DNA of 64,000 nt, from NCBI GenBank assembly GCA_902779705.1, contig CACZCR010000001.1:1-64000 (forward strand), given 5' to 3'. Below the pieces are notes generated by a model. That model had not been told where the DNA came from and made no database searches. It saw only the letters and a program-made list of their open reading frames with translations. A program made the translations under genes and the position numbers. The stretch comes from an uncultured Bacteroidales bacterium (GTDB lineage: Bacteria; Bacteroidota; Bacteroidia; Bacteroidales; Paludibacteraceae). Positions 1-64,000 of this stretch are shown piece after piece; position 1 is the first letter of the stretch, and every line of letters starts with the position of its first letter.

Positions 1-147
1 GGAGATTTCCACACGACTTCCGTTAATGACAACCCATTACCGGAACGCGCAGACGTCCTGTTATTAGCAGAAAAGGTCGGTTTAGATGGCAAACAAGCAT
101 CGGTTATTTACGACGAAATGATAAAGTTGACAAACAAACAACTATAA
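1..147 (+). CDS. C-terminal 48 residues of a protein cut by the window edge
   Basis: An open frame enters from the left edge in frame 1 and stops at TAA 145-147, followed at once by TGA. The visible end contains ERADVLLLAEKVGLDGKQAS and a short helical tail. The 'leucine-rich helix, then a glycine-containing turn and another helix' layout resembles the extreme C-terminus of HipA-like kinases of Bacteroidetes, but too little is present to call it. It is 21 bp upstream of the AraC-type regulator, so the two may be co-transcribed. The function should be treated as unknown. Confidence 0.55.
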   Translation, partial: GDFHTTSVNDNPLPERADVLLLAEKVGLDGKQASVIYDEMIKLTNKQL

Positions 148-168
148 TGAGAAAATTTTGTACAGATT

Positions 169-1304
169 ATGACAACATCTATTCGTGATATATGGTATAA
201 TTATAAGTCGGAAGTTCTTTTTGGCTTAGTTCTTCTATCGTTGACGGTGCTCAGTTATTGGTTGGCCACGTTCATACCGGAATCGGTTTTTGAGAACTAT
301 ATCAATCCGTTTGAGTATATCAGCACGATCGCCGTCTGTTTCTTCGGAGCGTTCCTCTTGTTTCGTCATATAGAGCAAAATACCTTGCGTCGCTCATGGG
401 CGATTGTGTTGCTGGTATGGGGCTGTATCGATGTGTTGGTATGGGGCGCGCGATATGTACTGGGTATCAAAGCGGTAGGCGGTACGCCGGATGACCCTTT
501 GTTCAATGTATCTATCCGACAAACGCCTTGCGTCCGGGATGGCTCAACTGGTGGCGTGCTGTGCTGTTGCTGCTGCCGATGATTGTGCTGGGTGTCGTCG
601 ATTATTTCGTGCCGTTGAACCTGCTGCCCGTTATTATGATCTATCCGCTGGTTCTTTTCTTAACGCTTTGCCGGCATGTCCGTAAATACCGCCAATGGTG
701 TGAGGATAACTTCTCCTCCTTGGATAATATCGATGTGCAATGGATAGTGCGCTATCTGACAATGCTTGCCATCGTAGGTTTGTCGTTCTATTTCATCGTT
801 TTCTGGTATGTGCCGAACCGTATGTTCACCCAACAATGGTTGTTCCTCCTTATCTACGCGTACACAACCGAGCGCGTACTGCATCGTCCTGATCCATGGA
901 CAAAGATTCGCAGTACGGCGGTGGAAGAAAAGGAAGAATCGAAAATGGATAGTCCCACCAATGCCGCTTATCGTGCCGCGTTGGATGCTTGGATCGAAAA
1001 GGAGAAGCCGTACCTCAATCCGGATTTCCAGTTGATGGACTTGCGTCAGGTGCTGCCGCTCAACCGCTCGTACCTGAGCCGGTTCATCAATAGCGAGTAT
1101 GGTTGTAGTTTCTACCAATGGGTCAACCGTTTGCGTATCAAGGAAGCCAAGCGTCTGAAGATGGAGCATCCCGAGTTGACGGCACAGGATATCGCCGAAC
1201 ATGGTTGTGGCTTCTCGTCCCGCCAAGCTTTTTATCGCACTTTTCTCCGCGAGACAGGTCAAACTCCCAGCGAGTGGTGGGCTGCCCAAAACAACACCAT
1301 TTAG
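169..1304 (+). CDS. AraC-family regulator with membrane N-terminal half, apparently frameshifted near 495-520
   Basis: The protein is encoded in two frames. Frame 1 (169 to a stop at 580-582) gives an N-terminal half with hydrophobic membrane segments. Frame 3 is open from 495 to the stop at 1302-1304 and gives further membrane segments, then a cytoplasmic AraC-type helix-turn-helix domain. The latter includes LNRSYLSRFINSEYG and GFSSRQAFYRTFLRETGQTP, the classic double helix-turn-helix with the conserved second-helix signature. Together they match the layout of the intact regulator at 13553-14623: several membrane helices and about 100 C-terminal DNA-binding residues. The heptamer C-CCT-TTG at 495-501 sits in the correct zero frame for -1 slippage, so programmed shifting, a real mutation and a sequencing indel are all possible. 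A direct repeat begins at its stop codon, which suggests it controls the downstream genes. Confidence 0.75.
495..501 (+). other. candidate -1 frameshift heptamer CCCTTTG
   Basis: The heptamer follows the X-XXY-YYZ pattern in the reading frame of the upstream half (gaC-CCT-TTG). Slipping back one base moves translation into frame 3, which opens exactly here because its preceding stop TGA is at 492-494. CCCTTTG is not one of the most efficient bacterial slippery sites and I did not identify a clear stimulatory structure. A plain indel is therefore an equal explanation. Confidence 0.35.
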
Positions 1305-1350
1305 GAAACACTTCGTAAAAATTTTGCGTTTTTTAGGAAACAATTCGTAA
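1301..1350 (+). repeat. 18-bp direct repeat, candidate AraC-type operator
   Basis: TTAGGAAACACTTCGTAA at 1301-1318 recurs as TTAGGAAACAATTCGTAA at 1333-1350, one mismatch in 18 with a 32-bp period (three helical turns). The first copy overlaps the stop codon of the AraC-type gene and the pair lies immediately upstream of the promoter for the small gene at 1421. Paired direct half-sites are how AraC-family dimers commonly bind DNA, so this is a candidate operator. The assignment is inferred. Confidence 0.45.
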
Positions 1351-1355
1351 TTATT

Positions 1356-1398
1356 TGCACGTGCGTATTGCGTACGTGCATATTTTTTTATAATTTTG
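1356..1398 (+). promoter_or_regulatory. promoter with GTACGT-type dyad over the -33 box
   Basis: The -7 element TAATTTTG lies at 1391-1398 and TTG at 1368-1370, 20 bp upstream, serves as -33. A dyad (TGCACGTGCG 1356-1365 and CGTACGTGCA 1371-1380, 9 of 10 pairs) brackets the -33 box. A run of T follows at 1381-1390, so the dyad could also terminate transcription of the AraC-type gene. A very similar arrangement occurs at 22635-22677. Confidence 0.55.
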
Positions 1399-1420
1399 TC
1401 GGAAAATTTAGATATAGCGT

Positions 1421-1672
1421 ATGAAATTAGCAGTTCGATTCCGGTATTTGGGTGCCAAGACCCCGACGTTTGACATTGTGGAGTTGACGGTTGATCAATG
1501 GCGCGAGTTCTTTTGGTTAAACAGTAGCCAGATGCGTTTGGAGTGGATGATTCATTTCCTCCGTTACGAATATATGCGGCATGAGATTAAGGAGTTGTGG
1601 TGGATTCCGCTGGATGACCAAGAGGGATTGCAGATCGCCCCGAAGGCAAAGATCTACAAGAAAGAGGAATAA
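1421..1672 (+). CDS. 83-aa protein of unknown function
   Basis: A small soluble protein with no signal peptide or membrane segment. It is rich in aromatic residues (VDQWREFFWLNSSQMRLEWM, then KELWWIPLDD) and ends in a basic/acidic tail. The ATG at 1421 is placed about 22 bp after a good -7 box, which supports the start. It is the first gene after the AraC-type regulator and precedes the 572-aa secreted repeat protein by 37 bp, so the three-gene run 1421-11740 is probably one transcript. I do not recognise a family. A small cytoplasmic accessory of the surface-protein operon is possible but not shown. Confidence 0.7.
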   Translation: MKLAVRFRYLGAKTPTFDIVELTVDQWREFFWLNSSQMRLEWMIHFLRYEYMRHEIKELWWIPLDDQEGLQIAPKAKIYKKEE

Positions 1673-1709
1673 ATAAATCAACAAAATATTAACTAAATTT
1701 ATTAACATT

Positions 1710-3428
1710 ATGAGAAAAAGAAAGTTTTTTACACTATTCTTTGCCCTGGCGGCGATGATGCTCGCCTCGACCGGGCAAATCCGGGCAGACCAAGTGGTTT
1801 ACACCTACTTCAATCAAGGCAATAATGTCAAGAGTCCGGTTACTGTGAATTGCGGGGCAGTTTACAATGATTATGCTCTCTTGAGGTATGGTGGTAAAAA
1901 TTTGACTATTTCCGTATCGGCGGGATATTCGATTACCTCTGTAAGGTTTGTTGTGGCTAGAGCTGTCGAGAGAGAGATCATCAGTACTACGAAAGGAACG
2001 TTAAGTACCAACAGGCCTCAATCGGATGCTAGCGTTTACGTCAATGATGTCAACAGCACTTCTGTCACATTGAGCACCACCGAGGGTGAGTACAGGATTG
2101 AACGGATAGAGGTGGACTATAAGGTTGAAGTTCCGGTTGGTGCGATTGACGGTCTCACCGGCAAGAACGGTTCGTTCCGTGTCTGGGGATGGGCTTATGA
2201 TCCGGATGCTGAAGACAGTTATGCTGTGACCGTCCACGTGTATGTGTTCGACAATGCCACGGAGACCGATTTGGCCAAAGCGAAAAAGGGTATCAACGCC
2301 GGAACTGCCAACATCAGTCGTCCTGACTTGGCCAGTCTGGGCCACGGTACGATGCACGGTTTCGATTTTAACCTGAGCTTGACCGACCTCAACCCGGGTA
2401 CCTATTATGTCCGTGTTTATGCCTTGGACAAACAAGGCATTAGCAACCCGGCGTTGACGTACTCAGGTGACGTAACTGTGCAGGCAGCTACGGTCGGCTC
2501 TCCGTACACCGTTAGCTACAACGCCAACGGTGGTAACGGTGCTCCGGGTAGTCAGACAAAGGCACAGGATATTACGCTCAAACTGAGCACTGCCACGCCG
2601 ACCCGTACGGGTTATACCTTCAATGGTTGGAACACGAATAATAGCGGAACAGGTACCAACTATGCAGCCGGTGCCAACTACACCGCCAATGCCAATGTGA
2701 CCCTTTATGCGAAATGGACGGCGGTGAACTACACCATCGGCTATACGCTGAACGGCGGTAGCGTAAGCACTAACCCGACGAGTTATACCATCGCGACGAA
2801 CACGATCACGCTCAACAACCCGACGAAGGATGGTTACACCTTCAAGGGCTGGACGGGTTCGAACGGCAACACGCCGCAGACATCCGTACAGATAGCGAAG
2901 GGTTCGACGGGTAACAAGACTTACACCGCTAACTGGGAGAAACTCACCTATACCATCACCTACGATTACGCAGGCGGTAGTGGCTTCAACGTAGAGAGCT
3001 ACGACGTCGAGACGGCTACCTTCCAACTGGCAGCTCCGCAACGCGCGGGCTATACTTTCCTCGGCTGGACGGGTTCGAACGGCAACACGCCGCAAATGAC
3101 TGTGCAGATAGCGAAGGGCTCGACGGGCGACAAGAACTATACCGCTAATTGGGAAATCAACCCGAGTACGCAGGTTCAGTATCTCGACAGCCTCGGTCAG
3201 ACTGTAGCGCAAGAGAGTGTGGCTTTCAACCGTCCTGAGGAACCGGAGATAGCAGGCTTTACCTTCGTACGATGGGAGGTAAAAGAAGGCCCGCTCAGCG
3301 AGGGTATCACACTCCAGGCTGTCTATACCGAGAACGAACCTTCGGGTGCGCCCAAGAAACAAGTAGGTAAGTTCACACTTATCCGCAGGGGCGATAAGAA
3401 CGAGTATATTCTTCAAACTGCTAAATGA
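1710..3428 (+). CDS. secreted protein with a GWAYDPD-type domain and three InlB-type repeats
   Basis: 572 aa with an N-terminal signal peptide (MRKRKFFTLFFALAAMMLAS, cleavage near residue 26). Residues about 148-255 form a beta-rich domain containing GSFRVWGWAYDPDAED and HGFDF, a pattern seen in cell-surface proteins. Residues about 262-490 hold three Listeria-Bacteroides (InlB B-type) repeats, each with the GYTFxGW signature and an AxW end (ANWE, AKWT). Two of them are nearly identical, at DNA level too (around 2845-2935 and 3060-3155). A fourth, partial repeat-like segment follows. The C-terminus (GKFTLIRRGDKNEYILQTAK) loosely resembles the short tail of other secreted proteins in this window. 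Its stop codon overlaps the start of the 2771-aa gene (ATGA), implying translational coupling. Likely role: surface adhesin or matrix component. Confidence 0.85.
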   Translation: MRKRKFFTLFFALAAMMLASTGQIRADQVVYTYFNQGNNVKSPVTVNCGAVYNDYALLRYGGKNLTISVSAGYSITSVRFVVARAVEREIISTTKGTLSTNRPQSDASVYVNDVNSTSVTLSTTEGEYRIERIEVDYKVEVPVGAIDGLTGKNGSFRVWGWAYDPDAEDSYAVTVHVYVFDNATETDLAKAKKGINAGTANISRPDLASLGHGTMHGFDFNLSLTDLNPGTYYVRVYALDKQGISNPALTYSGDVTVQAATVGSPYTVSYNANGGNGAPGSQTKAQDITLKLSTATPTRTGYTFNGWNTNNSGTGTNYAAGANYTANANVTLYAKWTAVNYTIGYTLNGGSVSTNPTSYTIATNTITLNNPTKDGYTFKGWTGSNGNTPQTSVQIAKGSTGNKTYTANWEKLTYTITYDYAGGSGFNVESYDVETATFQLAAPQRAGYTFLGWTGSNGNTPQMTVQIAKGSTGDKNYTANWEINPSTQVQYLDSLGQTVAQESVAFNRPEEPEIAGFTFVRWEVKEGPLSEGITLQAVYTENEPSGAPKKQVGKFTLIRRGDKNEYILQTAK

Positions 3429-6400
3429 TATATACTATGATAAAGAGATTTTATATCCTACTTCTTGCTATAGTAGCAAGTGTAGGGATGAGCTGGGCAA
3501 AAGTCATCACGTGGGATCAGTCCAAAGTATCCAGTATGGCTATGAACGTTTCGTCCGGCTCTGACAGTAGGACCAGTGACGGCATTACGGTAACGGCTGT
3601 AAGCACTGGGGAGTTTGTTGTATTTGGCGATCACGGCGGTGCCATTGAAATTGGCAATGGCGAAGGTAGTGGTGGAGGTTATTTAACGTTCACATCCAGT
3701 GTAGGAAACATTGCCCAAATTGATATTTATCACTCGGGTGCTGGAGAATGGAGAAATGCCAATGGAGACTGGATCAGCCCGTATTATGAAAATTTCGATG
3801 GAGGAATATTCACATGGTCCGGAACTCCTGCCGCATCGATTACGTTGACAGGAGACGCTCCCAGGCATATAGATGATATTACCTCTATTGAATTTACAAT
3901 AGAAGATGGTGGTGGTTCGGAACCGGCGGCAGGATTACAGGTAACGGAATTGCAAGTTCTGGATTCGTGGGCGGATAACCCTACTATGTTATCTACTTCA
4001 GACATGCCCGGTTTTGTGGCAATTACTGAAGAAGAAGCTACAGCATGGGATGCTGCTCCAGCAGGTAAAGTAGATTTGATTTTCGCATTTGAAGATAATG
4101 CAGCGACTGCTCTTTCCTTCAAAAACGGAGTCTATCAAGCGGCACAGGCACATAATATAACATATGAAGATCTTTACGCATGGTATTCAAACGGAGATAA
4201 GATTTTCTATACCAGCGACGGTTCGGCACAGACAGATGACCCAATCGTCATTGCAACCAACACTGAGCAATCCAGTTATACGCAAGGCTCTATAACGGTC
4301 TCCGTAAATTATGTGGGAGACAGTGATGGATTTCGTTTGAACAATGACAATTCTGCATCTATCAGTAATTCAGGATCTTCTACTATTTCCAAGATTGAGT
4401 TGGTTCCTGGATGGTTTTTAAACAAACACAGCTATGTGCGTGCTAACGGTGCAGAGCCGAATTCTTCCAGTGAAGAGTTAATCACCTTCTTGAATGTCAA
4501 TTCCAATGAGGTGACGTTATCCTGTTCCGTTTCGATCTGTATTAAAGAAGTAAGAATCTATTTTGGAGAAGCCGGCGGCGGTTCAACGCCGACGACTTGG
4601 ACATCGCTCTCAGTGGGGGATGTGATCAAAGTTGGTGATAAGATAGAGGTACCTGCAGAAGGTGATGGATCATGGGGTATCAATGGTAACGTCCTTAGAA
4701 ACACTTGGGGTCCGTACACACTGATTCGTGCCGATATTTATCAGGCAAGTGAATTTGATGATCCTGTGGTAACCGAATTAGAAGATGGAGCCTTTTACGT
4801 ATTCAAGGCAGAGAACAGTAGTTTCTATCCATTATCCAATCTCGGTAAAGGTACAGGATTAGTGGTTACGGGAACTTCGGACGGTCTCGAAGTAACGGCT
4901 GCTGAGAATAAAGAGTTTACGGTTGCCGTTCACGATGGCGGCGGTTCGTCTGCTCCGGCTAACGTGTGCGGTGACGGTTTGACTTGGGAATTGAATGGCG
5001 GCGTGCTTACCATCTCATATGACGGTGTAGGTACAGGTGAAATGACTGACTTCGACTACGAATACGATCAAAACCCTGTTAACGTAGCTCCGTGGAAAGA
5101 GAATAAATCAGAGATCACAACCGTTGTTATTGGTGATGGTGTGAAATCTATTGGCAACTATGCCTTTAATGATTTATACGAGAATTTCACAGCCGTTACG
5201 ATCGCTAACAGTGTTGAACGTATTGGTTTGAATGCCTTCATGAATGCCAAGTGGATTACTGAGATTACTCTCCCGAGTTCTCTTAAGACCATTGATAAAG
5301 AATGTTTTGCTGCCAACTTCGGAATCACCTCTATCACGATCCCAAGCGGCGTAACAAGTATCGGCAATAAAGCTTTCAGTTATTGCAATGGTCTGACTTC
5401 TCTCACTTGCGAAGCAACGACTCCTCCTACTCTGGGCTCGAGTGTGTTTTATAAAATAACCAGCAAAACATCCGACATGTCGAACATTCCTCTGTATGTG
5501 CCGTCCGAAAGCGTAGATGCTTACACCGCAGCCGCTCAGTGGAATGCCTTTGATGTACAGGCTATCCCCGGCGGCGGTTCGACAGACGTTATCAACTGCA
5601 CCGCAGCAGATCTTGGCAAGGTGCTCTGCACCGACGGTAGTATCTACGCTACAGTAAGCGAAGCAACTGCTGCAAGCAAAACGGCTGCTGCCGTCATTGC
5701 CTATGTTGACACACAGAACGGAAAAGCTCTGGCACTCGCGCTGGCAGATGATGGTGGTGAGATGGAATGGGCACCGGCAAAAACAACCGCACCTGCTCAT
5801 ACGCCTGCCGTCAGCAACGGCACATGGACACTGCCCTCCAAGGACGATTGGGACAATATGATCACCGCAGCAGGAGGCTACGAAGCCCTGCGCGATGGCT
5901 TCAGTGCCGTTGGCGGTACGAATATGAATGAGGACAAATACTGGTCATCTACGCCCGAGAACGATAATGCATGGATATTCTACTTCAACTACGGCATGTG
6001 GGTTGACGGGTATGTGGATAACCCTTGCCGTGTTCGTGCTTGTCTCGCATTCGACATCCCTGCCGCTCCGGCCACTCCGGCTTATGAGAAGGTTATGAAT
6101 CTGATTAACGAGATTCCGAATCCGGCGGTTCTCACCGCAGAGTGCAAGGCGAAGATTGATGCTGCTCGTACGGCATACGACGCCCTGAGCGACGGTGACA
6201 AAGATCTCGTAACCAATAGCGCTACGCTGACGACTGCTGAGGCAGCATTTGACAACGTTATGGATATCTGGCTCAGCGGCGACTGCGATGTGATCCTCTG
6301 GAAAGATACGACCCTGACTGTTCGTAAACATGCAGGCGAAGGCAACGGAGCAATGGCAGATTACAACTACATGAGTCGTGCTCCGTGGTACAATAACCAC

Positions 6401-9400
6401 TGGTACGATCCGAAACCGAACGACATCGTAATCAAGTCCGTTACGATTGAAGAAGGTGTTACACACCTTGGAGATTATGCATTCGCTTGGATGAGCGAGA
6501 CGAAGACGGTTACTATTCCGTCAAGCGTAACAACTATTCCGGAAGATGCATTCTATTGGAGCAAGGCGGTCGATGATATTTATCTCAATACTACCGACCC
6601 GTCGAACCTGATGTGGGCACTTCCGTATAGTGCAGATAACCAGTTCAAACCGGAAAAGGGTACTAACGCCCACGTACCGGTTGACCTCTTAACTGCATAC
6701 CAGGAGAAATTCGGTGCCCTCAATATGACATTCGTGGGTGACCTTGATCCGATTACTCCGCTTACTCCGGAGCAGCAGCAAGCGTTGGATGCAGTCAAAG
6801 GTTTGATTAACGCTATTCCTTCGCCGGTTGTTTATACTCCAGCATGCAAGGACGCCATCGACGCTGCCCGTGCGGCATACGATGCGTTGACACCCGATAT
6901 GTTAAAGCAGTTGGTAAGCAACTACGCAACGCTGACAGCTGCCGAGGCTACCTATGCAAACCTGAAGGATGTAGCGGTAGTAGAGGCGAAGATCAATGCT
7001 ATCCCGACGCCGGTAGAGCTCAAACTCGCTACGCGCGATTCTATTGAAAGCGCGCGCGCGGCATACGAGGCCCTGACCGATGACCAGAAACTGCTGGTAA
7101 GCAACTATCAGACCCTGCTCGATGCTGAGGCTACTTGGGCTACTCTCAACCCGGGCGGCGGAATGCCTGCCGATGCTCTGAACGGTAAGTTCACGATTAA
7201 CGCAGACGGCGACCAAATCTCCTTCGCGAAAGGTAACTTGCAGGCTACGACAGAAGACCTCGGTGAACATTGGACTTGGAGCTTCGCTGCTAACCAATGG
7301 AATTACCTTGGTATTGCCGTAGCGAATAGCAAGATTAACGGCAACGGAACCGTTTCTGAGAATGGTACGGTGGATCTGTTCGGTTGGAGTACGGCCGCTA
7401 CCTACTATGGTATCAATAATAGCTATAAGGCCGTCGATTATATCGGAGATTTTGTCGATTGGGGACCCAACATGGGTGCCGGTTGGCGCACACTCACGAA
7501 AGATGAATGGAATTATCTGATTGAAAATAATACCAAGGGTAGGGCTACCGTAAACGACAAGAGCGGCTATATCTTCCTTCCGAACGATTGGAGCGGCCCG
7601 GCCTTTACCGCTAATCCGGACAACTTTACAACGAATGTCTATTCCGGCGACGACTGGACCGCAATGGAGAACGCCGGTGCGGTGTTCCTGCCTTCTGGCC
7701 CTGCTCGCAATGGCGCATATGCATTGATAGCAAATGATGCTAAATATAGCAGTTCCACCTCGTTGAATAATGATACTTCGTATGTATTCACAATTTACTA
7801 CAATCAGTCTCAAAGCGCTTGTACCGGCACCAATCGCGCGTATGGTTGCATGGTCCGTCTAGTAACAGCAGGAGGTGCTACTCCGCTGGATTCGGCACTG
7901 GCTGTGAAAGACCTGATTGAGGCTATTCCGACTGAAATCACATTGGACGCTGCTTGCGTAAAGGCGATTGAGGATGCCCGTGCTGCATACGACGCCCTGA
8001 GCGACAACGCTAAGGGTGTGCTCGATGCCGCAGACGTAAAGAAACTGACCGACGCTGAGCAAGCATTGAAGGATCTCAACCAAGCAGTGGCTAACGAGGT
8101 AATCGCTAAGATCAATAATATCCCGCTGCCGGTAGAGCTCAAACTCGCTACGCGCGATTCTATTAATAACGCGCGCGCTGCGTACGACGCACTCAACGCT
8201 GAGCAGAAACCGTTGGTAACTAACTATCAGACCCTGCTCGACGCTGAGGATGATCTTGCATCCCTCAACCCGGGTGTACCGCCTGCTACTCCGCTGGATT
8301 CGGCACAGGCTGTAAAAGACCTGATTGATGCAATCCCGACTCCGGTTGAGTATCCGACGAGCGGCGCAGCTATCGAAGCAGCTCTCAACGCATATAACGC
8401 GCTGAGCGACGCTGCCAAGGGTGCGCTCGATGCCGCTGACGTACAGAAACTGAACGACGCTGCGGCACAATACGCAGCGCTGGAGGCTATCGCAGCAATC
8501 GAGGCAATCCCGGCTGAGATTGTTTATGACCCGGCTATCAAAGCTGCTATCGAGACCGCTCGCGAGAAATACGACGCACTGAGCGATGCTTCGAAAGAAC
8601 TGGTAGATGACGAAGTAGTAGCAAAACTCACTAACGCCGAGCAGGCTTGGGCAGATCTCGTAGCGAAGGTAGAGCATAACGTAAGCTATATGGGTAAGGA
8701 CGGCGAACTCAAGAATGAGAAAGTAGCGCTGCTCAATATCCCTGATCCGGCTCCGGACTTCAACGGTTACGAGTTCGTTCGCTGGGATGTCAAAGCAGGC
8801 GACTTCCTTGAAGAAGGTCTCCGTGTTAAGGCTGTTTATACACCGATCATTACCACCAACCCGCAAGGCTTCGACACGCTCGCATACAACGGCTTGGCAC
8901 AAGAACTGGTTAAAGCCGGTGTAGCTAAGGAAGGTCAGATTGAGTACAGTCTCTATCCGGAAGAGTCGGAGAGCTGGAGCGCAGAACTGCCGAAGGCTAC
9001 TAACGCGGGCGTATACGCGATCTATTATAAACTCGTGCGCGAAGGACATGCGGACTATATCGCTCCGGAACCGACGATGGCTACTATCGCCAAAGTGCCT
9101 GTAACCTACGTGGCTCCGGTGGCTTACGACACGCTCGTTTATACCGCATCTAACCAGACCCTCATCGCAGCCGGTCAGACACAGGACGGTACCTTCGAGT
9201 ACAGTCTCGATCCGACCCTGCTGGATAGCTGGAAGGCTGAACTGCCGCAAGCTATGGCTGCCGGTACGTATAGTGTTTACTACCGCGTAAAGGGTGACCT
9301 CAACCACCTCGATTCGACGGCTGTTGATCCGATAGCTGTGACGATCGCTAAGGAAGAGTTGACCGCTACTGCGGATAATAAGAACGTCATTTACGGCGAC

Positions 9401-11740
9401 GCTGTACCTGCATACACCGTTACCTATGCCGGCTGGCAAGGCGACGACGATGCTACAGTGCTGACCGGCGAAATCGCTTATGCATGCGAGTACGTGAAGG
9501 GTAATCCGGTTGGCGAATATGTGATCACCCCGAGTGGTGTAGATGCCGCTAACTACACGATCACCTTCGTCAACGGTAAGCTGACTGTTAACAGCAAGTC
9601 CGCTAAGAGCGCTGACATCACGGCTAAACAGGCTGATAACGAGAAACTCGTTTACGATGCTGCGGCTAACAAACCGACTATCCAAGCGAAGGATACGACC
9701 AAGACGCTCGTCGAAGATACGGATTACAAACTGACCTTCATCGGTCGCGGTGACACCGAATATGCGGAGAGCGCAACGGCTCCTGCACATGTAGGCGAGT
9801 ACACGGCTATCGTAGCATTCATCGGTAACTATACCGATACGCTGACAGTTGACTTCGTGATCAACAAAGCTCCGCTCACCATCACGGCTGATGACAAAGA
9901 AGTGACCTTCGGTGAGTTCGCTCCTGAGTTCACTGTTTCGTACGAAGGATGGCAAGGTAACGACACCGCTACCGTACTGACCGGAAGCCAGGCTTACGCA
10001 TGTGAGTACGTACGCGGCAACCAGATCGGTGACTACACCATCATCCCGAGCGGTGTGGATGCACATGACTATGCCATCACCTTCGTTAACGGTACGCTGA
10101 CTGTTAACCGCAAGTCCGCTAAGAGCGCAGACATCACGGCTAAACAGGCTGATAACGAGAAACTCGTTTACGATGCAGAGGCTAACCGTCCGACCATCCA
10201 AGTGAAGGATACCACCCTTGTGCTGACAGAAGCGCAAGACTATGTACTGACCTTCATGGGTGTAGCGGCTGACCAAACTCCGTATGCAGAGTCCGAAACC
10301 GCTCCGACGCATGTAGGTGACTACAAGGCTATCGTAGCGTTCATCGGTAACTATATCGATACGCTGACTGTTGACTTCACGATCAACAAAGCTCCGCTCA
10401 CCATCACCGCGAATGACACGGCGATGATCTACGGCGACGTAGCTCCTGCATTCACCGTTTCGTACAACGGATGGTTCGGTAATGATGACGAGAGCGTGAT
10501 CCTCGGTACACAGGCTTATGACTGCGTATATGCACCGGGCAGCCCGATCGGAACCTACGCTATCACGCCGAAGGGTGTGGAAGCATACGACTATGCGATC
10601 ACCTTCGTTGATGGTACACTGACGGTTAACAAAGCACACGTCTATGTATCCGGCGCAGAGGCTCAGATTGCTAAGTTCGCTGACGGTCACGCTAACGCAG
10701 TGGTACTTGAGCAAGGTATCCTCAACGGTATCAAGCTCAACGATCCGATTGCACACCTCACCACCGCTGCCTTCAGCAGTGCAGACGTAGCTGAGAACCT
10801 GACGATCACCCTGTTCTACGAACTGACCGGCGATGCCGCTCTGCTCAATAACTACAACCTCGATCCGACCTCCGATATCTTCACCAACGAAGGTGTCATC
10901 ATCGAGCCGTTCATCCCGGACAACGAGGATAAACCGGAAGACGAGGAAGCTGAAGTCAAAGAGGGTATCGAGATCTATGCGTACGGCTATTGCGATGGTA
11001 GCGGCTACAGCCTCAAGTACCATCTGGAGAGCGGTAACCCGGATCAGTACAAGATTGAGTTCGAAGACAGCCGCTTCACCGACGTCGATTGGACCAACCT
11101 AACGACCGTAGGTAAAGACGGAACGATCGATATTGAGATTCCGGTAGATATGCCGACGGGTGACTACACGATGACCGTTTACTTCCGTGACAGCCGCTTC
11201 GACTGGCTCGAGAGCCGTCAGCTCAACGTGACGTTCCATGTCAACCTGCCGGAGACCTATGTTCGTCCGCTGTTCGACAACGTGATTGCACTGGTAGATA
11301 CCTGCAAGTGCCTGACCGATATCCAATGGTACTGGCGTGCAAACAGCACCGAGCTGTGGCAACCGATCGAGGGCGCTAACGGCTACTACTACCACGTGGA
11401 TGGTAAACTGACCGGTGAGTACTTCGTTTCTGCGAAGATGAACGGTGAGCCTACCTACACCTGCGGTCAGACCGACATGGAGACGCTCTATGGCGAAACT
11501 CAGAAGGCATCGGCTCCTGTCGTGAAGGCTTACCCGAACCCGGTTGTCACTACTACCACAGTGACCATCGAAAACTCGACCGAATGGAACCATAACATCC
11601 GTATCGTCAACCTGATGGGTGCCGAAGTAATGAATGCAACCTTCGAGGGAGACAAGACAAGCGTCGAGATGGGTAACTATCCGCAAGGCAACTACTTGAT
11701 CTCGGTAGATGGTATCGTAGTTAAGGTTATGAAACAATAA
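3425..11740 (+). CDS. 2771-aa modular surface protein with T9SS type A sorting domain
   Basis: The start at 3425 overlaps the previous stop (ATGA); an in-frame ATG at 3437 is an alternative, and both give a signal peptide ending near SWA. Modules in order: an N-terminal beta-rich region (to about 510); BspA-like leucine-rich repeats (about 513-716, VTSIGNKAFSYCNGLTSL); a FISUMP-like fold fragment (about 720-880); a second LRR block (about 950-1105); a second FISUMP-like module (about 1247-1480); many copies of a roughly 55-residue helical repeat (ARAAYDALSD core) between about 890 and 1746; an InlB-like repeat; two FDTLAYNG-type repeats; three MBG-type repeats (about 1980-2400, APxFTVSYxGW). 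The last 73 residues (KAYPNPVVTTTTVTIE to VDGIVVKVMKQ) match a T9SS type A sorting domain. It should be exported and attached to the cell surface. Role inferred: adhesin. Confidence 0.9.
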   Translation: MIYTMIKRFYILLLAIVASVGMSWAKVITWDQSKVSSMAMNVSSGSDSRTSDGITVTAVSTGEFVVFGDHGGAIEIGNGEGSGGGYLTFTSSVGNIAQIDIYHSGAGEWRNANGDWISPYYENFDGGIFTWSGTPAASITLTGDAPRHIDDITSIEFTIEDGGGSEPAAGLQVTELQVLDSWADNPTMLSTSDMPGFVAITEEEATAWDAAPAGKVDLIFAFEDNAATALSFKNGVYQAAQAHNITYEDLYAWYSNGDKIFYTSDGSAQTDDPIVIATNTEQSSYTQGSITVSVNYVGDSDGFRLNNDNSASISNSGSSTISKIELVPGWFLNKHSYVRANGAEPNSSSEELITFLNVNSNEVTLSCSVSICIKEVRIYFGEAGGGSTPTTWTSLSVGDVIKVGDKIEVPAEGDGSWGINGNVLRNTWGPYTLIRADIYQASEFDDPVVTELEDGAFYVFKAENSSFYPLSNLGKGTGLVVTGTSDGLEVTAAENKEFTVAVHDGGGSSAPANVCGDGLTWELNGGVLTISYDGVGTGEMTDFDYEYDQNPVNVAPWKENKSEITTVVIGDGVKSIGNYAFNDLYENFTAVTIANSVERIGLNAFMNAKWITEITLPSSLKTIDKECFAANFGITSITIPSGVTSIGNKAFSYCNGLTSLTCEATTPPTLGSSVFYKITSKTSDMSNIPLYVPSESVDAYTAAAQWNAFDVQAIPGGGSTDVINCTAADLGKVLCTDGSIYATVSEATAASKTAAAVIAYVDTQNGKALALALADDGGEMEWAPAKTTAPAHTPAVSNGTWTLPSKDDWDNMITAAGGYEALRDGFSAVGGTNMNEDKYWSSTPENDNAWIFYFNYGMWVDGYVDNPCRVRACLAFDIPAAPATPAYEKVMNLINEIPNPAVLTAECKAKIDAARTAYDALSDGDKDLVTNSATLTTAEAAFDNVMDIWLSGDCDVILWKDTTLTVRKHAGEGNGAMADYNYMSRAPWYNNHWYDPKPNDIVIKSVTIEEGVTHLGDYAFAWMSETKTVTIPSSVTTIPEDAFYWSKAVDDIYLNTTDPSNLMWALPYSADNQFKPEKGTNAHVPVDLLTAYQEKFGALNMTFVGDLDPITPLTPEQQQALDAVKGLINAIPSPVVYTPACKDAIDAARAAYDALTPDMLKQLVSNYATLTAAEATYANLKDVAVVEAKINAIPTPVELKLATRDSIESARAAYEALTDDQKLLVSNYQTLLDAEATWATLNPGGGMPADALNGKFTINADGDQISFAKGNLQATTEDLGEHWTWSFAANQWNYLGIAVANSKINGNGTVSENGTVDLFGWSTAATYYGINNSYKAVDYIGDFVDWGPNMGAGWRTLTKDEWNYLIENNTKGRATVNDKSGYIFLPNDWSGPAFTANPDNFTTNVYSGDDWTAMENAGAVFLPSGPARNGAYALIANDAKYSSSTSLNNDTSYVFTIYYNQSQSACTGTNRAYGCMVRLVTAGGATPLDSALAVKDLIEAIPTEITLDAACVKAIEDARAAYDALSDNAKGVLDAADVKKLTDAEQALKDLNQAVANEVIAKINNIPLPVELKLATRDSINNARAAYDALNAEQKPLVTNYQTLLDAEDDLASLNPGVPPATPLDSAQAVKDLIDAIPTPVEYPTSGAAIEAALNAYNALSDAAKGALDAADVQKLNDAAAQYAALEAIAAIEAIPAEIVYDPAIKAAIETAREKYDALSDASKELVDDEVVAKLTNAEQAWADLVAKVEHNVSYMGKDGELKNEKVALLNIPDPAPDFNGYEFVRWDVKAGDFLEEGLRVKAVYTPIITTNPQGFDTLAYNGLAQELVKAGVAKEGQIEYSLYPEESESWSAELPKATNAGVYAIYYKLVREGHADYIAPEPTMATIAKVPVTYVAPVAYDTLVYTASNQTLIAAGQTQDGTFEYSLDPTLLDSWKAELPQAMAAGTYSVYYRVKGDLNHLDSTAVDPIAVTIAKEELTATADNKNVIYGDAVPAYTVTYAGWQGDDDATVLTGEIAYACEYVKGNPVGEYVITPSGVDAANYTITFVNGKLTVNSKSAKSADITAKQADNEKLVYDAAANKPTIQAKDTTKTLVEDTDYKLTFIGRGDTEYAESATAPAHVGEYTAIVAFIGNYTDTLTVDFVINKAPLTITADDKEVTFGEFAPEFTVSYEGWQGNDTATVLTGSQAYACEYVRGNQIGDYTIIPSGVDAHDYAITFVNGTLTVNRKSAKSADITAKQADNEKLVYDAEANRPTIQVKDTTLVLTEAQDYVLTFMGVAADQTPYAESETAPTHVGDYKAIVAFIGNYIDTLTVDFTINKAPLTITANDTAMIYGDVAPAFTVSYNGWFGNDDESVILGTQAYDCVYAPGSPIGTYAITPKGVEAYDYAITFVDGTLTVNKAHVYVSGAEAQIAKFADGHANAVVLEQGILNGIKLNDPIAHLTTAAFSSADVAENLTITLFYELTGDAALLNNYNLDPTSDIFTNEGVIIEPFIPDNEDKPEDEEAEVKEGIEIYAYGYCDGSGYSLKYHLESGNPDQYKIEFEDSRFTDVDWTNLTTVGKDGTIDIEIPVDMPTGDYTMTVYFRDSRFDWLESRQLNVTFHVNLPETYVRPLFDNVIALVDTCKCLTDIQWYWRANSTELWQPIEGANGYYYHVDGKLTGEYFVSAKMNGEPTYTCGQTDMETLYGETQKASAPVVKAYPNPVVTTTTVTIENSTEWNHNIRIVNLMGAEVMNATFEGDKTSVEMGNYPQGNYLISVDGIVVKVMKQ

Positions 11741-11766
11741 TGTGTTAGAAAAAAACAATAAAAACC

Positions 11767-11888
11767 CCTTTGAATCCTTTTGAAGCATAGCTTCCGACGC
11801 GTATTAGCGCTTAAAACTCCTCGCAAGCAAGCTTTCGGATAGTTTTAATCCCTAATCCACGACCCTAATGGGTAAAAGGATTCAAAGG
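11767..11888 (+). ncRNA. candidate structured RNA element, copy A
   Basis: A perfect 15-bp closing stem (CCTTTGAATCCTTTT 11767-11781 with AAAAGGATTCAAAGG 11874-11888) encloses 92 nt. These can fold into GAAGC-ATA-GCTTC, a TAAAACT/AGTTTTA stem capped by a short hairpin, and ACCC-TAAT-GGGT abutting the closing stem. The copy at 51547-51669 has the same layout, an enclosed length of 91 nt and similar A-rich flanks, but different stem sequences. Both share a TTAAA...ACTCCTC stretch and AATCC. It lies between the 2771-aa gene and the OmpA-like gene. It matches no RNA family I can name with confidence. It could be a leader RNA, a processing element or a terminator. Confidence 0.5.
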
Positions 11889-11981
11889 AGATAAACACAA
11901 AAAACAATTATTTGTTTAATTTGATTAATCTATTGTTTTTAAGGTTTTTGTTAAAAATTGAAATATTAAAGAACTACAGAT

Positions 11982-13388
11982 ATGAAAAACAAACATTTTC
12001 TTACCATTATCGTTGCGACGCTGGCCATCTCAGTCAGTGCACAGCAGAGCGTGCACGATAATTACATCGGCGTTAACTTCGGTGGAGGACTTAACTCGAT
12101 GCTCTATAAGCCGGCTAACGGTACGCAGGGCTTGGGCTTCGGTTTTGATGCCGGAATCCATTACGGTCGTTTCTTCAACCGTACCGTCGGTCTTGGCGTA
12201 GGTCTCCAGTACTCATGGGCAAACGCTTACGCGACCTATAACTGGAATGAAGTGACTACAGGACTCACGCACCCCTCCAACCCTAATACGCCGTATGACC
12301 TCACGACCGGCTTTACGAACTTCGTGGAGCGTCAGAACGTGGGTTATCTCTCTATCCCGGTAGAGGTGCTCTTCCGCAAGGCTCTCAGCGACCGTGCGGC
12401 ATTCATCGCCGGTGTGGGACTCAGTCTGGATCTGCCGATTCAAGGCAAGTATATCGCTAAAAGCGGTTCGTACAGCACGACCGGTGTCTTCCCTGAGCTG
12501 GGACCCTATACTGTCAGCGACATGCCTGAGCATGGCTTCAGTACCTATACTACCACCCAGAACGCCAAGATCAACAATCGCGCGAAGGTAGGCGGTTCGG
12601 TCATAGCTGATCTCGGGCTCCGGGTTGCGCTCAATGATAACTGGGGAATGTATTTCGGTCTTTATGCCGGCTACGGATTTACCAACTTCCTGAAGGAAAG
12701 CATGACGGACGAGATGATCATGATCAACGCTACCAATCCTGCAATTATCGACTATCGCGGCACCTTCGATTCCAATGAGACAGGCAAGGCGAACCTCATC
12801 CGTGCAGGTGTGAAGATAGCCGTTGATTTCGGTTGGCCCAAGAAAGTGCAAGAGGCACCGGCTGAGGAGCAACAACTGCCGACTGTCAACGACGATGCAG
12901 AGCGTCTGGCACGCGAGAAAGCTGAACAAGAGCGTTTGGCTCGTGAGGCTGCCGAGAAAGCAGCCCGTGAGAAAGCAGCCCATGAGAAAGCGGCCCGTGA
13001 GAAAGCTGAGGCGGAGCGTCTGGCGGCTGAGCAGGCCTTCAAACGTCAAGTAGAGACGCTTGATGTCCACTTCGGTACGGCACAGGATCAACTTACCTTC
13101 AATGAGGGTGAACAGGATATCGTCGACCGCTTGTGCGACATGATGAAAGCAGACCCGAGTATGCGCATCAAGATCACCGGTCATACCGACAACACCGGTA
13201 ACGCTGCACAGAACCTCAGCTTCTTCGGTATGAAGCGTGCTAAAGCGCTCAAGGCGTACATGGTAGAGCAGGGTGTGGATGCATCGCAGATCGAGTGCGA
13301 TTCTAAGGGTCAGACCGAACCTGTAGCGGACAACAAGACCCGCGAAGGTCGCGCTAAGAACCGCCGTGCGAACATCAAGTTCCTGTAA
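11982..13388 (+). CDS. OmpA-family outer membrane protein
   Basis: 468 aa. A signal peptide (MKNKHFLTIIVATLAISVSA) precedes an outer-membrane beta-barrel of about 255 residues with glycine/aromatic strands (IGVNFGGGLNSML, VGLGVGLQYSW). A highly charged Ala/Lys/Glu linker follows (about 300-350, repeated REKAAxEKAA), probably helical. The last 115 residues are an OmpA C-terminal peptidoglycan-binding domain: VHFGTAQDQLTFNEGE, ITGHTDNTG, and a final GRAKNRRANIKF box. It should tether the outer membrane to the cell wall. It stands alone between the candidate RNA element and a rho-independent terminator, with no neighbour in its transcript. The long linker is the one unusual point. Family assignment is secure. 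Confidence 0.93.
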   Translation: MKNKHFLTIIVATLAISVSAQQSVHDNYIGVNFGGGLNSMLYKPANGTQGLGFGFDAGIHYGRFFNRTVGLGVGLQYSWANAYATYNWNEVTTGLTHPSNPNTPYDLTTGFTNFVERQNVGYLSIPVEVLFRKALSDRAAFIAGVGLSLDLPIQGKYIAKSGSYSTTGVFPELGPYTVSDMPEHGFSTYTTTQNAKINNRAKVGGSVIADLGLRVALNDNWGMYFGLYAGYGFTNFLKESMTDEMIMINATNPAIIDYRGTFDSNETGKANLIRAGVKIAVDFGWPKKVQEAPAEEQQLPTVNDDAERLAREKAEQERLAREAAEKAAREKAAHEKAAREKAEAERLAAEQAFKRQVETLDVHFGTAQDQLTFNEGEQDIVDRLCDMMKADPSMRIKITGHTDNTGNAAQNLSFFGMKRAKALKAYMVEQGVDASQIECDSKGQTEPVADNKTREGRAKNRRANIKFL

Positions 13389-13451
13389 CATCAACGAACA
13401 CATGGCCAATGCCAACGCCAAGGCCAAAGCTATTAAAAATCATAGAAAAGT

Positions 13452-13482
13452 GGCATACACTCTTGTGTATGTCATTTTTTTG
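13452..13482 (+). terminator. rho-independent terminator after the OmpA-like gene
   Basis: GGCATACAC (13452-13460) pairs with GTGTATGTC (13465-13473), one G-U pair, 4-nt loop, followed by ATTTTTTTG. It lies 63 bp after the stop codon. Its loop also contains the -33 TTG of the next promoter. Confidence 0.8.
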
Positions 13483-13493
13483 TTGTATCTTTG
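13463..13493 (+). promoter_or_regulatory. promoter of the intact AraC-type gene
   Basis: The -7 element TATCTTTG is at 13486-13493 and TTG at 13463-13465 is 20 bp upstream. It overlaps the terminator hairpin. A five-codon ORF (MEQSN, 13531-13548) lies in the leader and ends 4 bp before the gene's ATG. Confidence 0.65.
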
Positions 13494-13552
13494 CAGCGCC
13501 AAAGATAAGCTAATACAAAAATAAACCAGTATGGAACAATCAAACTGACCGA

Positions 13553-14623
13553 ATGATGTACCAACTTATCATATCGCTGCCGATGACGGTGTGCCTGTTC
13601 TGGTGCATCTTCTTTGCCATACGCGCTGTGAGAGGCGAGGATGAACCGCGTGTCAAATATACGATATTGCTCTTCTATATCGCCTCCACTGTGCTGTATG
13701 TCAACCACTGGTTGTTCTTCTCCAATCATGAGACCACGCTCGGGGCCTATACCTACCTCCTTGCTAACCTTGGCGTCTATCCGCTCTATTATACGTATCT
13801 GCGCGCGCTGACGCGAACAAAGTTAACTTGGGACAATTATCTGCTTTTTGCGCCAACCGTCTTGATGGCGGTGTTCTTCCCTCTGAATCATCATCTTGGC
13901 GGATTGGAGCAATCTCCTCTGCTCTTGGCGGCACGTATATGCTTTGCAGTCCAAGTTGTATGGGTGTGGATCTGCGGCTACCGATTGCTGCATGCCACCC
14001 GGTCTCGCATGGATAATACCTATACCGACGACCGCAGTTATATCCTGCAACCTACTCACACCTTGCTTATCCTAATCGGTATCACGGCAGTCGTGTCCAC
14101 TTTGCTCAACGTGCTGGGACGCGACTTGTTTGACGGCAGTTGGCTGGTCTATATACCTGCAGTGCTGATGTCCATCCTACTGTTTAGTCTGGGCTATGTG
14201 GCTGCGCATACAACGCTACCTCAAGAGACGGTCTCAGTGGAAGAGAATCACGAGGAGGACAAAGCTACTACCCAGGAAACGGACGATCTGATGCAAAAGA
14301 TTGCCACGGCTTTACGCGAGGACAAACTATTCGCCGATTCGCACCTTACCATCCAAGATCTGGCTACCGCTGTCGGTAGCAACCGTACCTATGTGTCCAA
14401 CTGCATCAACCGCCGAACCGGACTTAGCTTCTCTCAGTACGTAGCCCGCTATCGCGTAGAGTACGCCAAGACCATTCTGGATGATCCGCAGTACCCTGAT
14501 GACCACGAGACACTCGCCCAAGCCATTGCTCAGAGCGGCTTTTCTTCTAACCAGGCTTTCTATCGTATCTTCAAAGAAGTAACAGGCATCACCCCACTGC
14601 AATACCGTTACCGAAACCGCTAA
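13553..14623 (+). CDS. AraC-family regulator with multi-pass membrane N-terminal domain
   Basis: 356 aa. Residues 1-about 220 carry six or seven hydrophobic helices (for example LIISLPMTVCLFWCIFFAI and LLILIGITAVVSTLLNVLG). Residues about 245-356 form an AraC-type DNA-binding domain with LTIQDLATAVGSNRTYVSNC and the second helix-turn-helix GFSSNQAFYRIFKEVTGITP. The regulator would sense a membrane or periplasmic cue and act directly on nearby promoters. The start is taken at the first of two tandem ATGs (13553/13556). A 16-bp direct repeat with a 21-bp period lies right after its stop codon, upstream of the promoter of the secreted protein at 14730, making the 14730-22580 gene run its likely target. 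Same layout as the frameshifted gene at 169-1304. Confidence 0.88.
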   Translation: MMYQLIISLPMTVCLFWCIFFAIRAVRGEDEPRVKYTILLFYIASTVLYVNHWLFFSNHETTLGAYTYLLANLGVYPLYYTYLRALTRTKLTWDNYLLFAPTVLMAVFFPLNHHLGGLEQSPLLLAARICFAVQVVWVWICGYRLLHATRSRMDNTYTDDRSYILQPTHTLLILIGITAVVSTLLNVLGRDLFDGSWLVYIPAVLMSILLFSLGYVAAHTTLPQETVSVEENHEEDKATTQETDDLMQKIATALREDKLFADSHLTIQDLATAVGSNRTYVSNCINRRTGLSFSQYVARYRVEYAKTILDDPQYPDDHETLAQAIAQSGFSSNQAFYRIFKEVTGITPLQYRYRNR

Positions 14624-14632
14624 AAGCTGAGT

Positions 14633-14669
14633 TTTGTACGATTTGTGAGTCGATTTGTACGATTTGTGA
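14633..14669 (+). repeat. 16-bp direct repeat with 21-bp period, candidate operator
   Basis: TTTGTACGATTTGTGA occurs at 14633-14648 and 14654-14669, identical in all 16 bases. The 21-bp period equals two helical turns, the spacing of the AraC I1/I2 half-sites in E. coli. It begins 10 bp after the AraC-type stop codon and 23 bp upstream of a -7 box. Confidence 0.55.
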
Positions 14670-14691
14670 CTGAAATATCAAATAAAAGTCG

Positions 14692-14699
14692 TATCTTTG
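14692..14699 (+). promoter_or_regulatory. -7 promoter element TATCTTTG
   Basis: A perfect TAnnTTTG box 31 bp before the ATG at 14730. No TTTG sits at the usual 20-bp distance; the nearest TTTG, inside the second operator repeat, is about 25 bp away. That weak -33 fits a promoter needing an activator. Confidence 0.6.
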
Positions 14700-14729
14700 C
14701 ACCCAAATTTGATATTAACACCGATCGTT

Positions 14730-15419
14730 ATGAAAAAACTGACATTCATCTCTCTGTTTCTATGTATCTGTTCGCTCTGTTTTGCGGACGTAGAACTGAC
14801 ATCCGGTAGCCTCAAGGCACTCGACAACGATGGCGAATATGCGTACGTTGAGATCGATTGGTCTAAGGCCAAAGTCGTTGAACTCGGTAGTGGCAACAAA
14901 GTGGATAAAAGTTTCGGCTCCGTCGATGCGTACAACAAACGCCAAGGCGCCGATTGGGTCAAAGACTGGCCCAGAGTGAAGCGTGACATCGTCAATGCTA
15001 CCGCGTGGGAGAAATACCCGGGACGTAAGTGCTTCAACAAGAAGAACAAACACGGCCTCCAGATAACTGTCAATCCGCAGATATGGAAAGCATACCATGC
15101 CACCAAGGATGAGGACGAGAAAGAAGACCTCCAGGACCACTGCGTCTGGGTCAACCCTTCCAAAGCCAAGTATAAGTTTGTGCTATCCGTTACGCAAGTC
15201 GACATGGGTAACGGAGCAGCTTCGGCGTTCAGTATGAAACGCTCTACCGGCGGTGCTATTATCTCCGGCACGGTCCGCTTGGTTGAGATCAAGTCGGGCA
15301 AGACGCTGGCGACCATCGCTGTCAAGTACAGCAAAGGTATCGGCAACTACTCACAGCGTATCCGTCTCATCGATGTAGTCGTAGGCGAGATATTCGGCTC
15401 TATTCCTTCGCTCAAGTAA
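14730..15419 (+). CDS. secreted protein of unknown function, 229 aa
   Basis: The ATG at 14730 is chosen because it gives a clean signal peptide (MKKLTFISLFLCICSLCFA) and lies just after the promoter; upstream in-frame codons fall in the -7 box. The mature part is charged and lysine-rich, with DNDGEYAYVEIDWSKAKVVE near the start, a central WEKYPGRKCFNKKNK segment and a beta-rich C-terminal third (GGAIISGTVRLVEIKSGKTL). It has no T9SS sorting domain. It is the first gene of the run leading into the 1544-aa repeat protein (41-bp gap), so it may work with that surface assembly. I do not recognise the family. Confidence 0.8.
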   Translation: MKKLTFISLFLCICSLCFADVELTSGSLKALDNDGEYAYVEIDWSKAKVVELGSGNKVDKSFGSVDAYNKRQGADWVKDWPRVKRDIVNATAWEKYPGRKCFNKKNKHGLQITVNPQIWKAYHATKDEDEKEDLQDHCVWVNPSKAKYKFVLSVTQVDMGNGAASAFSMKRSTGGAIISGTVRLVEIKSGKTLATIAVKYSKGIGNYSQRIRLIDVVVGEIFGSIPSLK

Positions 15420-15460
15420 TCCGCGACAGTCTTTCCTGTCTTCTAAGCTGATCCGCCCAC

Positions 15461-18400
15461 ATGCTCCGTCGTGTCCATAGCATCATCATCCTTTTTGCAC
15501 TCCTTGTCGGAAGTGCAGGGATAAACTATGTGCAGGCGGCGAAGGTGGTCCTCACGGTGAGAGCCAATAATGGCGCGTATGGAAAAGTGCGAATTGCGAA
15601 TAATGCGTGGTCGGGCACCAACGGACAGGTGCAGATCGCCACAACGAGTGGAACATCTGTTCAGATATCTGCTCAGGCGAATACCGGCTATCGCTTCTCC
15701 AAATGGAATGACAATAACACCAGTGCAACACGTACGATCAAGGTTCCTACAACCAATACTACCTACACGGCGACGTTCGTCGTGGCTACCTATACGCTGA
15801 CGGTGAGTTCCAATAACACCAACTACGGTACGGTGACAGGTGGTGGTACGTATAACCACGGAGCGTCGGCTACATTGACGGCGACGCCGAAGACCGGTTA
15901 CCATTTTGTGCAGTGGAGCGACGGCAATACCAATGCGACACGTACTATCAGTAACATTACCGCCAATGCGACTTATACCGCAACCTTTGCCATCAATACG
16001 TATACGCTGACTGTTACCTCCAATAATACCAACTATGGTACGGTGACCGGCGGCGGAACGTATAATCACGGAGCGACGGCCAATCTGACCGCTACGCCAA
16101 AGACCGGCTACCATTTCGTCAAGTGGAGCGACAACAACACAAATGCTTCCCGTTCTATAACGGTAACGGCAGCTGCTACTTATACAGCAACGTTTGCTAT
16201 CAATACCTATACCATCACGGCTACCTCCGCGAATACATCAATGGGAACGGTGACTGGCGGCGGCACATATAACTATGGCGCATCGGCTACGCTGACGGCT
16301 ACGCCCAAGACGGGTTATCATTTCGTCAAGTGGAGCGATAACGTTACATCCGCCACACGTACAATCAGTAATATCAAAGCCAATGCGACCTATACGGCAA
16401 CGTTTGCTATAAACACCTATACAATTACATTCAAGAACGGTAACACAACCTTGCAGACCTTGACGGTTAATCATGGCGTCAAGCCGAGTTATACAGGTTC
16501 GACACCGACCAAAGCACAAACGGCGCAATATACCTATACCTTCAGCGGCTGGAGTCCGACGGTTGTGGCTGCGACAGCCAATGCTACCTATACGGCGCAG
16601 TTTAGTAGTACCTTGCGGAAATATACCATCACGGTGGCATCCAATAACAGTGAGATGGGATATGCGCAAATGACATATATTGATCCTGTTTCTCAGGGAA
16701 CTTCTACTTACGCGAATACCAGTCATGCCTTTAACTATGGAGACCAACTCACACTGACGGCATATCCTTCTGATTGTGCCCATTTCGTAAAGTGGAGCGA
16801 CAATAGTACTGAAAAAACACGTACGGTAACGGTCACCGGCACCAAGACCTACACCGCCACCTTTGCAGCAGACACTTACAGCGGCACCTGCGGCGCGGCA
16901 GGCAATGAGGCTAACGTACAGTGGTCGCTTAATATGTGTACGTTAGCATTCACCATTACCGGAACAGGAGATATGATGAACTATTCCGGTTCTAATGCGC
17001 CTTGGTATCCTTACAGAGGATTCATCACATCCGTCACGATCGCCAACTCTGTCACCAGCATTGGAAACTATGCTTTCTATTATTGTTCAAATATGAAGTC
17101 TGTGTCCATGGGAACCGGTGTTACCAGCATTGGCGACTATGCGTTCTATGAATGTAACAATTTGACATCTATTACTATAGGAAATCATGTTACCAGCATT
17201 GGAAGCAGTGCTTTCTTAAACTGTTCCCGTCTAACTTCCATAACCATTCCCCCATCCGTCACCTCAATACGTAATAACGCTTTCTATGGCTGTAATGCGA
17301 TGGAGTCGCTTTATATCACCAATTTAGCGGCATGGTGTAACATCAGTTTTGGTTCATCCTCTTCATCTCCATTCGCCCGTAATAACTACTATAACTCTGA
17401 AGGTGGCGGGAATCTGTATGTGAATGGAACTAAAGTCACGACTTTAACCATCCCGAACGGCATTACAGAAATCCCGGATTATGCTTTCTTGGGCTTTGCA
17501 GGTATCACGGACATTCAGTTTAATCAGACAAAAACTATAGGTGATTTTGCCTTTGCCTGCTGTCTTGGTGTTACCAACGTTACCATTCCGGAGGGGGTAA
17601 CTACGATTGGGAACAACGCTTTCGCCTATTGCCCCCATATGCTGTCAATGTCTATTCCGGTATCAGTAACGTCTTTGGGGTCATCGATGATGTATAATTG
17701 TCAGGCACTAACGGATATTTATGTGCCGTGGACGGAGGATATACCTGTTTGGCCATCCAGTTTCACCAGTAAATCTCCGCAGTCGAGTATCACCCTCCAT
17801 GTGCCGACCTGTATGCAGACGCTCTACACCGGAGGTTGGGCTAACTATACCATAGATGGCGAAACGGAAGACCGCGCCGTATCGATCGCTACCAACAACG
17901 CTACCTATGGTCTGGTACAATACAACGACGAGACACCGGTGCCCTCAATCGAAAAGCAGTTGTCGTGTATAACAACGTTCACAGTGACGGCTGTTCCTGC
18001 CGAAGGATGCCATTTCGTAGAATGGAGCGATGGATTGATCTATAGTACACGTCAAATTAGCAATTTATCGAACGATACTGCCTTGACCGCCTTGTTTGGT
18101 CCGGGTGTACCACCGGAGATCTACGATGATCAAGCAGGTACTCTTCAGCAAGGAGCCCTGTCGGGTGCATTCTCTGTGTCTGCGACTCAAGTGGTGTATT
18201 TCTCGCGAGGACCGCTACAGTTCAACTCTACTTTAGGTACGCACGAGTGCGCAGACGGAACTACCAAGCCCGGCACATGGCGTTTTGCCGAGCACCAATA
18301 CGATGTGGTGGGAGATTTGAGTACCGGCAATGTATATGAGAACGGCGTTAAGTGCTCCAACAACTTGGCTTCGGCCACCTATACGGGCTGGCAGGATATG

Positions 18401-20095
18401 TATTGTTGGGGCGCAAGTGGCTATAACGGCATCGAGCCGTATAAGGCCAACAGACCATCAACCACTTCTATCGCCGGCACCAACTACGACTGGGGTGTCT
18501 ATAATGCCATCAGCAATGGCGGTAATACCCCCGGCCTATGGCGCACGCCTACCAGAACCGAATGGGATTATATGTTCAACCAGCGTCCTAATGCCAAGCA
18601 GCTGAATGCTCCGGCTGTGGTAGAAGGGATGTATGGTCTGGTGGTGCTGCCCGACGATTGGGAAGCTCCCGTAGGACTGAATCTGGTGACCAACTCCACA
18701 CAATACTACACCGACAATGTCTTCACCGCAGCACAATGGCAGGAGATGGAAAACGCAGGTGCGGTGTTTATTCCGGGAGGAGGATGGTTCTCATGGGGTT
18801 CTAACACGTGGGGTTCTCACTTTGCCAATACCGGCGAATTATGGGCTTCGACAGGTAGTAGTACCTCTTCTCAGCACGATGTGCAGTGGGGGAATGACAG
18901 GCAAGCTTATTTAAGTGCCAGTAGCACCCATGTATTGGAGCAACTGCGTCTGGTGTCCGATTTTGGTGGATATACTAAAGTGCGTTTTGTAGGCATAGAT
19001 AGCCATGGGGACAAGTTTGTTATCGCCTATATCTATGTGCCTTATGGCGCCACACCCGTGCCGCCCGAAGTGCCGGAACGCGAGTGCTATACCTTCGCCG
19101 GTTGGGATCGAACCATCACACCCGTAACCGGTCGTGTGACAACTTATACGGCGCAATATGAGGATCTAATTTATTCCGGCACATGTGGCGCAGATGGCGA
19201 CAACCTAACATGGACACTAAACGCATGTGACAGTACCCTCATCATCAGCGGAACGGGCGCAATGGCGAATTATCCGGCATTGAATATGCCATGGAAAGAT
19301 TATAGAACATCCATTACATCTGTTATCATCTCCGATGGCGTCACGACTATCGGAGCATATGCGTTCAGTGGTTGTTCGCATCTAACTTCTCTGACCGTTC
19401 CTTCGTCTCTCACCTCTGTGGGGCAGAATGCATTTACCAGTTGTTGGGCGATGGAGTCGGTCTATATCTCCGATCTGGAGGCATGGTGCAACATCGATTT
19501 TGGTACATACGACTCTTCCCCGTTCAGCCGCAATGGTTACCTTATTTATGTGGGAGGCGGAGACCTGTATGTGAATGGAACCAAAGTGACAACCTTGACT
19601 ATCCCGGACGGTGTTACGGAAATTAAGAATCATGCTTTCTACGGTTTCGCAGGTATTACGTCCATTGATTTCAATCAGGTTACCTCTATAGGCAATGAGG
19701 CATTCAATGGGTGTCACGGTTTGAGTGAAGTCACTATTCCGGAAGGCGTGACAGCAATCGGGCAATACGGATTCTCGTATTGTTCCCATCTGCAGTCTAT
19801 ATCGATACCGGCATCGGTATCCTCTTTGGGAACCTCGATGCTGGCGGCCAATAATATGCTGACGGATATCCATGTGCATTGGACGGAGAATATACCGGCT
19901 TGGCCGGAAAATTTCACCAAGAAAAACCCGCAGTCGAGTATTACCCTTCATATACCGTGTGCAGCGATAGAATTATACCAAGACGCAGATGGTTGGAAAG
20001 ACTATACCATCGAAGGCGAAGGCGGACCATTTACCGTCACCGTGCAAGCCGAAGACCCCATCATGGGCGATGTAAGTATTACGGTGAACCCGTAA
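15461..20095 (+). CDS. 1544-aa secreted protein: InlB-type repeats, BspA-like LRRs, FISUMP-like module; ends in half a repeat
   Basis: A signal peptide (residues 1-27, ending YVQAA) is followed by about six divergent InlB-type beta repeats (28-470; core GYHFVKWSDxxTxATRT and TYTATFA). Next come a BspA-like LRR block (472-800; VTSIGDYAFYECNNLTSI), another beta repeat (805-883), a FISUMP-like module (about 897-1185; GLWRTPTRTEWDYMFN), an InlB-like segment (GWDRTITPVTG) and a second LRR block (1237-1520). The last 21 residues (FTVTVQAEDPIMGDVSITVN plus P) are only the first strands of another InlB-type repeat. The protein stops where 'GGxYxHGASATLTATP' would follow. No T9SS sorting domain is present. 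The missing part appears at the N-terminus of the next secreted protein. Likely role: large adhesin held in a multi-protein chain. Confidence 0.88.
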   Translation: MLRRVHSIIILFALLVGSAGINYVQAAKVVLTVRANNGAYGKVRIANNAWSGTNGQVQIATTSGTSVQISAQANTGYRFSKWNDNNTSATRTIKVPTTNTTYTATFVVATYTLTVSSNNTNYGTVTGGGTYNHGASATLTATPKTGYHFVQWSDGNTNATRTISNITANATYTATFAINTYTLTVTSNNTNYGTVTGGGTYNHGATANLTATPKTGYHFVKWSDNNTNASRSITVTAAATYTATFAINTYTITATSANTSMGTVTGGGTYNYGASATLTATPKTGYHFVKWSDNVTSATRTISNIKANATYTATFAINTYTITFKNGNTTLQTLTVNHGVKPSYTGSTPTKAQTAQYTYTFSGWSPTVVAATANATYTAQFSSTLRKYTITVASNNSEMGYAQMTYIDPVSQGTSTYANTSHAFNYGDQLTLTAYPSDCAHFVKWSDNSTEKTRTVTVTGTKTYTATFAADTYSGTCGAAGNEANVQWSLNMCTLAFTITGTGDMMNYSGSNAPWYPYRGFITSVTIANSVTSIGNYAFYYCSNMKSVSMGTGVTSIGDYAFYECNNLTSITIGNHVTSIGSSAFLNCSRLTSITIPPSVTSIRNNAFYGCNAMESLYITNLAAWCNISFGSSSSSPFARNNYYNSEGGGNLYVNGTKVTTLTIPNGITEIPDYAFLGFAGITDIQFNQTKTIGDFAFACCLGVTNVTIPEGVTTIGNNAFAYCPHMLSMSIPVSVTSLGSSMMYNCQALTDIYVPWTEDIPVWPSSFTSKSPQSSITLHVPTCMQTLYTGGWANYTIDGETEDRAVSIATNNATYGLVQYNDETPVPSIEKQLSCITTFTVTAVPAEGCHFVEWSDGLIYSTRQISNLSNDTALTALFGPGVPPEIYDDQAGTLQQGALSGAFSVSATQVVYFSRGPLQFNSTLGTHECADGTTKPGTWRFAEHQYDVVGDLSTGNVYENGVKCSNNLASATYTGWQDMYCWGASGYNGIEPYKANRPSTTSIAGTNYDWGVYNAISNGGNTPGLWRTPTRTEWDYMFNQRPNAKQLNAPAVVEGMYGLVVLPDDWEAPVGLNLVTNSTQYYTDNVFTAAQWQEMENAGAVFIPGGGWFSWGSNTWGSHFANTGELWASTGSSTSSQHDVQWGNDRQAYLSASSTHVLEQLRLVSDFGGYTKVRFVGIDSHGDKFVIAYIYVPYGATPVPPEVPERECYTFAGWDRTITPVTGRVTTYTAQYEDLIYSGTCGADGDNLTWTLNACDSTLIISGTGAMANYPALNMPWKDYRTSITSVIISDGVTTIGAYAFSGCSHLTSLTVPSSLTSVGQNAFTSCWAMESVYISDLEAWCNIDFGTYDSSPFSRNGYLIYVGGGDLYVNGTKVTTLTIPDGVTEIKNHAFYGFAGITSIDFNQVTSIGNEAFNGCHGLSEVTIPEGVTAIGQYGFSYCSHLQSISIPASVSSLGTSMLAANNMLTDIHVHWTENIPAWPENFTKKNPQSSITLHIPCAAIELYQDADGWKDYTIEGEGGPFTVTVQAEDPIMGDVSITVNP

Positions 20096-20130
20096 ATTTG
20101 ATATTTGAAATTTGATATTTGAAATTTTTT
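20096..20130 (+). repeat. two-copy 14-bp tandem repeat between chain genes
   Basis: TTTGATATTTGAAA is present twice in tandem just after the stop codon of the 1544-aa gene, followed by an AT-rich leader to the ATG at 20165. The interval contains several stops in the frame shared by both genes, so read-through is not expected. Confidence 0.6.
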
Positions 20131-20164
20131 AAAATATTAACAATAATTAACACACCAAATTATT

Positions 20165-20677
20165 ATGAAAAAATTATTCGTAGTGCTCTGCGCAAGCCTG
20201 GTATGCGCTGTAAACGCTTTTGCTCAAGCAAGTGACAGCAAGAATGTAGATTGTGACGGAAGTGTAACCATCACCGCTACTCCGAAAGCCGGTTTCCACT
20301 TCGTTCAATGGAACGACGGTAGCACCGAAGCGACCCGTACGATCGCGAACATCAAGGAAGCGAAGAGTTTCACGGCTACTTTCGCAGCCGACGAAACGGT
20401 TGTTGACCCATCTATCGACCCGGGTGTTGACTTCCCGGTTGCTCACGGTACGACATTGCACCTCACTCCGCACACCGATGACGACTGTTTGGAGTTCGAC
20501 CACTGGAGCGACATCACCGATCCGACCGATCCGAACTATGCAATCGTGCCGCGTGACTTCGAGTACAACGGTGTACTGCCGACCTTCACCGCAGTCTTCA
20601 AGACCAAGACCTACAACGTAACAGTTAACGCGGATGACGCTACCCACGGTGACGTAACTGTGACGGTGATACCGTAA
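20165..20677 (+). CDS. 170-aa secreted connector with half-repeats at both ends
   Basis: A signal peptide (MKKLFVVLCASLVCAVNAFA) leads directly into the second part of an InlB-type beta repeat (VDCDGSVTITATPKAGFHFV, then QWNDGSTEATRTI and SFTATFAADE), without its first strands. An acidic linker (VVDPSIDPGVDFP) joins to a second C-terminal-type half (HGTTLHLTPHTDDD, LEFDHWSDI, FTAVF). The last 20 residues (YNVTVNADDATHGDVTVTVI plus P) are again only the first strands of a repeat. The layout mirrors the end of the upstream protein and the start of the downstream one. It looks like an adaptor whose open ends are completed by its neighbours. No sorting domain and no catalytic motif were seen. Confidence 0.85.
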   Translation: MKKLFVVLCASLVCAVNAFAQASDSKNVDCDGSVTITATPKAGFHFVQWNDGSTEATRTIANIKEAKSFTATFAADETVVDPSIDPGVDFPVAHGTTLHLTPHTDDDCLEFDHWSDITDPTDPNYAIVPRDFEYNGVLPTFTAVFKTKTYNVTVNADDATHGDVTVTVIP

Positions 20678-20680
20678 AGG

Positions 20681-20790
20681 GTTTGAAATCGTTTGAGATG
20701 GTTTGAAATGGTTTGAGATGGTTTGAAATGGTTTGAAATCGTTTGAGATGGTTTGAAATCGTTTGAGATGGTTTGAAATGGTTTGAAATA
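20681..20790 (+). repeat. 10-bp tandem repeat, 11 copies (GTTTGARATS)
   Basis: Eleven uninterrupted 10-bp units run from 20681 to 20790, differing only at the seventh and last bases. They begin 3 bp after the stop of the connector gene and end 60 bp before the GTG start of the next gene. A change of one unit would shift spacing by about one helical turn. GTTTGA is complementary to the TCAAAC motif of the following repeat. Confidence 0.9.
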
Positions 20791-20796
20791 GTTAAC

Positions 20797-20844
20797 AACC
20801 TCAAACGCGAAGCGTCAAACAACCTCAAACGCGAAGCATCAAAC
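20797..20844 (+). repeat. 24-bp tandem repeat, 2 copies
   Basis: Two 24-bp units differ at one base, each with two TCAAAC motifs and GCGAAGC. They lie between the 10-bp array and the GTG start at 20851. Pairing of TCAAAC with upstream GTTTGA in the transcript is possible. Confidence 0.85.
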
Positions 20845-20850
20845 AACATT

Positions 20851-21630
20851 GTGAAGCGTAGGCTTCTATACATATTATTCTTAGCACTCGCTGTGCCGAT
20901 ATGGGCCATTGAAGTGCCGTGTGGAACGTGGATCGAACTACGGGCTAACACCTCTGTCGAAGACTGGCATTTTGACCATTGGAACGATGGAGACACCTCC
21001 GCTGTGCGACTAGTCGAAGTGACTGCCGATGCCCACTATGTGGCGTACTTTGCGCCTAACTGTCGGGACTATCCGGTACTACCTGTCGTCACACTCTATG
21101 ACTGGCTCATCATGCTCGATGTGCGGACAATCAATACGATGGGGTATTACTTCGGCGAAGAGGATGTGACCTGGTATCGTGTGCGTGGTGCACCGGATAA
21201 ACTGACCGACGGAGCGTCCGCCGATGATGAACGGATGGGAACTGGCTATTCGCTCACCATCGATAGGTCCTTCTTGGGCACAGGCGATTACTACGCTTCT
21301 GTCGATGTCAGTGGAAGTCCGTCAGGTGTACTGTGTACTGACCTGATGCGGTCACTCATCGTTCACTATGCCTCTTCGGCCAGACCGGCTCCGCCTTTGC
21401 TGGAGCCTACTATGGTACGACCTTGTGAACAGCAACGACTGCTCAGGCTCGATCCTAATTTCCCGACAACCGTCACTGTCTACGACGTTGCCGGACACCT
21501 GCTGCAGACCCTAACTGCTGACTATGCGGAACGAATCGAACTGCAAGCCCAACCTGTCGCAGGCTGCTATCAAGTAGTCGTCCAAAACGGCGAACAACGA
21601 ACTGTCCTACGGTATATAGTTGTCCAATGA
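20851..21630 (+). CDS. 259-aa secreted protein starting with half an InlB-type repeat, degenerate T9SS-like end
   Basis: GTG at 20851 is chosen because it gives a standard signal peptide (MKRRLLYILFLALAVPIWA); the frame is open further upstream only through the repeat arrays. The mature N-terminus (IEVPCGTWIELRAN, WHFDHWNDGDTSAVRLVEV, YVAYFAPN) is the second part of an InlB-type repeat, whose first strands match the end of the 170-aa connector. A beta-rich middle follows. The last 70 residues (VTVYDVAGHLLQTLTADYAE, then GCYQVVVQNGEQRTVLRYIV) look like a diverged T9SS type A sorting domain lacking the usual PNP motif. It could be the cell-surface anchor of the chain. The stop overlaps the next ATG (ATGA). 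Confidence 0.8.
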   Translation: MKRRLLYILFLALAVPIWAIEVPCGTWIELRANTSVEDWHFDHWNDGDTSAVRLVEVTADAHYVAYFAPNCRDYPVLPVVTLYDWLIMLDVRTINTMGYYFGEEDVTWYRVRGAPDKLTDGASADDERMGTGYSLTIDRSFLGTGDYYASVDVSGSPSGVLCTDLMRSLIVHYASSARPAPPLLEPTMVRPCEQQRLLRLDPNFPTTVTVYDVAGHLLQTLTADYAERIELQAQPVAGCYQVVVQNGEQRTVLRYIVVQ

Positions 21631-22580
21631 AAATAGAAAGAATCATACATAGTGTAGTAGTGTTGGTAATGGCACTCCTTTCGCCATTCGCCATTCACCT
21701 TTCGCCCTTATCGGCACAAACCTCCATGCTCTCGATTGGTGTGCGTGGCGGTGGGCATACCTATCTGCCTACTGCTGCGGTCGGAGCAGCCGGAGATGTG
21801 CAACCGAGCATAGGTGTCACAGGATCATTAGACCTGCGTTATTCTCTCTATGGATGTTTGGCCAACAGATTGGGAATAGGCCTTACTGTGGGCGCAGGAG
21901 TCGGATACGGCGAAGCCGGCATCAAAGGAACGAATACCGATCAGTATACCAACTCCGATTATCTGGGCAATACGATAGACTATACTATCCATTCTGCTTT
22001 CATCCAAAAAGACCGATTTACCAAAGTCGACCTGTCTCTGCTCTTAGCACTCTATTTGGGTAACTTCACCGTTAATATCGGTCCGCGTTGGATGATGCCG
22101 TTTGTCTCCTCGTCGTCCTTCACTATCCAATCGGCTGACATTGATGCCTACTATCCGCTCTATGATGTGCATGTGACCAATCAACTCATCACCGGCAAAC
22201 TGGAGACACCCTACACCCAATCCGTCACCCCGACCTTGCCGCAACAAAACATCCTTATGGCTATGGAGCTCGGCTATGAGTGGTATCTGAACGAGATTAC
22301 CTGTCTGGGCCTACAAGCCTTTGCCGATATAGCTGTCTGGAACCGACAATCCACTAATCCGTTAACCACTAATCCGCTGATTCAAGTGGCACCTATTACT
22401 GATGTGTCGAATCCCGTTCCGGCCGTTACTGTCAATCCGGCTGCCAATCTCACAGTCAGCAAACGCTATCTGGATTTTGGTGTTCGTATCTACTACGCGT
22501 TCTCCTTCTCATCTACGCGCGAGACGCGACGTAAAATACCACGCGACACCCGCCTACACCACAACCGTATCCTCTATTAA
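21627..22580 (+). CDS. outer-membrane beta-barrel protein
   Basis: 317 aa. A long signal peptide (to SPLSAQ, about residue 31) is followed by alternating aromatic/glycine strands typical of an outer-membrane barrel (MLSIGVRGGGHTYLP, LGIGLTVGAGVGYGEAG, KVDLSLLLALYLGNFTVNIG, YLDFGVRIYYAFSF). It lacks the OmpA peptidoglycan-binding domain. The end is basic (RETRRKIPRDTRLHHNRILY). It overlaps the preceding secreted protein by 4 bp, so the two are translationally coupled. The barrel may be the membrane partner of the 15461-21630 chain. It is not recognisable as PorP/SprF by eye; a generic barrel call is safest. Confidence 0.82.
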   Translation: MKIERIIHSVVVLVMALLSPFAIHLSPLSAQTSMLSIGVRGGGHTYLPTAAVGAAGDVQPSIGVTGSLDLRYSLYGCLANRLGIGLTVGAGVGYGEAGIKGTNTDQYTNSDYLGNTIDYTIHSAFIQKDRFTKVDLSLLLALYLGNFTVNIGPRWMMPFVSSSSFTIQSADIDAYYPLYDVHVTNQLITGKLETPYTQSVTPTLPQQNILMAMELGYEWYLNEITCLGLQAFADIAVWNRQSTNPLTTNPLIQVAPITDVSNPVPAVTVNPAANLTVSKRYLDFGVRIYYAFSFSSTRETRRKIPRDTRLHHNRILY

Positions 22581-22634
22581 TATGCCCCAAATTCCGGCAT
22601 TATGTATTGAATTTCATTCAATCCAACGAAAAAA

Positions 22635-22677
22635 TTGCACATAAATTTGCGTATGTGCAATATTTTACGTATCTTTG
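22635..22677 (+). promoter_or_regulatory. promoter of yhcH-like/glgB genes with a perfect 9-bp dyad over -33
   Basis: TTTG at 22646-22649 and TATCTTTG at 22670-22677 are 20 bp apart. TTGCACATA (22635-22643) and TATGTGCAA (22652-22660) form a perfect inverted repeat around the -33 box. The dyad and spacing closely match 1356-1398, and the shared core is TTGCGTAYGTGCA. Confidence 0.7.
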
Positions 22678-22719
22678 TAGCCCATTTTATAAAGTGGCGA
22701 AAAATTAAATCACACAGAT

Positions 22720-23175
22720 ATGATTATTGACAAATTAGAAAACGCAGATTGGTACTACGAAAGTGTACCCGGTTTCGAACAATTCATGGAGTTTTTCAAC
22801 AACAACGACCTTGAAGAACTCCCGGCTTGCAAACTCTATCTCGACGGACAAGACCTGTATGTCAACATCGTTGACTTCAAAGGCAAAGAGGAATCTAAAT
22901 GTCGCATGGAAGCCCACAAAGACTACCTCGACATCCAAATTCCGCTCGGCGATGACGAGATCATGGGATGGAAATCGCAAGTAGATTGCGAAGAGGTGAC
23001 ACAGGATTATGACGAAGGCAAAGACGTAGAGTTCTATGGCGACAAAGCTACTGTCAAATTCGTTGTGCCCAAAGGACATTTCGCTGTCTTCTTCCCCTCC
23101 GATGCACACCAGCCTGGTATAGCACCGGGCAAAGAGTACCGTAAACTGATTGTCAAATCGAAAGTGAACAGATAA
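22720..23175 (+). CDS. YhcH/YjgK/YiaL family protein (DUF386)
   Basis: 151 aa, the usual length of the family. Conserved features visible are EAHKDYLDIQIPLGDDEIMG in the middle, PKGHFAVFFPSDAHQPGI near residues 120-138, and a final KLIVKSKVN strand. The histidines in these motifs line the metal-containing cupin-like cavity known from family structures. Members are linked to sialic acid, xylulose and other sugar pathways (the E. coli and Haemophilus relatives), but the reaction is poorly defined. It is only 3 bp from glgB, so the two are almost certainly co-transcribed from the promoter at 22646-22677. It might act on an anomeric or amino sugar. Confidence 0.92.
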   Translation: MIIDKLENADWYYESVPGFEQFMEFFNNNDLEELPACKLYLDGQDLYVNIVDFKGKEESKCRMEAHKDYLDIQIPLGDDEIMGWKSQVDCEEVTQDYDEGKDVEFYGDKATVKFVVPKGHFAVFFPSDAHQPGIAPGKEYRKLIVKSKVNR

Positions 23176-23178
23176 CAC

Positions 23179-25215
23179 ATGACTAATATCCGCAAACAAC
23201 TGAAACTGGTGCAGAACGATCCGTATTTGGCACCGTTTGAAGACGCAATCCAAGGTCGTTATGACTATGCGATGAGAAAGGAGTTTGAACTCACCAACGG
23301 CCTTGAACTCAAGGAGTGGGCTAGTGGACATCTTTATTTTGGCCTCCATCGCACTAAGACCGGATGGGTGCTGCGCGAGTGGGCTCCTAATGCCACCGCT
23401 ATCTACATCAAAGGCGACATGAACGGATGGGAGAAAGACGAACGCTATCGTCTCCAGCCGGTCGGTAATGGTAATTGGGAGGTGGAACTGCCCAAGAACG
23501 CCATGAAGCATGGTCAGCTCTTCAAGCTGCTCGTGGAGTGGAACGGCGGTTGGGGTGAACGTATACCCAGCTACGCGATGCGCGTAGTACAAGACGATCA
23601 GACCAAACTCTTCTCTGCACAGGTATGGGATGCGGATTACCAATGGCGCAACAGCAAAAAGATGACCAAACACCGCAAGTCGGGCCTGTTCATCTATGAG
23701 TGCCATATAGGTATGTCCTCCGAAGAAGAAAAAGTTAACACCTATGAGGACTTCCGTATCAATGTGCTGCCACGTATAGCTGATCTGGGTTATAACTGCA
23801 TCCAGATAATGGCTATCCAAGAGCATCCCTACTATGGCAGTTTCGGATACCATGTGTCTAATTTCTTTGCCGCTTCCAGCCGCTTTGGTACACCCGAAGA
23901 ACTCAAAGCTCTGGTGGACGATGCACATGGACGAGGAATCAGCGTGATCATGGATTTGGTCCACTCACATGCAGTCAAGAACGAACTCGAGGGACTGGGT
24001 AACTTCGACGGTACCCCCTACCAGTATTTCCACGATGGCTACCGTCGCGAACATCCGGCATGGGACTCGCTCTGCTTCAACTATGGCAAGAACGAAGTGC
24101 TACACTTCCTGCTCTCTAACTGCCGATTCTGGATGGAAGAGTATGACTTCGACGGTTTCCGTTTTGACGGTGTGACATCAATGATGTACCTTAGCCACGG
24201 ACTGGGAGAGGACTTCAATAGTTACAACTCCTACTACAATGGCAACGAGGACGGTGATGCTATCATGTACCTCACATTGGCCAACAAACTCATCCATGAG
24301 GTTAAACCCAATGCTATCACTATCGCTGAAGATATGTCCGGTATGCCTGGATTGGCTCAACCGATAGCCGACGGAGGTATGGGCTTTGACTACCGACTGG
24401 CTATGGGTATACCTGATTTCTGGATCAAGTATATCAAAGAGGTAAAGGATGAAGACTGGAAAGCCGGTCATATACTCTATGAGATGACCAACCGCCGTGA
24501 GGATGAGAAGACCATCTCCTACTGCGAGTCGCATGACCAAGCTCTCGTGGGCGACAAGACCATCATCTTCCGCCTAATCGATTCCGATATGTATTGGCAC
24601 TTCGAACACGGACACTCGACCTATATGGTGGACCGCGGTATAGCACTGCACAAGATGATACGTCTGGCCACCGCTTCTACTATCAATGGTGGATACCTTA
24701 ATTTTATGGGTAACGAGTTTGGCCACCCCGAGTGGATAGATTTCCCGCGTGAGGGTAACGGCTGGAGTTGTAAGTATGCACGCCGTCAGTGGAGTCTGGT
24801 GGACAACCCCAACTATTTCTTCTCTGACCTCAACCGCTTTGACCATGACATGGTACACCTGCTGACCAAGAAAGTGAATATCCAGAAAGACAAATACGGC
24901 AAACATCTGCCTTGGGTGATGAAATGGTGGGATAACGAAGGCGATCAGGTGGTGGCATACTCTCGCGGAGACTTGCTGTTTGTCTTCAACTGGAACGGAC
25001 AGAAGTCCTTCGAAGGATATGGAATGCTGGTGCCGGAAGGCAAGTACAAAGTGGTGCTCAATACCGATGATACCAAGTACGCCGGATTTGGTCTCAATGA
25101 TGACAGTGTAGAACATTTCACCGAGCATGATGACCTCTATGCACAAGACGGCAAAGGATGGCTGCGCCTCTATATTCCTGCCCGCTGCGCAATGGTGCTG
25201 GAGAGAGTGGACTGA
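23179..25215 (+). CDS. glgB: 1,4-alpha-glucan branching enzyme
   Basis: 678 aa, GH13 branching enzyme of the shorter, eukaryote-like type. A CBM48-like N-terminal domain (about 45-140, GWVLREWAPNATAIYIKGDM) precedes the catalytic barrel. Active-site regions: VHSHA near residue 258; DGFRFDGV with the nucleophile Asp330; AEDMSG with acid/base Glu384; ESHDQ with the transition-state Asp453. A C-terminal beta domain ends at 678. The enzyme makes alpha-1,6 branches in glycogen in the cytoplasm. No other glycogen genes are nearby; its partner is the YhcH-family gene directly upstream. All catalytic residues are present. Confidence 0.97.
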   Translation: MTNIRKQLKLVQNDPYLAPFEDAIQGRYDYAMRKEFELTNGLELKEWASGHLYFGLHRTKTGWVLREWAPNATAIYIKGDMNGWEKDERYRLQPVGNGNWEVELPKNAMKHGQLFKLLVEWNGGWGERIPSYAMRVVQDDQTKLFSAQVWDADYQWRNSKKMTKHRKSGLFIYECHIGMSSEEEKVNTYEDFRINVLPRIADLGYNCIQIMAIQEHPYYGSFGYHVSNFFAASSRFGTPEELKALVDDAHGRGISVIMDLVHSHAVKNELEGLGNFDGTPYQYFHDGYRREHPAWDSLCFNYGKNEVLHFLLSNCRFWMEEYDFDGFRFDGVTSMMYLSHGLGEDFNSYNSYYNGNEDGDAIMYLTLANKLIHEVKPNAITIAEDMSGMPGLAQPIADGGMGFDYRLAMGIPDFWIKYIKEVKDEDWKAGHILYEMTNRREDEKTISYCESHDQALVGDKTIIFRLIDSDMYWHFEHGHSTYMVDRGIALHKMIRLATASTINGGYLNFMGNEFGHPEWIDFPREGNGWSCKYARRQWSLVDNPNYFFSDLNRFDHDMVHLLTKKVNIQKDKYGKHLPWVMKWWDNEGDQVVAYSRGDLLFVFNWNGQKSFEGYGMLVPEGKYKVVLNTDDTKYAGFGLNDDSVEHFTEHDDLYAQDGKGWLRLYIPARCAMVLERVD

Positions 25216-25274
25216 AAAACTGTATGATAGTTTCGGAAATTAAAAATTGAAAGTGGAAAATAATTTTTTAGAAT

Positions 25275-26084
25275 ATGCGAGTAATTATTGAACCTTCGTA
25301 TGACCTACTGAGTCAGTGGGCTGCGAACTATGTAGCAAAAAAAATCAATGAGTTTGCCCCAAAAGAAAGTACCCCGTTCGTACTGGGTCTGCCTACCGGT
25401 TCGTCTCCTCTCGGAATGTACCGTGAGCTGATCAAACTCAACCAAGCAGGCAAGGTCTCCTTCCGTAATGTGGTGACCTTCAATATGGACGAGTATGTTA
25501 ACCTGGCAGAAGACCATCCCGAGAGTTATCACAGCTTTATGTGGAATAATTTCTTCAGCCATATCGACATCCGTAAAGAGAACGTTAATATCCTCAATGG
25601 AAACGCTACCGACTTGGTGGCAGAATGTGCTCGCTATGAGGCTAAGATCAAAAACTACGGTGGCATACATCTCTTCCTAGGTGGTATAGGCCCTGATGGC
25701 CATATTGCCTTCAACGAGCCGGGCTCGTCGCTCACAAGCCGCACTCGTAAGAAAGAGTTGACAACTGATACTATCATTGCCAATAGTCGCTTCTTTGAGA
25801 ACGATGTCAACAAGGTGCCTAAGACCGCACTCACCGTAGGTGTAGGTACCGTAATGGATGCACAAGAGGTACTCATTATGGTTAATGGTCACAACAAGGC
25901 CCGCGCTCTGCAACACGCTATCGAAGAGCCTATCAGCCACATGTGGACTGTATCTATGCTCCAGATGCACCAACATGGTATCATCGTTTGTGACGAGGCA
26001 GCTTGCGACGAGTTGAAGGTGGCTACTTTCAACTATTTCAAAGATATCGAGAAGAATAATCTGGATCCGAAAACACTGCTCTAA
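25275..26084 (+). CDS. nagB: glucosamine-6-phosphate deaminase
   Basis: 269 aa, full length for NagB. It shows [16 protein letters not shown] (phosphate loop), [20 protein letters not shown] (catalytic Asp/proton relay), [18 protein letters not shown] with the catalytic His, and [19 protein letters not shown]. It converts glucosamine 6-phosphate to fructose 6-phosphate and ammonia, linking amino-sugar breakdown to glycolysis. The TAA stop shares a base with the ATG of cysS (26084), so the two genes are translationally coupled. With the agaS operon at 50395 it points to regular use of amino sugars. Confidence 0.97.
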
Positions 26085-27568
26085 TGCTGTATATCTATAA
26101 TTCATTATCGCGTTTCAAGGAGCCGTTTAAGCCGCTGCACGAAGGATACGTAGGCATGTATGTCTGCGGTCCGACTGTCTATGGCGATGCCCATTTGGGG
26201 CACGCCCGTCCGGCTATCACCTTCGACTTGCTGTATCGTTATCTCACCTATCTGGGATACAAAGTGCGCTACGTGCGTAATATCACTGACGTAGGACACT
26301 TGGAGCACGATGCCGACGAAGGCGAGGATAAGATAGCTAAGAAAGCGCGACTTGAACAACTGGAGCCGATGGAGGTAGTACAATACTACACCAATCGCTA
26401 TCATAGGGATATGGAAGCACTCAACGTACTGCCTCCCTCCATCGAACCGCATGCTTCGGGACACATCATCGAGCAGATAGCTTTCGTCCAGCAGATCTTG
26501 GATCATGGCTATGCCTATGTGTCGAACGGATCGGTCTATATGGATGTAGAGCGCTTTGCCCAAGACTACCCATATGGCAAACTGTCGGGACGTAACCTCA
26601 ACGACATCGTCACCGACACCCGCGAACTGGACGGACAAGACGAGAAGAAACACAGTTACGATTTTGCACTGTGGAAAAAGGCGGCACCGGAGCACATCAT
26701 GCATTGGCCCAGCCCGTGGTCCGAAGGATTCCCCGGTTGGCATATGGAGTGCTCAGCGATGGGAACCAAGTACCTGGGCGAACGCTTCGATATCCATGGC
26801 GGTGGTATGGATCTGATGTTCCCGCACCACGAAGCAGAGATTGCACAATCCTGCGCTGCTCTCGGACACGAGACCGTACACTACTGGATGCACAACAACA
26901 TGATCACCATCAATGGCAAGAAGATGGGTAAGAGCTATAACAACTTCATCACTTTGGAGCAGTTCTTCAAAGGTGAGCACGAGTTGTTGACCAAGCCCTT
27001 CTCACCGATGACGATTCGTTTCTTCATCCTGCAAGCTCACTACCGCTCAACGGTTGATTTCTCCTCCGAAGCTTTAGAGGCTGCTGAAAAGGGATTTCAA
27101 CGTATGCAGGAGGCTTACGCTCGACTGATGAAACTGCAACCGTCAGCACAAACAACTCCAGCCCTCTTAGGCGAAGAGGGAGAACCGTCCTTACGACAGC
27201 GTTGTACTGAAGCAATGGATGACGACCTCAATTCGCAAGTGGTGATTAGCCTGCTGTTTGACTCAGCTCGTGCGATCAATACCGTGCACGACGGCAAGGC
27301 TACCATATCGGAAGAAGACCTCAAAGAACTGCAGAACGTATGGAAAACCTTCGGTATAGACATACTTGGCCTTCGTTTAGAGGGTGAGACCGGCGGCGAT
27401 GAGCAAGCGCTGAATGCCTATAAGGGAGCAGTGGATCTGCTTTTGCAAATGCGCCTGGAAGCCAAACAGGCAAAAGATTGGGCAACCTCAGATCGCATTC
27501 GCAATCAGTTGGCTGCCCTTGGTTTCCAAATCAAAGACCAGAAAGACGGCTTTGAGTGGAGTCTATAA
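26084..27568 (+). CDS. cysS: cysteinyl-tRNA synthetase
   Basis: 494 aa class I synthetase. The N-terminal Rossmann domain has [18 protein letters not shown], with the zinc-ligand Cys and the HIGH-type signature. Zinc-site and binding elements GWHMECSAM and [10 protein letters not shown] follow. The KMSKS-type loop is [10 protein letters not shown], with G in place of the common S. A DALR-like helical domain and a C-terminal segment ([20 protein letters not shown]) complete it. It charges tRNA-Cys in the cytoplasm. It is the last gene of the nagB pair and is followed by a strong terminator lying inside the convergent gene. Confidence 0.97.
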
Positions 27569-27579
27569 GTCCTGTCGGA

Positions 27580-27918
27580 CTAATGTTGTGGAGTTGATGC
27601 CCCTGAACAGGCATCAACTTCTTTTTTATCCTTCTTTGCAGGAGGAGTAGTCGTTGCCGGCTTGCCGATCTTGGCAAATGCTTTCTGCAAACTCGGCACA
27701 TCGGTCTTGTTGGCATCGTATGTCACGGTCACCGTCTTCTTCTCCAAATTACATTGAATATCCTTCACACCGGGTTCGTAGGCGATGTTCTTCATGATCT
27801 TGTCACAACAACCCTGACAATGGATATCGACATAAAAAGTTACTTTCTGTTTGTCTTGTTTGGCATAGATGCCTAGCATAGGCAACAATGCCATAAGGAT
27901 GATTAGTATTCGTTTCAT
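27580..27918 (-). CDS. secreted HMA-domain metal-binding protein
   Basis: 112 aa from the ATG at 27918, which gives a signal peptide (MKRILIILMALLPMLGIYA). The mature protein is a single heavy-metal-associated domain: VTFYVDIHCQGCCDKIMKNI carries the metal-binding CxxC, and VKDIQCNLEKKTVTVTYDAN completes the beta-alpha-beta-beta core. A lysine/proline-rich tail ends in CSGASTPQH, adding another Cys and a His. It probably binds Cu or a similar soft metal in the periplasm. It lies just downstream of the FeoB-like gene (22-bp gap), so the two may be co-transcribed for metal handling. Confidence 0.85.
   Translation of the reverse strand: MKRILIILMALLPMLGIYAKQDKQKVTFYVDIHCQGCCDKIMKNIAYEPGVKDIQCNLEKKTVTVTYDANKTDVPSLQKAFAKIGKPATTTPPAKKDKKEVDACSGASTPQH
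27593..27627 (+). terminator. rho-independent terminator of nagB-cysS
   Basis: A perfect 9-bp stem GTTGATGCC (27593-27601) / GGCATCAAC (27610-27618) with an 8-nt loop, then TTCTTTTTT. It lies inside the 3' end of the convergent minus-strand gene (27580-27918). Confidence 0.85.
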
Positions 27919-27940
27919 AACTGTATTATTAGATAATTGA

Positions 27941-29620
27941 CTATAGGAACAGGCTGCCGATCTGATAGATAGCAAAAGCCATTAACCATGCTAACAGCAG
28001 TGATTGTATCACTATCCACCATGCCCACCTACGTCCTGCTTCGCGACGAAGAGTCATCACTGTGGCTACGCAGGGGAAATAGAGCAACACAAACACCATA
28101 AACGCATACGCAGTCAGCGGTGTAAAGGCTGTGGATATATCTCCGCCGTAAAGAATAGCAAGGGTGGAAACAATTGCCTCTTTGGCCGGCAGTCCGGTCA
28201 GCAAACATACCGACATCTTCCAATCAAATCCCAGCGGCTCCATTATCGGTGACAAGGCCTTACCTATCATGGCCAGATAGGAGCTTTCTACATCGCCTGT
28301 GGACTGATTGGGGAAGTACTCCAATGCCCAAATGATGATGCTGGCCCAAAGAATGACGGTGGCAATCTTCTGCAGATAGTCTGCTACCCGCTCCCATATA
28401 TGTGCGCCCGTGTTGCGCCAAGAGGGCACACGAAACTCCGGCAACTCGTTCACCGAGTCCTCGTCCGGCTTTTTGAACCACTTGGTACGTTTCATCACCA
28501 ACGCAAAGACGATGCCCAAACAGATACCTATCGCGTAGATCGAAAGCATCACTAATGCTTTGTGACGGGCATAGAACGTATCTACAAATAGCATATACAC
28601 CGGTAGCCTTGCAGAACAAGACATAAACGGAACCATCAGCATCGTCAGTGTTCTGTCTTTCGGGTCTTTGATATCACGCGCCGCAATGATAGCCGGCACA
28701 TTACACCCGAAGCCCATCAGCATCGGTACAAAACTGCGGCCATGTAGACCCACACGGTGCATGATCCCGTCCATCAGGTATGCTTCACGGGACATATATC
28801 CCGAGTCTTCCATCAAGCTGATGAAAAAGAACAGAATGATGATGTTGGGCAGAAAAGCCAAGACTGCTCCTACACCTTGTATCACTCCGTCTATTAGTAG
28901 TGACGACCACCATGCTTCCGGCATAGCACCATGGCAGCAGTTGCATAGAAGGTCTATACCTGCGGCTATCCATTCTTGCGGATAGGCACCTAATGTGAAG
29001 GTACACTCAAATACCAAGTATAGGATCAACAGCATGATCGGAAAACCGAGCCACTTGTTGGTCAGCACCTTATCGATGCGTTCCAGACGTGTCTGATGCT
29101 GATCGTTTTTGGCATGGCGGAGGGTTTGGTTGAGTACACCGTGTACATATGCTACGTAAGCCGCTTCATCCCCGAGATCCCGAATGTGATAGATAGGATG
29201 GGCAGTAGAGGCCGGCTTGGCGGCTGTCTTGTCCAATAATTGTAACAACTCGTCTATCCCTTGGTTACGACGCACCGATACACGGCACAGGGGTACACCT
29301 ATCAGTTGGCGCATCTTGCGAAAATCCAACTCATGGTCTGTGTCCAATAGCGCGTCATAGCGTCCAAAGGCCATGACGATCTTCTCTTGCTCATCAATAA
29401 TATGTGGGGTCAGCAAAAGCGATGTCTCCAGATTGGTAGAATCAACCACCTGAAGCACCAAGTCGAAAGTATGCCCGTGTAAGTCATCCAGGTTGTGCAC
29501 CTCGGTGAAGGCAAACGGCATCTCCAACTCCAGCGCGCGAGCTTGTAGTGCTCCCGTCAAGGCGGTCTTACCCGATTGGGAACTACCGACGACTGCTATA
29601 TGAACATTGGCTTTGGACAT
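27941..29620 (-). CDS. feoB: FeoB-family ferrous iron transporter with reduced G domain
   Basis: 559 aa, clearly shorter than typical FeoB (about 650-800). The membrane part is intact: the Gate motif regions GVGAVLAFLPNIIILFFFIS with MEDSGYMSR, GFGCNVPAI, MVPFMSCSARLPVY, and a second half ending LTGLPAKEAIVSTL. The N-terminal GTPase keeps a P-loop (VVGSSQSGKTAL). However, only about 40 residues separate it from VVDSTNLE, so the switch I region and the DxPG (G3) motif are missing, and the usual NxxD (G4) reads GRYD. GTP binding or hydrolysis may be lost or altered. There is no feoA next to it. A Fur-family gene lies about 900 bp upstream on the same strand. Confidence 0.9.
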   Translation of the reverse strand: MSKANVHIAVVGSSQSGKTALTGALQARALELEMPFAFTEVHNLDDLHGHTFDLVLQVVDSTNLETSLLLTPHIIDEQEKIVMAFGRYDALLDTDHELDFRKMRQLIGVPLCRVSVRRNQGIDELLQLLDKTAAKPASTAHPIYHIRDLGDEAAYVAYVHGVLNQTLRHAKNDQHQTRLERIDKVLTNKWLGFPIMLLILYLVFECTFTLGAYPQEWIAAGIDLLCNCCHGAMPEAWWSSLLIDGVIQGVGAVLAFLPNIIILFFFISLMEDSGYMSREAYLMDGIMHRVGLHGRSFVPMLMGFGCNVPAIIAARDIKDPKDRTLTMLMVPFMSCSARLPVYMLFVDTFYARHKALVMLSIYAIGICLGIVFALVMKRTKWFKKPDEDSVNELPEFRVPSWRNTGAHIWERVADYLQKIATVILWASIIIWALEYFPNQSTGDVESSYLAMIGKALSPIMEPLGFDWKMSVCLLTGLPAKEAIVSTLAILYGGDISTAFTPLTAYAFMVFVLLYFPCVATVMTLRREAGRRWAWWIVIQSLLLAWLMAFAIYQIGSLFL

Positions 29621-29639
29621 ATTGTTTCGTTTCAGGCTG

Positions 29640-29671
29640 CAAAATTACTGCTTTTTTTTCATCCGTGCAAT
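29640..29671 (-). promoter_or_regulatory. promoter of the FeoB-like gene
   Basis: On the minus strand, -7 TAATTTTG (29640-29647) and -33 ATTG (29668-29671) are 20 bp apart, ending about 20 bp before the ATG at 29620. Confidence 0.6.
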
Positions 29672-29682
29672 ACCTAAAAATA

Positions 29683-29708
29683 GGGAAAAACACCTGAGCG
29701 TTTTTCCC
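29683..29708 (-). terminator. terminator after tRNA-Arg
   Basis: A 9-bp perfect stem GGGAAAAAC/GTTTTTCCC with an 8-nt loop, followed on the minus strand by TATTTTTAGG. It lies 6 bp beyond the tRNA 3' end. Confidence 0.7.
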
Positions 29709-29713
29709 TGTTG

Positions 29714-29787
29714 TGACCCTGCTGGGGCTCAAACCCAGAACCTTCAGAACCGGAATCTGACACTCTATTCAATTGAGCTACAGGGCC
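29714..29787 (-). tRNA. tRNA-Arg (anticodon CCG)
   Basis: A 74-nt cloverleaf on the minus strand. The acceptor stem is GGCCCTG/CAGGGTC with one G-U pair, the D arm is GCTC/GAGT, the anticodon stem TCAGA/TCTGA has loop TTCCGGT (anticodon CCG, reading CGG), and the T arm is CTGGG/CCCAG with TTTGAGC. The discriminator is A and CCA is not encoded. Confidence 0.93.
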
Positions 29788-29817
29788 TATTATTTGGTCG
29801 GCAAACGCTTAGCCGAC

Positions 29818-30519
29818 TTATTTTCTTCTTCCCAAGAAGATCATGATATAGTATACCAATGTGGCTAGCGAACTGAGAGCTGCTACTACATATGTGTATG
29901 CAGCACTATGCAGGGCATCGGAAGCCATTTCGGTGGTGTTGCGGTCTGTGATGCCCGCTGACTCCAACCATTGAACGGCGCGTTGGCTGGCGTTCACCTC
30001 TACCGGCAGTGTGATGAACGAAAATAGAGTAGTCAGTCCGAACAATACAATGCCCGCTAATAATATCTGAGGTAGCGTCTCAACCAACAATATACCGATC
30101 AACAGCACCCATGTCATTATATGACTGGAGAAATTAACTACCGGTACCAATGCGGAACGTAACTGAAGCGGTGCATACGCATGGTTGTGCTGTAGCGCGT
30201 GTCCACATTCGTGGGCTGCAACCGCTGCCGCGGCTACATTAGCGCCGTTGTAAACGCTCTCGGATAGATTGACCGTCTTGGTGGCTGGATTATAATGGTC
30301 GGTCAAGAAGCCACTGGTGCACACTACTTGCACATCCATGATGTCATTGTCGCGCAACATCTTTTCCGCTACTTGCGCGCCAGTCATGGGTAACGCCTCT
30401 TCAGAGTACTCTTTAAACTTACGCTCTACGCGGCGGCTCACTATCCAACTGGCTAATGTGATACCGATAAAAAGGATCCAATAAAACATATTACTGTTGT
30501 ATAACAAAAATCCGTCCAT
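29818..30519 (-). CDS. membrane zinc metallopeptidase, YugP-like (Zn_peptidase_2)
   Basis: 233 aa. An N-terminal membrane helix (MFYWILFIGITLASWIVSRR) is followed by a soluble part with SESVYNGANVAAAAVAAHEC and the catalytic HECGH at about residue 117. Then come the conserved AYAPLQLRSALVPVVNFSSH segment, two further membrane helices and LPVEVNASQRAVQWLESAGI, typical of the family. A final hydrophobic segment ends in GRRK. The start at 30519 is used; an ATG at 30489, directly before the first helix, is also plausible. It is 6 bp downstream of the Fur-family gene. Substrates are unknown; members are thought to process membrane or envelope proteins. Confidence 0.9.
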   Translation of the reverse strand: MDGFLLYNSNMFYWILFIGITLASWIVSRRVERKFKEYSEEALPMTGAQVAEKMLRDNDIMDVQVVCTSGFLTDHYNPATKTVNLSESVYNGANVAAAAVAAHECGHALQHNHAYAPLQLRSALVPVVNFSSHIMTWVLLIGILLVETLPQILLAGIVLFGLTTLFSFITLPVEVNASQRAVQWLESAGITDRNTTEMASDALHSAAYTYVVAALSSLATLVYYIMIFLGRRK

Positions 30520-30525
30520 ATCTAA

Positions 30526-30996
30526 TCAATAATGTTGTTTAAATTTTTCTCGACATACCTTGCATTCACCATACACGAATAGTGAAAAACGTTGCATCTC
30601 AAAATTGTTAAACTTGAATGCCTTGACGGCATTGTTCAGTACGCTACTCTTGACTGTAGCAACGCGTCCACATCGAGAGCAACATATCTGTATGCGATAA
30701 CTTCTTCCGGCTACGATCTCGTACTGAGCATGCTCGCGAGTGGTGTCTCTGTTAACCTTATGCAAAATTTGTGCCTGATTGAGTAGCTGTATGACGTTAT
30801 ATACTGTTGCTTGCGATATTTTCAGTTTGTTAGCCGCTTCTACCAGTTGGTAGGCTGTAAAGGGCTGCTGTAACTTACATGCTGCCGCCAATACCTTGTT
30901 TCGTACAAGAGATTTGCGCATCTGGTGCGAAACAGTGTATACATCCAAACGGCGTTGCATTTCGCCGATTTTATTTTCAGCGGTGCGCACTTTCAT
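30526..30996 (-). CDS. Fur-family metal-responsive regulator
   Basis: 156 aa. The N-terminal winged helix (about 30-85; NKLKISQATVYNVIQLLNQA) has the Fur-type recognition helix with the ATVYN signature. The C-terminal half shows CCSRCGR and CKVC, two Cys pairs suited to a structural zinc site, around the dimerisation strands. It is likely a dimeric repressor responding to a metal or peroxide; Fur, Zur and PerR cannot be separated by eye. It sits between the acyltransferase-like gene (2-bp gap) and the zinc peptidase (6-bp gap), so all three form one transcript. The FeoB-like and HMA genes further downstream would be natural targets. Confidence 0.9.
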   Translation of the reverse strand: MKVRTAENKIGEMQRRLDVYTVSHQMRKSLVRNKVLAAACKLQQPFTAYQLVEAANKLKISQATVYNVIQLLNQAQILHKVNRDTTREHAQYEIVAGRSYRIQICCSRCGRVATVKSSVLNNAVKAFKFNNFEMQRFSLFVYGECKVCREKFKQHY

Positions 30997-30998
30997 AT

Positions 30999-32129
30999 TT
31001 ACAAGGGTTTGATATATGCGCGGTGACGCTTGTGTATCTTGTGGTCAAACTGTGTAAAGTTGGCTATATTCTTCGTGTTGGTCTCCAGAATACTAGTCGT
31101 CTCCAGCCGCTTGATGCCATACTGGTTGATGATAGGTATCTGGTCTTCAAAGAACAAGGCGTTGATTCCTTTGTCTTGATAGTCTGGTCTGACAGCAATA
31201 AGCAGAAAACTGAACGAATCCATCTGTTTGGCTTTGAGTGCCTTGATCAGATAGTACCACCCCAAGGGGAATAGATGACCTCCACATTTTCGCAACGCGT
31301 CTGATATATCCGGCATTCCCAATCCTACTCCCACAATCTCGTCCTTGTCATTCACTACTATGGTGACAAAATCGAAGTTAAGCAAAGGGAAATACATGTT
31401 TTTGTAGTAGTTCTTTTGCTTGTCGGTCATCGGCTGGAAATTGTATAGTTTCTGATATGCTGTATCAATTACATCCATATACTCAATACCGTATTTGCGA
31501 ACCAACTCGCGGGAGTTCTTGACTTTGTCAACACGTACATGTGAGCGCTGCTTAACAATATCGGCAATGCGTTTCAAACGCTCCGGGCAACCTTGTGGCG
31601 GATAGACCTGAAACTCTAACCAGTCTGCTTCCTTGGTCATCTGGTATGCGTCAATGTGCTTGACGTAGTACGGATAGTTGTACAACGAAGCCATCACAGC
31701 AGGGTAGTCATATCCTTCCAGTAGTAGACCCTCATGGTCAAAATCAGTGAACCCGACCGGGCCATTCAAAAACTCCATTCCTCGTGCCTTGCCCCATGCA
31801 GCAGCTGTGTCCAACAACGCGTGACTCACTTCTATGTCATCGATGAAGTCAAACCAGCCGAAACGTACCTTCTTCACGCCCCATTTCTCATTCGCCTTGT
31901 GATTGATGATACCGGCAATGCGGCCGACTGGCTTGTTGTCACGATAGGCCATCCATAACTGGAATTCACATACTTCCAGAGCGGGGTTGTTCTTCGGATC
32001 AAAACAATTCATCTCGTCGAAGAATAACGGAGGACAGTAGTACGGACAATCCTTGTAGAGTTCGTTAGCAAACTCTATGAACTGTTTCAACTCTCGTTTG
32101 GAATGTATTTCCCGTATATCAATAGCCAT
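30999..32129 (-). CDS. GNAT-like acyltransferase family protein, function unknown
   Basis: 376 aa from the ATG at 32129 (MAIDIREIHSKRELKQFIEF), chosen because the divergent promoter lies just upstream and earlier codons would fall inside it. The protein has a GNAT-like layout: FELYKDCPYY-type opening, VGRIAGIINHKAN strand, GPVGFTDFDHEGLLLEGYDY, and a late acyltransferase-like VRPDYQDKGINALFFEDQIP segment reminiscent of the acetyl-CoA-binding loop. Similar conserved hypothetical proteins occur widely in Bacteroidales. The substrate is unknown. First gene of the transcript that continues into the Fur-family regulator and the zinc peptidase. Confidence 0.75.
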   Translation of the reverse strand: MAIDIREIHSKRELKQFIEFANELYKDCPYYCPPLFFDEMNCFDPKNNPALEVCEFQLWMAYRDNKPVGRIAGIINHKANEKWGVKKVRFGWFDFIDDIEVSHALLDTAAAWGKARGMEFLNGPVGFTDFDHEGLLLEGYDYPAVMASLYNYPYYVKHIDAYQMTKEADWLEFQVYPPQGCPERLKRIADIVKQRSHVRVDKVKNSRELVRKYGIEYMDVIDTAYQKLYNFQPMTDKQKNYYKNMYFPLLNFDFVTIVVNDKDEIVGVGLGMPDISDALRKCGGHLFPLGWYYLIKALKAKQMDSFSFLLIAVRPDYQDKGINALFFEDQIPIINQYGIKRLETTSILETNTKNIANFTQFDHKIHKRHRAYIKPL

Positions 32130-32158
32130 AATTATAGCTTTTTTACTAAAAACGGCCA

Positions 32159-32206
32159 CAAAAGTACACAAAAATTTTGATATATGCAAATAATTTACTA
32201 CTTTTG
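32159..32206. promoter_or_regulatory. divergent, interleaved promoters for 32129 gene and ssrA
   Basis: Plus strand: TTTG 32176-32179, 19 bp, TACTTTTG 32199-32206, directed at ssrA. Minus strand: TTTG (CAAA at 32187-32190), 20 bp, TACTTTTG (CAAAAGTA at 32159-32166), directed at the gene starting at 32129. The two -33 boxes lie within 15 bp of each other, so only one polymerase is likely to bind at a time. Confidence 0.75.
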
Positions 32207-32239
32207 CACGATTTTTGAAGGCTAGTGCCTACGAAAAAA

Positions 32240-32630
32240 GGGGCTATTTGGTTTTGACAGCATGCCGGATGGGTATGTAAGCACGCCGAGCAATGGGAAA
32301 AAGCTCGTTAATCTCGTTCTCAAAATCATAACTGGCAACTATAATGTAGCTCTCGCTGCCTAACCGAAGTATAGTAGGTTACTTTATTCGGGCACAAGGT
32401 GCCTGAACGAGACATCGCTCCAAGCCGAGTCTGTGGGCTGAAAGGGTATAGCGGTGCGGAAATTCACAGAATAGGTGTCGCAGGCTGCGATGCGATACCG
32501 AAACCAAAGCAGATAAGCCGGTGGTTGGTGGCTTGGGTCTTGCTACTGGACGAAAATCAAGGCCAAGATAAGCGTGTAGAAAGCATATTTGTTCCATGTT
32601 TGGACGTGGGTTCGACTCCCACTAGCTCCA
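32240..32630 (+). ncRNA. ssrA: transfer-messenger RNA
   Basis: The 5' end GGGGCTA (32240-32246) pairs with TAGCTCC (32623-32629), forming the tRNA-like acceptor stem. The T arm sits at about 32605-32621 (GTGGG, TTCGACT, CCCAC). The 5' domain shows the usual ATTTGGTTTTGACAGCATGCC stretch in shortened form. The tag reading frame ends at TAA near 32364 and reads GNYNVALAA, close to the Bacteroidetes consensus GENNYALAA. Its role is to rescue stalled ribosomes with SmpB and tag the peptides for proteolysis. CCA is not encoded (A then CAA). Confidence 0.95.
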
Positions 32631-32732
32631 CAAGGGACCTACTGGAAGTCTCACCCACGGGTTCTTATCTCGCATAAGGCTCGAACGATTATTGCTGACG
32701 CAATTTTCGACTCCCACTAGCTCCACAAGGGA
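32611..32732 (+). repeat. 27-bp duplication of the tmRNA 3' end
   Basis: The last 20 nt of ssrA plus 7 following bases (32611-32637) recur exactly at 32706-32732, 95 bp downstream. The 3' end of ssrA is a well-known attachment site for integrases. The pair looks like left and right borders of an integrated element that has since been lost, leaving 68 bp between copies. No integrase is present. Confidence 0.75.
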
Positions 32733-32789
32733 TATGTTGCTCCACAAGGGATATGTTGCTCCACAAGGGATATGTTGCTCCACAAGGGG
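32720..32789 (+). repeat. 19-bp tandem repeat (3 full copies and a partial one)
   Basis: GCTCCACAAGGGATATGTT is repeated at 32720, 32739 and 32758 and begins again at 32777. The first unit overlaps the second copy of the tmRNA end, so the array grew from that sequence. It ends 40 bp before galK. Confidence 0.9.
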
Positions 32790-32829
32790 ACCTGTGGGGC
32801 CATAATTAAAATACTAATACTATTCTGTA

Positions 32830-33987
32830 ATGAAAAAAGAAGTTCTCCAGCAAGTCTTTGCTGACAAGTTTGCCGGACAAACCGGCACCGTTTATGCCTC
32901 CCCTGGCCGTATTAATCTTATAGGCGAGCATACCGACTACAACGGCGGTTTTGTCTTCCCTGGTGCTGTCGAGCAGGGTATCATGGCAGTCATTCGTCCC
33001 AACGGAACCGACACGGTGCGTGCCTATTCAATCGATTTGGACGTTTATGCCGAGTGGCAGGTTCGTGATGAGAAAGGTCCAGAATCTACTTGTTTTCGCT
33101 TTGTTTATGGCGTGGCACGCGAGTTGATTGAGCGCGGTGTTGAAGTAGGTGGTTTTGATACGGTCTTTGCCGGTGATGTACCTCTGGGTGCCGGTATGTC
33201 TTCCAGCGCTGCTTTGGAGAGCTGCTTCGCATATGGTTTGAACGATCTGTTTGGGGGCTCTGTTTCCCGTTGGGAAATGGTGCTGGCCGGACAAGCTACC
33301 GAACATAAGTATATTGGCTGTAATTGCGGCATCATGGATCAGTTTGCGTCAGTCTTCGGCAAAGAGGGCAAGTTGATGCGCCTGGACTGTCGTAGTCGTG
33401 AGTTTGAGTATTTCCCATTTGAGCCTAAGGGCTACCGACTGGTGCTAGTTAACTCGTGCGTAAAGCATGAATTGGCCGGTTCACCATATAACGACCGTCG
33501 CCGTTCGTGTGAGAACGTAGCATCTGCTATTCAGGCACTACATCCGGATCGTAAGATTGAGACCCTGCGTGACTGCACATGGGAAGATCTCGAAGCGGTC
33601 AAGTCTACTTGTTCGGCAGAGGATATCCAACGTGCCACCTTCGTGCTCGGCGAGAAAGACCGTGTGCTGGCTGTATGCGATGCGTTGGTCAAAGGTGACT
33701 ATGAGGAAGTAGGACGCCAGATGTATCTGACCCATAACGGTTTGAGCCGCGACTATGAAGTGAGTTGCGAGGAGTTGGATTATCTCAACGATATTGCCAA
33801 AGAGTGTGGTGTGACCGGTTCGCGCATTATGGGTGGCGGATTCGGAGGTTGTACCATCAATTTGGTCAAAGACGAACTGTACGATGCGTTTGTTAAGCGT
33901 GTGACGGAGGCATATGAAGCTAAGTACAAGATCACACCTAAGATTATCGATGTAGTAATTGGCGATGGTAGCCGCAAAATAGACTGA
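32830..33987 (+). CDS. galK: galactokinase
   Basis: 385 aa GHMP kinase. It has the galactokinase signature PGRINLIGEHTDYNGGFVFP (about residues 25-45), the ATP-binding GDVPLGAGMSSSAALE motif (about 117-132), the region CGIMDQFASVFG with the catalytic Asp, and the third GHMP motif GSRIMGGGFGGCTINLV near the C-terminus. It phosphorylates alpha-D-galactose to galactose 1-phosphate (Leloir pathway). It is followed 1 bp later by galM, which supplies the alpha anomer. galT and galE are not in the window. Confidence 0.97.
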   Translation: MKKEVLQQVFADKFAGQTGTVYASPGRINLIGEHTDYNGGFVFPGAVEQGIMAVIRPNGTDTVRAYSIDLDVYAEWQVRDEKGPESTCFRFVYGVARELIERGVEVGGFDTVFAGDVPLGAGMSSSAALESCFAYGLNDLFGGSVSRWEMVLAGQATEHKYIGCNCGIMDQFASVFGKEGKLMRLDCRSREFEYFPFEPKGYRLVLVNSCVKHELAGSPYNDRRRSCENVASAIQALHPDRKIETLRDCTWEDLEAVKSTCSAEDIQRATFVLGEKDRVLAVCDALVKGDYEEVGRQMYLTHNGLSRDYEVSCEELDYLNDIAKECGVTGSRIMGGGFGGCTINLVKDELYDAFVKRVTEAYEAKYKITPKIIDVVIGDGSRKID

Positions 33988-33988
33988 T

Positions 33989-34963
33989 ATGCTATACAAC
34001 TTGAAGAACGGCAAACTCCAAGCACAAGTATCGGACTACGGAGCCAAACTCACACGCCTGTTGGTGCCTAACGACAAAGGCGAAGTGGCAGATGTGGTGT
34101 TGGGATTCAATACCGAAGAGGAGTGGCGGAGTCAAGAGACCTATTTCAATGCAATCATCGGTCGTTATGCCAACCGTATCAAAGATGGTCGCTTTGTACT
34201 GGATGGTAAGACGTATCAATTGCCGGTCAATAATGGCTCTAACTGCCTGCACGGCGGAGTGAGCGGATTCAATGAAAAAGTTTGGCAGGTGATGGAGCAT
34301 GACGAGAACCATGTGGTACTTCGTTACCGTTCGAAGGATGGTGAGGAAGGTTTTCCTGGCAATGTAGATGTAGAGGTGACGTATGCCTTGACGGAGGATA
34401 ACGCCTTGTCTATCTCGTATCGTGCTACAACAGATGCACCTACTATCATTGCCATGACCAATCATGCATACTTTAATCTCAACGGCGAAGCCTCTCCTTC
34501 TATTCGAGACCATAGCCTGCAGGTGTTAGCAGACTATTACACACCCCTGGATGAGACAGCTGCTCCAACGGGAGAGATAGTGCCCGTAGAGGGTACGTCC
34601 ATGGATTTCCGCGAGCCACATAAGATAGATGACCGTATAGACGATCCGTTCTTTGTTCCCGGTCGGGGTATAGACAATAACTGGGTGTTGGGTGAACCTT
34701 CTGATATGCCACGTTTGGCGGCAGTAGTAGCATCAAGCGGGCGCACGATGAAGGTCTATACCACATGCCCAGGTATTCAGGTCTATACAGGTAACTATGT
34801 GGAGAACCACATAGGTAAGGGCGGCACGATGTACCGCCCCCAGAATGCCGTGTGTCTTGAAGCACAGAATCTGCCTGATGCTATCAACCATGCCAATTTT
34901 CCTTCGCCCGTCTTGCGTCCGGGTGAGACCTATACGCAAGTCACACTCTATAAGTTCTTATAG
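33989..34963 (+). CDS. galM: aldose 1-epimerase (galactose mutarotase)
   Basis: 324 aa. Family hallmarks are the opening YGAKLTRLLVPNDKGEVADVV, FNAIIGRYANRIKDGRF with the substrate-binding Arg, NCLHGG, the TNHAYFNLNGE segment with the catalytic His, and a C-terminal VCLEAQNLPDAINH region containing the catalytic Glu. It interconverts alpha and beta galactose for GalK. There is no signal peptide, so it is cytoplasmic. It is 1 bp after galK and its 3' end overlaps the convergent GH2 gene by 6 bp, sharing a bidirectional terminator. Confidence 0.95.
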   Translation: MLYNLKNGKLQAQVSDYGAKLTRLLVPNDKGEVADVVLGFNTEEEWRSQETYFNAIIGRYANRIKDGRFVLDGKTYQLPVNNGSNCLHGGVSGFNEKVWQVMEHDENHVVLRYRSKDGEEGFPGNVDVEVTYALTEDNALSISYRATTDAPTIIAMTNHAYFNLNGEASPSIRDHSLQVLADYYTPLDETAAPTGEIVPVEGTSMDFREPHKIDDRIDDPFFVPGRGIDNNWVLGEPSDMPRLAAVVASSGRTMKVYTTCPGIQVYTGNYVENHIGKGGTMYRPQNAVCLEAQNLPDAINHANFPSPVLRPGETYTQVTLYKFL

Positions 34964-37381
34964 TGCTATTTTAGCACTTTTTAATCCTTTCGCGCTCAGT
35001 GTGCCTTTGCTTCCTTTTCGGAGGATAAAGGTGCACTGACCTGCAAAGGCATGCATTTCAGGTTTGACAAAACTGTCTAGACAGGCTGCGTTGCCGTTAG
35101 CAGTCGCAACAAATCCTTCACCTTGATAAGTGATTAGATCGTCTGTAAAGGGACAGATATTGCCCTTCTTGTCCACTACTTTGACCGTTATGTAGCATAG
35201 TTGGTCCGGGTTCTCGTTCCGGTTGACCCATTCTGCTTCTATGTGATGCGGTTTGCCGGCCGTACGAACTGTTTGGTATGCCGCTTTTTTGCCTTGCTCA
35301 TCATAGGCCACTACTTTGATTTTGCCTTTCTTGTATGGGACGTCAAACCACATTAGGCGGTAACGTGGCAATAGTTCCGGTCGCGGTGCTGAACCCCATT
35401 CCGGAGGCGTGAATTCTCCCACTTTTGGCATATGGCTAACACCCTCAATAATTTCACCTTTGGCCAGTCGCTCGGTCTCTTCTGGTGTGGCAAATCGTAG
35501 TTTGCCGTAGCTCTTGCCGTTGACAAACAACTCGGCAGAAGGATAACTGGTGTAGCAGAATACAGGCACCGTATCGCCTTGTTGCCAATTCCAGTGTGGC
35601 AATACATATAAGGTGGGAGAGGTCTTGTTCCATTGGCTGCGGTACAGCCAATAGCGATCTTTGGGCAGGGAAGCCAAATCGATAATGCCAAAATAGCTAC
35701 TATGACTCGGCCAAGCGTCTGTGTCGTAGGGCGAAGGTTCGCCCAAGTAGTCAAATCCGGTCCATACGAATTGTCCTAAAGTCCAGTCGTAATCGTCTTG
35801 TAGTTGAAAATCCTGCTCCGGAAGACCGGACCATGGACAGTATTCCAAGTCATAACCGCTGGACTGGTAGTCGTCATATGTGACGAAATCTTTGAGAACG
35901 GCGGGAGTCTTATAGACACCACGGCTAGAAACCGTAGAAGCTGTTTCTGAACCGAGGATCATCTTTTGTGGTAGGTTCTCGTATCCTTCGATATAGCGAC
36001 CGGTACGATAGTTGAAGCCCGGTATCTCGACGGCTGCTCCAAAACCATTGTGTATCACATGCATGGCTTGATCCATGCCGTTTGTTACCGGTCGGGTAGG
36101 GTCGAGTTGATGGAATAAATCTTGTAGTTTGGTGACGATCTCGATGCCGTCCGGCAACACTTGATTCCAAACCTCATTACCGCTCGACCATAGCATCACA
36201 CAGGCGTTATTGCGGTAGTGTTTGACCATGTTGGTGATGTCGGCTTGCCACCAGTCGTTAAACTCTTTGTTGTAGTCGTTTTCGGTCTTACCCCAGTTCC
36301 ATACATCGAACGGCTCGATCATCATCATCATACCCATCTCGTCGCATAGTTCAACCAGTTCCGGTGCAGGCATATTGTGACTGGTACGGATGGCATCGCA
36401 ACCCATGTCTTGGAGCATCTTGATTTGATGACGCAGTGCATCCTTATGAACGGCAGCGCCTAACGGGCCAAGGTCGTGGTGGTTACATACGCCTTTGAAC
36501 TTACGGGTTTGACCATTCAGCTGGAACCCGTGCTCCGGTGTATAACTAATGGTTCGAATACCAAAGCGTGTCTTTGTTTCATCCAATAGATAACCATCTT
36601 TGTACACGCGTGTGACGGCAGTGTAGAGGTATGGGGTCTCCGGGCTCCATAGTTGTGGTTGTTTTATCTCGGTTTGCCCCATTTGACCGCAGATGGTGGC
36701 TACTACTTGTTCTTGGAACAAGATGTCAGTGCGTACGTTAACGCCTTCTCTAAGGGCATTGGTCTCGTCTACACCGTTCTGCAAGTCGATGTCTATTGTA
36801 ATAGTTGCACTTCGGTCATTGACCTCCGGAGTACGTATCAGAATACCAAAGGTGGGAATGTGTATCGGGTCGCTTTCCACCAGATGAACATTGCGATACA
36901 ATCCTGCACCAGGATACCAACGGCTCTGTTGAGGTTTGTTCTCCACATAGACGTCTATATCCACGCTGTCGGAGGTAATGAGGTGGGGAAGGATGTAACA
37001 GTCAAAGGTATTGTATCCATATGGCCAATAGACCATCTCCTCGTCGTTGACATATACGTCGGCGTGCGACATAGCGCCGTCGAAGACGAGTGTGTAAAAC
37101 TTATCTTTGTTCACGGCTATGCGTGTCCGATAGTGTCCTTTGCCCATCCAAGGAAGACCACCGCTGCGGCCGGTTTTCCATGTAGGTTCGCTTTCACCGT
37201 TTTGTACAACGACAACTTCTTGTAGGTCATTTTTGCGGTCAAACGGTCCGCTAATAGCCCAATCGTGAGGAATGGTTACTTCGTGCCATGTGGTGTCGAC
37301 ATCAGGCATTTGCTCCGATGGTTCTTGACGAAACTGCCAAGTGCTGATCAGAGTGCTGATAGCTAAAACGAGAGATAACAT
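34958..37381 (-). CDS. secreted GH2 beta-galactosidase
   Basis: 807 aa. A short N-terminal hydrophobic stretch (MLSLVLAISTLIS) is a probable signal peptide. The GH2 sugar-binding domain contains VTIPHDWAISGPFDRKND and YRTRIAV. An immunoglobulin-like domain follows, then the TIM barrel with GVCNHHDLGPLGAAV. The acid/base is Glu403 in SSGNEVW and the nucleophile Glu479 in LGSETAS. A C-terminal DUF4982-type domain (VPVFCYTSYPSAELFVNGKS) and an Ig-like domain complete it. It hydrolyses terminal beta-galactosides; the exact linkage cannot be read. It is convergent with galM and 18 bp downstream of the GH105 gene, forming a small hydrolase operon beside galK/galM. Confidence 0.92.
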   Translation of the reverse strand: MLSLVLAISTLISTWQFRQEPSEQMPDVDTTWHEVTIPHDWAISGPFDRKNDLQEVVVVQNGESEPTWKTGRSGGLPWMGKGHYRTRIAVNKDKFYTLVFDGAMSHADVYVNDEEMVYWPYGYNTFDCYILPHLITSDSVDIDVYVENKPQQSRWYPGAGLYRNVHLVESDPIHIPTFGILIRTPEVNDRSATITIDIDLQNGVDETNALREGVNVRTDILFQEQVVATICGQMGQTEIKQPQLWSPETPYLYTAVTRVYKDGYLLDETKTRFGIRTISYTPEHGFQLNGQTRKFKGVCNHHDLGPLGAAVHKDALRHQIKMLQDMGCDAIRTSHNMPAPELVELCDEMGMMMMIEPFDVWNWGKTENDYNKEFNDWWQADITNMVKHYRNNACVMLWSSGNEVWNQVLPDGIEIVTKLQDLFHQLDPTRPVTNGMDQAMHVIHNGFGAAVEIPGFNYRTGRYIEGYENLPQKMILGSETASTVSSRGVYKTPAVLKDFVTYDDYQSSGYDLEYCPWSGLPEQDFQLQDDYDWTLGQFVWTGFDYLGEPSPYDTDAWPSHSSYFGIIDLASLPKDRYWLYRSQWNKTSPTLYVLPHWNWQQGDTVPVFCYTSYPSAELFVNGKSYGKLRFATPEETERLAKGEIIEGVSHMPKVGEFTPPEWGSAPRPELLPRYRLMWFDVPYKKGKIKVVAYDEQGKKAAYQTVRTAGKPHHIEAEWVNRNENPDQLCYITVKVVDKKGNICPFTDDLITYQGEGFVATANGNAACLDSFVKPEMHAFAGQCTFILRKGSKGTLSAKGLKSAKIAL
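34962..34983. terminator. bidirectional terminator between galM and the GH2 gene
   Basis: AGTGCTA (34962-34968) and TAGCACT (34972-34978) with a 3-nt loop are followed on the plus strand by TTTTT and preceded by A-rich sequence. The stem includes the galM stop codon and the last codons of the GH2 gene. Confidence 0.7.
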
Positions 37382-37399
37382 ATGGTATAATTGTGTGTT

Positions 37400-38569
37400 T
37401 TATTTTCGTGCTAATTCGATGCAGGCCAAAATCAAGGGGGCTACTCCCTTGGGGTCATCTTTGCGTATGCGTTCATGTACGTAGTACGTGTACGTGCCGT
37501 CTCGATATGGATTGCCTCCCAATCCGGCCACAGCGCAACAATCAATCAGCGACCATGTGCCATCCGGGTTTTGACGGATCTTGTGCTTTTTGAGTCCGTT
37601 CATCACGCGTTTGGCCTCGCATTTATATTTTTTGTCTAATACACCCAATCTGGCTCCTTTAGCCATGCCGAAACAATACATAGCCGAGCAGGTTGACTCC
37701 AGATAGTTGCCTTCTTCGCCTCCGCGATCCGGCACTTGGTACCAGAGGTGTGTTTTCTTGTCTTGTACTTTTAGGAGCGACTCCATTACGCGGTTGAGGA
37801 TGGCTACCAGTTGAGGGCGCTCGGGCTGATCTTTAGGCATGAGCTCCAGTACGTCGCATAGTGCCATCACGTACCATCCCTCGGCTCGTCCCCATGTCTC
37901 GGGACTACAGCCGGTCTCCGGGTTGCTCCATCCCATTTGGCGGCTTTCGTCCCAGCCGTGATGGTTGAGACCGTTGGCTTTGAGTGTATGTTTGTCTACG
38001 ACGATAAACTGGTTGGCGATATCGCTCCAGTCTTCAGCCTCATTCTTCCAGGCAGCATATCGTGCGTAGAAAGTGGTGCCGGTGAATAAGCCGTCCAACC
38101 ACATTTGGTGGGGGTAGACCTCCTTGTGCCAGAATCCTCCTTCGCTGGTGCGCGGTTGCTCTTTGACTTGCTCGCGCAGTGTTTCGATGGCGGTTATATA
38201 CTGCGGTTGCGGATTGAGTGTATGGAGCATGATCAAGAAGTTTCCTCCTTGGATGCGGTCCATATTGTACAGACTTTTCTTGTAGGTAAGAATTTTGCCT
38301 TGTCGGTCAATAAAAAGGTCTGCAAAGCGTTGCACATGGTTGAGATACGTTGTGTCCTTAGTGTCATTGTAGAGCTCTAAAAATGCTCGTGCCATAAGGG
38401 TGGGGGTGTATTCCCATTTGGGTTTGGCGGCACCGTCACAAGTCCACATCTCAGGGTTGTGTTTCATTTCCGATGAGGCGATTTCTTGCGCCAAGCGGAT
38501 GTATTTCTGTTGTGCCGTACAGCTTAATGCTGTAGCCGCTAGGATGAAGAAGGAAAGGATCTTTTTCAT
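37400..38569 (-). CDS. GH88/GH105-family glycoside hydrolase (unsaturated uronyl hydrolase type)
   Basis: 389 aa from the ATG at 38569, giving a signal peptide with a lipobox-like end (MKKILSFFILAATALSCTAQ); it may be a lipoprotein. The (alpha/alpha)6 fold is recognisable from YTPTLMARAFLELYNDTKDT, HQMWLDGLFTGTTFYARYAA (the Asp region used for vinyl-ether hydration), CSPETWGRAEGWYVMALCDV (second conserved block) and YLESTCSAMYCFGMAKG. Members remove unsaturated galacturonyl or glucuronyl residues left by polysaccharide lyases on pectin or glycosaminoglycan-like chains. No lyase is in the window. Co-transcribed with the GH2 gene. Confidence 0.9.
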   Translation of the reverse strand: MKKILSFFILAATALSCTAQQKYIRLAQEIASSEMKHNPEMWTCDGAAKPKWEYTPTLMARAFLELYNDTKDTTYLNHVQRFADLFIDRQGKILTYKKSLYNMDRIQGGNFLIMLHTLNPQPQYITAIETLREQVKEQPRTSEGGFWHKEVYPHQMWLDGLFTGTTFYARYAAWKNEAEDWSDIANQFIVVDKHTLKANGLNHHGWDESRQMGWSNPETGCSPETWGRAEGWYVMALCDVLELMPKDQPERPQLVAILNRVMESLLKVQDKKTHLWYQVPDRGGEEGNYLESTCSAMYCFGMAKGARLGVLDKKYKCEAKRVMNGLKKHKIRQNPDGTWSLIDCCAVAGLGGNPYRDGTYTYYVHERIRKDDPKGVAPLILACIELARK

Positions 38570-38595
38570 GATCGTATCATATTGCTTATCGGGTG

Positions 38596-38627
38596 CAAAG
38601 GTAGTAATAAATTCTGAGATATACAAA
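38596..38627 (-). promoter_or_regulatory. promoter of the GH105-GH2 genes
   Basis: Minus strand: -7 TACCTTTG (38596-38603) and -33 TTTG (38624-38627), 20 bp apart, 27 bp before the ATG at 38569. Confidence 0.7.
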
Positions 38628-38642
38628 TAAAAGTGTAAAACA

Positions 38643-38674
38643 TTTGCATATTTCAAAAAAAAGCAGTATCTTTG
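38643..38674 (+). promoter_or_regulatory. promoter of the DUF4874/DUF4832 gene
   Basis: TTTG 38643-38646, 20-bp spacer, TATCTTTG 38667-38674. From -33 to -7 and the following C it is nearly identical to the promoter at 62803-62834, with one difference in the spacer and one in the -7 box. Confidence 0.75.
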
Positions 38675-38698
38675 CACCGAAAACTAAAAAAAATGCAT

Positions 38699-40237
38699 AT
38701 GAAAACAAAAATTCTTTTTTTGGCAAGCTTGCTAATTGTTTCAGTGTTGACGGCAGGAGCCGTGAAGGTTTCGTATACACCAGACAATACTACTATCTTT
38801 AAGAATCCGGAACGCGGTTTTACGGAGGAGTTGAATGGTAAGGTAACAGTGAGCAGTCCCTATCGAGTGAAGAATCATATAGACTCTAATTGGGGAAAGA
38901 ATGACAAGATGACAATGCCGGTTGTTCTATATAACTTCGGTAACTTCAAAAGTCAAGACCTTCCTGATGCTATCTTGAATGGTTTTGACGAGGACATGCA
39001 GGTGTTGCGTGATATGGGGTTAAAATGTGTGTTACGTTTTGCCTATACAGAGCGTGAGAGTGATAAAGAGGATGCCAAACCGGATTGGGTTAAGCGCCAT
39101 TTGGAGCAGTTGAAACCTTATCTGGCAAAGAACGAGGATGTGATTTATGTGTTGGAGGCCGGCTTTGTTGGTGTGTGGGGTGAATGGTATTATTCTAATA
39201 ACTATGGCAATGAGACGCAACATGTGACCACTAATCGCCGTAAGGTGATACAATATTTGTTTGAGAACGCACCGGAGGATATGTTTATCCTCTTCCGCTA
39301 TCCGATGATCAAAACCGAGTATCTGGGAGATTCTAAGCCTTTGACGGATGAGGAAGGTTTCTCTGGCAGTATTCGCGCACGTATGGGATGCCATAATGAT
39401 GCTTTTTTGCACAACTGGGGCAATATGGGTACGTACGCTAGTGATAACGATGATGACGATCCCAAGGTGCGCAACTACGTAGCTACGGAGACGCTTTATG
39501 TGCCTAATGGCGGTGAGACGAATATAGACGATGACGATGCGTTGGCAGAGAAACGCTACACGGAAGCTCCGTCTGAAATGAGCAAATACCACTGGTCGTT
39601 CTGCGGTTCGACATATGCGATGCCGGTTATACGTCGTTGGCGTAATAGTGGCTTGTTTGATACACTTAATATCCATATGGGCTATCGATATAACCTGCTG
39701 GATGCTGAGTTTAGTGACCAAGCTGCACCGGGCGGTAAGGCTAATGTGCTCATTCATTTACGTAATGTGGGATACGCACCGTTGTACAATGCGCGCCCGG
39801 CGTATTTGGTGTTGAGTGGCGCAAAAACGTATACGATAGCATTGAACACAGATCCTCGCCGTTGGTTGCCCAATGGAGCATGGAGCGAGATTAGAGAGCA
39901 GGTGAATATTCCTGCTTCGGTAGCGGAAGGAAAATATCACCTCTATTTGTGGTTGCCTGATAGACATACAACGATAGCGAATGACTCGCGTTATGCAGTA
40001 CGTTTTGCCAATGTGGGCGTATGGAAGAGTGAGACCGGGTATAATGATCTGGGCGCCGAAATAACCATTAGCCAAAGCGCTCCTAAAGACCCAGGCGATA
40101 TGCCGGAAGGAATGGAAGAAACGGAGTATAAGAACTCACAAGTGGCATGCAAGAAGATTATAGAGAACGGACATATATATATTGTTTTGCCGGATGGAAG
40201 AAAAATATCAGCATATGGTCAATACGGTAGTTTTTGA
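38699..40237 (+). CDS. secreted DUF4874/DUF4832 protein
   Basis: 512 aa from the ATG at 38699 (an ATG at 38693 adds two residues). Signal peptide MKTKILFLASLLIVSVLTAG. The N-terminal half matches DUF4874: FKNPERGFTEEL, then a glycosidase-like barrel with LRDMGLKCVLRFAYTE and VLEAGFVGVWGEWYYS, whose acidic residues resemble a catalytic site. The C-terminal half matches DUF4832 (NSGLFDTLNIHMGYRYNLLDA), a beta-sandwich domain. The last residues (IIENGHIYIVLPDGRKISAY) resemble the short tail shared by other secreted proteins here. It probably binds or cleaves a glycan, but no reaction is established. It overlaps the HAD gene by 23 bp. Confidence 0.88.
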   Translation: MKTKILFLASLLIVSVLTAGAVKVSYTPDNTTIFKNPERGFTEELNGKVTVSSPYRVKNHIDSNWGKNDKMTMPVVLYNFGNFKSQDLPDAILNGFDEDMQVLRDMGLKCVLRFAYTERESDKEDAKPDWVKRHLEQLKPYLAKNEDVIYVLEAGFVGVWGEWYYSNNYGNETQHVTTNRRKVIQYLFENAPEDMFILFRYPMIKTEYLGDSKPLTDEEGFSGSIRARMGCHNDAFLHNWGNMGTYASDNDDDDPKVRNYVATETLYVPNGGETNIDDDDALAEKRYTEAPSEMSKYHWSFCGSTYAMPVIRRWRNSGLFDTLNIHMGYRYNLLDAEFSDQAAPGGKANVLIHLRNVGYAPLYNARPAYLVLSGAKTYTIALNTDPRRWLPNGAWSEIREQVNIPASVAEGKYHLYLWLPDRHTTIANDSRYAVRFANVGVWKSETGYNDLGAEITISQSAPKDPGDMPEGMEETEYKNSQVACKKIIENGHIYIVLPDGRKISAYGQYGSF

Positions 40238-40835
40238 TTTAGGAGGCGTGATTATTGAATTGAATGTGCCGCGTTGTGTGGCTCATTTCAAGCGCTTGAT
40301 GGGTGAGGATAATGTGCGCAACATACTGGGTATAGATGACGAAGGTGAAGGTGTGGTAGCTGTTAGCGCAGCAACCAAGCAGTTGATGCATGACTACGAG
40401 TATGGTAATATATCGACAGGGGAGTTTTTAAGTTCGTTGCAAGAGCACTGCTATGAGGGTACGACTATTGAGCAGATACGTGAAGCATGGCTTAGTATGC
40501 TGGATGTCTTGCCACAAGAGCGATTGGATTATATAGCAGCATTGCGTCGTGCAGGCTATAGGACCGTATTGCTTTCTAATTCTAATGAACTGCATTGGGA
40601 TCCAATCTGGGAACAATACCGATTGGGTGAGTATTTTGACGCAGTTTTTGCATCGCATTATTTGCATATGGCTAAACCCAATAAGGAGATTTTTGATCAT
40701 GTGGTACGTGAGGCCAATATTGATTCAGTGCATACTATCTATGTGGATGATTTGGAGAAGAATCGTAGAGCCGGAGAGCAATATGCCGGATGGAAAACGT
40801 GTGCCTCTATCGAAGAATTGAAAAATACTATTTAG
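40215..40835 (+). CDS. HAD-superfamily hydrolase
   Basis: 206 aa from the ATG at 40215 (MVNTVVFDLGGVIIELNVPR), which places the nucleophile motif DLGGV at the N-terminus as expected. Other HAD motifs are VLLSNSNELHWD (motif II), MAKPNKEIFDHV (motif III Lys) and IYVDDLEKNRRAGEQYAGW (motif IV). The cap is helical, like YihX-type alpha-D-glucose-1-phosphatases and epoxide-hydrolase-type HADs. It is likely a cytoplasmic sugar phosphatase. It overlaps the upstream gene by 23 bp and is 7 bp from the NahK-like kinase, so it belongs to the galactose/hexosamine cluster. Confidence 0.9.
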   Translation: MVNTVVFDLGGVIIELNVPRCVAHFKRLMGEDNVRNILGIDDEGEGVVAVSAATKQLMHDYEYGNISTGEFLSSLQEHCYEGTTIEQIREAWLSMLDVLPQERLDYIAALRRAGYRTVLLSNSNELHWDPIWEQYRLGEYFDAVFASHYLHMAKPNKEIFDHVVREANIDSVHTIYVDDLEKNRRAGEQYAGWKTCASIEELKNTI

Positions 40836-40842
40836 TGATACT

Positions 40843-41916
40843 ATGAAAAATATCTTATCTCAATTTGCCATCCTCAATGAGGTAGGCGAACCGAAGCCTT
40901 TGAAGATAGGCATTATTAATGATTCGTTTATTGTTCCTGCTAAGCACGCGGGTGAGAAGTCGTATTTTCTGCAGCGTATCAACCATCATATTTTCCAAAA
41001 TGTGGAGGGACTGCAGCAGAATATTCAGAAAGTGACTACTCATATTCGCCATAAACTGGAGGCTATGGGTGAGACGGATATCGAACGTAAGGTGTTGGAA
41101 CTGGTGCCTACTAAAGAAGGAAAACTCTACTATAAGACACCGGAGGGCGATTATTGGCGTGTGTATGTGCTGATAGAGAATGCTATTTCGCAAGAAAAAC
41201 TGACGCCTGCATCAGCTGAGTTGACGGGTGAGGCGTTTGGCCGATTCCAGTGTCAGTTGGCCGATCTGCCGTTTGACGAGTTGTGTGAGTCGATACCCAA
41301 TTTCCATAACATAGAGTTCCGCTTGTGGCAGCTGGATGAAGCTCTCAAAGCGGATGTGGCAGGACGCAAAGCCGCTTGTGCAGATATAATCGCCGAGATT
41401 GACAAGCGTCGTGAGGATATGTGTATGGCAGAGCGTTTGTTCCGTGAAGGAAAGCTGCCCAAACATATTAATCACTGTGACACCAAAGTGAATAATATTT
41501 TGTTTGACGAGGAGGGTAAGCCTATCTGTATTGTAGATCTGGATACGGTGATGCCGGGCTTTGTGCTGAGTGATTTTGGTGACTTTATGCGCTCGGCAGC
41601 CAATACCGGCCAGGAGGATGATAAGGATTTGGACAATATCCATGTAGATTTGGAGATCTTTGAGGCCTATACGCGTGGCTATCTTAGAGAGGCTACGTTC
41701 TTAACGGATATAGAGAAATCGTTGCTGCCGTACGGTTGTAAGTTGTTGAGCTATATGCAGACAGTACGATTCTTTACCGACTGGTTGAACGGCGATACGT
41801 ATTATAAGATCCAATATCCGGAACATAATCTGGTACGTACACGCGCACAATTGCGTTTGTTGGAAGAGCAAGAGAAAGTAGAGGAGCAAATGAAAAGCAT
41901 TATTGCTCGGTTGTGA
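40843..41916 (+). CDS. aminoglycoside-phosphotransferase-fold kinase, NahK-like
   Basis: 357 aa. An APH-fold sugar kinase: N-terminal lobe with GIINDSFIV and YFLQRINHHIFQNVEGLQQN, catalytic loop HINHCDTKVNNILFD (HxDxxxxN type), and the metal-binding CIVDLDTVMPGFVLSDFGDF. The pattern agrees with bifidobacterial N-acetylhexosamine 1-kinase (NahK/LnpB) and its Bacteroidetes relatives, which phosphorylate GalNAc or GlcNAc at C1. A HAD phosphatase lies 7 bp upstream and a CBM9-like gene overlaps downstream. Within a cluster holding galK, galM and beta-galactosidase, a role in galacto-N-biose-type sugar salvage is likely. Substrate inferred, not shown. Confidence 0.82.
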   Translation: MKNILSQFAILNEVGEPKPLKIGIINDSFIVPAKHAGEKSYFLQRINHHIFQNVEGLQQNIQKVTTHIRHKLEAMGETDIERKVLELVPTKEGKLYYKTPEGDYWRVYVLIENAISQEKLTPASAELTGEAFGRFQCQLADLPFDELCESIPNFHNIEFRLWQLDEALKADVAGRKAACADIIAEIDKRREDMCMAERLFREGKLPKHINHCDTKVNNILFDEEGKPICIVDLDTVMPGFVLSDFGDFMRSAANTGQEDDKDLDNIHVDLEIFEAYTRGYLREATFLTDIEKSLLPYGCKLLSYMQTVRFFTDWLNGDTYYKIQYPEHNLVRTRAQLRLLEEQEKVEEQMKSIIARL

Positions 41917-41933
41917 TTAAAGATGTTAGAATT

Positions 41934-42503
41934 ATGATTTTGAATGTCGATAAGGTCAATTGGCCGGATAGTTTTCCTTACGCTCCTCAGACGAGTGTAG
42001 AGGTTCGTAATGATCATGAGAACTTGTACTTGCATTGGCGAGTGAAGGGGGAGCAATTACGAGCTGTGACGACAGAGGATCAAGGACCTGTATGGGAGGA
42101 TTCTTGTGTAGAGTTTTTCTGTCAGGTGCCGGGCGATAAACACTATATGAATTTTGAGACCAATTGTATTGGTACTATGGTGGGTACGCGTCGTTTGGGC
42201 AAGAGTGAAGGAATAGTGCCTTTTACGCCGGCTCAGATGAGTATGATCAAGCGTCGTTGCACTTATGCGCGCGAGGCTTTTGAGGAGAAGGACGGAATGT
42301 ATGAATGGGAAGTAGAGCTGGAGATTCCGCTGTCGCTGATTTTTGGTGACAAGCAGCCTGTTTTCCCGCAGACTCTGTTGGTTAATTTCTATAAGTGTGC
42401 CGACTTGACCAAGAACCCTCATTACGTAAGTTGGCAGCCTATTCAGCTGCCAACTCCTAATTTTCATTGTCCGCAATTCTTCGGAGAGATTGTGTTGGAA
42501 TAG
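41934..42503 (+). CDS. CBM9-like carbohydrate-binding protein, no signal peptide
   Basis: 189 aa from the ATG at 41934. An upstream GTG at 41913, overlapping the kinase stop, would add 7 residues. The fold signature is that of CBM9-like (PF16011-type) domains: VEVRNDHENLYLHWRVKG, VWEDSCVEFFCQ, YMNFETNCIGTM, WEVELEIPLSLIFG and NFYKCADLTKNPHYVSWQPI. Such single-domain proteins are common in Bacteroidales sugar clusters, usually without a known function. The absence of an export signal is odd for a glycan-binding domain. Last gene of the plus-strand cluster. Confidence 0.85.
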   Translation: MILNVDKVNWPDSFPYAPQTSVEVRNDHENLYLHWRVKGEQLRAVTTEDQGPVWEDSCVEFFCQVPGDKHYMNFETNCIGTMVGTRRLGKSEGIVPFTPAQMSMIKRRCTYAREAFEEKDGMYEWEVELEIPLSLIFGDKQPVFPQTLLVNFYKCADLTKNPHYVSWQPIQLPTPNFHCPQFFGEIVLE

Positions 42504-42517
42504 TTATTCCACTTTTT
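42496..42517. terminator. bidirectional terminator between convergent genes
   Basis: TGGAAT (42496-42501), loop AGTT, ATTCCA (42506-42511), then CTTTTT. The hairpin contains the stop codons of both convergent genes (TAG 42501-42503 and, on the minus strand, TAA at 42504-42506). Confidence 0.65.
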
Positions 42518-45500
42518 GACCGAGAATAGAGAATATCTTATCACCACGCCGCAGGAATATTTGTCCGTTTCGGATAAATTTCTGCGGTGTTTCTGTGTCT
42601 GCTTCTACGATGTCGATATCGTTGCCTTCTTGTACGTTCTCTGATTTCCATTGTGCGCTTACTTCGGGTGCCGACCAGTTGTTGCGGTCATCAGCCGCAA
42701 AAGCGCCGTAGTAATACACTTGTCCTACGATAGCGGTAGGATCTACGCAATGTTCCTCAGTACCGCGGTAGATCTCAGTACCGTCAGTAGGAGAGGTTGG
42801 GAAGGCGTTGTCTTTGCGTACGATGACTGTTTGTGCGTAGTCGGGTGCAGGATAGACATCTCCTCCTAAGCTGAGGTCGTCGAGATAGAATGTACCGGAA
42901 ACGGAGTTACCGGTGGACACACCAAAGGAGATACGAGTGATACCTTCGCAGTGGTTTTTCTCATCGGTATTGGCATGCCAATCAAAGGCTGAGAGGGTGC
43001 GTAGGTCGATGCTAAGGGTCTGCCATGTACCTTTGCCAAGAGTGAACTTCTCGGTGTACCACCAGTCTTCGTTGCCATTGGACATGTTTTTGCATACGAG
43101 ACGGATAGCGGTGGAAGTGTTGTTACCTTTGAGTTTGAATGTCAGAATAGGTGTCTGATGCATGTCTGCCGGAACGTCAAATGCATATTCGGCAGCGGCA
43201 GTCGTCCAAGCGGTAGTGATGCTATAGTCACATTTGAGTGCTCCGTCAACAGCGCTGATTTGCATCGAGGCTCCTTCCTCACTGTCGGTAACCATTTTGT
43301 CCATGCCGTTGTTGAAATCCGTCAGCGGATTGTCGATATGAATGAGACGGGTAGGGTTTTGCCACGCGAGAAGGTATTTACCGTTGTTCTTGTATCCCAT
43401 CAGTCCTGTCGGTGCCGGTGGAGGAGTGACGTCTTCCTTTAGGTTAAGCACTACGGGTTTGGCGCCCATGAATGTTTGTCCACCAGAGGTGATGGCTGCA
43501 TAGACGTAGTATTTGCCTTTGGGCATAATGGTACGCGTTTGCCACGTGAATTTCTCGATTTTACTGCTCAGATTGGTGGCGATCGGAGTTAAGCCATCTA
43601 CGGAAGTAGCTCCTGCGGTTTGGGAATAGTAGAGCGATATAGTGGCGTCTCCTGCTGGATCGTAAGCCGACCAACGCAGTATGACAGAGTCTTCGACGTC
43701 GGTTTCGACGGAAGGTGCGGTGAAGTTGATTGACGGATTGATCACATTGCCTTCGAGCAGGAAGTCGTAGGTATAGAACGGTGTTCCTACTGAATCGTAA
43801 GCAGTGAGATGGATAGAGGATGCATCGGCAGCCATATCCAGCGTCGAGAAGCACGATACTTTCTTGTAGAAGAGCGAGTATTTGTAGTCAACAAGTTGTT
43901 TTTGTTGATCATAGTTAGCGTCTCGTCCACAGCCCGGGCGTACGTAGTGAACGCCGTCTTTGTAGAGGTGCTCGAAGGAGTGGTCATCACCAGATAGCGA
44001 GATGATATGTTTGCCGAGGGCTGCATATTTCTCCAGTAGTGGGGCAGCACGTTTCGGTTCTTCTGACCACTGGCCGTGGTAACCTGTGGTGTAGATACCT
44101 ACGTGGTGGCAAACGATGATCCACGGGCGCGTGCACGTATTTAATATGGAGTCAAGCCACTGGTATTGTTTGCAACCCTTTTGGAATTTAGGACTCGATT
44201 CGTCGAAGTTGAGGTTGAGAACCACTACATCTGCGTTACCGTAAACGAAGTGGAAGTACGATTCGCCACGTGGGTCGATGGTATCACCTTCTGATGGACC
44301 TTCGTGTGAGAACTGGTGGAAATAGTCATAGAAGGACGACCAGCGCAAGCCACGCGGGTCACCGGTCTCGTGGTTACCCGGGGAGGACATACACGGTACT
44401 TGGCCGAGGAATTTTTCGCCCGGTTTGAAGTAGTAGTTGTTCCAGTTACGGTCATTACCTTTGCTGGAAACGAAGTCGCCGTTCATGAGCGAGATGTCGC
44501 AATTGAGGTTGCAGATGAAATCCTGCATGTTACCCCAGTTGTTGCGAGCATTGCCGTGGATGTCGCTGATGGAGAAGATACGGTAAGCTGTGCCGGCTTC
44601 GGGCGCGGTCTTGGTCCAACTGATCTTCGGGCAGCGGCGGGTATCATTAGCACCTACGGTGAAGTAGTAGCGTGTGTTAGGTTGCAGACCAGTGAGGGTC
44701 ACTACGTGAACGTAGCCTTCGTCTGATACCACCCAACCATCACTGGTAGTGATGTGCTTATCGAGGTTGGTAGAATCGGTTCCGTAGTATACGACTGCTT
44801 CTGTGGGGTCTGTCTCTTCGGACATCTGCCAAAGGACTTTGACCGAGTTGGTGGTCGGAGCCATAGAGTACGGCATCTTGTACGGGACGTAGGGGTCATC
44901 GCTGTTATCGTATGACTCTTTGGAAACACCCCAGCGCGGGTCACCAACATTGCTACCGTCTGTACCCATGCCGACAGCGGGACTGTTGGCGTAAAGTTGG
45001 AAGTTGCCGTTAGCAGGATCTACGAAGTACGGGTTACGGTTCGCGCAACCTGCTTGTGAGCCGCCTGTGCCCACTTTGACGGGACCGTTGAAGGTAAGGC
45101 AGTTGTGTACAAAAGAGTTAGAACCATATACCGCAAAGCTGACACCGCCTTCTACCTGTTCGGGGTTAAGGAAGATACAGTTGGTGATGTGCGTTTTGTC
45201 GATATTAGCGGCATAAACCGGGCGCGTGTTCGTACTATTATAGAAGGTACAGTGGTCAATCTCAACACTGCCTTGTACGGGAGTCGCTACGTCATCTGCT
45301 TGGCCGGTCGGGTAGAGGTAGATGAACCGGTCTGCTCCTTTGATTCCTCCATCAAAGGTGCAGTTTTTTACCTCTAGGCTCTTGAGTTGCACATGTGCAT
45401 AACTTGCTTCGATAGCGCGGGGTGCGTTTTCTGCAGCAGGTCTCTCCATGCGGAAGATACAGTTGTCCACCGTCAGTTTGTTGATGTATGGAGTGGTGAC

Positions 45501-45899
45501 ATTGGTGGTGTAAGCGCGAATATATTTGCTTGGGCAACCGCTTAGTTCACAATTACGCACGGTGACGTTGTACGGAGTGGAAGCATCGACCATACGGATA
45601 GCTTCTGCTGTACTTTGGATATTGACTCCTTCGATCGTGAAGTCAGCCGTGATCTCAAAGCGGCTGGTAAGAGTAACGATAGGTTTGGCGCCGTTGGCTG
45701 CTTTGATCGTAATAGCGACGGTAGGTTTGACGGAAGACTCCGCATAGGTACCGTCCGTTAAGACTAATACATCACCTGCAGCAGCTTTGTCGACAGCTGT
45801 TTTGATCGTTCCCGAACCGGGGGATACGTTGACGGTAGCCGCAAACAGTGTAGTTGCACACAATAGTGCACTACATAAGGTTAGAATAGATTTTTTCAT
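42504..45899 (-). CDS. secreted 1131-aa beta-helix / purple-acid-phosphatase-like metallophosphatase
   Basis: Signal peptide MKKSILTLCSALLCATTLFA. Residues about 20-330 form a right-handed beta-helix of the DUF4957/DUF5123 type (GTIKTAVDKAAAGDVLVLTD, VRNCELSGC, GDPRWGVSK). An FN3-like purple-acid-phosphatase N-domain follows (about 340-430), then a calcineurin-like metallophosphatase (about 437-690): SISDIHGN, MNGDFVS, SPGNHETG, IIVCHHVGIY and SGDDHSFEH as the divalent-metal ligands (the last motif is GDDH rather than the usual GHxH). A beta-sandwich, a glycan-binding-like jelly roll (about 866-1013) and the C-terminal tail KFIRNGQIFLRRGDKIFSIL follow. Likely surface-exposed; substrate unknown, possibly phosphorylated glycans. 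Confidence 0.88.
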   Translation of the reverse strand: MKKSILTLCSALLCATTLFAATVNVSPGSGTIKTAVDKAAAGDVLVLTDGTYAESSVKPTVAITIKAANGAKPIVTLTSRFEITADFTIEGVNIQSTAEAIRMVDASTPYNVTVRNCELSGCPSKYIRAYTTNVTTPYINKLTVDNCIFRMERPAAENAPRAIEASYAHVQLKSLEVKNCTFDGGIKGADRFIYLYPTGQADDVATPVQGSVEIDHCTFYNSTNTRPVYAANIDKTHITNCIFLNPEQVEGGVSFAVYGSNSFVHNCLTFNGPVKVGTGGSQAGCANRNPYFVDPANGNFQLYANSPAVGMGTDGSNVGDPRWGVSKESYDNSDDPYVPYKMPYSMAPTTNSVKVLWQMSEETDPTEAVVYYGTDSTNLDKHITTSDGWVVSDEGYVHVVTLTGLQPNTRYYFTVGANDTRRCPKISWTKTAPEAGTAYRIFSISDIHGNARNNWGNMQDFICNLNCDISLMNGDFVSSKGNDRNWNNYYFKPGEKFLGQVPCMSSPGNHETGDPRGLRWSSFYDYFHQFSHEGPSEGDTIDPRGESYFHFVYGNADVVVLNLNFDESSPKFQKGCKQYQWLDSILNTCTRPWIIVCHHVGIYTTGYHGQWSEEPKRAAPLLEKYAALGKHIISLSGDDHSFEHLYKDGVHYVRPGCGRDANYDQQKQLVDYKYSLFYKKVSCFSTLDMAADASSIHLTAYDSVGTPFYTYDFLLEGNVINPSINFTAPSVETDVEDSVILRWSAYDPAGDATISLYYSQTAGATSVDGLTPIATNLSSKIEKFTWQTRTIMPKGKYYVYAAITSGGQTFMGAKPVVLNLKEDVTPPPAPTGLMGYKNNGKYLLAWQNPTRLIHIDNPLTDFNNGMDKMVTDSEEGASMQISAVDGALKCDYSITTAWTTAAAEYAFDVPADMHQTPILTFKLKGNNTSTAIRLVCKNMSNGNEDWWYTEKFTLGKGTWQTLSIDLRTLSAFDWHANTDEKNHCEGITRISFGVSTGNSVSGTFYLDDLSLGGDVYPAPDYAQTVIVRKDNAFPTSPTDGTEIYRGTEEHCVDPTAIVGQVYYYGAFAADDRNNWSAPEVSAQWKSENVQEGNDIDIVEADTETPQKFIRNGQIFLRRGDKIFSILGQKVE

Positions 45900-45921
45900 G
45901 TTGTTATAGGTTTTTAGTTAA

Positions 45922-46065
45922 TTACATGGGGTCATATATAACGCCGCCTTCTGTGCCGCCGGAGTATTGCAGTCCGGCGTTTCCTTGTACTGAAGCTACT
46001 TGACAAACAGCATTGCTGATGTACGTTATTGCTGTTGTGTGAGGAATGATATATGTCTTTTTCAT
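45922..46065 (-). CDS. 47-aa small protein, MKKTYI family-like
   Basis: An ATG at 46065 opens a 47-codon frame ending at TAA 45922-45924: it starts MKKTYIIPHTTAITYISNAV and ends with a glycine-rich LQYSGGTEGGVIYDPM stretch. It fills the gap between two large minus-strand secreted-protein genes in the same orientation (22 bp before one, 42 bp after the other). Small proteins starting MKKxYxxP with a glycine/serine-rich end are common in Bacteroidales, from memory, and have no assigned role. It has one Cys and a weakly hydrophobic centre and is not a classic signal peptide. Coding status is inferred from position, start and composition. Confidence 0.55.
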   Translation of the reverse strand: MKKTYIIPHTTAITYISNAVCQVASVQGNAGLQYSGGTEGGVIYDPM

Positions 46066-46107
46066 AATCAAAATTATTTACTATTTAACAATTTACGATT
46101 GTATGAA

Positions 46108-49100
46108 TTATTGGATTTTTGTTCCCATTACGTTGTAGCGGACGCCATTTTTGATGATAATTAGTTGTCCGTTTTCGATACGTTTTTCGGTGTTGTTGCT
46201 TTGACCGCTGACCAGTTCAACGTCAGTCACAATTTGCTCGCGTGTCACGATGCGTGCGTGTGAGAGAACATGTGCAGCTCCCGGAATGTTCACTTTGAAG
46301 TATGCACGCATACCCTTGATAGGCAGAGCTTCGGTTGGAAAGTAGAGCGCGTTGTTTGTAGCCAAGAAGAGATTGTTCTCGCTTGCTGGAATCTCGTCCT
46401 TGATAAAGTTGCCGACGAAGTCCACTACACCTCGAGTGTATTCCGGAACAGTCAGGTCTTTGATTGTTCTATTAGAGATGGTAGGATTGGTCACATCAGC
46501 GGCAGGTTTGATCAGATACGGAACGCCGTGTGACAATGTGTTGACATTCTCAAACTGCAAGTTAAGAACAGAGCCCTCCAAGGTGGCATCAACGAGTTGG
46601 AGTAGCTCGTATCCTTCGCCAAAGATATCCTCTAATGTACTGTTCGAACCTATAGAGAACGGCAAGCAGATAGTGTTGAACATACCTCCCTTAAATGTGC
46701 GTTTGAGCATAATGCGCTTGGGGGTGTTTTGATTTTCCACCAGCATGGTGTTGTTTTCTGCCAACTCGTCCAAAACAATGACATCTTCTTTTGCTGCTGC
46801 CAGACTGGTCAAGTATCCATCGGCGTGGTTGTTAATATTCGCCAGTTGTATGGTGTAGTTGCCATCAGCCGGAATAAGAACAGAAGAGATGGAAACTGTT
46901 CCTGTTCCGCTCTTGCCTTTGGAATCTTTGAATACTTGGTTGTTTTGGCTATCAGTAACAGTTAGTTCGTATATGCCATAGTTAGTGCCTGCCACATTGA
47001 GTGTGAATGTGTAGACTCCGGCTGTTGCCTGAATGTTCCATGTGGCATTTTCGTCAGCGATGCAATAATAGTGGTCAGCATCAGTGAAGTGGAGGCCATC
47101 GTTGTCTCGGTAAGCGCGAGTACTGAGCAGGGCGTCCGCCAAAGGAATATTGTTGTTAGGGATTGTAATAATTGCTCCGCCGGCATATTCGGGTTCGATG
47201 TTCATTACCCGGCCTTTGGAACCATCATAGTTTTTGATGCGAACTACATAGTCGTTTTCCGGCAGGTTGATGGCGTCGGTGGTAAATGAGAACGCTCCGA
47301 CAGTGTTGTTCCATACACTTTGTTTAGAATATATCAGTTCTGTCTCATCACTATTGTAGATACTAATGGTGTATTTTTGACCTAATGCATATGCATTGAA
47401 AGCGTTTGTTTTGAAGGTATAGTAGCCGCCGTCAGAATGTACATTCCATTTAGCGTAGGCATCTTCTAAGAGTGCGAAGTTGATGGAGTCGTTATCAATG
47501 TAAGCACCTTGCTCGAGTACTGCGTCTTGTGGCGTGAGAGTGGCCGGCAGGTCGACTATTCCTCCTCCGGCATAAACAAATTGTACGCCGAGCAGTTTTG
47601 CGTTGGAGTTAGTCAGGCTATTGACAACTTCGAGAATATAGTCACCAGCTTCAACAAGTTGCGGATCGATTTCGATGTTAACAGGGTCGCCTGTTTGGTC
47701 GTAGTTGGCGCCATTAGCAAATGTGATGGGGTCCTGATCGTTTTCGTTTCGATAGAGTTTAACGGTGTAGTTATGGCCGGAAGTGGTGCTTGCTTTGACG
47801 ATAGCCTTATAGTTGCTAGCAGTAGCAAATGACACGTTCCATTTTACCCAACCATTTTGGATAGTGCTGCCAGGGAAAGAGATTTTGCCATCAGTGCGTG
47901 TGCCTTCAGGAGAGAACCATGCGTCGTTGACAGTTGCGATACCCGGCATCTGGATGGTGTCGCCACCGGAATAAGTCATCGTAATGCTGGAAACACCGCA
48001 TTTAGACCAGCTGCGGCAGTTCAATAATTTGACGGTATAAACACCCGGTTCCGGGATGTATAATGAACCTAAATGAATGGTGGGATAGGTGCTGTAACCA
48101 TCCAATGAAGAACCGTTTTCATACAGTCCTTCGGCAACAGTGTCCAGTCTGACATTGTTTTCATCCCAAACTTCAACGCCGAAAATATGTTTTCCGTTTT
48201 GGTATGTTCCATCCGGTTTTCCTTCCCATTCATTATTCGCCATGTTAATAGTTACATCTACATAGCAAGCACGAGTGGCTTCAATAAGCCATGTCGCTTT
48301 TGCTGAAGTAGGAGTACTGCCAGTATAGCGGAGATAAGGATTATTAACACCATAGTGTTCATTCACCTCAATGCCGGCACCAATGGTAACTGCCTTTGCT
48401 GCAGTGAAGTTATAACCTGGATCGGCGAAATCAGTAGTGTAGTACGTTCCGGAAGTGTACCAACGGGGATCACCGAGATCAGAACCATCGGTAGCAGCAC
48501 CACGTGCCGGAGAAACCTCACCCGTAATATAATTGCCTGCTAACGTAAAATCACCGTTGGCAGCATCTGTGAAGAGAGGATCTGCATTCGGGAGACAAGT
48601 ACTAAGGTTTATATCATCCGCACGATGACCTTTTGTGCCTGATGTCAAATTGTATGAAAGACAATTATCAATTGTTCCGCCGTAGCAGTATGTGCCACAA
48701 CGAGCGTATGCTTCCGGATGAGCAAAGATACAATTGGAAATCGCAACTTTTGTGGATTTATAGACGCGAATGTCTGCATATCCACTAGCCGATGTCGGGT
48801 TGTTGTAGAACGTACAATGGTCAACCGTAACTTCAATATTCGGAGTTTTGGTTGAGCCATAATTGTCAACCTCAATTACACTGTGAGACAAATTAGAAAA
48901 GTTAGCAAAAGTCGAGTTCTTTACGATGATGCCTTTTGCTGTTTCTTTTGTATCAGAACCGGCACCAATGTAAATAGCATCGTGACTATTTCCTATACAC
49001 TTGCAGTCATTAATAATGACAGAATCCAAAGTACGTGCCGCACCAGCAGCATTAACCAAGTATTGAGCAGCAAAACCTGTCATTTCGCACTTCTCAAAAC

Positions 49101-49446
49101 GAAGTTCTTTGCCATCAGTAGCATCATACGAGCGAATGAAATACTCGTAGGAGCCCATTTCTGAGCCATCAAATTTGATGCCGATGAATTTAACCTTAGC
49201 ACCTTCTTTGATTTGGTTGTCTTTGTGCGTTTTGACGATTACTTCTGCGCCTTCCGCAGCCATGATGGTCATGTCTTTTGTGAAGATGAGACGGTCTGTT
49301 TCGTCATAAGTACCTGCTTCTAAAACAATAGTACTACCAGCCTGTGCTGCATTGTACGCATTGTAGAGAGCTTTTGTTCCGGGAGTAATAGCGTTTGCTG
49401 TCAAAGCAAGCAAGATTGCCGGGACTAGGAGGAATAATTTTTTCAT
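46108..49446 (-). CDS. secreted 1112-aa beta-helix protein with repeated carbohydrate-binding-like domains
   Basis: The start at 49446 gives the signal peptide MKKLFLLVPAILLALTANA. Residues about 20-330 are a right-handed beta-helix like its neighbour (GSTIVLEAGTYDETDRLIFT, CTFYNNPTSASGYADI, GDPRWYTSG). Then come four or five CBM6-like beta-sandwich units with recurring 'ATWxIxAxxxCYVDVTINM', 'VYTVKLLNC' and 'YAGGxIxxP' elements (about 360-960). A region with FNTICLPFSIGSNSTLEDIF and YLIKPAADV follows, a pattern frequent near the end of Bacteroidales secreted proteins. The C-terminal tail is ENGQLIIIKNGVRYNVMG. No catalytic domain was seen. It probably binds glycans at the cell surface. It leads the transcript continuing through the 47-aa ORF to the metallophosphatase. 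Confidence 0.88.
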   Translation of the reverse strand: MKKLFLLVPAILLALTANAITPGTKALYNAYNAAQAGSTIVLEAGTYDETDRLIFTKDMTIMAAEGAEVIVKTHKDNQIKEGAKVKFIGIKFDGSEMGSYEYFIRSYDATDGKELRFEKCEMTGFAAQYLVNAAGAARTLDSVIINDCKCIGNSHDAIYIGAGSDTKETAKGIIVKNSTFANFSNLSHSVIEVDNYGSTKTPNIEVTVDHCTFYNNPTSASGYADIRVYKSTKVAISNCIFAHPEAYARCGTYCYGGTIDNCLSYNLTSGTKGHRADDINLSTCLPNADPLFTDAANGDFTLAGNYITGEVSPARGAATDGSDLGDPRWYTSGTYYTTDFADPGYNFTAAKAVTIGAGIEVNEHYGVNNPYLRYTGSTPTSAKATWLIEATRACYVDVTINMANNEWEGKPDGTYQNGKHIFGVEVWDENNVRLDTVAEGLYENGSSLDGYSTYPTIHLGSLYIPEPGVYTVKLLNCRSWSKCGVSSITMTYSGGDTIQMPGIATVNDAWFSPEGTRTDGKISFPGSTIQNGWVKWNVSFATASNYKAIVKASTTSGHNYTVKLYRNENDQDPITFANGANYDQTGDPVNIEIDPQLVEAGDYILEVVNSLTNSNAKLLGVQFVYAGGGIVDLPATLTPQDAVLEQGAYIDNDSINFALLEDAYAKWNVHSDGGYYTFKTNAFNAYALGQKYTISIYNSDETELIYSKQSVWNNTVGAFSFTTDAINLPENDYVVRIKNYDGSKGRVMNIEPEYAGGAIITIPNNNIPLADALLSTRAYRDNDGLHFTDADHYYCIADENATWNIQATAGVYTFTLNVAGTNYGIYELTVTDSQNNQVFKDSKGKSGTGTVSISSVLIPADGNYTIQLANINNHADGYLTSLAAAKEDVIVLDELAENNTMLVENQNTPKRIMLKRTFKGGMFNTICLPFSIGSNSTLEDIFGEGYELLQLVDATLEGSVLNLQFENVNTLSHGVPYLIKPAADVTNPTISNRTIKDLTVPEYTRGVVDFVGNFIKDEIPASENNLFLATNNALYFPTEALPIKGMRAYFKVNIPGAAHVLSHARIVTREQIVTDVELVSGQSNNTEKRIENGQLIIIKNGVRYNVMGTKIQ

Positions 49447-49510
49447 AATATCAAATTTTAATGTTATTAATTTTCGGTTTTGGGAGTGGGGATGGCCCAC
49501 AAAATCGGTG

Positions 49511-49544
49511 CAAAATTACTAAAATATATTGAGCGTACGTACGC
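49511..49544 (-). promoter_or_regulatory. promoter region of the 1112-aa gene with a 12-bp palindrome
   Basis: Minus strand -7 TAATTTTG (CAAAATTA at 49511-49518). No TTTG occurs at -33; instead the perfect palindrome GCGTACGTACGC occupies 49533-49544, followed by a partial copy (CGTACATG). The position suggests an activator or repressor site overlapping -33. Confidence 0.5.
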
Positions 49545-49737
49545 GGGCGTACATGTTCTAAAACATAAAAACGAAAGATGGTGTCGTAATCTGCATAAAG
49601 TCAGAATGTTATGGCTCAGCATTGTTTCGGTCTTATTTATTTCGTAACATTTCGAAAATATGCATGGGGATGGTTCGTTTTTTAGGGATTTGTTTTTATA
49701 TTAGAATATTAAAATAGCAGACTAATAATGTATTAAT

Positions 49738-49803
49738 AACCTACTAATAACCTACTAATCACCTACTAATAACCTACTAATCACCTACTAATCACCTACT
49801 AGA
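49738..49803. repeat. 11-bp tandem repeat, 6 copies (MACCTACTAAT)
   Basis: Six 11-bp units alternate between AACCTACTAAT and CACCTACTAAT. They lie in the 948-bp gene-free stretch between the divergent genes at 49446 and 50395. No coding potential was seen. Confidence 0.85.
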
Positions 49804-49850
49804 ATAAGGTGAAGTGGGTTTGGCTGATGAGAGGGGACGTGAAAGGGTGG

Positions 49851-50150
49851 AGGTGGATGGAGGAGAACGGATGAGAACGGAGGAGAACGGAGGAGAATGG
49901 AGAAGGACTGAGGAGAACTGAGGAGAATGGAGGAGAACTGAGGAGAACGGAGAAGGATGGAGGAGAACTGAGGAGGACTGAGGAGAACGGAGAAGAACTG
50001 AGAAGAACTAAGGAGAATGGAGGAGAACGGAGGAGAACTGAGGAGAATGAAGAAGGATGGAGGAGAACGGAGGAGAACTGAGGAGAATGAAGAAGGATGG
50101 AGGAGAACGGAGGAGAACTGAGGAGAATGGAGGAGGATGGAGGATGGAGG
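49851..50150. repeat. 10-bp purine-rich minisatellite, about 30 copies
   Basis: About thirty 10-bp units based on AGGAGAACGG/AGGAGAACTG/AGGAGAATGG run in exact register over 300 bp, with a 40-bp higher-order unit repeated three times at 50021-50140. The plus strand is almost all purine except positions 8-9. Open frames across it on the minus strand (SSVLL-type repeats) result from the repeat and are not genes. The rest of 49447-50394 holds the promoters noted and nothing else recognisable. Confidence 0.95.
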
Positions 50151-50284
50151 CCGGGGCGTCTTTGGTATGTGTTTGAGAGAGTTTTCGAAAGATTGCGAAA
50201 CCGTATATGAAACGTGTAATGCGTAGATTTATAGCATGTTGCGTGAAAAGGTTTCGAAAATATGCTGTAAAACATAATTTGGGT

Positions 50285-50316
50285 TTTCGAAATTCGTAGA
50301 ATTTATAGTAATTTTG
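50285..50316 (+). promoter_or_regulatory. promoter of the agaS operon
   Basis: -7 TAATTTTG at 50309-50316 with a weak -33 (TTTC at 50285-50288), 20-bp spacer. The transcript leader to the ATG at 50395 is about 70 nt. Confidence 0.55.
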
Positions 50317-50394
50317 CAGCGTGTTTCGAGAGAGCACTATGATGACAAAGATAGAGAAAACGCAAAAAATATTCACAATAAATCATATACAGTT

Positions 50395-51519
50395 ATGGCA
50401 AACACAATGTTTACGTTCAATGAGATCCACCAGCAGCCTGCTATGTGGCGCAAGGAGCTGGCGGCATTGTTAGCAAAGAAAGAGGAGATTCGTGCATTCA
50501 TGCACAAGTATTTGACCCCGGACACGGATATCGTGTTGACCGGTGCGGGCACGTCGGCATTTATCGGTGATGCGTTGCAACCGGTGATGCGTGGTATGTG
50601 GCAAAACGTTCGTTCGGTAGCAACAACGGATATTATTACCCATGCTAAGTATCTGCTGAACCCTGAGAAACCGCTGTTGCTGGTTAGTTTTGCTCGCTCG
50701 GGTAACAGCCCGGAGAGTGTGGGTGCAGTAAATCTTGCCAACAAGCTCTGCAAGAATGTAGCACATGTATATATCACTTGCAACAAGAACGGTAAGTTGG
50801 CGCTGCAGGCAGAGGGTAAGGACAATATCCTGTTGCTGCTGTTGCCGGAAGAGACCGATGACAAATCGTTGGCAATGACGAGTTCGTTCTCGACGATGCT
50901 TTTGACCTGCCTGATGTTGGGCCATATAGACACCTTGGATAAGGATCAGGAGATGATTGAGAAGACAGCGAAGAATGCAGAGGCTGTGATGGCTGAGTAC
51001 GAGGAGAAACTGAAGGAGATCGCAGGCCGTCCGTTTGAGCGCGGTGTGTTCCTGGGCTCGGGTGCGCTGAAGGGTATCGCTGAAGAGTGCCATCTGAAGT
51101 TGCAGGAGTTGACCGATGGCGCTGTGGTTTGTAAGTTTGACTCGTTCTTGGGCTTCCGTCACGGTCCGAAGGCTGTTGTTAACTCGAAGTCGATCGTCGT
51201 TTACCTGATGACCGAGCAAGAGGATGTACAGCGTTATGAGCGTGATTTGGTTAAGCAGGTGGATGCGAACAATACGCCGGTGGCACAGATCATCGTGATT
51301 GCCGGTAAGGCTCCTGAGTTGCCGGGTGTAAAGGCAGACTTGGTGGTTAAGATGCCGTACGGACCTGAGGAGAATGACTTCTATGGAATCGTGGCTTATG
51401 TGCTGGTAGGACAGTTGTTGGGCTATTACGCTTCTTTGTCACATGGTTTGAATCCCGATGCACCGAGCGTAAGCGGAAACATCCACAGAGTGGTTGAAGG
51501 CGTTACTATTTATGAATGA
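50395..51519 (+). CDS. agaS: AgaS-family SIS-domain deaminase/isomerase
   Basis: 374 aa from the ATG at 50395 (MANTMFTFNEIHQQPAMWRK). Two SIS (sugar isomerase) domains: the first with LTGAGTSAFIGDALQP, LLVSFARSGNSPESVGA and VYITCNKNG; the second with FLGSGALKGIAEECHLKLQE, and SFLGFRHGPKAVVNSKSIV as the sugar-phosphate site. AgaS in E. coli deaminates and isomerises galactosamine 6-phosphate to tagatose 6-phosphate. The neighbouring GatZ/KbaZ and PfkB genes support that reaction here. Cytoplasmic. The candidate structured RNA lies between this gene and the next. Confidence 0.92.
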   Translation: MANTMFTFNEIHQQPAMWRKELAALLAKKEEIRAFMHKYLTPDTDIVLTGAGTSAFIGDALQPVMRGMWQNVRSVATTDIITHAKYLLNPEKPLLLVSFARSGNSPESVGAVNLANKLCKNVAHVYITCNKNGKLALQAEGKDNILLLLLPEETDDKSLAMTSSFSTMLLTCLMLGHIDTLDKDQEMIEKTAKNAEAVMAEYEEKLKEIAGRPFERGVFLGSGALKGIAEECHLKLQELTDGAVVCKFDSFLGFRHGPKAVVNSKSIVVYLMTEQEDVQRYERDLVKQVDANNTPVAQIIVIAGKAPELPGVKADLVVKMPYGPEENDFYGIVAYVLVGQLLGYYASLSHGLNPDAPSVSGNIHRVVEGVTIYE

Positions 51520-51546
51520 CTTATAAAGAAAAAAACATAAAAAACA

Positions 51547-51669
51547 CTGATTATTGATTTTAGCACTCTGTACTTCCAAGTCCTTTTCGTTAAAGTACTC
51601 CTCCGAATAAATTCGATGACTACTTTATCAAAAAATCCTTGAATTCTTCGAATTAAAATCAATAATCAG
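51547..51669 (+). ncRNA. candidate structured RNA element, copy B
   Basis: A perfect 16-bp closing stem (CTGATTATTGATTTTA 51547-51562 with TAAAATCAATAATCAG 51654-51669) encloses 91 nt. Inside are TAAAGTA/TACTTTA (7 bp) capped by CGAAT-AA-ATTCG, and AATTC-TTC-GAATT next to the closing stem. The arrangement equals copy A (11767-11888) with different paired bases, and the flanks are alike (AGAAAAAAACA before, ATAAACACA after). It sits in the agaS-kbaZ gap, 36 nt before the kbaZ-like ATG. Confidence 0.5.
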
Positions 51670-51704
51670 ACATAAACACACAAAACATTTTAATCTCAAA
51701 GTAT

Positions 51705-52934
51705 ATGAAAAAGACTGAGCATATTCTCCAGGTGATGGAGGAGCGTAAGAAAGCAACCGGAGTTCCGATGACATTGTTTGCAGCATGTCCGAACTCCTTG
51801 TCAGTAATCAAAGCATCATTCCGCGCAGCGAAACGTAACAACGCGCCGATCTATTTCGCGACGACGCTGAACCAGGTGGACTGCGACGGTGGTTACACCG
51901 GTATGACGCAGGAAGCGTTCACGAAGATCTTGGCACGTGAGGCTGCGGCTGTTCATTACACAGGTCCGTACGTAGTGGCTATCGATCACGGAGGTCCGTG
52001 GTTGAAGGACAAACAGAGTATTGAGCGCTGGGACACCGAGCGTGCGATGAACGGTGTGAAGAAGAGTTATGAGGCAGCTATCTTGGCAGGCTATGACCTG
52101 ATTCACGTTGATCCGACAGTAGATATTTTCCTGCCGAAGGGTGAGATCATCGATATTCACGTAGTGGTTAAGCGTACGGTTGAGTTGATCAAGCACGCCG
52201 AGGATTTCCGCAAGGCAAACGGTATTGCTCCTATCAGTTATGAGGTAGGTACAGAGGAGGTACACGGTGGTTTGGCAGACGAGAAGACGTTTGACACGTT
52301 CTTGGAGGGTCTGAAGGCCGGTTTGCACGAGGTAGGTCTGGACGATGTATGGCCCTGCTTCATTGTAGGTAAGGTAGGAACGGATTTGCATACCACGTTC
52401 TTTGATCCGCAGGTGGCTCGTGAGTTGACTGCTAAGGTTCGTCCTTATGGCAGCTATATCAAGGGTCACTATAGTGACGATGTAGAGAACCCGGAGGATT
52501 ATCCAAAGGCAGGTATGGGTGCTGCGAATGTGGGTCCGGAGTTCACGATGAACGAGTACGACGCGTTGGCTGAGCTCGAGGAAGAGGAGAAGAAGTTGTA
52601 TGCTGAGGGCAAGATTGCTCAGTTGAGTAATATGACCCAAGTGTTGTGGCAATGTGTATATGATAGCAACCGCTGGAAGAAATGGCTGCACGGCGAAGAG
52701 GTAGGTAAAGACCTGAAGGACTGCACGCCGGATCGTCAGTTGTGGCTGGTGAAGACAGGTTGCCGTTATATCTGGCAGAAGCCGGAGGCTCTGGTAGCTC
52801 GTCAGACGCTGTATGATAACCTTGAGCGTCTGGGTATTCAGGCAGAAGAGGTAGTGCTGATGCGTATTGAGCACAATATGGATAAGTACTACAATGCGTT
52901 TAATATTGTTAACCTGAACGATTATCTGAAATGA
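51705..52934 (+). CDS. GatZ/KbaZ-family tagatose-bisphosphate aldolase subunit or tagatose-phosphate epimerase
   Basis: 409 aa, full length for the GatZ/KbaZ family. Conserved stretches are TLFAACPNSLSVIKASFRAA, TTLNQVDCDGGYTGMTQEAF, VVAIDHGGPWLKD, LIHVDPTVD, YEVGTEEVHGGL and SYIKGHYSDDVENPEDYPKAG. In E. coli the family is described as the non-catalytic partner of the class II tagatose-1,6-bisphosphate aldolase GatY/KbaY. Some relatives elsewhere are reported to be tagatose-6-phosphate 4-epimerases. No GatY/KbaY is present in the window. Directly after AgaS, it would take tagatose 6-phosphate or its bisphosphate. Its stop overlaps the next ATG (ATGA). Confidence 0.9.
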   Translation: MKKTEHILQVMEERKKATGVPMTLFAACPNSLSVIKASFRAAKRNNAPIYFATTLNQVDCDGGYTGMTQEAFTKILAREAAAVHYTGPYVVAIDHGGPWLKDKQSIERWDTERAMNGVKKSYEAAILAGYDLIHVDPTVDIFLPKGEIIDIHVVVKRTVELIKHAEDFRKANGIAPISYEVGTEEVHGGLADEKTFDTFLEGLKAGLHEVGLDDVWPCFIVGKVGTDLHTTFFDPQVARELTAKVRPYGSYIKGHYSDDVENPEDYPKAGMGAANVGPEFTMNEYDALAELEEEEKKLYAEGKIAQLSNMTQVLWQCVYDSNRWKKWLHGEEVGKDLKDCTPDRQLWLVKTGCRYIWQKPEALVARQTLYDNLERLGIQAEEVVLMRIEHNMDKYYNAFNIVNLNDYLK

Positions 52935-54298
52935 TCAAAAAGACGTACATATTCCTGGTAGCACTGATGGCGGTTGCCATCGGTGCTTGGGGATGTGAAG
53001 GCCCGACTCCCCAGGAAGAGCCTACGCCGGTAGAGCAGCCTGATCTGTCGCTGATCAAGCAGTCGGTACCGGTGACGAATGACTGGATATGGAGTGGTAA
53101 ACCTCAGATCACGGTTCATATAGAGAATCCCAATGCTGCGAAGGTGACGGTTGGAGTAAAAGTGAAGATCTCGACCGATACTAAGAAGGCAGTGACGGAA
53201 GTGTTGGACAGCGTAGAGGTGCCGGGTAAGCAGTCGATTGATCATATTGTTACCACTCCTGAGAATCTGGCGCCGGGTTTCTATCGTGCTGTATGCTTTG
53301 TGAATGGCAAGAGTGCGCGCTCGTTTGTGTTTGGTATCGATCCGTTTGACATTAAGTCGGAGCCGGATATGCAGCCTGACTTCACGCAATTCTGGGAAGA
53401 CACAAAGACACAGTTGGCCGGTGTGGAGATGAATGCCGTGCTGACGGAGATAACGGTGAAGAGTTCTGCAACTCGCAAGGTGTATCTGGTAGAGATGTAT
53501 TCGGTGCCGGATGGGTTAAGCGGGGATCCGGTGAAGATCCGCGGCTATTATTGTGAACCGACGGACGGACAAAAGCATCCTGTGATCATGCATTTCTACG
53601 GATATGACACGCAGGGTAGCAAAGCATTGTGTGAATGTCCAGCCGGTGGTAGTTCTAAGTATGCGGAGTTCTATCTGTCGCATCGCGGCCAGTATCTGAA
53701 TAATCGTCCCGCGTCGACCAAGAATCCGGGTATAACGGAGGACTGCGAGAATATCTACGGCGATTGGTTTGCTTATCATTTTGGCGACAAGGACAGTTAT
53801 TACTATCGTGGAGCGTTTATGGATTGTGTGCGCGCGGTCGATTTTATGGCATCGCGCGAGACGAGCGACATGAGTCATCTGTTTGCGGAGGGTTCGAGTC
53901 AAGGCGGTGCGTTGTGTTATGCCGCCGCTGCGTTGAGCAATTATCCGTTCACAGCTATAGCCCCGAATGTGGCATTCTTGGGCGATTATCCGGATTACTT
54001 TAAGATAGTAGATTGGCCGGGTTCGACGGCAAAAGCCAATAAGGGTACGATGACAGACGAGCAGATGTATGCTTTCTTGTCCTACTTCGATACCAAGAAT
54101 CTGGCGACGCGTATCTCGTGTGCGGTGTTGGGTACGAGCGGATTGCAGGACGGAACTTGTCCTCCGCACACCAATATTGCTCCGTACAATATCATCCAGA
54201 ATCCGAACAAAGAGTATCATTTCTATCCGGAGATGCAACACGATTATCCAAAGAACTGGTGGAGCATGATCGCGGAATTCTGGAAGAAATTCCAGTAA
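52931..54298 (+). CDS. lipoprotein esterase, acetyl xylan esterase (AXE1) family
   Basis: 455 aa. The lipobox signal MIKKTYIFLVALMAVAIGAW followed by GC places the lipidated Cys at residue 22, with a Pro/Glu-rich linker after it. Residues about 40-130 form a beta-sandwich. The alpha/beta-hydrolase domain has HFYGYDTQGS (oxyanion region), AEGSSQGGAL with the nucleophile Ser, GLQDGTCPPHTN with the acid Asp, and EMQHDYP with the catalytic His, as in AXE1/cephalosporin-C deacetylases. It would remove acetyl groups from extracellular glycans or acetylated amino sugars. It overlaps kbaZ by 4 bp, so surface deacetylation and amino-sugar catabolism are co-expressed. Confidence 0.9.
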   Translation: MIKKTYIFLVALMAVAIGAWGCEGPTPQEEPTPVEQPDLSLIKQSVPVTNDWIWSGKPQITVHIENPNAAKVTVGVKVKISTDTKKAVTEVLDSVEVPGKQSIDHIVTTPENLAPGFYRAVCFVNGKSARSFVFGIDPFDIKSEPDMQPDFTQFWEDTKTQLAGVEMNAVLTEITVKSSATRKVYLVEMYSVPDGLSGDPVKIRGYYCEPTDGQKHPVIMHFYGYDTQGSKALCECPAGGSSKYAEFYLSHRGQYLNNRPASTKNPGITEDCENIYGDWFAYHFGDKDSYYYRGAFMDCVRAVDFMASRETSDMSHLFAEGSSQGGALCYAAAALSNYPFTAIAPNVAFLGDYPDYFKIVDWPGSTAKANKGTMTDEQMYAFLSYFDTKNLATRISCAVLGTSGLQDGTCPPHTNIAPYNIIQNPNKEYHFYPEMQHDYPKNWWSMIAEFWKKFQ

Positions 54299-54351
54299 CA
54301 TTTATTCATTTTCACATTTATTCATTTTCTCATTTAACCATTTAGTTATTT

Positions 54352-55299
54352 ATGAAAAACTTTGATATTATCGCTTTAGGCGAATTGAACGTAGATTTGA
54401 TACTGAATCAGATTGAGAGTGAGCCCGAGATCGGCAAGGAGAAGTTTGCCAAGCAGATGACCTTGACATTGGGTAGTTCGACCGCTATTTTTGCGGCTAA
54501 TGCTGCAGCTTTGGGTGCAAAGGTGGCTTTCTGCGGTATGATCGGAAACGACAGTTTCGGCGACCTGGTAGAGACGAGTCTGCAGAAGAAGGGCGTTGAT
54601 ACCCGTTATCTGATTCGTCAGGACAAGTATGCTACTGGTGCTACCATTTGTATGAGTTATGACGAGGATCGCGCTAACTTGACGTATCAAGGTGCGATGG
54701 ATTATATGACGCTGGAGGATATCAATCCGGAGGTGTTTAAAGAGGCAAAGCACATTCACATCTCGTCGATCTTTATGCAGAGCGGCGTGAAGCGTGACCT
54801 GATGAAAATACTGGAGTTGTGCAAAGCAAATGGAATCACTACTTCGTTGGATACGCAGTGGGATCCGGTAGAGGCATGGGATTTGGATTACGAGAAAGTG
54901 CTTCCTATGCTGACGGTGTTTATGCCGAATGAGACCGAGCTGAAGTTCTTGACCAAGAGTGCTACGTTGGAAGAGGCGATCGAGAAGATTCGTCCATATG
55001 CGAATGCAGCTGTTATCAAGTGCGGAAGCAAGGGTAGTCTGTTGATGCGCAAGGGTCAGCCGGATCGCATGCAGGCTGCATTGCTGAACAAGAATGTAGT
55101 GGATTGTATCGGTGCCGGTGATAGTTTCAACTCCGGATTTATCACCCGTTTGGCAGCCGGAGACGCTTTGGATAAGTGTCAGGAGTACGGCAATATGACC
55201 GGTGCTGTCAATACGACGGCAGCCGGAGGAACGACCGCTTTCACTTGCCGTGAGGATGTGGAGAAAGTTGGCCGTGAAAGATTCGGATTTACGATTTAA
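54352..55299 (+). CDS. PfkB-family sugar kinase
   Basis: 315 aa ribokinase-fold kinase. Visible motifs: FDIIALGELNVDLIL at the start, TLGSSTAIFAANAAALGAKV (substrate lid and site), FCGMIGNDSFGD, VFMPNETELKFLT, and the PfkB signature DCIGAGDSFNSGFITRLAAG with the catalytic Asp. In an AgaS/KbaZ operon the natural substrate is tagatose 6-phosphate, though a generic sugar kinase cannot be excluded from sequence alone. Cytoplasmic. It is 53 bp after the esterase; the short gap contains repeated TTTATTCATTTT-like bits and no clear promoter. Confidence 0.88.
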   Translation: MKNFDIIALGELNVDLILNQIESEPEIGKEKFAKQMTLTLGSSTAIFAANAAALGAKVAFCGMIGNDSFGDLVETSLQKKGVDTRYLIRQDKYATGATICMSYDEDRANLTYQGAMDYMTLEDINPEVFKEAKHIHISSIFMQSGVKRDLMKILELCKANGITTSLDTQWDPVEAWDLDYEKVLPMLTVFMPNETELKFLTKSATLEEAIEKIRPYANAAVIKCGSKGSLLMRKGQPDRMQAALLNKNVVDCIGAGDSFNSGFITRLAAGDALDKCQEYGNMTGAVNTTAAGGTTAFTCREDVEKVGRERFGFTI

Positions 55300-55323
55300 T
55301 CATTTACCATTTGTTCTTTTATT

Positions 55324-57702
55324 GTGTCATTTAGACATTTAGCCATATTATATTACGTAGCGCTGGCGATGAGTGCGTCAGCGGCTACGTGGTATGTGCG
55401 GACGGACGGTGAAGACGCTGCAGACGGCAAGAGTTGGGCGACGGCGCAGGAGTCGATTCGTTTGGGTATTGATAACTGTAAACCCGGTGATACATTGTAC
55501 GTAGGCGAAGGAACGTATTTTGAAGGTATCGTACTGAAGGACGGTGTGACGATCATCGGCGGTTGGACGATCCAGGACGAGTATATGAGCCGTATGCCGG
55601 GTGGTCTGACGGTACTGGACGGTAGTCATTTAGGTACGCGTCTGATCACCTGCGAGGCCGATTGTAAACGACCGACTTTGGTGAAGAACTTTGTGCTGCA
55701 GAACGCCCGTCATGACGAACGCGGAGGTGCGGCATGGTTGCGCGGAAAGGTGACCTTGCGAAACTGTATAATCCGCGGATGTAGCGGTTTGCAATGTGGC
55801 GGCGTGTTGATCAAAGGCGATCTGCCGGAGGCTTCGGCTTTAGGTGCACGGTTGGAGGATTGTTTGATACATAACTGCACGGCGACGGGGCATAACTGGC
55901 CGGACGCGGGTGGTGTTGCCAATTTCGACGGAACGGTAGAGCATTGTGTTATCGCCAATAACTACGGCGACCGGTACGGCGGTATCCACAGTGAGAGTTC
56001 GGTGTATGAGTGCACAATGTGGGGTAATAGGAACGAGTACGGTTTTGTGGATCCGTGCAACTACGTGTCCGACGAGAGTGAGTCGGGAGTAAGTAAAGCG
56101 GATGAAGGTTTCGAAGCGCATTTCTTTGAGCAGCCTTGGTTGGATCGGGATAATGAGGCGGAGAATGGTCCGCATTTCCGGGATCCTGCTACTTTTGCGG
56201 GTGTTCCGATGACAGCTGCTGAGGAAGCGATCATCTTGGTGGCAGACTATCGGATTGGAACCCCGACGCATCGGATTGCCAAGATGGCTCCGGCGCGCAA
56301 GGAGGATCGTCCGGAGGATTATATATTGTATGAAACGGTTGATTATACCGTGCCGAGTTTTATAGCGCACTTGTTGGATAAAAAAGCCAAGTTGGAACCC
56401 AAGGAGAATCCCTATTGTATGGTAGCCACTATTAATGGCGATCCAAAGACGAGAATGGGTTTTTGTTGGTTTACCAATGAAGGCGTGACGGACGGCGTGG
56501 TGCAAATTGTAGCCAAAGCTAATGCCAAGGCATCTGATTTTAATAAGTCGGCCAATGTGATGACGATTAGTGCTACGGCGACGACGACCGTGCCGTTGCA
56601 TTATGCGATCTCTTCTTCGGGTGTGCTGAAAGCAGCCAAGATAGACAAGAATACTGCGTTCCGCTATGTGAGCCACAAGGCGCTGGCAGATGATCTGACG
56701 CCGGGAACGGAGTATAGTTGGCGTGTGGGATATGAGGGACACTGGAGTGATATAGCCCGTTTCCGCACAGAGGATGAGGACCAAGGAGAGTTTTCATTTA
56801 TTTATATGACAGATAGTCATATTCAGAATCAGGAGTATGTCGATGCAGCTCGTTTGTGCGCTGAGGCTGTCGCGAAAAATGAGAAGAGCGCACGTTTCTG
56901 TGTGTTCCCCGGTGATTTTGTAGATACGGGAACAGACAACAACTCGGAATGGGAGTGGGAACGCTGGTTTGAGGAAGCGTTGGAGCCCGTGTTGAAGGTG
57001 ATGCCGATAGTGCCGACGGATGGTAATCATGACGACTCGCCGCTGTTGAACTATACGTATCATTTCAATACGGATACGACTTTTAACTTGGAGACGCAAG
57101 TACGGCCGCAGTTTGCCGGCATTAACTATAGTTTTGTGTATGGTGATATGCTGCTTATCGCCTTCTCGATGCAGGATTTCTGGCGTGGCGAATATGATAT
57201 GAAGACTTTGACGTCGGAGTATTTTACCCGGGATTTGGGTGAATGGTTTAAGCAGCAGGTATCGAATGCTCCGCAAGCCAAATGGCATGTGGGATTAGTG
57301 CATAAGAATCTGTTCTCGGGTTCTGATCACCAGCGCGATAAAGAGACGCCACTGATGCGAAAAACGATGTTACCTGTGATGAAAGAATGCAAGGTAGACT
57401 TGGTGCTGCAAGGTCATGACCATTGTTATGAAGTGATCGGTCCGGTGGATAGTACATTGTATTTTATTGGTGCAACTTGCGGTGCAAAACGATACACGCC
57501 GTTGACCAGGGAGGAAATGGATGCAAGTAAACACATCCATCAAGTGGAGAACTATTACGATTTATTCAGTCGGTTAGAGCAACCCGGAGCACCAAGTTAT
57601 ACGCGTGTGACGGTGAAGAAAGATCACTTGTTGTTGGAGTCGTTCAAGGTGTTGGAGAATGGAAAGACAGAATTGTTTAATACTATAAAAATAACACAAT
57701 GA
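55324..57702 (+). CDS. secreted beta-helix / metallophosphatase protein, paralogue 1 (no tail)
   Basis: 792 aa from GTG at 55324, chosen because it alone gives a complete signal peptide (MSFRHLAILYYVALAMSASA). Residues about 21-300 are a right-handed beta-helix (SWATAQESIRLGIDNCKPGD, LRNCIIRGCSG, GGIHSESSVYECTMWGN). A purple-acid-phosphatase-type FN3 domain follows from about 340 (GDPKTRMGFCWFTNEG). The calcineurin-like phosphatase domain (about 490-720) has MTDSHI, FPGDFVDTG, TDGNHDD, GLVHKN and GHDHCYE, all metal-ligand positions filled. It lacks the NGQxYI-type C-terminal tail of its two neighbours and ends FNTIKITQ. Stop overlaps the next ATG. Confidence 0.88.
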   Translation: MSFRHLAILYYVALAMSASAATWYVRTDGEDAADGKSWATAQESIRLGIDNCKPGDTLYVGEGTYFEGIVLKDGVTIIGGWTIQDEYMSRMPGGLTVLDGSHLGTRLITCEADCKRPTLVKNFVLQNARHDERGGAAWLRGKVTLRNCIIRGCSGLQCGGVLIKGDLPEASALGARLEDCLIHNCTATGHNWPDAGGVANFDGTVEHCVIANNYGDRYGGIHSESSVYECTMWGNRNEYGFVDPCNYVSDESESGVSKADEGFEAHFFEQPWLDRDNEAENGPHFRDPATFAGVPMTAAEEAIILVADYRIGTPTHRIAKMAPARKEDRPEDYILYETVDYTVPSFIAHLLDKKAKLEPKENPYCMVATINGDPKTRMGFCWFTNEGVTDGVVQIVAKANAKASDFNKSANVMTISATATTTVPLHYAISSSGVLKAAKIDKNTAFRYVSHKALADDLTPGTEYSWRVGYEGHWSDIARFRTEDEDQGEFSFIYMTDSHIQNQEYVDAARLCAEAVAKNEKSARFCVFPGDFVDTGTDNNSEWEWERWFEEALEPVLKVMPIVPTDGNHDDSPLLNYTYHFNTDTTFNLETQVRPQFAGINYSFVYGDMLLIAFSMQDFWRGEYDMKTLTSEYFTRDLGEWFKQQVSNAPQAKWHVGLVHKNLFSGSDHQRDKETPLMRKTMLPVMKECKVDLVLQGHDHCYEVIGPVDSTLYFIGATCGAKRYTPLTREEMDASKHIHQVENYYDLFSRLEQPGAPSYTRVTVKKDHLLLESFKVLENGKTELFNTIKITQ

Positions 57703-59525
57703 TGAAAAGATTTACCTATTTAATGCTGGTTTGCTGCCTGTCATTGGGTATGCATGCAGCCAAGAAAGAGCTTGATCCGGCGGTTGTATTGGCAGATACG
57801 ATGTATGAAGCAGCGGATTATACTGTGCCGTCGTACACGGAGTTTGTGATTGCGAAGAGAGCCGCTGTGGCTGCTGCTTCGCAAGCGAATTTGCAGGCTT
57901 TGGTGGACAAAGTGGCCGGATTGCAGGTTAAAGAGCAGCCCTATTGTATGGTAGCCACTATCAATGGTGACCCGAAGACAAGAATGGGTTTCTGCTGGTT
58001 TACCAATGAGGGTATAGAGCAAGGCGAGGTGCAGATTGTGGCTAAGGCTAATGCTAAAGCCTCGGATTTCGCAGGTAGTGGAGTGATTACTATACCGGCT
58101 ACGCCAACGACGACGAAGGTATTGCGTTATACGGGTAAATGTACATATGCTGTTAATGCAACGGGTATAAAAGCCAGTGTGCGCTACAAATATATCAGCC
58201 ACAAGGCTTTGGCTGAGAACCTGACAGCAGGTACAACCTATAGCTGGCGCGTGGGCTATGCAGGCCACTGGAGCGATATCGCGCAATTCCGCACAGAGGA
58301 TGAAAATCAAGGTGAGTATTCATTCTTGGTGATGAGTGATAGCCATATTATGAATAAGACATATGTGGATGAAGCTCGCCGTTGTGCATTAGCAGCCGTG
58401 AAGACGGTGCCGGAAGCACGTTTCTGCTGTTTCCCCGGCGATTTTGTGGAGGACGGCGATGCTAACAATTCGGAATGGGAGTGGGAACGCTGGTTTGAAG
58501 AATCTATGGAACCGGTGATCAAGGCTATGCCTATAGTTCCGACGGACGGTAACCACGATGATAGTAATAATATCAATTACACGTATCACTTCAATACGGA
58601 TAACTCGTTTAATACCGATATTACCAGTAAGCCTCAGTTTGAGGGTATTACATATAGTTTTGTGTATGGTAATGTATTGTTCTTGGTGTTCTCGATGCAA
58701 GATTTCTGGCGTGAGTCATATGATCAGCTGTACAAGACGTGGTCGGTATATTTGACGGACCATGTAAGTTATTGGTTCCGCAAGAAGACGAATGCTAACC
58801 CGGACACGAAGTATCGTGTGTCGTTGGCTCACTTTAACTTGTTCTCCGGTTCGGATCACTCGGTGGATGAGGAGCCTCCTTTGTTCAGAAAATGTATGTT
58901 GCCGACCTTCAAGGAGTGTGAGATTGATGTAGCCCTTCAGGGACATGATCATACTTATGAGGTGATAGGTCCGGTTAATCCGGATGACTGCACGCCTATT
59001 TTGGACGCTATTTCCGACCGTGAGATTGTGGAAGGTGGTACGAATAAGAATATGACCGGTTATAAGGGTGGTACGTATTGCACGGATGACGGTACGTTCT
59101 ATTTCATAGGTGCGACTTGCGGCCATAAACGTTATTATCCGCATACACGTGCACGCATGGAGAATGACTATACGGAGGACTTGACCAAGTTGTTTGATAA
59201 CAAGCATCACAATGTGAAGAATTACTTTGATTTGTTCACCGGTATGTTTGGTCAGCCGGAGGCACCGACATTCACGAAGATTACTGTTAAGGATGACTAT
59301 CTGGAGTTTAATTCTTATACGGCAGATGACGATGAAGGCAATGTGACCTTGATTAACACGATGCGTATTGTACGCACTAAACCACATACAATACCTGATG
59401 TGCGTGAGAGTGTAGAGACTCCGGTGATCATTAGAGACGGCACCAAGTTCTTGCATAACGGACAAGTGTATATCCAACGAGAAGGCCGTACGTACGATGT
59501 GATGGGTCAGGAAGTGGGTTTGTGA
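57699..59525 (+). CDS. secreted metallophosphatase, paralogue 2 (no beta-helix)
   Basis: 608 aa; start ATG 57699 overlaps the upstream stop, with a second ATG at 57702. Signal peptide MMKRFTYLMLVCCLSLGMHA. The beta-helix of its relatives is absent, and the mature protein begins near the FN3-type domain (TVPSYTEF; GDPKTRMGFCWFTNEG). Phosphatase motifs are MSDSHI, FPGDFVEDG, TDGNHDD, SLAHFN and GHDHTYE. An insertion (about 425-480) precedes YFIGATCGHKRYYP. The C-terminal tail FLHNGQVYIQREGRTYDVMG matches the other tailed secreted proteins. Presumably duplicated from one neighbour with loss or gain of the N-terminal module. Confidence 0.88.
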   Translation: MMKRFTYLMLVCCLSLGMHAAKKELDPAVVLADTMYEAADYTVPSYTEFVIAKRAAVAAASQANLQALVDKVAGLQVKEQPYCMVATINGDPKTRMGFCWFTNEGIEQGEVQIVAKANAKASDFAGSGVITIPATPTTTKVLRYTGKCTYAVNATGIKASVRYKYISHKALAENLTAGTTYSWRVGYAGHWSDIAQFRTEDENQGEYSFLVMSDSHIMNKTYVDEARRCALAAVKTVPEARFCCFPGDFVEDGDANNSEWEWERWFEESMEPVIKAMPIVPTDGNHDDSNNINYTYHFNTDNSFNTDITSKPQFEGITYSFVYGNVLFLVFSMQDFWRESYDQLYKTWSVYLTDHVSYWFRKKTNANPDTKYRVSLAHFNLFSGSDHSVDEEPPLFRKCMLPTFKECEIDVALQGHDHTYEVIGPVNPDDCTPILDAISDREIVEGGTNKNMTGYKGGTYCTDDGTFYFIGATCGHKRYYPHTRARMENDYTEDLTKLFDNKHHNVKNYFDLFTGMFGQPEAPTFTKITVKDDYLEFNSYTADDDEGNVTLINTMRIVRTKPHTIPDVRESVETPVIIRDGTKFLHNGQVYIQREGRTYDVMGQEVGL

Positions 59526-59562
59526 TAGAGTGAAACTGTGAAAAATACTAAATAGTAGGCTT

Positions 59563-62500
59563 ATGAAACGATTTTTCTTCCTTTTGACGGTCTGCGCAGC
59601 CACGCTGTGTGCGTCAGCAGCCAACCATTATGTCAGCCAAGCCAATGGTAATGACAACAATGATGGTTTATCATGGGCGACAGCCAATAAAACGATTACC
59701 AAAGGTTTTAATGCTTGTACGGACGGTGATACGCTGTTTATTGCTGCAGGTTCGTATAACGAGCGCGTGACGATCAAGGCGGGTAAGTATGTGTCGATGA
59801 TAGGCGGATACTCGTCTGACGGAAGTATGCGTGATCCGGAACTGTTTGAGACCATTTTGGAGGGTAAGGAGCTGGGTAAGATTTTGATAAAGGCAGAGGC
59901 TGAACCGACGATTCCGTTGGTTTTTGACGGTATGACTCTTCAGAATGCTGAGTATAGTTCATCCGGTAGCGCGTTCTATATGCGCGGAAACATGACGGTG
60001 AATAAATGTACTATCCGTAATTGTACTTCGATGTCCAGCGGTGGTGCTATCTATGTCAGCATTTCGGACAAGACAAAACCCGCTGCTATTACCAACTCTT
60101 TGATAGAGTTGTGTTCCGCCAATGGCGAAGCTGGAGCTATCCGTAACGGTGGTGCAAACATTGAGAACTGTATCATCCGCGGTTGTACCGGTCTTTACGG
60201 ATCCATTGTGATGCGTAGTGGCGGTACGGTAAAGAACTGTGTGATCTATAACAACACAGCCATTGAAGGCAGCTGGCCTAACTCCGGTGGTATTTACAAC
60301 CCGGAAGGTACCGTTATCAACTGTACGTTGGTTAATAACTGGGGAGCGCAATATGCAGGTATTCACTCTGATAAAGCGGTGTATAACACTGTCTGCTGGG
60401 GAAATCAGGCGGAAGACGGATTTGCAGATCCGGTCAATTATATAGCCGGCAGTCCGTCGAGCAATAATATTGCAGATCAAGGCTTCAATAGCTCATCATT
60501 TATCAGTCTGAAACTTAATACTGATAACGAGGCAGCGGATGGTCCGCATTTTGCAGCGCCGACAACGTTTGCCGGTGTACCGAAGAATGCGGCAGAGATT
60601 GCGGCTATGCAGTCTGCCGATTGGTCAATAGACGGGACTTCGTTCTTGATAGACAAGGGTAAGGCTTCTGTTGCACCGGCTACGGATATCAACGGTGTGG
60701 TACGTCCTAAGGGTAATGGTGTGGATGTAGGTGCATATGAGTATGATCCTGATGCGGCTGTAGTGCCTTTGCAGGGTATAGATATCTTCCAGGACTCTAT
60801 ATTTGTTAACGCAGAGAGTATGGCCAGTGCTACGGTAGTCTTTACGCCGCGCAATGCAACTAATAAGACATTGAACTGGACGAGTGACGATGCAACGATT
60901 GCTACAGTAGATAGTCACGGAACGATTACCGGTGTGGCAGAAGGTAAAACGGTTGTCCGTGCAGTCAGCGAGGAGGGCTCATTTGCTGATTACGTAGTAG
61001 TGGTAGTAAGTCCTAAACCTCCTATTCACTATCCTCACGAGGTATTGGAAGCTGACGAGTTGTATAAGATGGAAGATTATACTGTACCATCGTTTATTCC
61101 GTTCTGGGTGGCAAAAGAGGCTGCGCGTGTGGATAGTGTATCGGCTACGGCTGACGAGATTGCTGCTATTACCGGTAAGATCGATGCGATGAATGCAGCT
61201 GCGGCTAATCTGGTCCCGAAAACCGAGCCGTATAACATGATCGCCAATATCAATGGTGATCCTAAGACGCGTATGGCGTTCTGCTGGTTTACCAACGAGG
61301 GTATAGAGCAAGGTGAGGTACAATTGGTTGCTAAGGCTAATGCTACGGCATCTGATTTTGCTGGCGAGGGTGTGATTACTATCACAGCTACTCCGACGAC
61401 TACTAAGCCGTTGCGTTATGCAGTATCGAATTCGGGTATCCTGAAAGCTACGGGTATGGCTGGCAATACAGCGTATAAGTATGTCAGTCACAAGGCATTG
61501 GCCGAGAATCTAACGCCGGGAACAACGTACAGTTGGCGTGTAGGTTATGAGGGTCACTGGAGTGAGATCGCACAGTTTGTAACCAAAGACGCTGAGCAGA
61601 GTGAGTATTCGTTCATCTATATGTCGGATAGCCATATTCAAGATCAAGAGTATGTGGATAATGCGCGCTGGTGCGCCACGGCTGCGGCTAAGACGGTGCC
61701 TGAAGCTAAGTTCTGCCTCTTCCCGGGTGACTTTGTAGAGACGGGTACTGCTGCCAACTCAGAATGGGAGTGGGAGCGTTGGTTTGAGGAGAGTATCAAA
61801 CCAGTGATTATGCAAATGCCGATTGTTCCGACAGATGGTAACCATGATGACAGTCCGTTGCTGAATTATGACTATCACTTCAATACCGATTGGGGATTCT
61901 ATAATGCAGCTAAAACTAAACCGCAGTTCCATGGTATTACGTATAGTTTTGTATATGGCGATGTGCTGTTCTTGGTATATTCGCTGCAAGACTGGTGGCG
62001 TGCTAGCGGTAGTAGTGAGAGTTCGATGAAGTCGACCTATTTGAGTACGGATGTGAAGAACTGGTTCAAGGAGCAGATTGCTAAATATCCGAACACCAAA
62101 TACCGTGTAACGCTGTCGCATAAGAATGTATTCTCCGGTTCAGGTCACTGTTACGATAGTGAGACTCCGATGTTCCGTGAGATTATGTTGCCGATATTGA
62201 AAGAGTGTGAGATCGACTTGGCTATCCAAGGCCACGACCACTGCTACGAGGTGATAGGCCCGGTTAATCCGGATACGCGTACGGTAGTAGAAGGTGCGGT
62301 AACGAATGTGGAAACCGTTCCGGTAAATACCAACACCAACATGACCGGTAAGTTGAACGGTACGTACTGCACGGATGACGGTACGATGTATTTCATAGGT
62401 GCAACTTGCGGACGTAAGCGTTATTATCCATATGATCGCGCAAAGTTGGATGGTTACTATGACCAGCATAAAGTAACCAATTACTTTGACTTGTTCACGG

Positions 62501-62781
62501 GTATGTTCGGTCAACCGGGGGCTCCGAGCTTCACGAAGTTTACGGTGAAGGATGACTGCATAGAGATGAATTCGTATACAGCAGATCAGAATGGTAATGC
62601 GACGTTGATTAATACGATGCAGGTGAAGCGTACTAAACCGCATACTGTTCCTTCCGGATTTGAGGATGTGAAGCCGGATTTGAATGTGCGTGACGGCCAG
62701 AAGTTTATGAAGGATGGACAGATTTACATCCTGAAGAATGGTGTGATTTATAACGTTATTGGGCAAAAAATTGCCCAATAA
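59563..62781 (+). CDS. secreted beta-helix / Ig-like / metallophosphatase protein, paralogue 3
   Basis: 1072 aa. Signal peptide MKRFFFLLTVCAATLCASAA. Beta-helix at about 20-390 (SWATANKTITKGFNACTDGD, GGAIYVSI, NSGGIYNPEGTVINC, ending DVGAYEYDPD). A BIG2-type Ig-like domain lies at about 398-485 (LNWTSDDATIATVDSHGTIT). The purple-acid-phosphatase-type FN3 domain is at about 500-680 and the calcineurin-like phosphatase at about 684-960, with MSDSHI, FPGDFVETG, TDGNHDD, TLSHKN and GHDHCYE. The tail FMKDGQIYILKNGVIYNVIG closes it. The gene's last codons form a perfect 9-bp hairpin (62758-62779) without a T run. It is 37 bp after paralogue 2. Confidence 0.9.
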   Translation: MKRFFFLLTVCAATLCASAANHYVSQANGNDNNDGLSWATANKTITKGFNACTDGDTLFIAAGSYNERVTIKAGKYVSMIGGYSSDGSMRDPELFETILEGKELGKILIKAEAEPTIPLVFDGMTLQNAEYSSSGSAFYMRGNMTVNKCTIRNCTSMSSGGAIYVSISDKTKPAAITNSLIELCSANGEAGAIRNGGANIENCIIRGCTGLYGSIVMRSGGTVKNCVIYNNTAIEGSWPNSGGIYNPEGTVINCTLVNNWGAQYAGIHSDKAVYNTVCWGNQAEDGFADPVNYIAGSPSSNNIADQGFNSSSFISLKLNTDNEAADGPHFAAPTTFAGVPKNAAEIAAMQSADWSIDGTSFLIDKGKASVAPATDINGVVRPKGNGVDVGAYEYDPDAAVVPLQGIDIFQDSIFVNAESMASATVVFTPRNATNKTLNWTSDDATIATVDSHGTITGVAEGKTVVRAVSEEGSFADYVVVVVSPKPPIHYPHEVLEADELYKMEDYTVPSFIPFWVAKEAARVDSVSATADEIAAITGKIDAMNAAAANLVPKTEPYNMIANINGDPKTRMAFCWFTNEGIEQGEVQLVAKANATASDFAGEGVITITATPTTTKPLRYAVSNSGILKATGMAGNTAYKYVSHKALAENLTPGTTYSWRVGYEGHWSEIAQFVTKDAEQSEYSFIYMSDSHIQDQEYVDNARWCATAAAKTVPEAKFCLFPGDFVETGTAANSEWEWERWFEESIKPVIMQMPIVPTDGNHDDSPLLNYDYHFNTDWGFYNAAKTKPQFHGITYSFVYGDVLFLVYSLQDWWRASGSSESSMKSTYLSTDVKNWFKEQIAKYPNTKYRVTLSHKNVFSGSGHCYDSETPMFREIMLPILKECEIDLAIQGHDHCYEVIGPVNPDTRTVVEGAVTNVETVPVNTNTNMTGKLNGTYCTDDGTMYFIGATCGRKRYYPYDRAKLDGYYDQHKVTNYFDLFTGMFGQPGAPSFTKFTVKDDCIEMNSYTADQNGNATLINTMQVKRTKPHTVPSGFEDVKPDLNVRDGQKFMKDGQIYILKNGVIYNVIGQKIAQ

Positions 62782-62802
62782 CGCAAAAAAATGCATAAAT
62801 AT

Positions 62803-62834
62803 TTTGCATATGTCAAAAAAAAGCAGTATTTTTG
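62803..62834 (+). promoter_or_regulatory. promoter of the gene at 62898
   Basis: TTTG 62803-62806, 20-bp spacer, TATTTTTG 62827-62834; about 63 nt to the ATG. Almost identical to the promoter at 38643-38674. Confidence 0.75.
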
Positions 62835-62897
62835 CGACATAAAATCAATACGTGAGAAAATAACAATTCTTTTTATTAACTTAAATTCTAATTCATT

Positions 62898-64000
62898 ATG
62901 AGAAAACTATTCTCTTTTTTCGCTGCAATGCTTGTAGCCGTTGCAGTTAATGCTGCCCCAGTTGTTCTGCCTGCTACGTTGGACGTTAATAACGTAAGTT
63001 TCCGTTCAGAGGGTATGCCGAACTTCGTTGTTGAAGAAGGCGATTATGCCGGAACATACTTCGACATGGGCGCTCATGACAGTTCTAACGACACTCTCCT
63101 CTATGCAGAGTGGGATGTAACAATCCAACCGATTCAGTACACTGTCGCTGTGGACGTGTATAACACGAATGGCTGGACTGTACAACTTGATCTTCTCAAC
63201 CAGTCGGATGAGGTGGTTAAGGCTATTCGTTACAAAGGTTCGTCCGGCAAGTGCGGACAATTTGCTGTCGGCATCATGGATCTGAGCGATTTGGCTGCTG
63301 GTGATTACAAACTGCGCGCACGCGCTGCTACCGCATGGTCGGCAATGAAGCTCAAAGATGTAATCTTCGTGGCTAACTATGCAGGCACTCAAGTTGTATT
63401 ACCGGGTACGCTTCTTCCGATTTACGCTGAGTTGTCTTCCGGCGCTTTCGTGGCTAACGACGCGATCGCTTTTGCTCCGAGCACCGCTAACAGCGAATAC
63501 GCTACTTGGAACGTAAGCTTTGCACAAGCAGGCACCTATAATGTTACGATCGACATGACCGCTTCCAATGGTCATACCTATGGCGTAGCACTCCTCTCTG
63601 CTGACGGCGCTACCCAGATCGACGCTGTAGCTGAAGCTCAGTCCTGGGATACCGGTGTGAAAGAACTCGGTGCAATCGCTGTACCTGCTGCCGGTACTTA
63701 TAAGGTGAAACTGACGAATGCTACACAATGGTCGGAAGCTGTGCTCAACAGCATTACTTTTGCTGCTCCAGCTCCCGCTCACACCTACACCGTAGCTGGT
63801 GGCTCGGATGTTGCATTCGGTACGGCATGGGCTCCCAGCAATACCGCTAACGACATGACGCTCGTCGAAGGTCTCTACACTTGGGAGAAGACTGAACTCG
63901 AACTTGCTGCTGGAGTAATCGAATTCAAGGTTTGTGAGGATCACGCTTGGGCTACTGCTTATCCTGCTCAGAATTATCAGTTGAATATTCCGGAGGCTGG
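62898..64000 (+). CDS. secreted protein, N-terminal 367 residues (runs off the window)
   Basis: The ATG at 62898 gives the signal peptide MRKLFSFFAAMLVAVAVNAA; the frame stays open to the window end. The mature part begins with two similar beta-sandwich units. The first contains YAEWDVTIQPIQYTVAVDVY and the second YATWNVSFAQAGTYNVTIDM, the same CBM6-like 'xxxWxVxxxxxGxYxV' pattern as in the 1112-aa protein at 46108-49446. A third unit (HTYTVAGGSDVAFGTAWAPS, then LYTWEKTELELAAGVIEFKV) resembles the carbohydrate-binding domains of starch-utilisation SusE/SusF-like proteins. Own promoter. Likely a surface glycan-binding protein; the rest, including any catalytic domain, lies outside the window. 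Confidence 0.85.
   Translation, partial: MRKLFSFFAAMLVAVAVNAAPVVLPATLDVNNVSFRSEGMPNFVVEEGDYAGTYFDMGAHDSSNDTLLYAEWDVTIQPIQYTVAVDVYNTNGWTVQLDLLNQSDEVVKAIRYKGSSGKCGQFAVGIMDLSDLAAGDYKLRARAATAWSAMKLKDVIFVANYAGTQVVLPGTLLPIYAELSSGAFVANDAIAFAPSTANSEYATWNVSFAQAGTYNVTIDMTASNGHTYGVALLSADGATQIDAVAEAQSWDTGVKELGAIAVPAAGTYKVKLTNATQWSEAVLNSITFAAPAPAHTYTVAGGSDVAFGTAWAPSNTANDMTLVEGLYTWEKTELELAAGVIEFKVCEDHAWATAYPAQNYQLNIPEA

Follow-up and report, generated by a model that had tools for sequence, protein, structure and literature searches.

We found that two elements in a 64,000-nt stretch of DNA (the window) from an uncultured Bacteroidales bacterium of the Paludibacteraceae are members of an interspersed repeat family that is apparently undescribed. 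We name these repeats clovers. They are about 160 nt long and, judging by the comparisons of sequences below, the family is one of mobile DNA. The full explanation that we favor, with a probability of roughly 55%, is that clovers are REPIN-like mobile DNA that acts as folded single-stranded DNA and is possibly processed by a nuclease. If so, then clovers are mobile repeats that owe their heritable identity to a DNA fold, not a sequence, and searches for sequence homology would miss them. The covariation of 45 base pairs on a DNA-like strand would then be a clear comparative case in which a bacterial chromosome is under selection for single-stranded DNA structure, as well as a warning that covariation by itself is no proof of a structured RNA.

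Both copies in the window were read directly from the sequence. The closing arms of copy 1 (11767-11781 and 11874-11888) form a perfect stem of 15 bp around 92 nt, and those of copy 2 (51547-51562 and 51654-51669) form a perfect stem of 16 bp around 91 nt. We call this closing stem P1. An earlier reading, made from the sequence only, had described these stems, an inner 7-bp stem, a hairpin capped by an AA loop, and a hairpin beside the 3' closing arm, and all of these are present as it stated. It had also pointed to A-rich flanks that are alike at the two sites. Indeed, the flank pair ATAAACACA..AAAACA occurs in the window at copies 1 and 2 only (0.00 expected). Both strands fold much better than expected: copy 1 has z-scores of -6.1 (plus strand) and -6.4 (minus strand), copy 2 has z-scores of -5.1 (plus) and -8.3 (minus), and shuffled sequences never fold as well.

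With its T-rich flanks, copy 1 spans 11748..11906 on the minus strand, where it reads TGTTTTTTGTGTTTATCT-cloverleaf-GGGGTTTTTATTGTTTTTTTC, with flanks that are common to all copies. Its parts, all assigned to the minus strand and given in plus-strand order, are the left arm of P1 (11767..11781; from the sequence and the folds); a small hairpin with a 3-nt loop, GAAGC-nnn-GCTTC (11782..11794; from the fold, and helix 6 of the covariation analysis); the long central arm (11795..11861; from the folds, and covariation helices 3-5); a further small hairpin, which is ACCC-ATTA-GGGT on the minus strand and whose loop is of the GNA/GNNA class in the family (11862..11873; from the folds); and the right arm of P1 (11874..11888; from the sequence and the folds). 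The apex of the long arm (11825-11834) is AAGC-AA-GCTT on the plus strand and has a TT loop on the minus strand; the pair that closes this 2-nt loop covaries. Copy 2 spans 51527..51687, also on the minus strand and with T-rich flanks. It has the left arm of P1 at 51547..51562, the small hairpin and long central arm at 51563..51641, the further small hairpin (AATTC/GAATT, from the DNA fold of the bottom strand) at 51642..51653, and the right arm of P1 at 51654..51669, where P1 was again assigned from the sequence and the folds and the central region from the folds. In the folds, its long-arm apex (51605-51614) is GAAT-AA-ATTC on the plus strand, with a TT loop on the minus strand. Copy 1 is flanked by a gene whose surface-protein product carries a Por-secretion tail and by a gene of the OmpA family. 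The two genes around copy 2 encode a SIS-domain protein and a protein similar to GatZ/KbaZ.

The two elements had been presented as two distant copies of one fold. Both are real, but they are not a pair: they belong to a large family. We built a covariance model (R1) from a minus-strand alignment of four copies with a stated structure. In the window, R1 matches copy 1 (11759-11897 minus, 136 bits), copy 2 (51538-51678 minus, 40 bits), and nothing else. A covariance-model search of related genomes, which had been suggested as a check, yielded many further copies. The 1.82-Mb assembly that the window comes from has about 14 clovers; R1 finds about a dozen (a third copy there was also found by the flank pattern, and a looser pattern gave more). 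Clovers are present in 15 of 25 genomes from the same genus of rumen Paludibacteraceae, with up to 18 matches per genome, and 16 genomes from other families gave no R1 match. Across 84,980 species, the flank pattern identified 39 contigs from rumen Bacteroidales or Paludibacteraceae and one probable chance match. A refined model, R2 (in which one of the 86 rows, L212 plus, is from the wrong strand), added six clovers in G271, which belongs to a different Bacteroidales family; their flanks are quite different and their architecture is the same. An R2 match in G418 is probably false, as it lies within a tandem repeat adjoining a tRNA. We found no clovers in the plasmids, phages, and viral contigs that we searched. 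At both gathering and loose thresholds, no family in Rfam 15 matched either site, and the best sub-threshold scores were far below the cut-off, in line with the remark that the elements resembled no family that could be named. The only Rfam matches in the window, both away from the clovers, are to tmRNA and tRNA: the tmRNA gene (tag GNYNVALAA) is at 32240-32633, and a gene for tRNA-Arg(CCG) is at 29713-29787.

Every clover copy folds into a four-way cloverleaf, whose order on the minus strand is TGTTTTTTATGTTTATGTC - P1 - small hairpin - long interrupted arm - small hairpin - P1' - GGGGTTTTATAGGTTTTTTTCT. The stems of the original proposal are retained, but as parts of a four-way fold whose stability is clearly higher on the minus strand, opposite to the strand on which it was first described. 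Across 86 aligned copies (alignment A7), 45 of 45 base pairs have changed on both sides, and 92.1% of cells are paired. The covariation score is 0.679; shuffles reach 0.232, and sliding the partners by 1-3 columns gives no more than 0.142, so the covariation test that had been called for came out above both controls. The alignment was fitted to the model, which inflates the pairing somewhat. We consider the conclusion to be safe nevertheless because of the slide control and because there are 45 distinct P1 arms among 85 copies; P1 is paired at 12-13 of its 13 pairs in 69 of these 85. At one orthologous locus in three species (L309/L315/L310), the flanks are near-identical, while changes in the cloverleaf have left its pairing intact. 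Selection on single-strand structure had been proposed from compensating changes in just the two copies, and the family-wide comparison confirms that the cloverleaf structure is under selection, with the sequence changing freely.

In 85 of 85 copies, whether DNA or RNA parameters are used, the minus strand folds more stably, by a mean of 9-10 kcal/mol. (These copies were gathered with a minus-strand model.) It is more stable because the positions that are not Watson-Crick pairs are mostly G.U there, with 172 G.U on the minus strand versus 67 on the plus strand. At the tip of the long arm there is a 2-nt loop, TT in most copies, and the pair that closes it covaries: of 53 non-redundant copies, 33 have C-G and 19 have T-A. 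Because CUUG makes a stable tetraloop in RNA, too, it is chiefly the T(TT)A class that carries the argument from 2-nt loops. Among the same 53 copies, the first small hairpin has a GNA or GNNA loop in 43, only 13 of which are GNRA, and the loop of the second is of 3 nt in 48. In DNA, GNA and GNNA loops are known for mini-hairpins of extraordinary stability (PMC4686876). Clovers are sense to their flanking genes as often as antisense (27:26). Together, the loop features and the equal orientation make a strong but not conclusive case that single-stranded DNA fits better than RNA, and they suggest that it is as single-stranded DNA that the fold matters.

The elements had been put forward as a candidate structured RNA, and this is the part of the sequence-only reading that we would give up, although its wider wording, "RNA (or single-strand)", did leave room for a single-stranded DNA structure. 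A new riboregulator or small RNA that is made from the minus strand and spread by duplication would account for the strong covariation, for a minus-strand fold that is favored with RNA parameters as well, for the many C(UU)G apexes, and for the U-rich tail that follows the hairpin. However, clovers lie sense and antisense to their neighbors equally; there is no conserved neighbor gene apart from GxxExxY (described below); the T(TT)A 2-nt loops and the non-GNRA G..A loops, many of them of 3 nt, suit DNA better; and elements come and go at orthologous sites. We therefore consider a structured RNA to be unlikely. We also considered a role as a terminator and rejected it: co-oriented genes are favored (53 of 66) over convergent ones, and there is no strand preference.

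Comparisons of orthologous sites are what suggest that clovers are mobile. At the copy-2 site, orthologous intergenic regions across the genus have no element, and in G006 only the T-rich flanks are present, fused at TGTTT, which we term a scar. At the copy-1 site, the element is missing from five orthologous intergenic regions (G060, G007, G052, G001, and G008); G003 has two inverted clovers; and in G045 there is a composite of 860 nt, clover(-) - GxxExxY gene - clover(+). In the window, copy 1 is accompanied by the scar of a second, inverted copy (11933..11952 on the plus strand), which reads TTGTTTTT|AAGGTTTTTGTT and was recognized by alignment with L108/L248: the second cloverleaf of G003 has been deleted between GTTTTT repeats. 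The simplest history for this site would be that a composite lost its gene first and then one of its ends. Over the 250-nt block at 11751-12000, identity with G003 reaches 99.6%, compared with 60-94% for the flanking coding DNA (taken 50 nt at a time), which suggests that the block was recently exchanged between lineages. Both scars are at repeats of 5-6 nt, and the losses may be plain replication slippage over a hairpin. When we scanned the loci for fused T-rich flanks, we found them only at elements, at the scar in the window, and at one other place; we rejected the idea that the scars are common target sites. A match to a known mobile-repeat family had been named in advance as grounds for dropping the RNA proposal. 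No such match was found, yet from these comparisons we infer that clovers are mobile DNA repeats.

Neighboring clovers have a fixed polarity. Among copies within 1.6 kb of each other, 16 pairs are inverted as (-,+), with their 5' sides facing, none are (+,-), and 14 have the same orientation. (One of the 16 is the ortholog of another, which leaves 15 independent inverted pairs, and these counts leave out a divergent subfamily, L063/L095, whose pairs are mixed.) That subfamily, at L063:4500-5960 and L095:6800-8210, has CGTTTTTGATTTAC flanks and CACTACGTTTACAAAAAAGCGCTACGCTTT repeats, and it surrounds GxxExxY genes that lie next to a gene for the ATPase of an ABC transporter. Inverted pairs often enclose a gene, which may be GxxExxY (TIGR04256/PF13366), DUF3784, or another small ORF, and a gene for a ParE-type toxin lies between two clovers of the same orientation. 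Most neighbors of clovers are ordinary chromosomal genes: when we compared 1035 flanking ORFs all against all, only large surface proteins, GxxExxY, and DUF3784 were recurrent.

The GxxExxY proteins (TIGR04256, or PDDEXK_3 in PFam, PF13366) are a family whose function is uncharacterized; in the part of the literature available to us, they receive a passing mention beside a reverse transcriptase. The genes that clovers enclose belong to this family, as two of the proteins score 109 and 99 bits with PF13366 and 108 and 101 bits with TIGR04256. Of 30 GxxExxY loci that we sampled in the genus, 10 (about 7 of them independent) have a (-) clover just upstream of the start codon. Loci of Y1/RAYT-like genes served as the control, and 0 of 42 had a clover. 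(These clovers were sought by scans with the model and by folding, as a simple scan for perfect stems is too insensitive.) Two of the 10, L293 and L298, encode GxxExxY proteins that are only 34% identical to the one in the genome of the window, and their cloverleaves have a permuted order of arms; the element at L293 also has long inverted outer ends, CCCGCAGACTACACAGACTACGCAGAAA. D82, E92, and K94 (the D..ExK residues) are invariant. The fold superfamily that GxxExxY belongs to takes in both Holliday-junction resolvases and Cas4. A structure model (pLDDT 92) is most similar to Cas4 SSO0001 (Z = 8.9), with archaeal Hjc at Z = 5.8, and fold similarity at Z of 5-9 is common and no indication of function. 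Searching the sequences in the PDB with the GxxExxY profile returned 4ic1 alone (E = 0.23).

It is attractive to think of the GxxExxY protein as a nuclease that would act on the four-way DNA junction, and we tentatively propose the clover-flanked GxxExxY nuclease, of the PD-(D/E)XK type, as the likeliest partner of the clovers. Should this link be real, a widespread and uncharacterized family would have its first function. Unlike the clover-enclosed genes, GxxExxY genes elsewhere in the phylum lack detectable clovers: clover-like flanks were found at 9 of 60 such loci versus 10 of 180 shuffled controls, and none were convincing by eye. Because there is no clear excess above background across the phylum, the partnership is either limited to this lineage or coincidental. 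The gene may also be mere cargo, since DUF3784 and the ParE-type toxin are enclosed as well. A more far-reaching proposal, which we find doubtful, is that this is a new transposition system: the GxxExxY nuclease would recognize the junction and mobilize DNA that is bounded by cloverleaves of single-stranded DNA, and solitary cloverleaves would be the system's non-autonomous offspring, tied to a structure but not to a sequence.

A clover consists of T-rich direct repeats on both sides of a unit of P1, small hairpin, long arm, and small hairpin that folds on the minus strand. In the mechanism that we have in mind, the cloverleaf would act as folded single-stranded DNA, such as the exposed strand during replication or an extruded cruciform. 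An enzyme would recognize the four-way junction together with the conserved apex of the long arm, and the DNA bounded by clovers would be copied or moved. The complete unit would be clover(-) - gene - clover(+). Loss of the gene would leave gene-less doublets, and loss of one end would leave the common singlets, which may be compared to REPINs and their RAYT genes. Scars would result when the DNA between the T-rich repeats is now and then deleted.

Clovers work most like REPINs, and on the features that we tested they are not members of that class. Like REPs and REPINs with their RAYT (TnpAREP) transposases, clovers are intergenic, fold on one strand, and occur as singlets, as inverted doublets of fixed polarity, and as doublets that contain a gene. 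REPs, however, are hairpins of 20-65 nt with a GT[AG]G foot, and clovers are four-way junctions of about 120 nt whose foot is GTTTATGTC / GTTTATTGC, not 5' GT[AG]G; also, clovers flank a PD-(D/E)XK gene instead of Y1 genes. Could clovers be REP-like elements that the genus moves in trans with its RAYT-like transposases of the Y1 (HUH) type? Y1 proteins similar to P0001 are encoded in 29 of 41 genomes, including two in the genome of the window, and REP_Tyr_transpos is their best NCBIfam match, below its cut-off. (These RAYT-like proteins, such as those at L140 and L147, are about 370 amino acids long with a long C-terminal extension, and there are 1-9 matches per genome.) The inverted doublets are as in REPINs, and subclass 2.6 of TnpAREP, from Bacteroidetes, was reported with "atypical secondary structures" (PMC6006769), the closest hint in the literature available to us. 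The structures in that study were described as weaker and as lying beside Y1 genes, and clovers differ from these. REPs typically flank the gene for their transposase, but we found no clover within about 1.5 kb of any Y1 locus (0 of 42). Clover copy number and the presence of Y1 are also only loosely related across genomes, with clovers and no Y1 match in G004, G012, and G021 and the reverse in G015 and G024. Given this, and the missing GTAG foot, movement by the Y1 transposases seems quite improbable. The IS200/IS605 elements and their non-autonomous derivatives likewise have folded single-strand ends and no obvious target duplication. Unlike these, clovers have no subterminal pair of simple hairpins and no Y1 gene in cis (there is none beside clovers, and RAYT-like Y1 genes are found elsewhere in many genomes), and paired clovers are inverted, while the left and right ends of IS200/IS605 are on the same strand.

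Two further possibilities seem remoter than these. If clovers were the attC-type sites of gene cassettes in an integron-like system, then one would expect structure without sequence, and attC sites do have a conserved fold without a conserved sequence and a bottom-strand preference (PMC2727003), as do clovers, whose bottom-strand preference is one of computed stability and no more. Arrays in the same orientation with small genes in between (ParE toxin, DUF3784, and GxxExxY) would fit as well. But an integron integrase (TIGR02249) scores above the cut-off in 0 of 41 genomes (the matches are tyrosine recombinases only, far below the cut-off, as in all control genomes), the paired R/L boxes and their extrahelical bases were not seen on inspection, clovers often form inverted pairs, and most neighbors are ordinary chromosomal genes. 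Clovers also differ from attC sites in their nearly perfect P1 and their conserved T-rich direct-repeat flanks. We view an integron as the least probable of the explanations considered here. Only slightly more credible is a passive cruciform repeat, without function itself, that is carried by conventional MITEs with DDE ends and maintained by hairpin-templated repair. Template switching does perfect imperfect palindromes, and some clovers are within units of about 270 nt that have inverted ends. Such ends are missing from most copies, including both copies in the window, and what is kept is not just a stem: it is the whole four-way architecture together with the motif at the apex and the classes of loop, and the strand preference is consistent. 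Like the MITEs of DDE transposons, clovers are short, non-autonomous, intergenic, and present in many copies per genome; unlike them, most clovers lack terminal inverted repeats, and they have a covarying four-way fold and a strand asymmetry. We continue to prefer REPIN-like mobile DNA that acts in its folded, single-stranded form.

The units of about 270 nt were seen at L126, L127, L070, L036:8674, and L110, with ends of TAGTGTCCACT..AGTGGACAGTA or ACTGTCCCATT..AATGGGACAGT, and they are apparently MITEs of DDE transposons that captured a clover. Downstream of position 5327 in L098, the right end of the MITE is present three times in tandem, with no cloverleaf in between. At L114:5126-5374, L123:4742, and L124:105-288, clovers have extra structured inserts in their arms, which makes them nested repeats.
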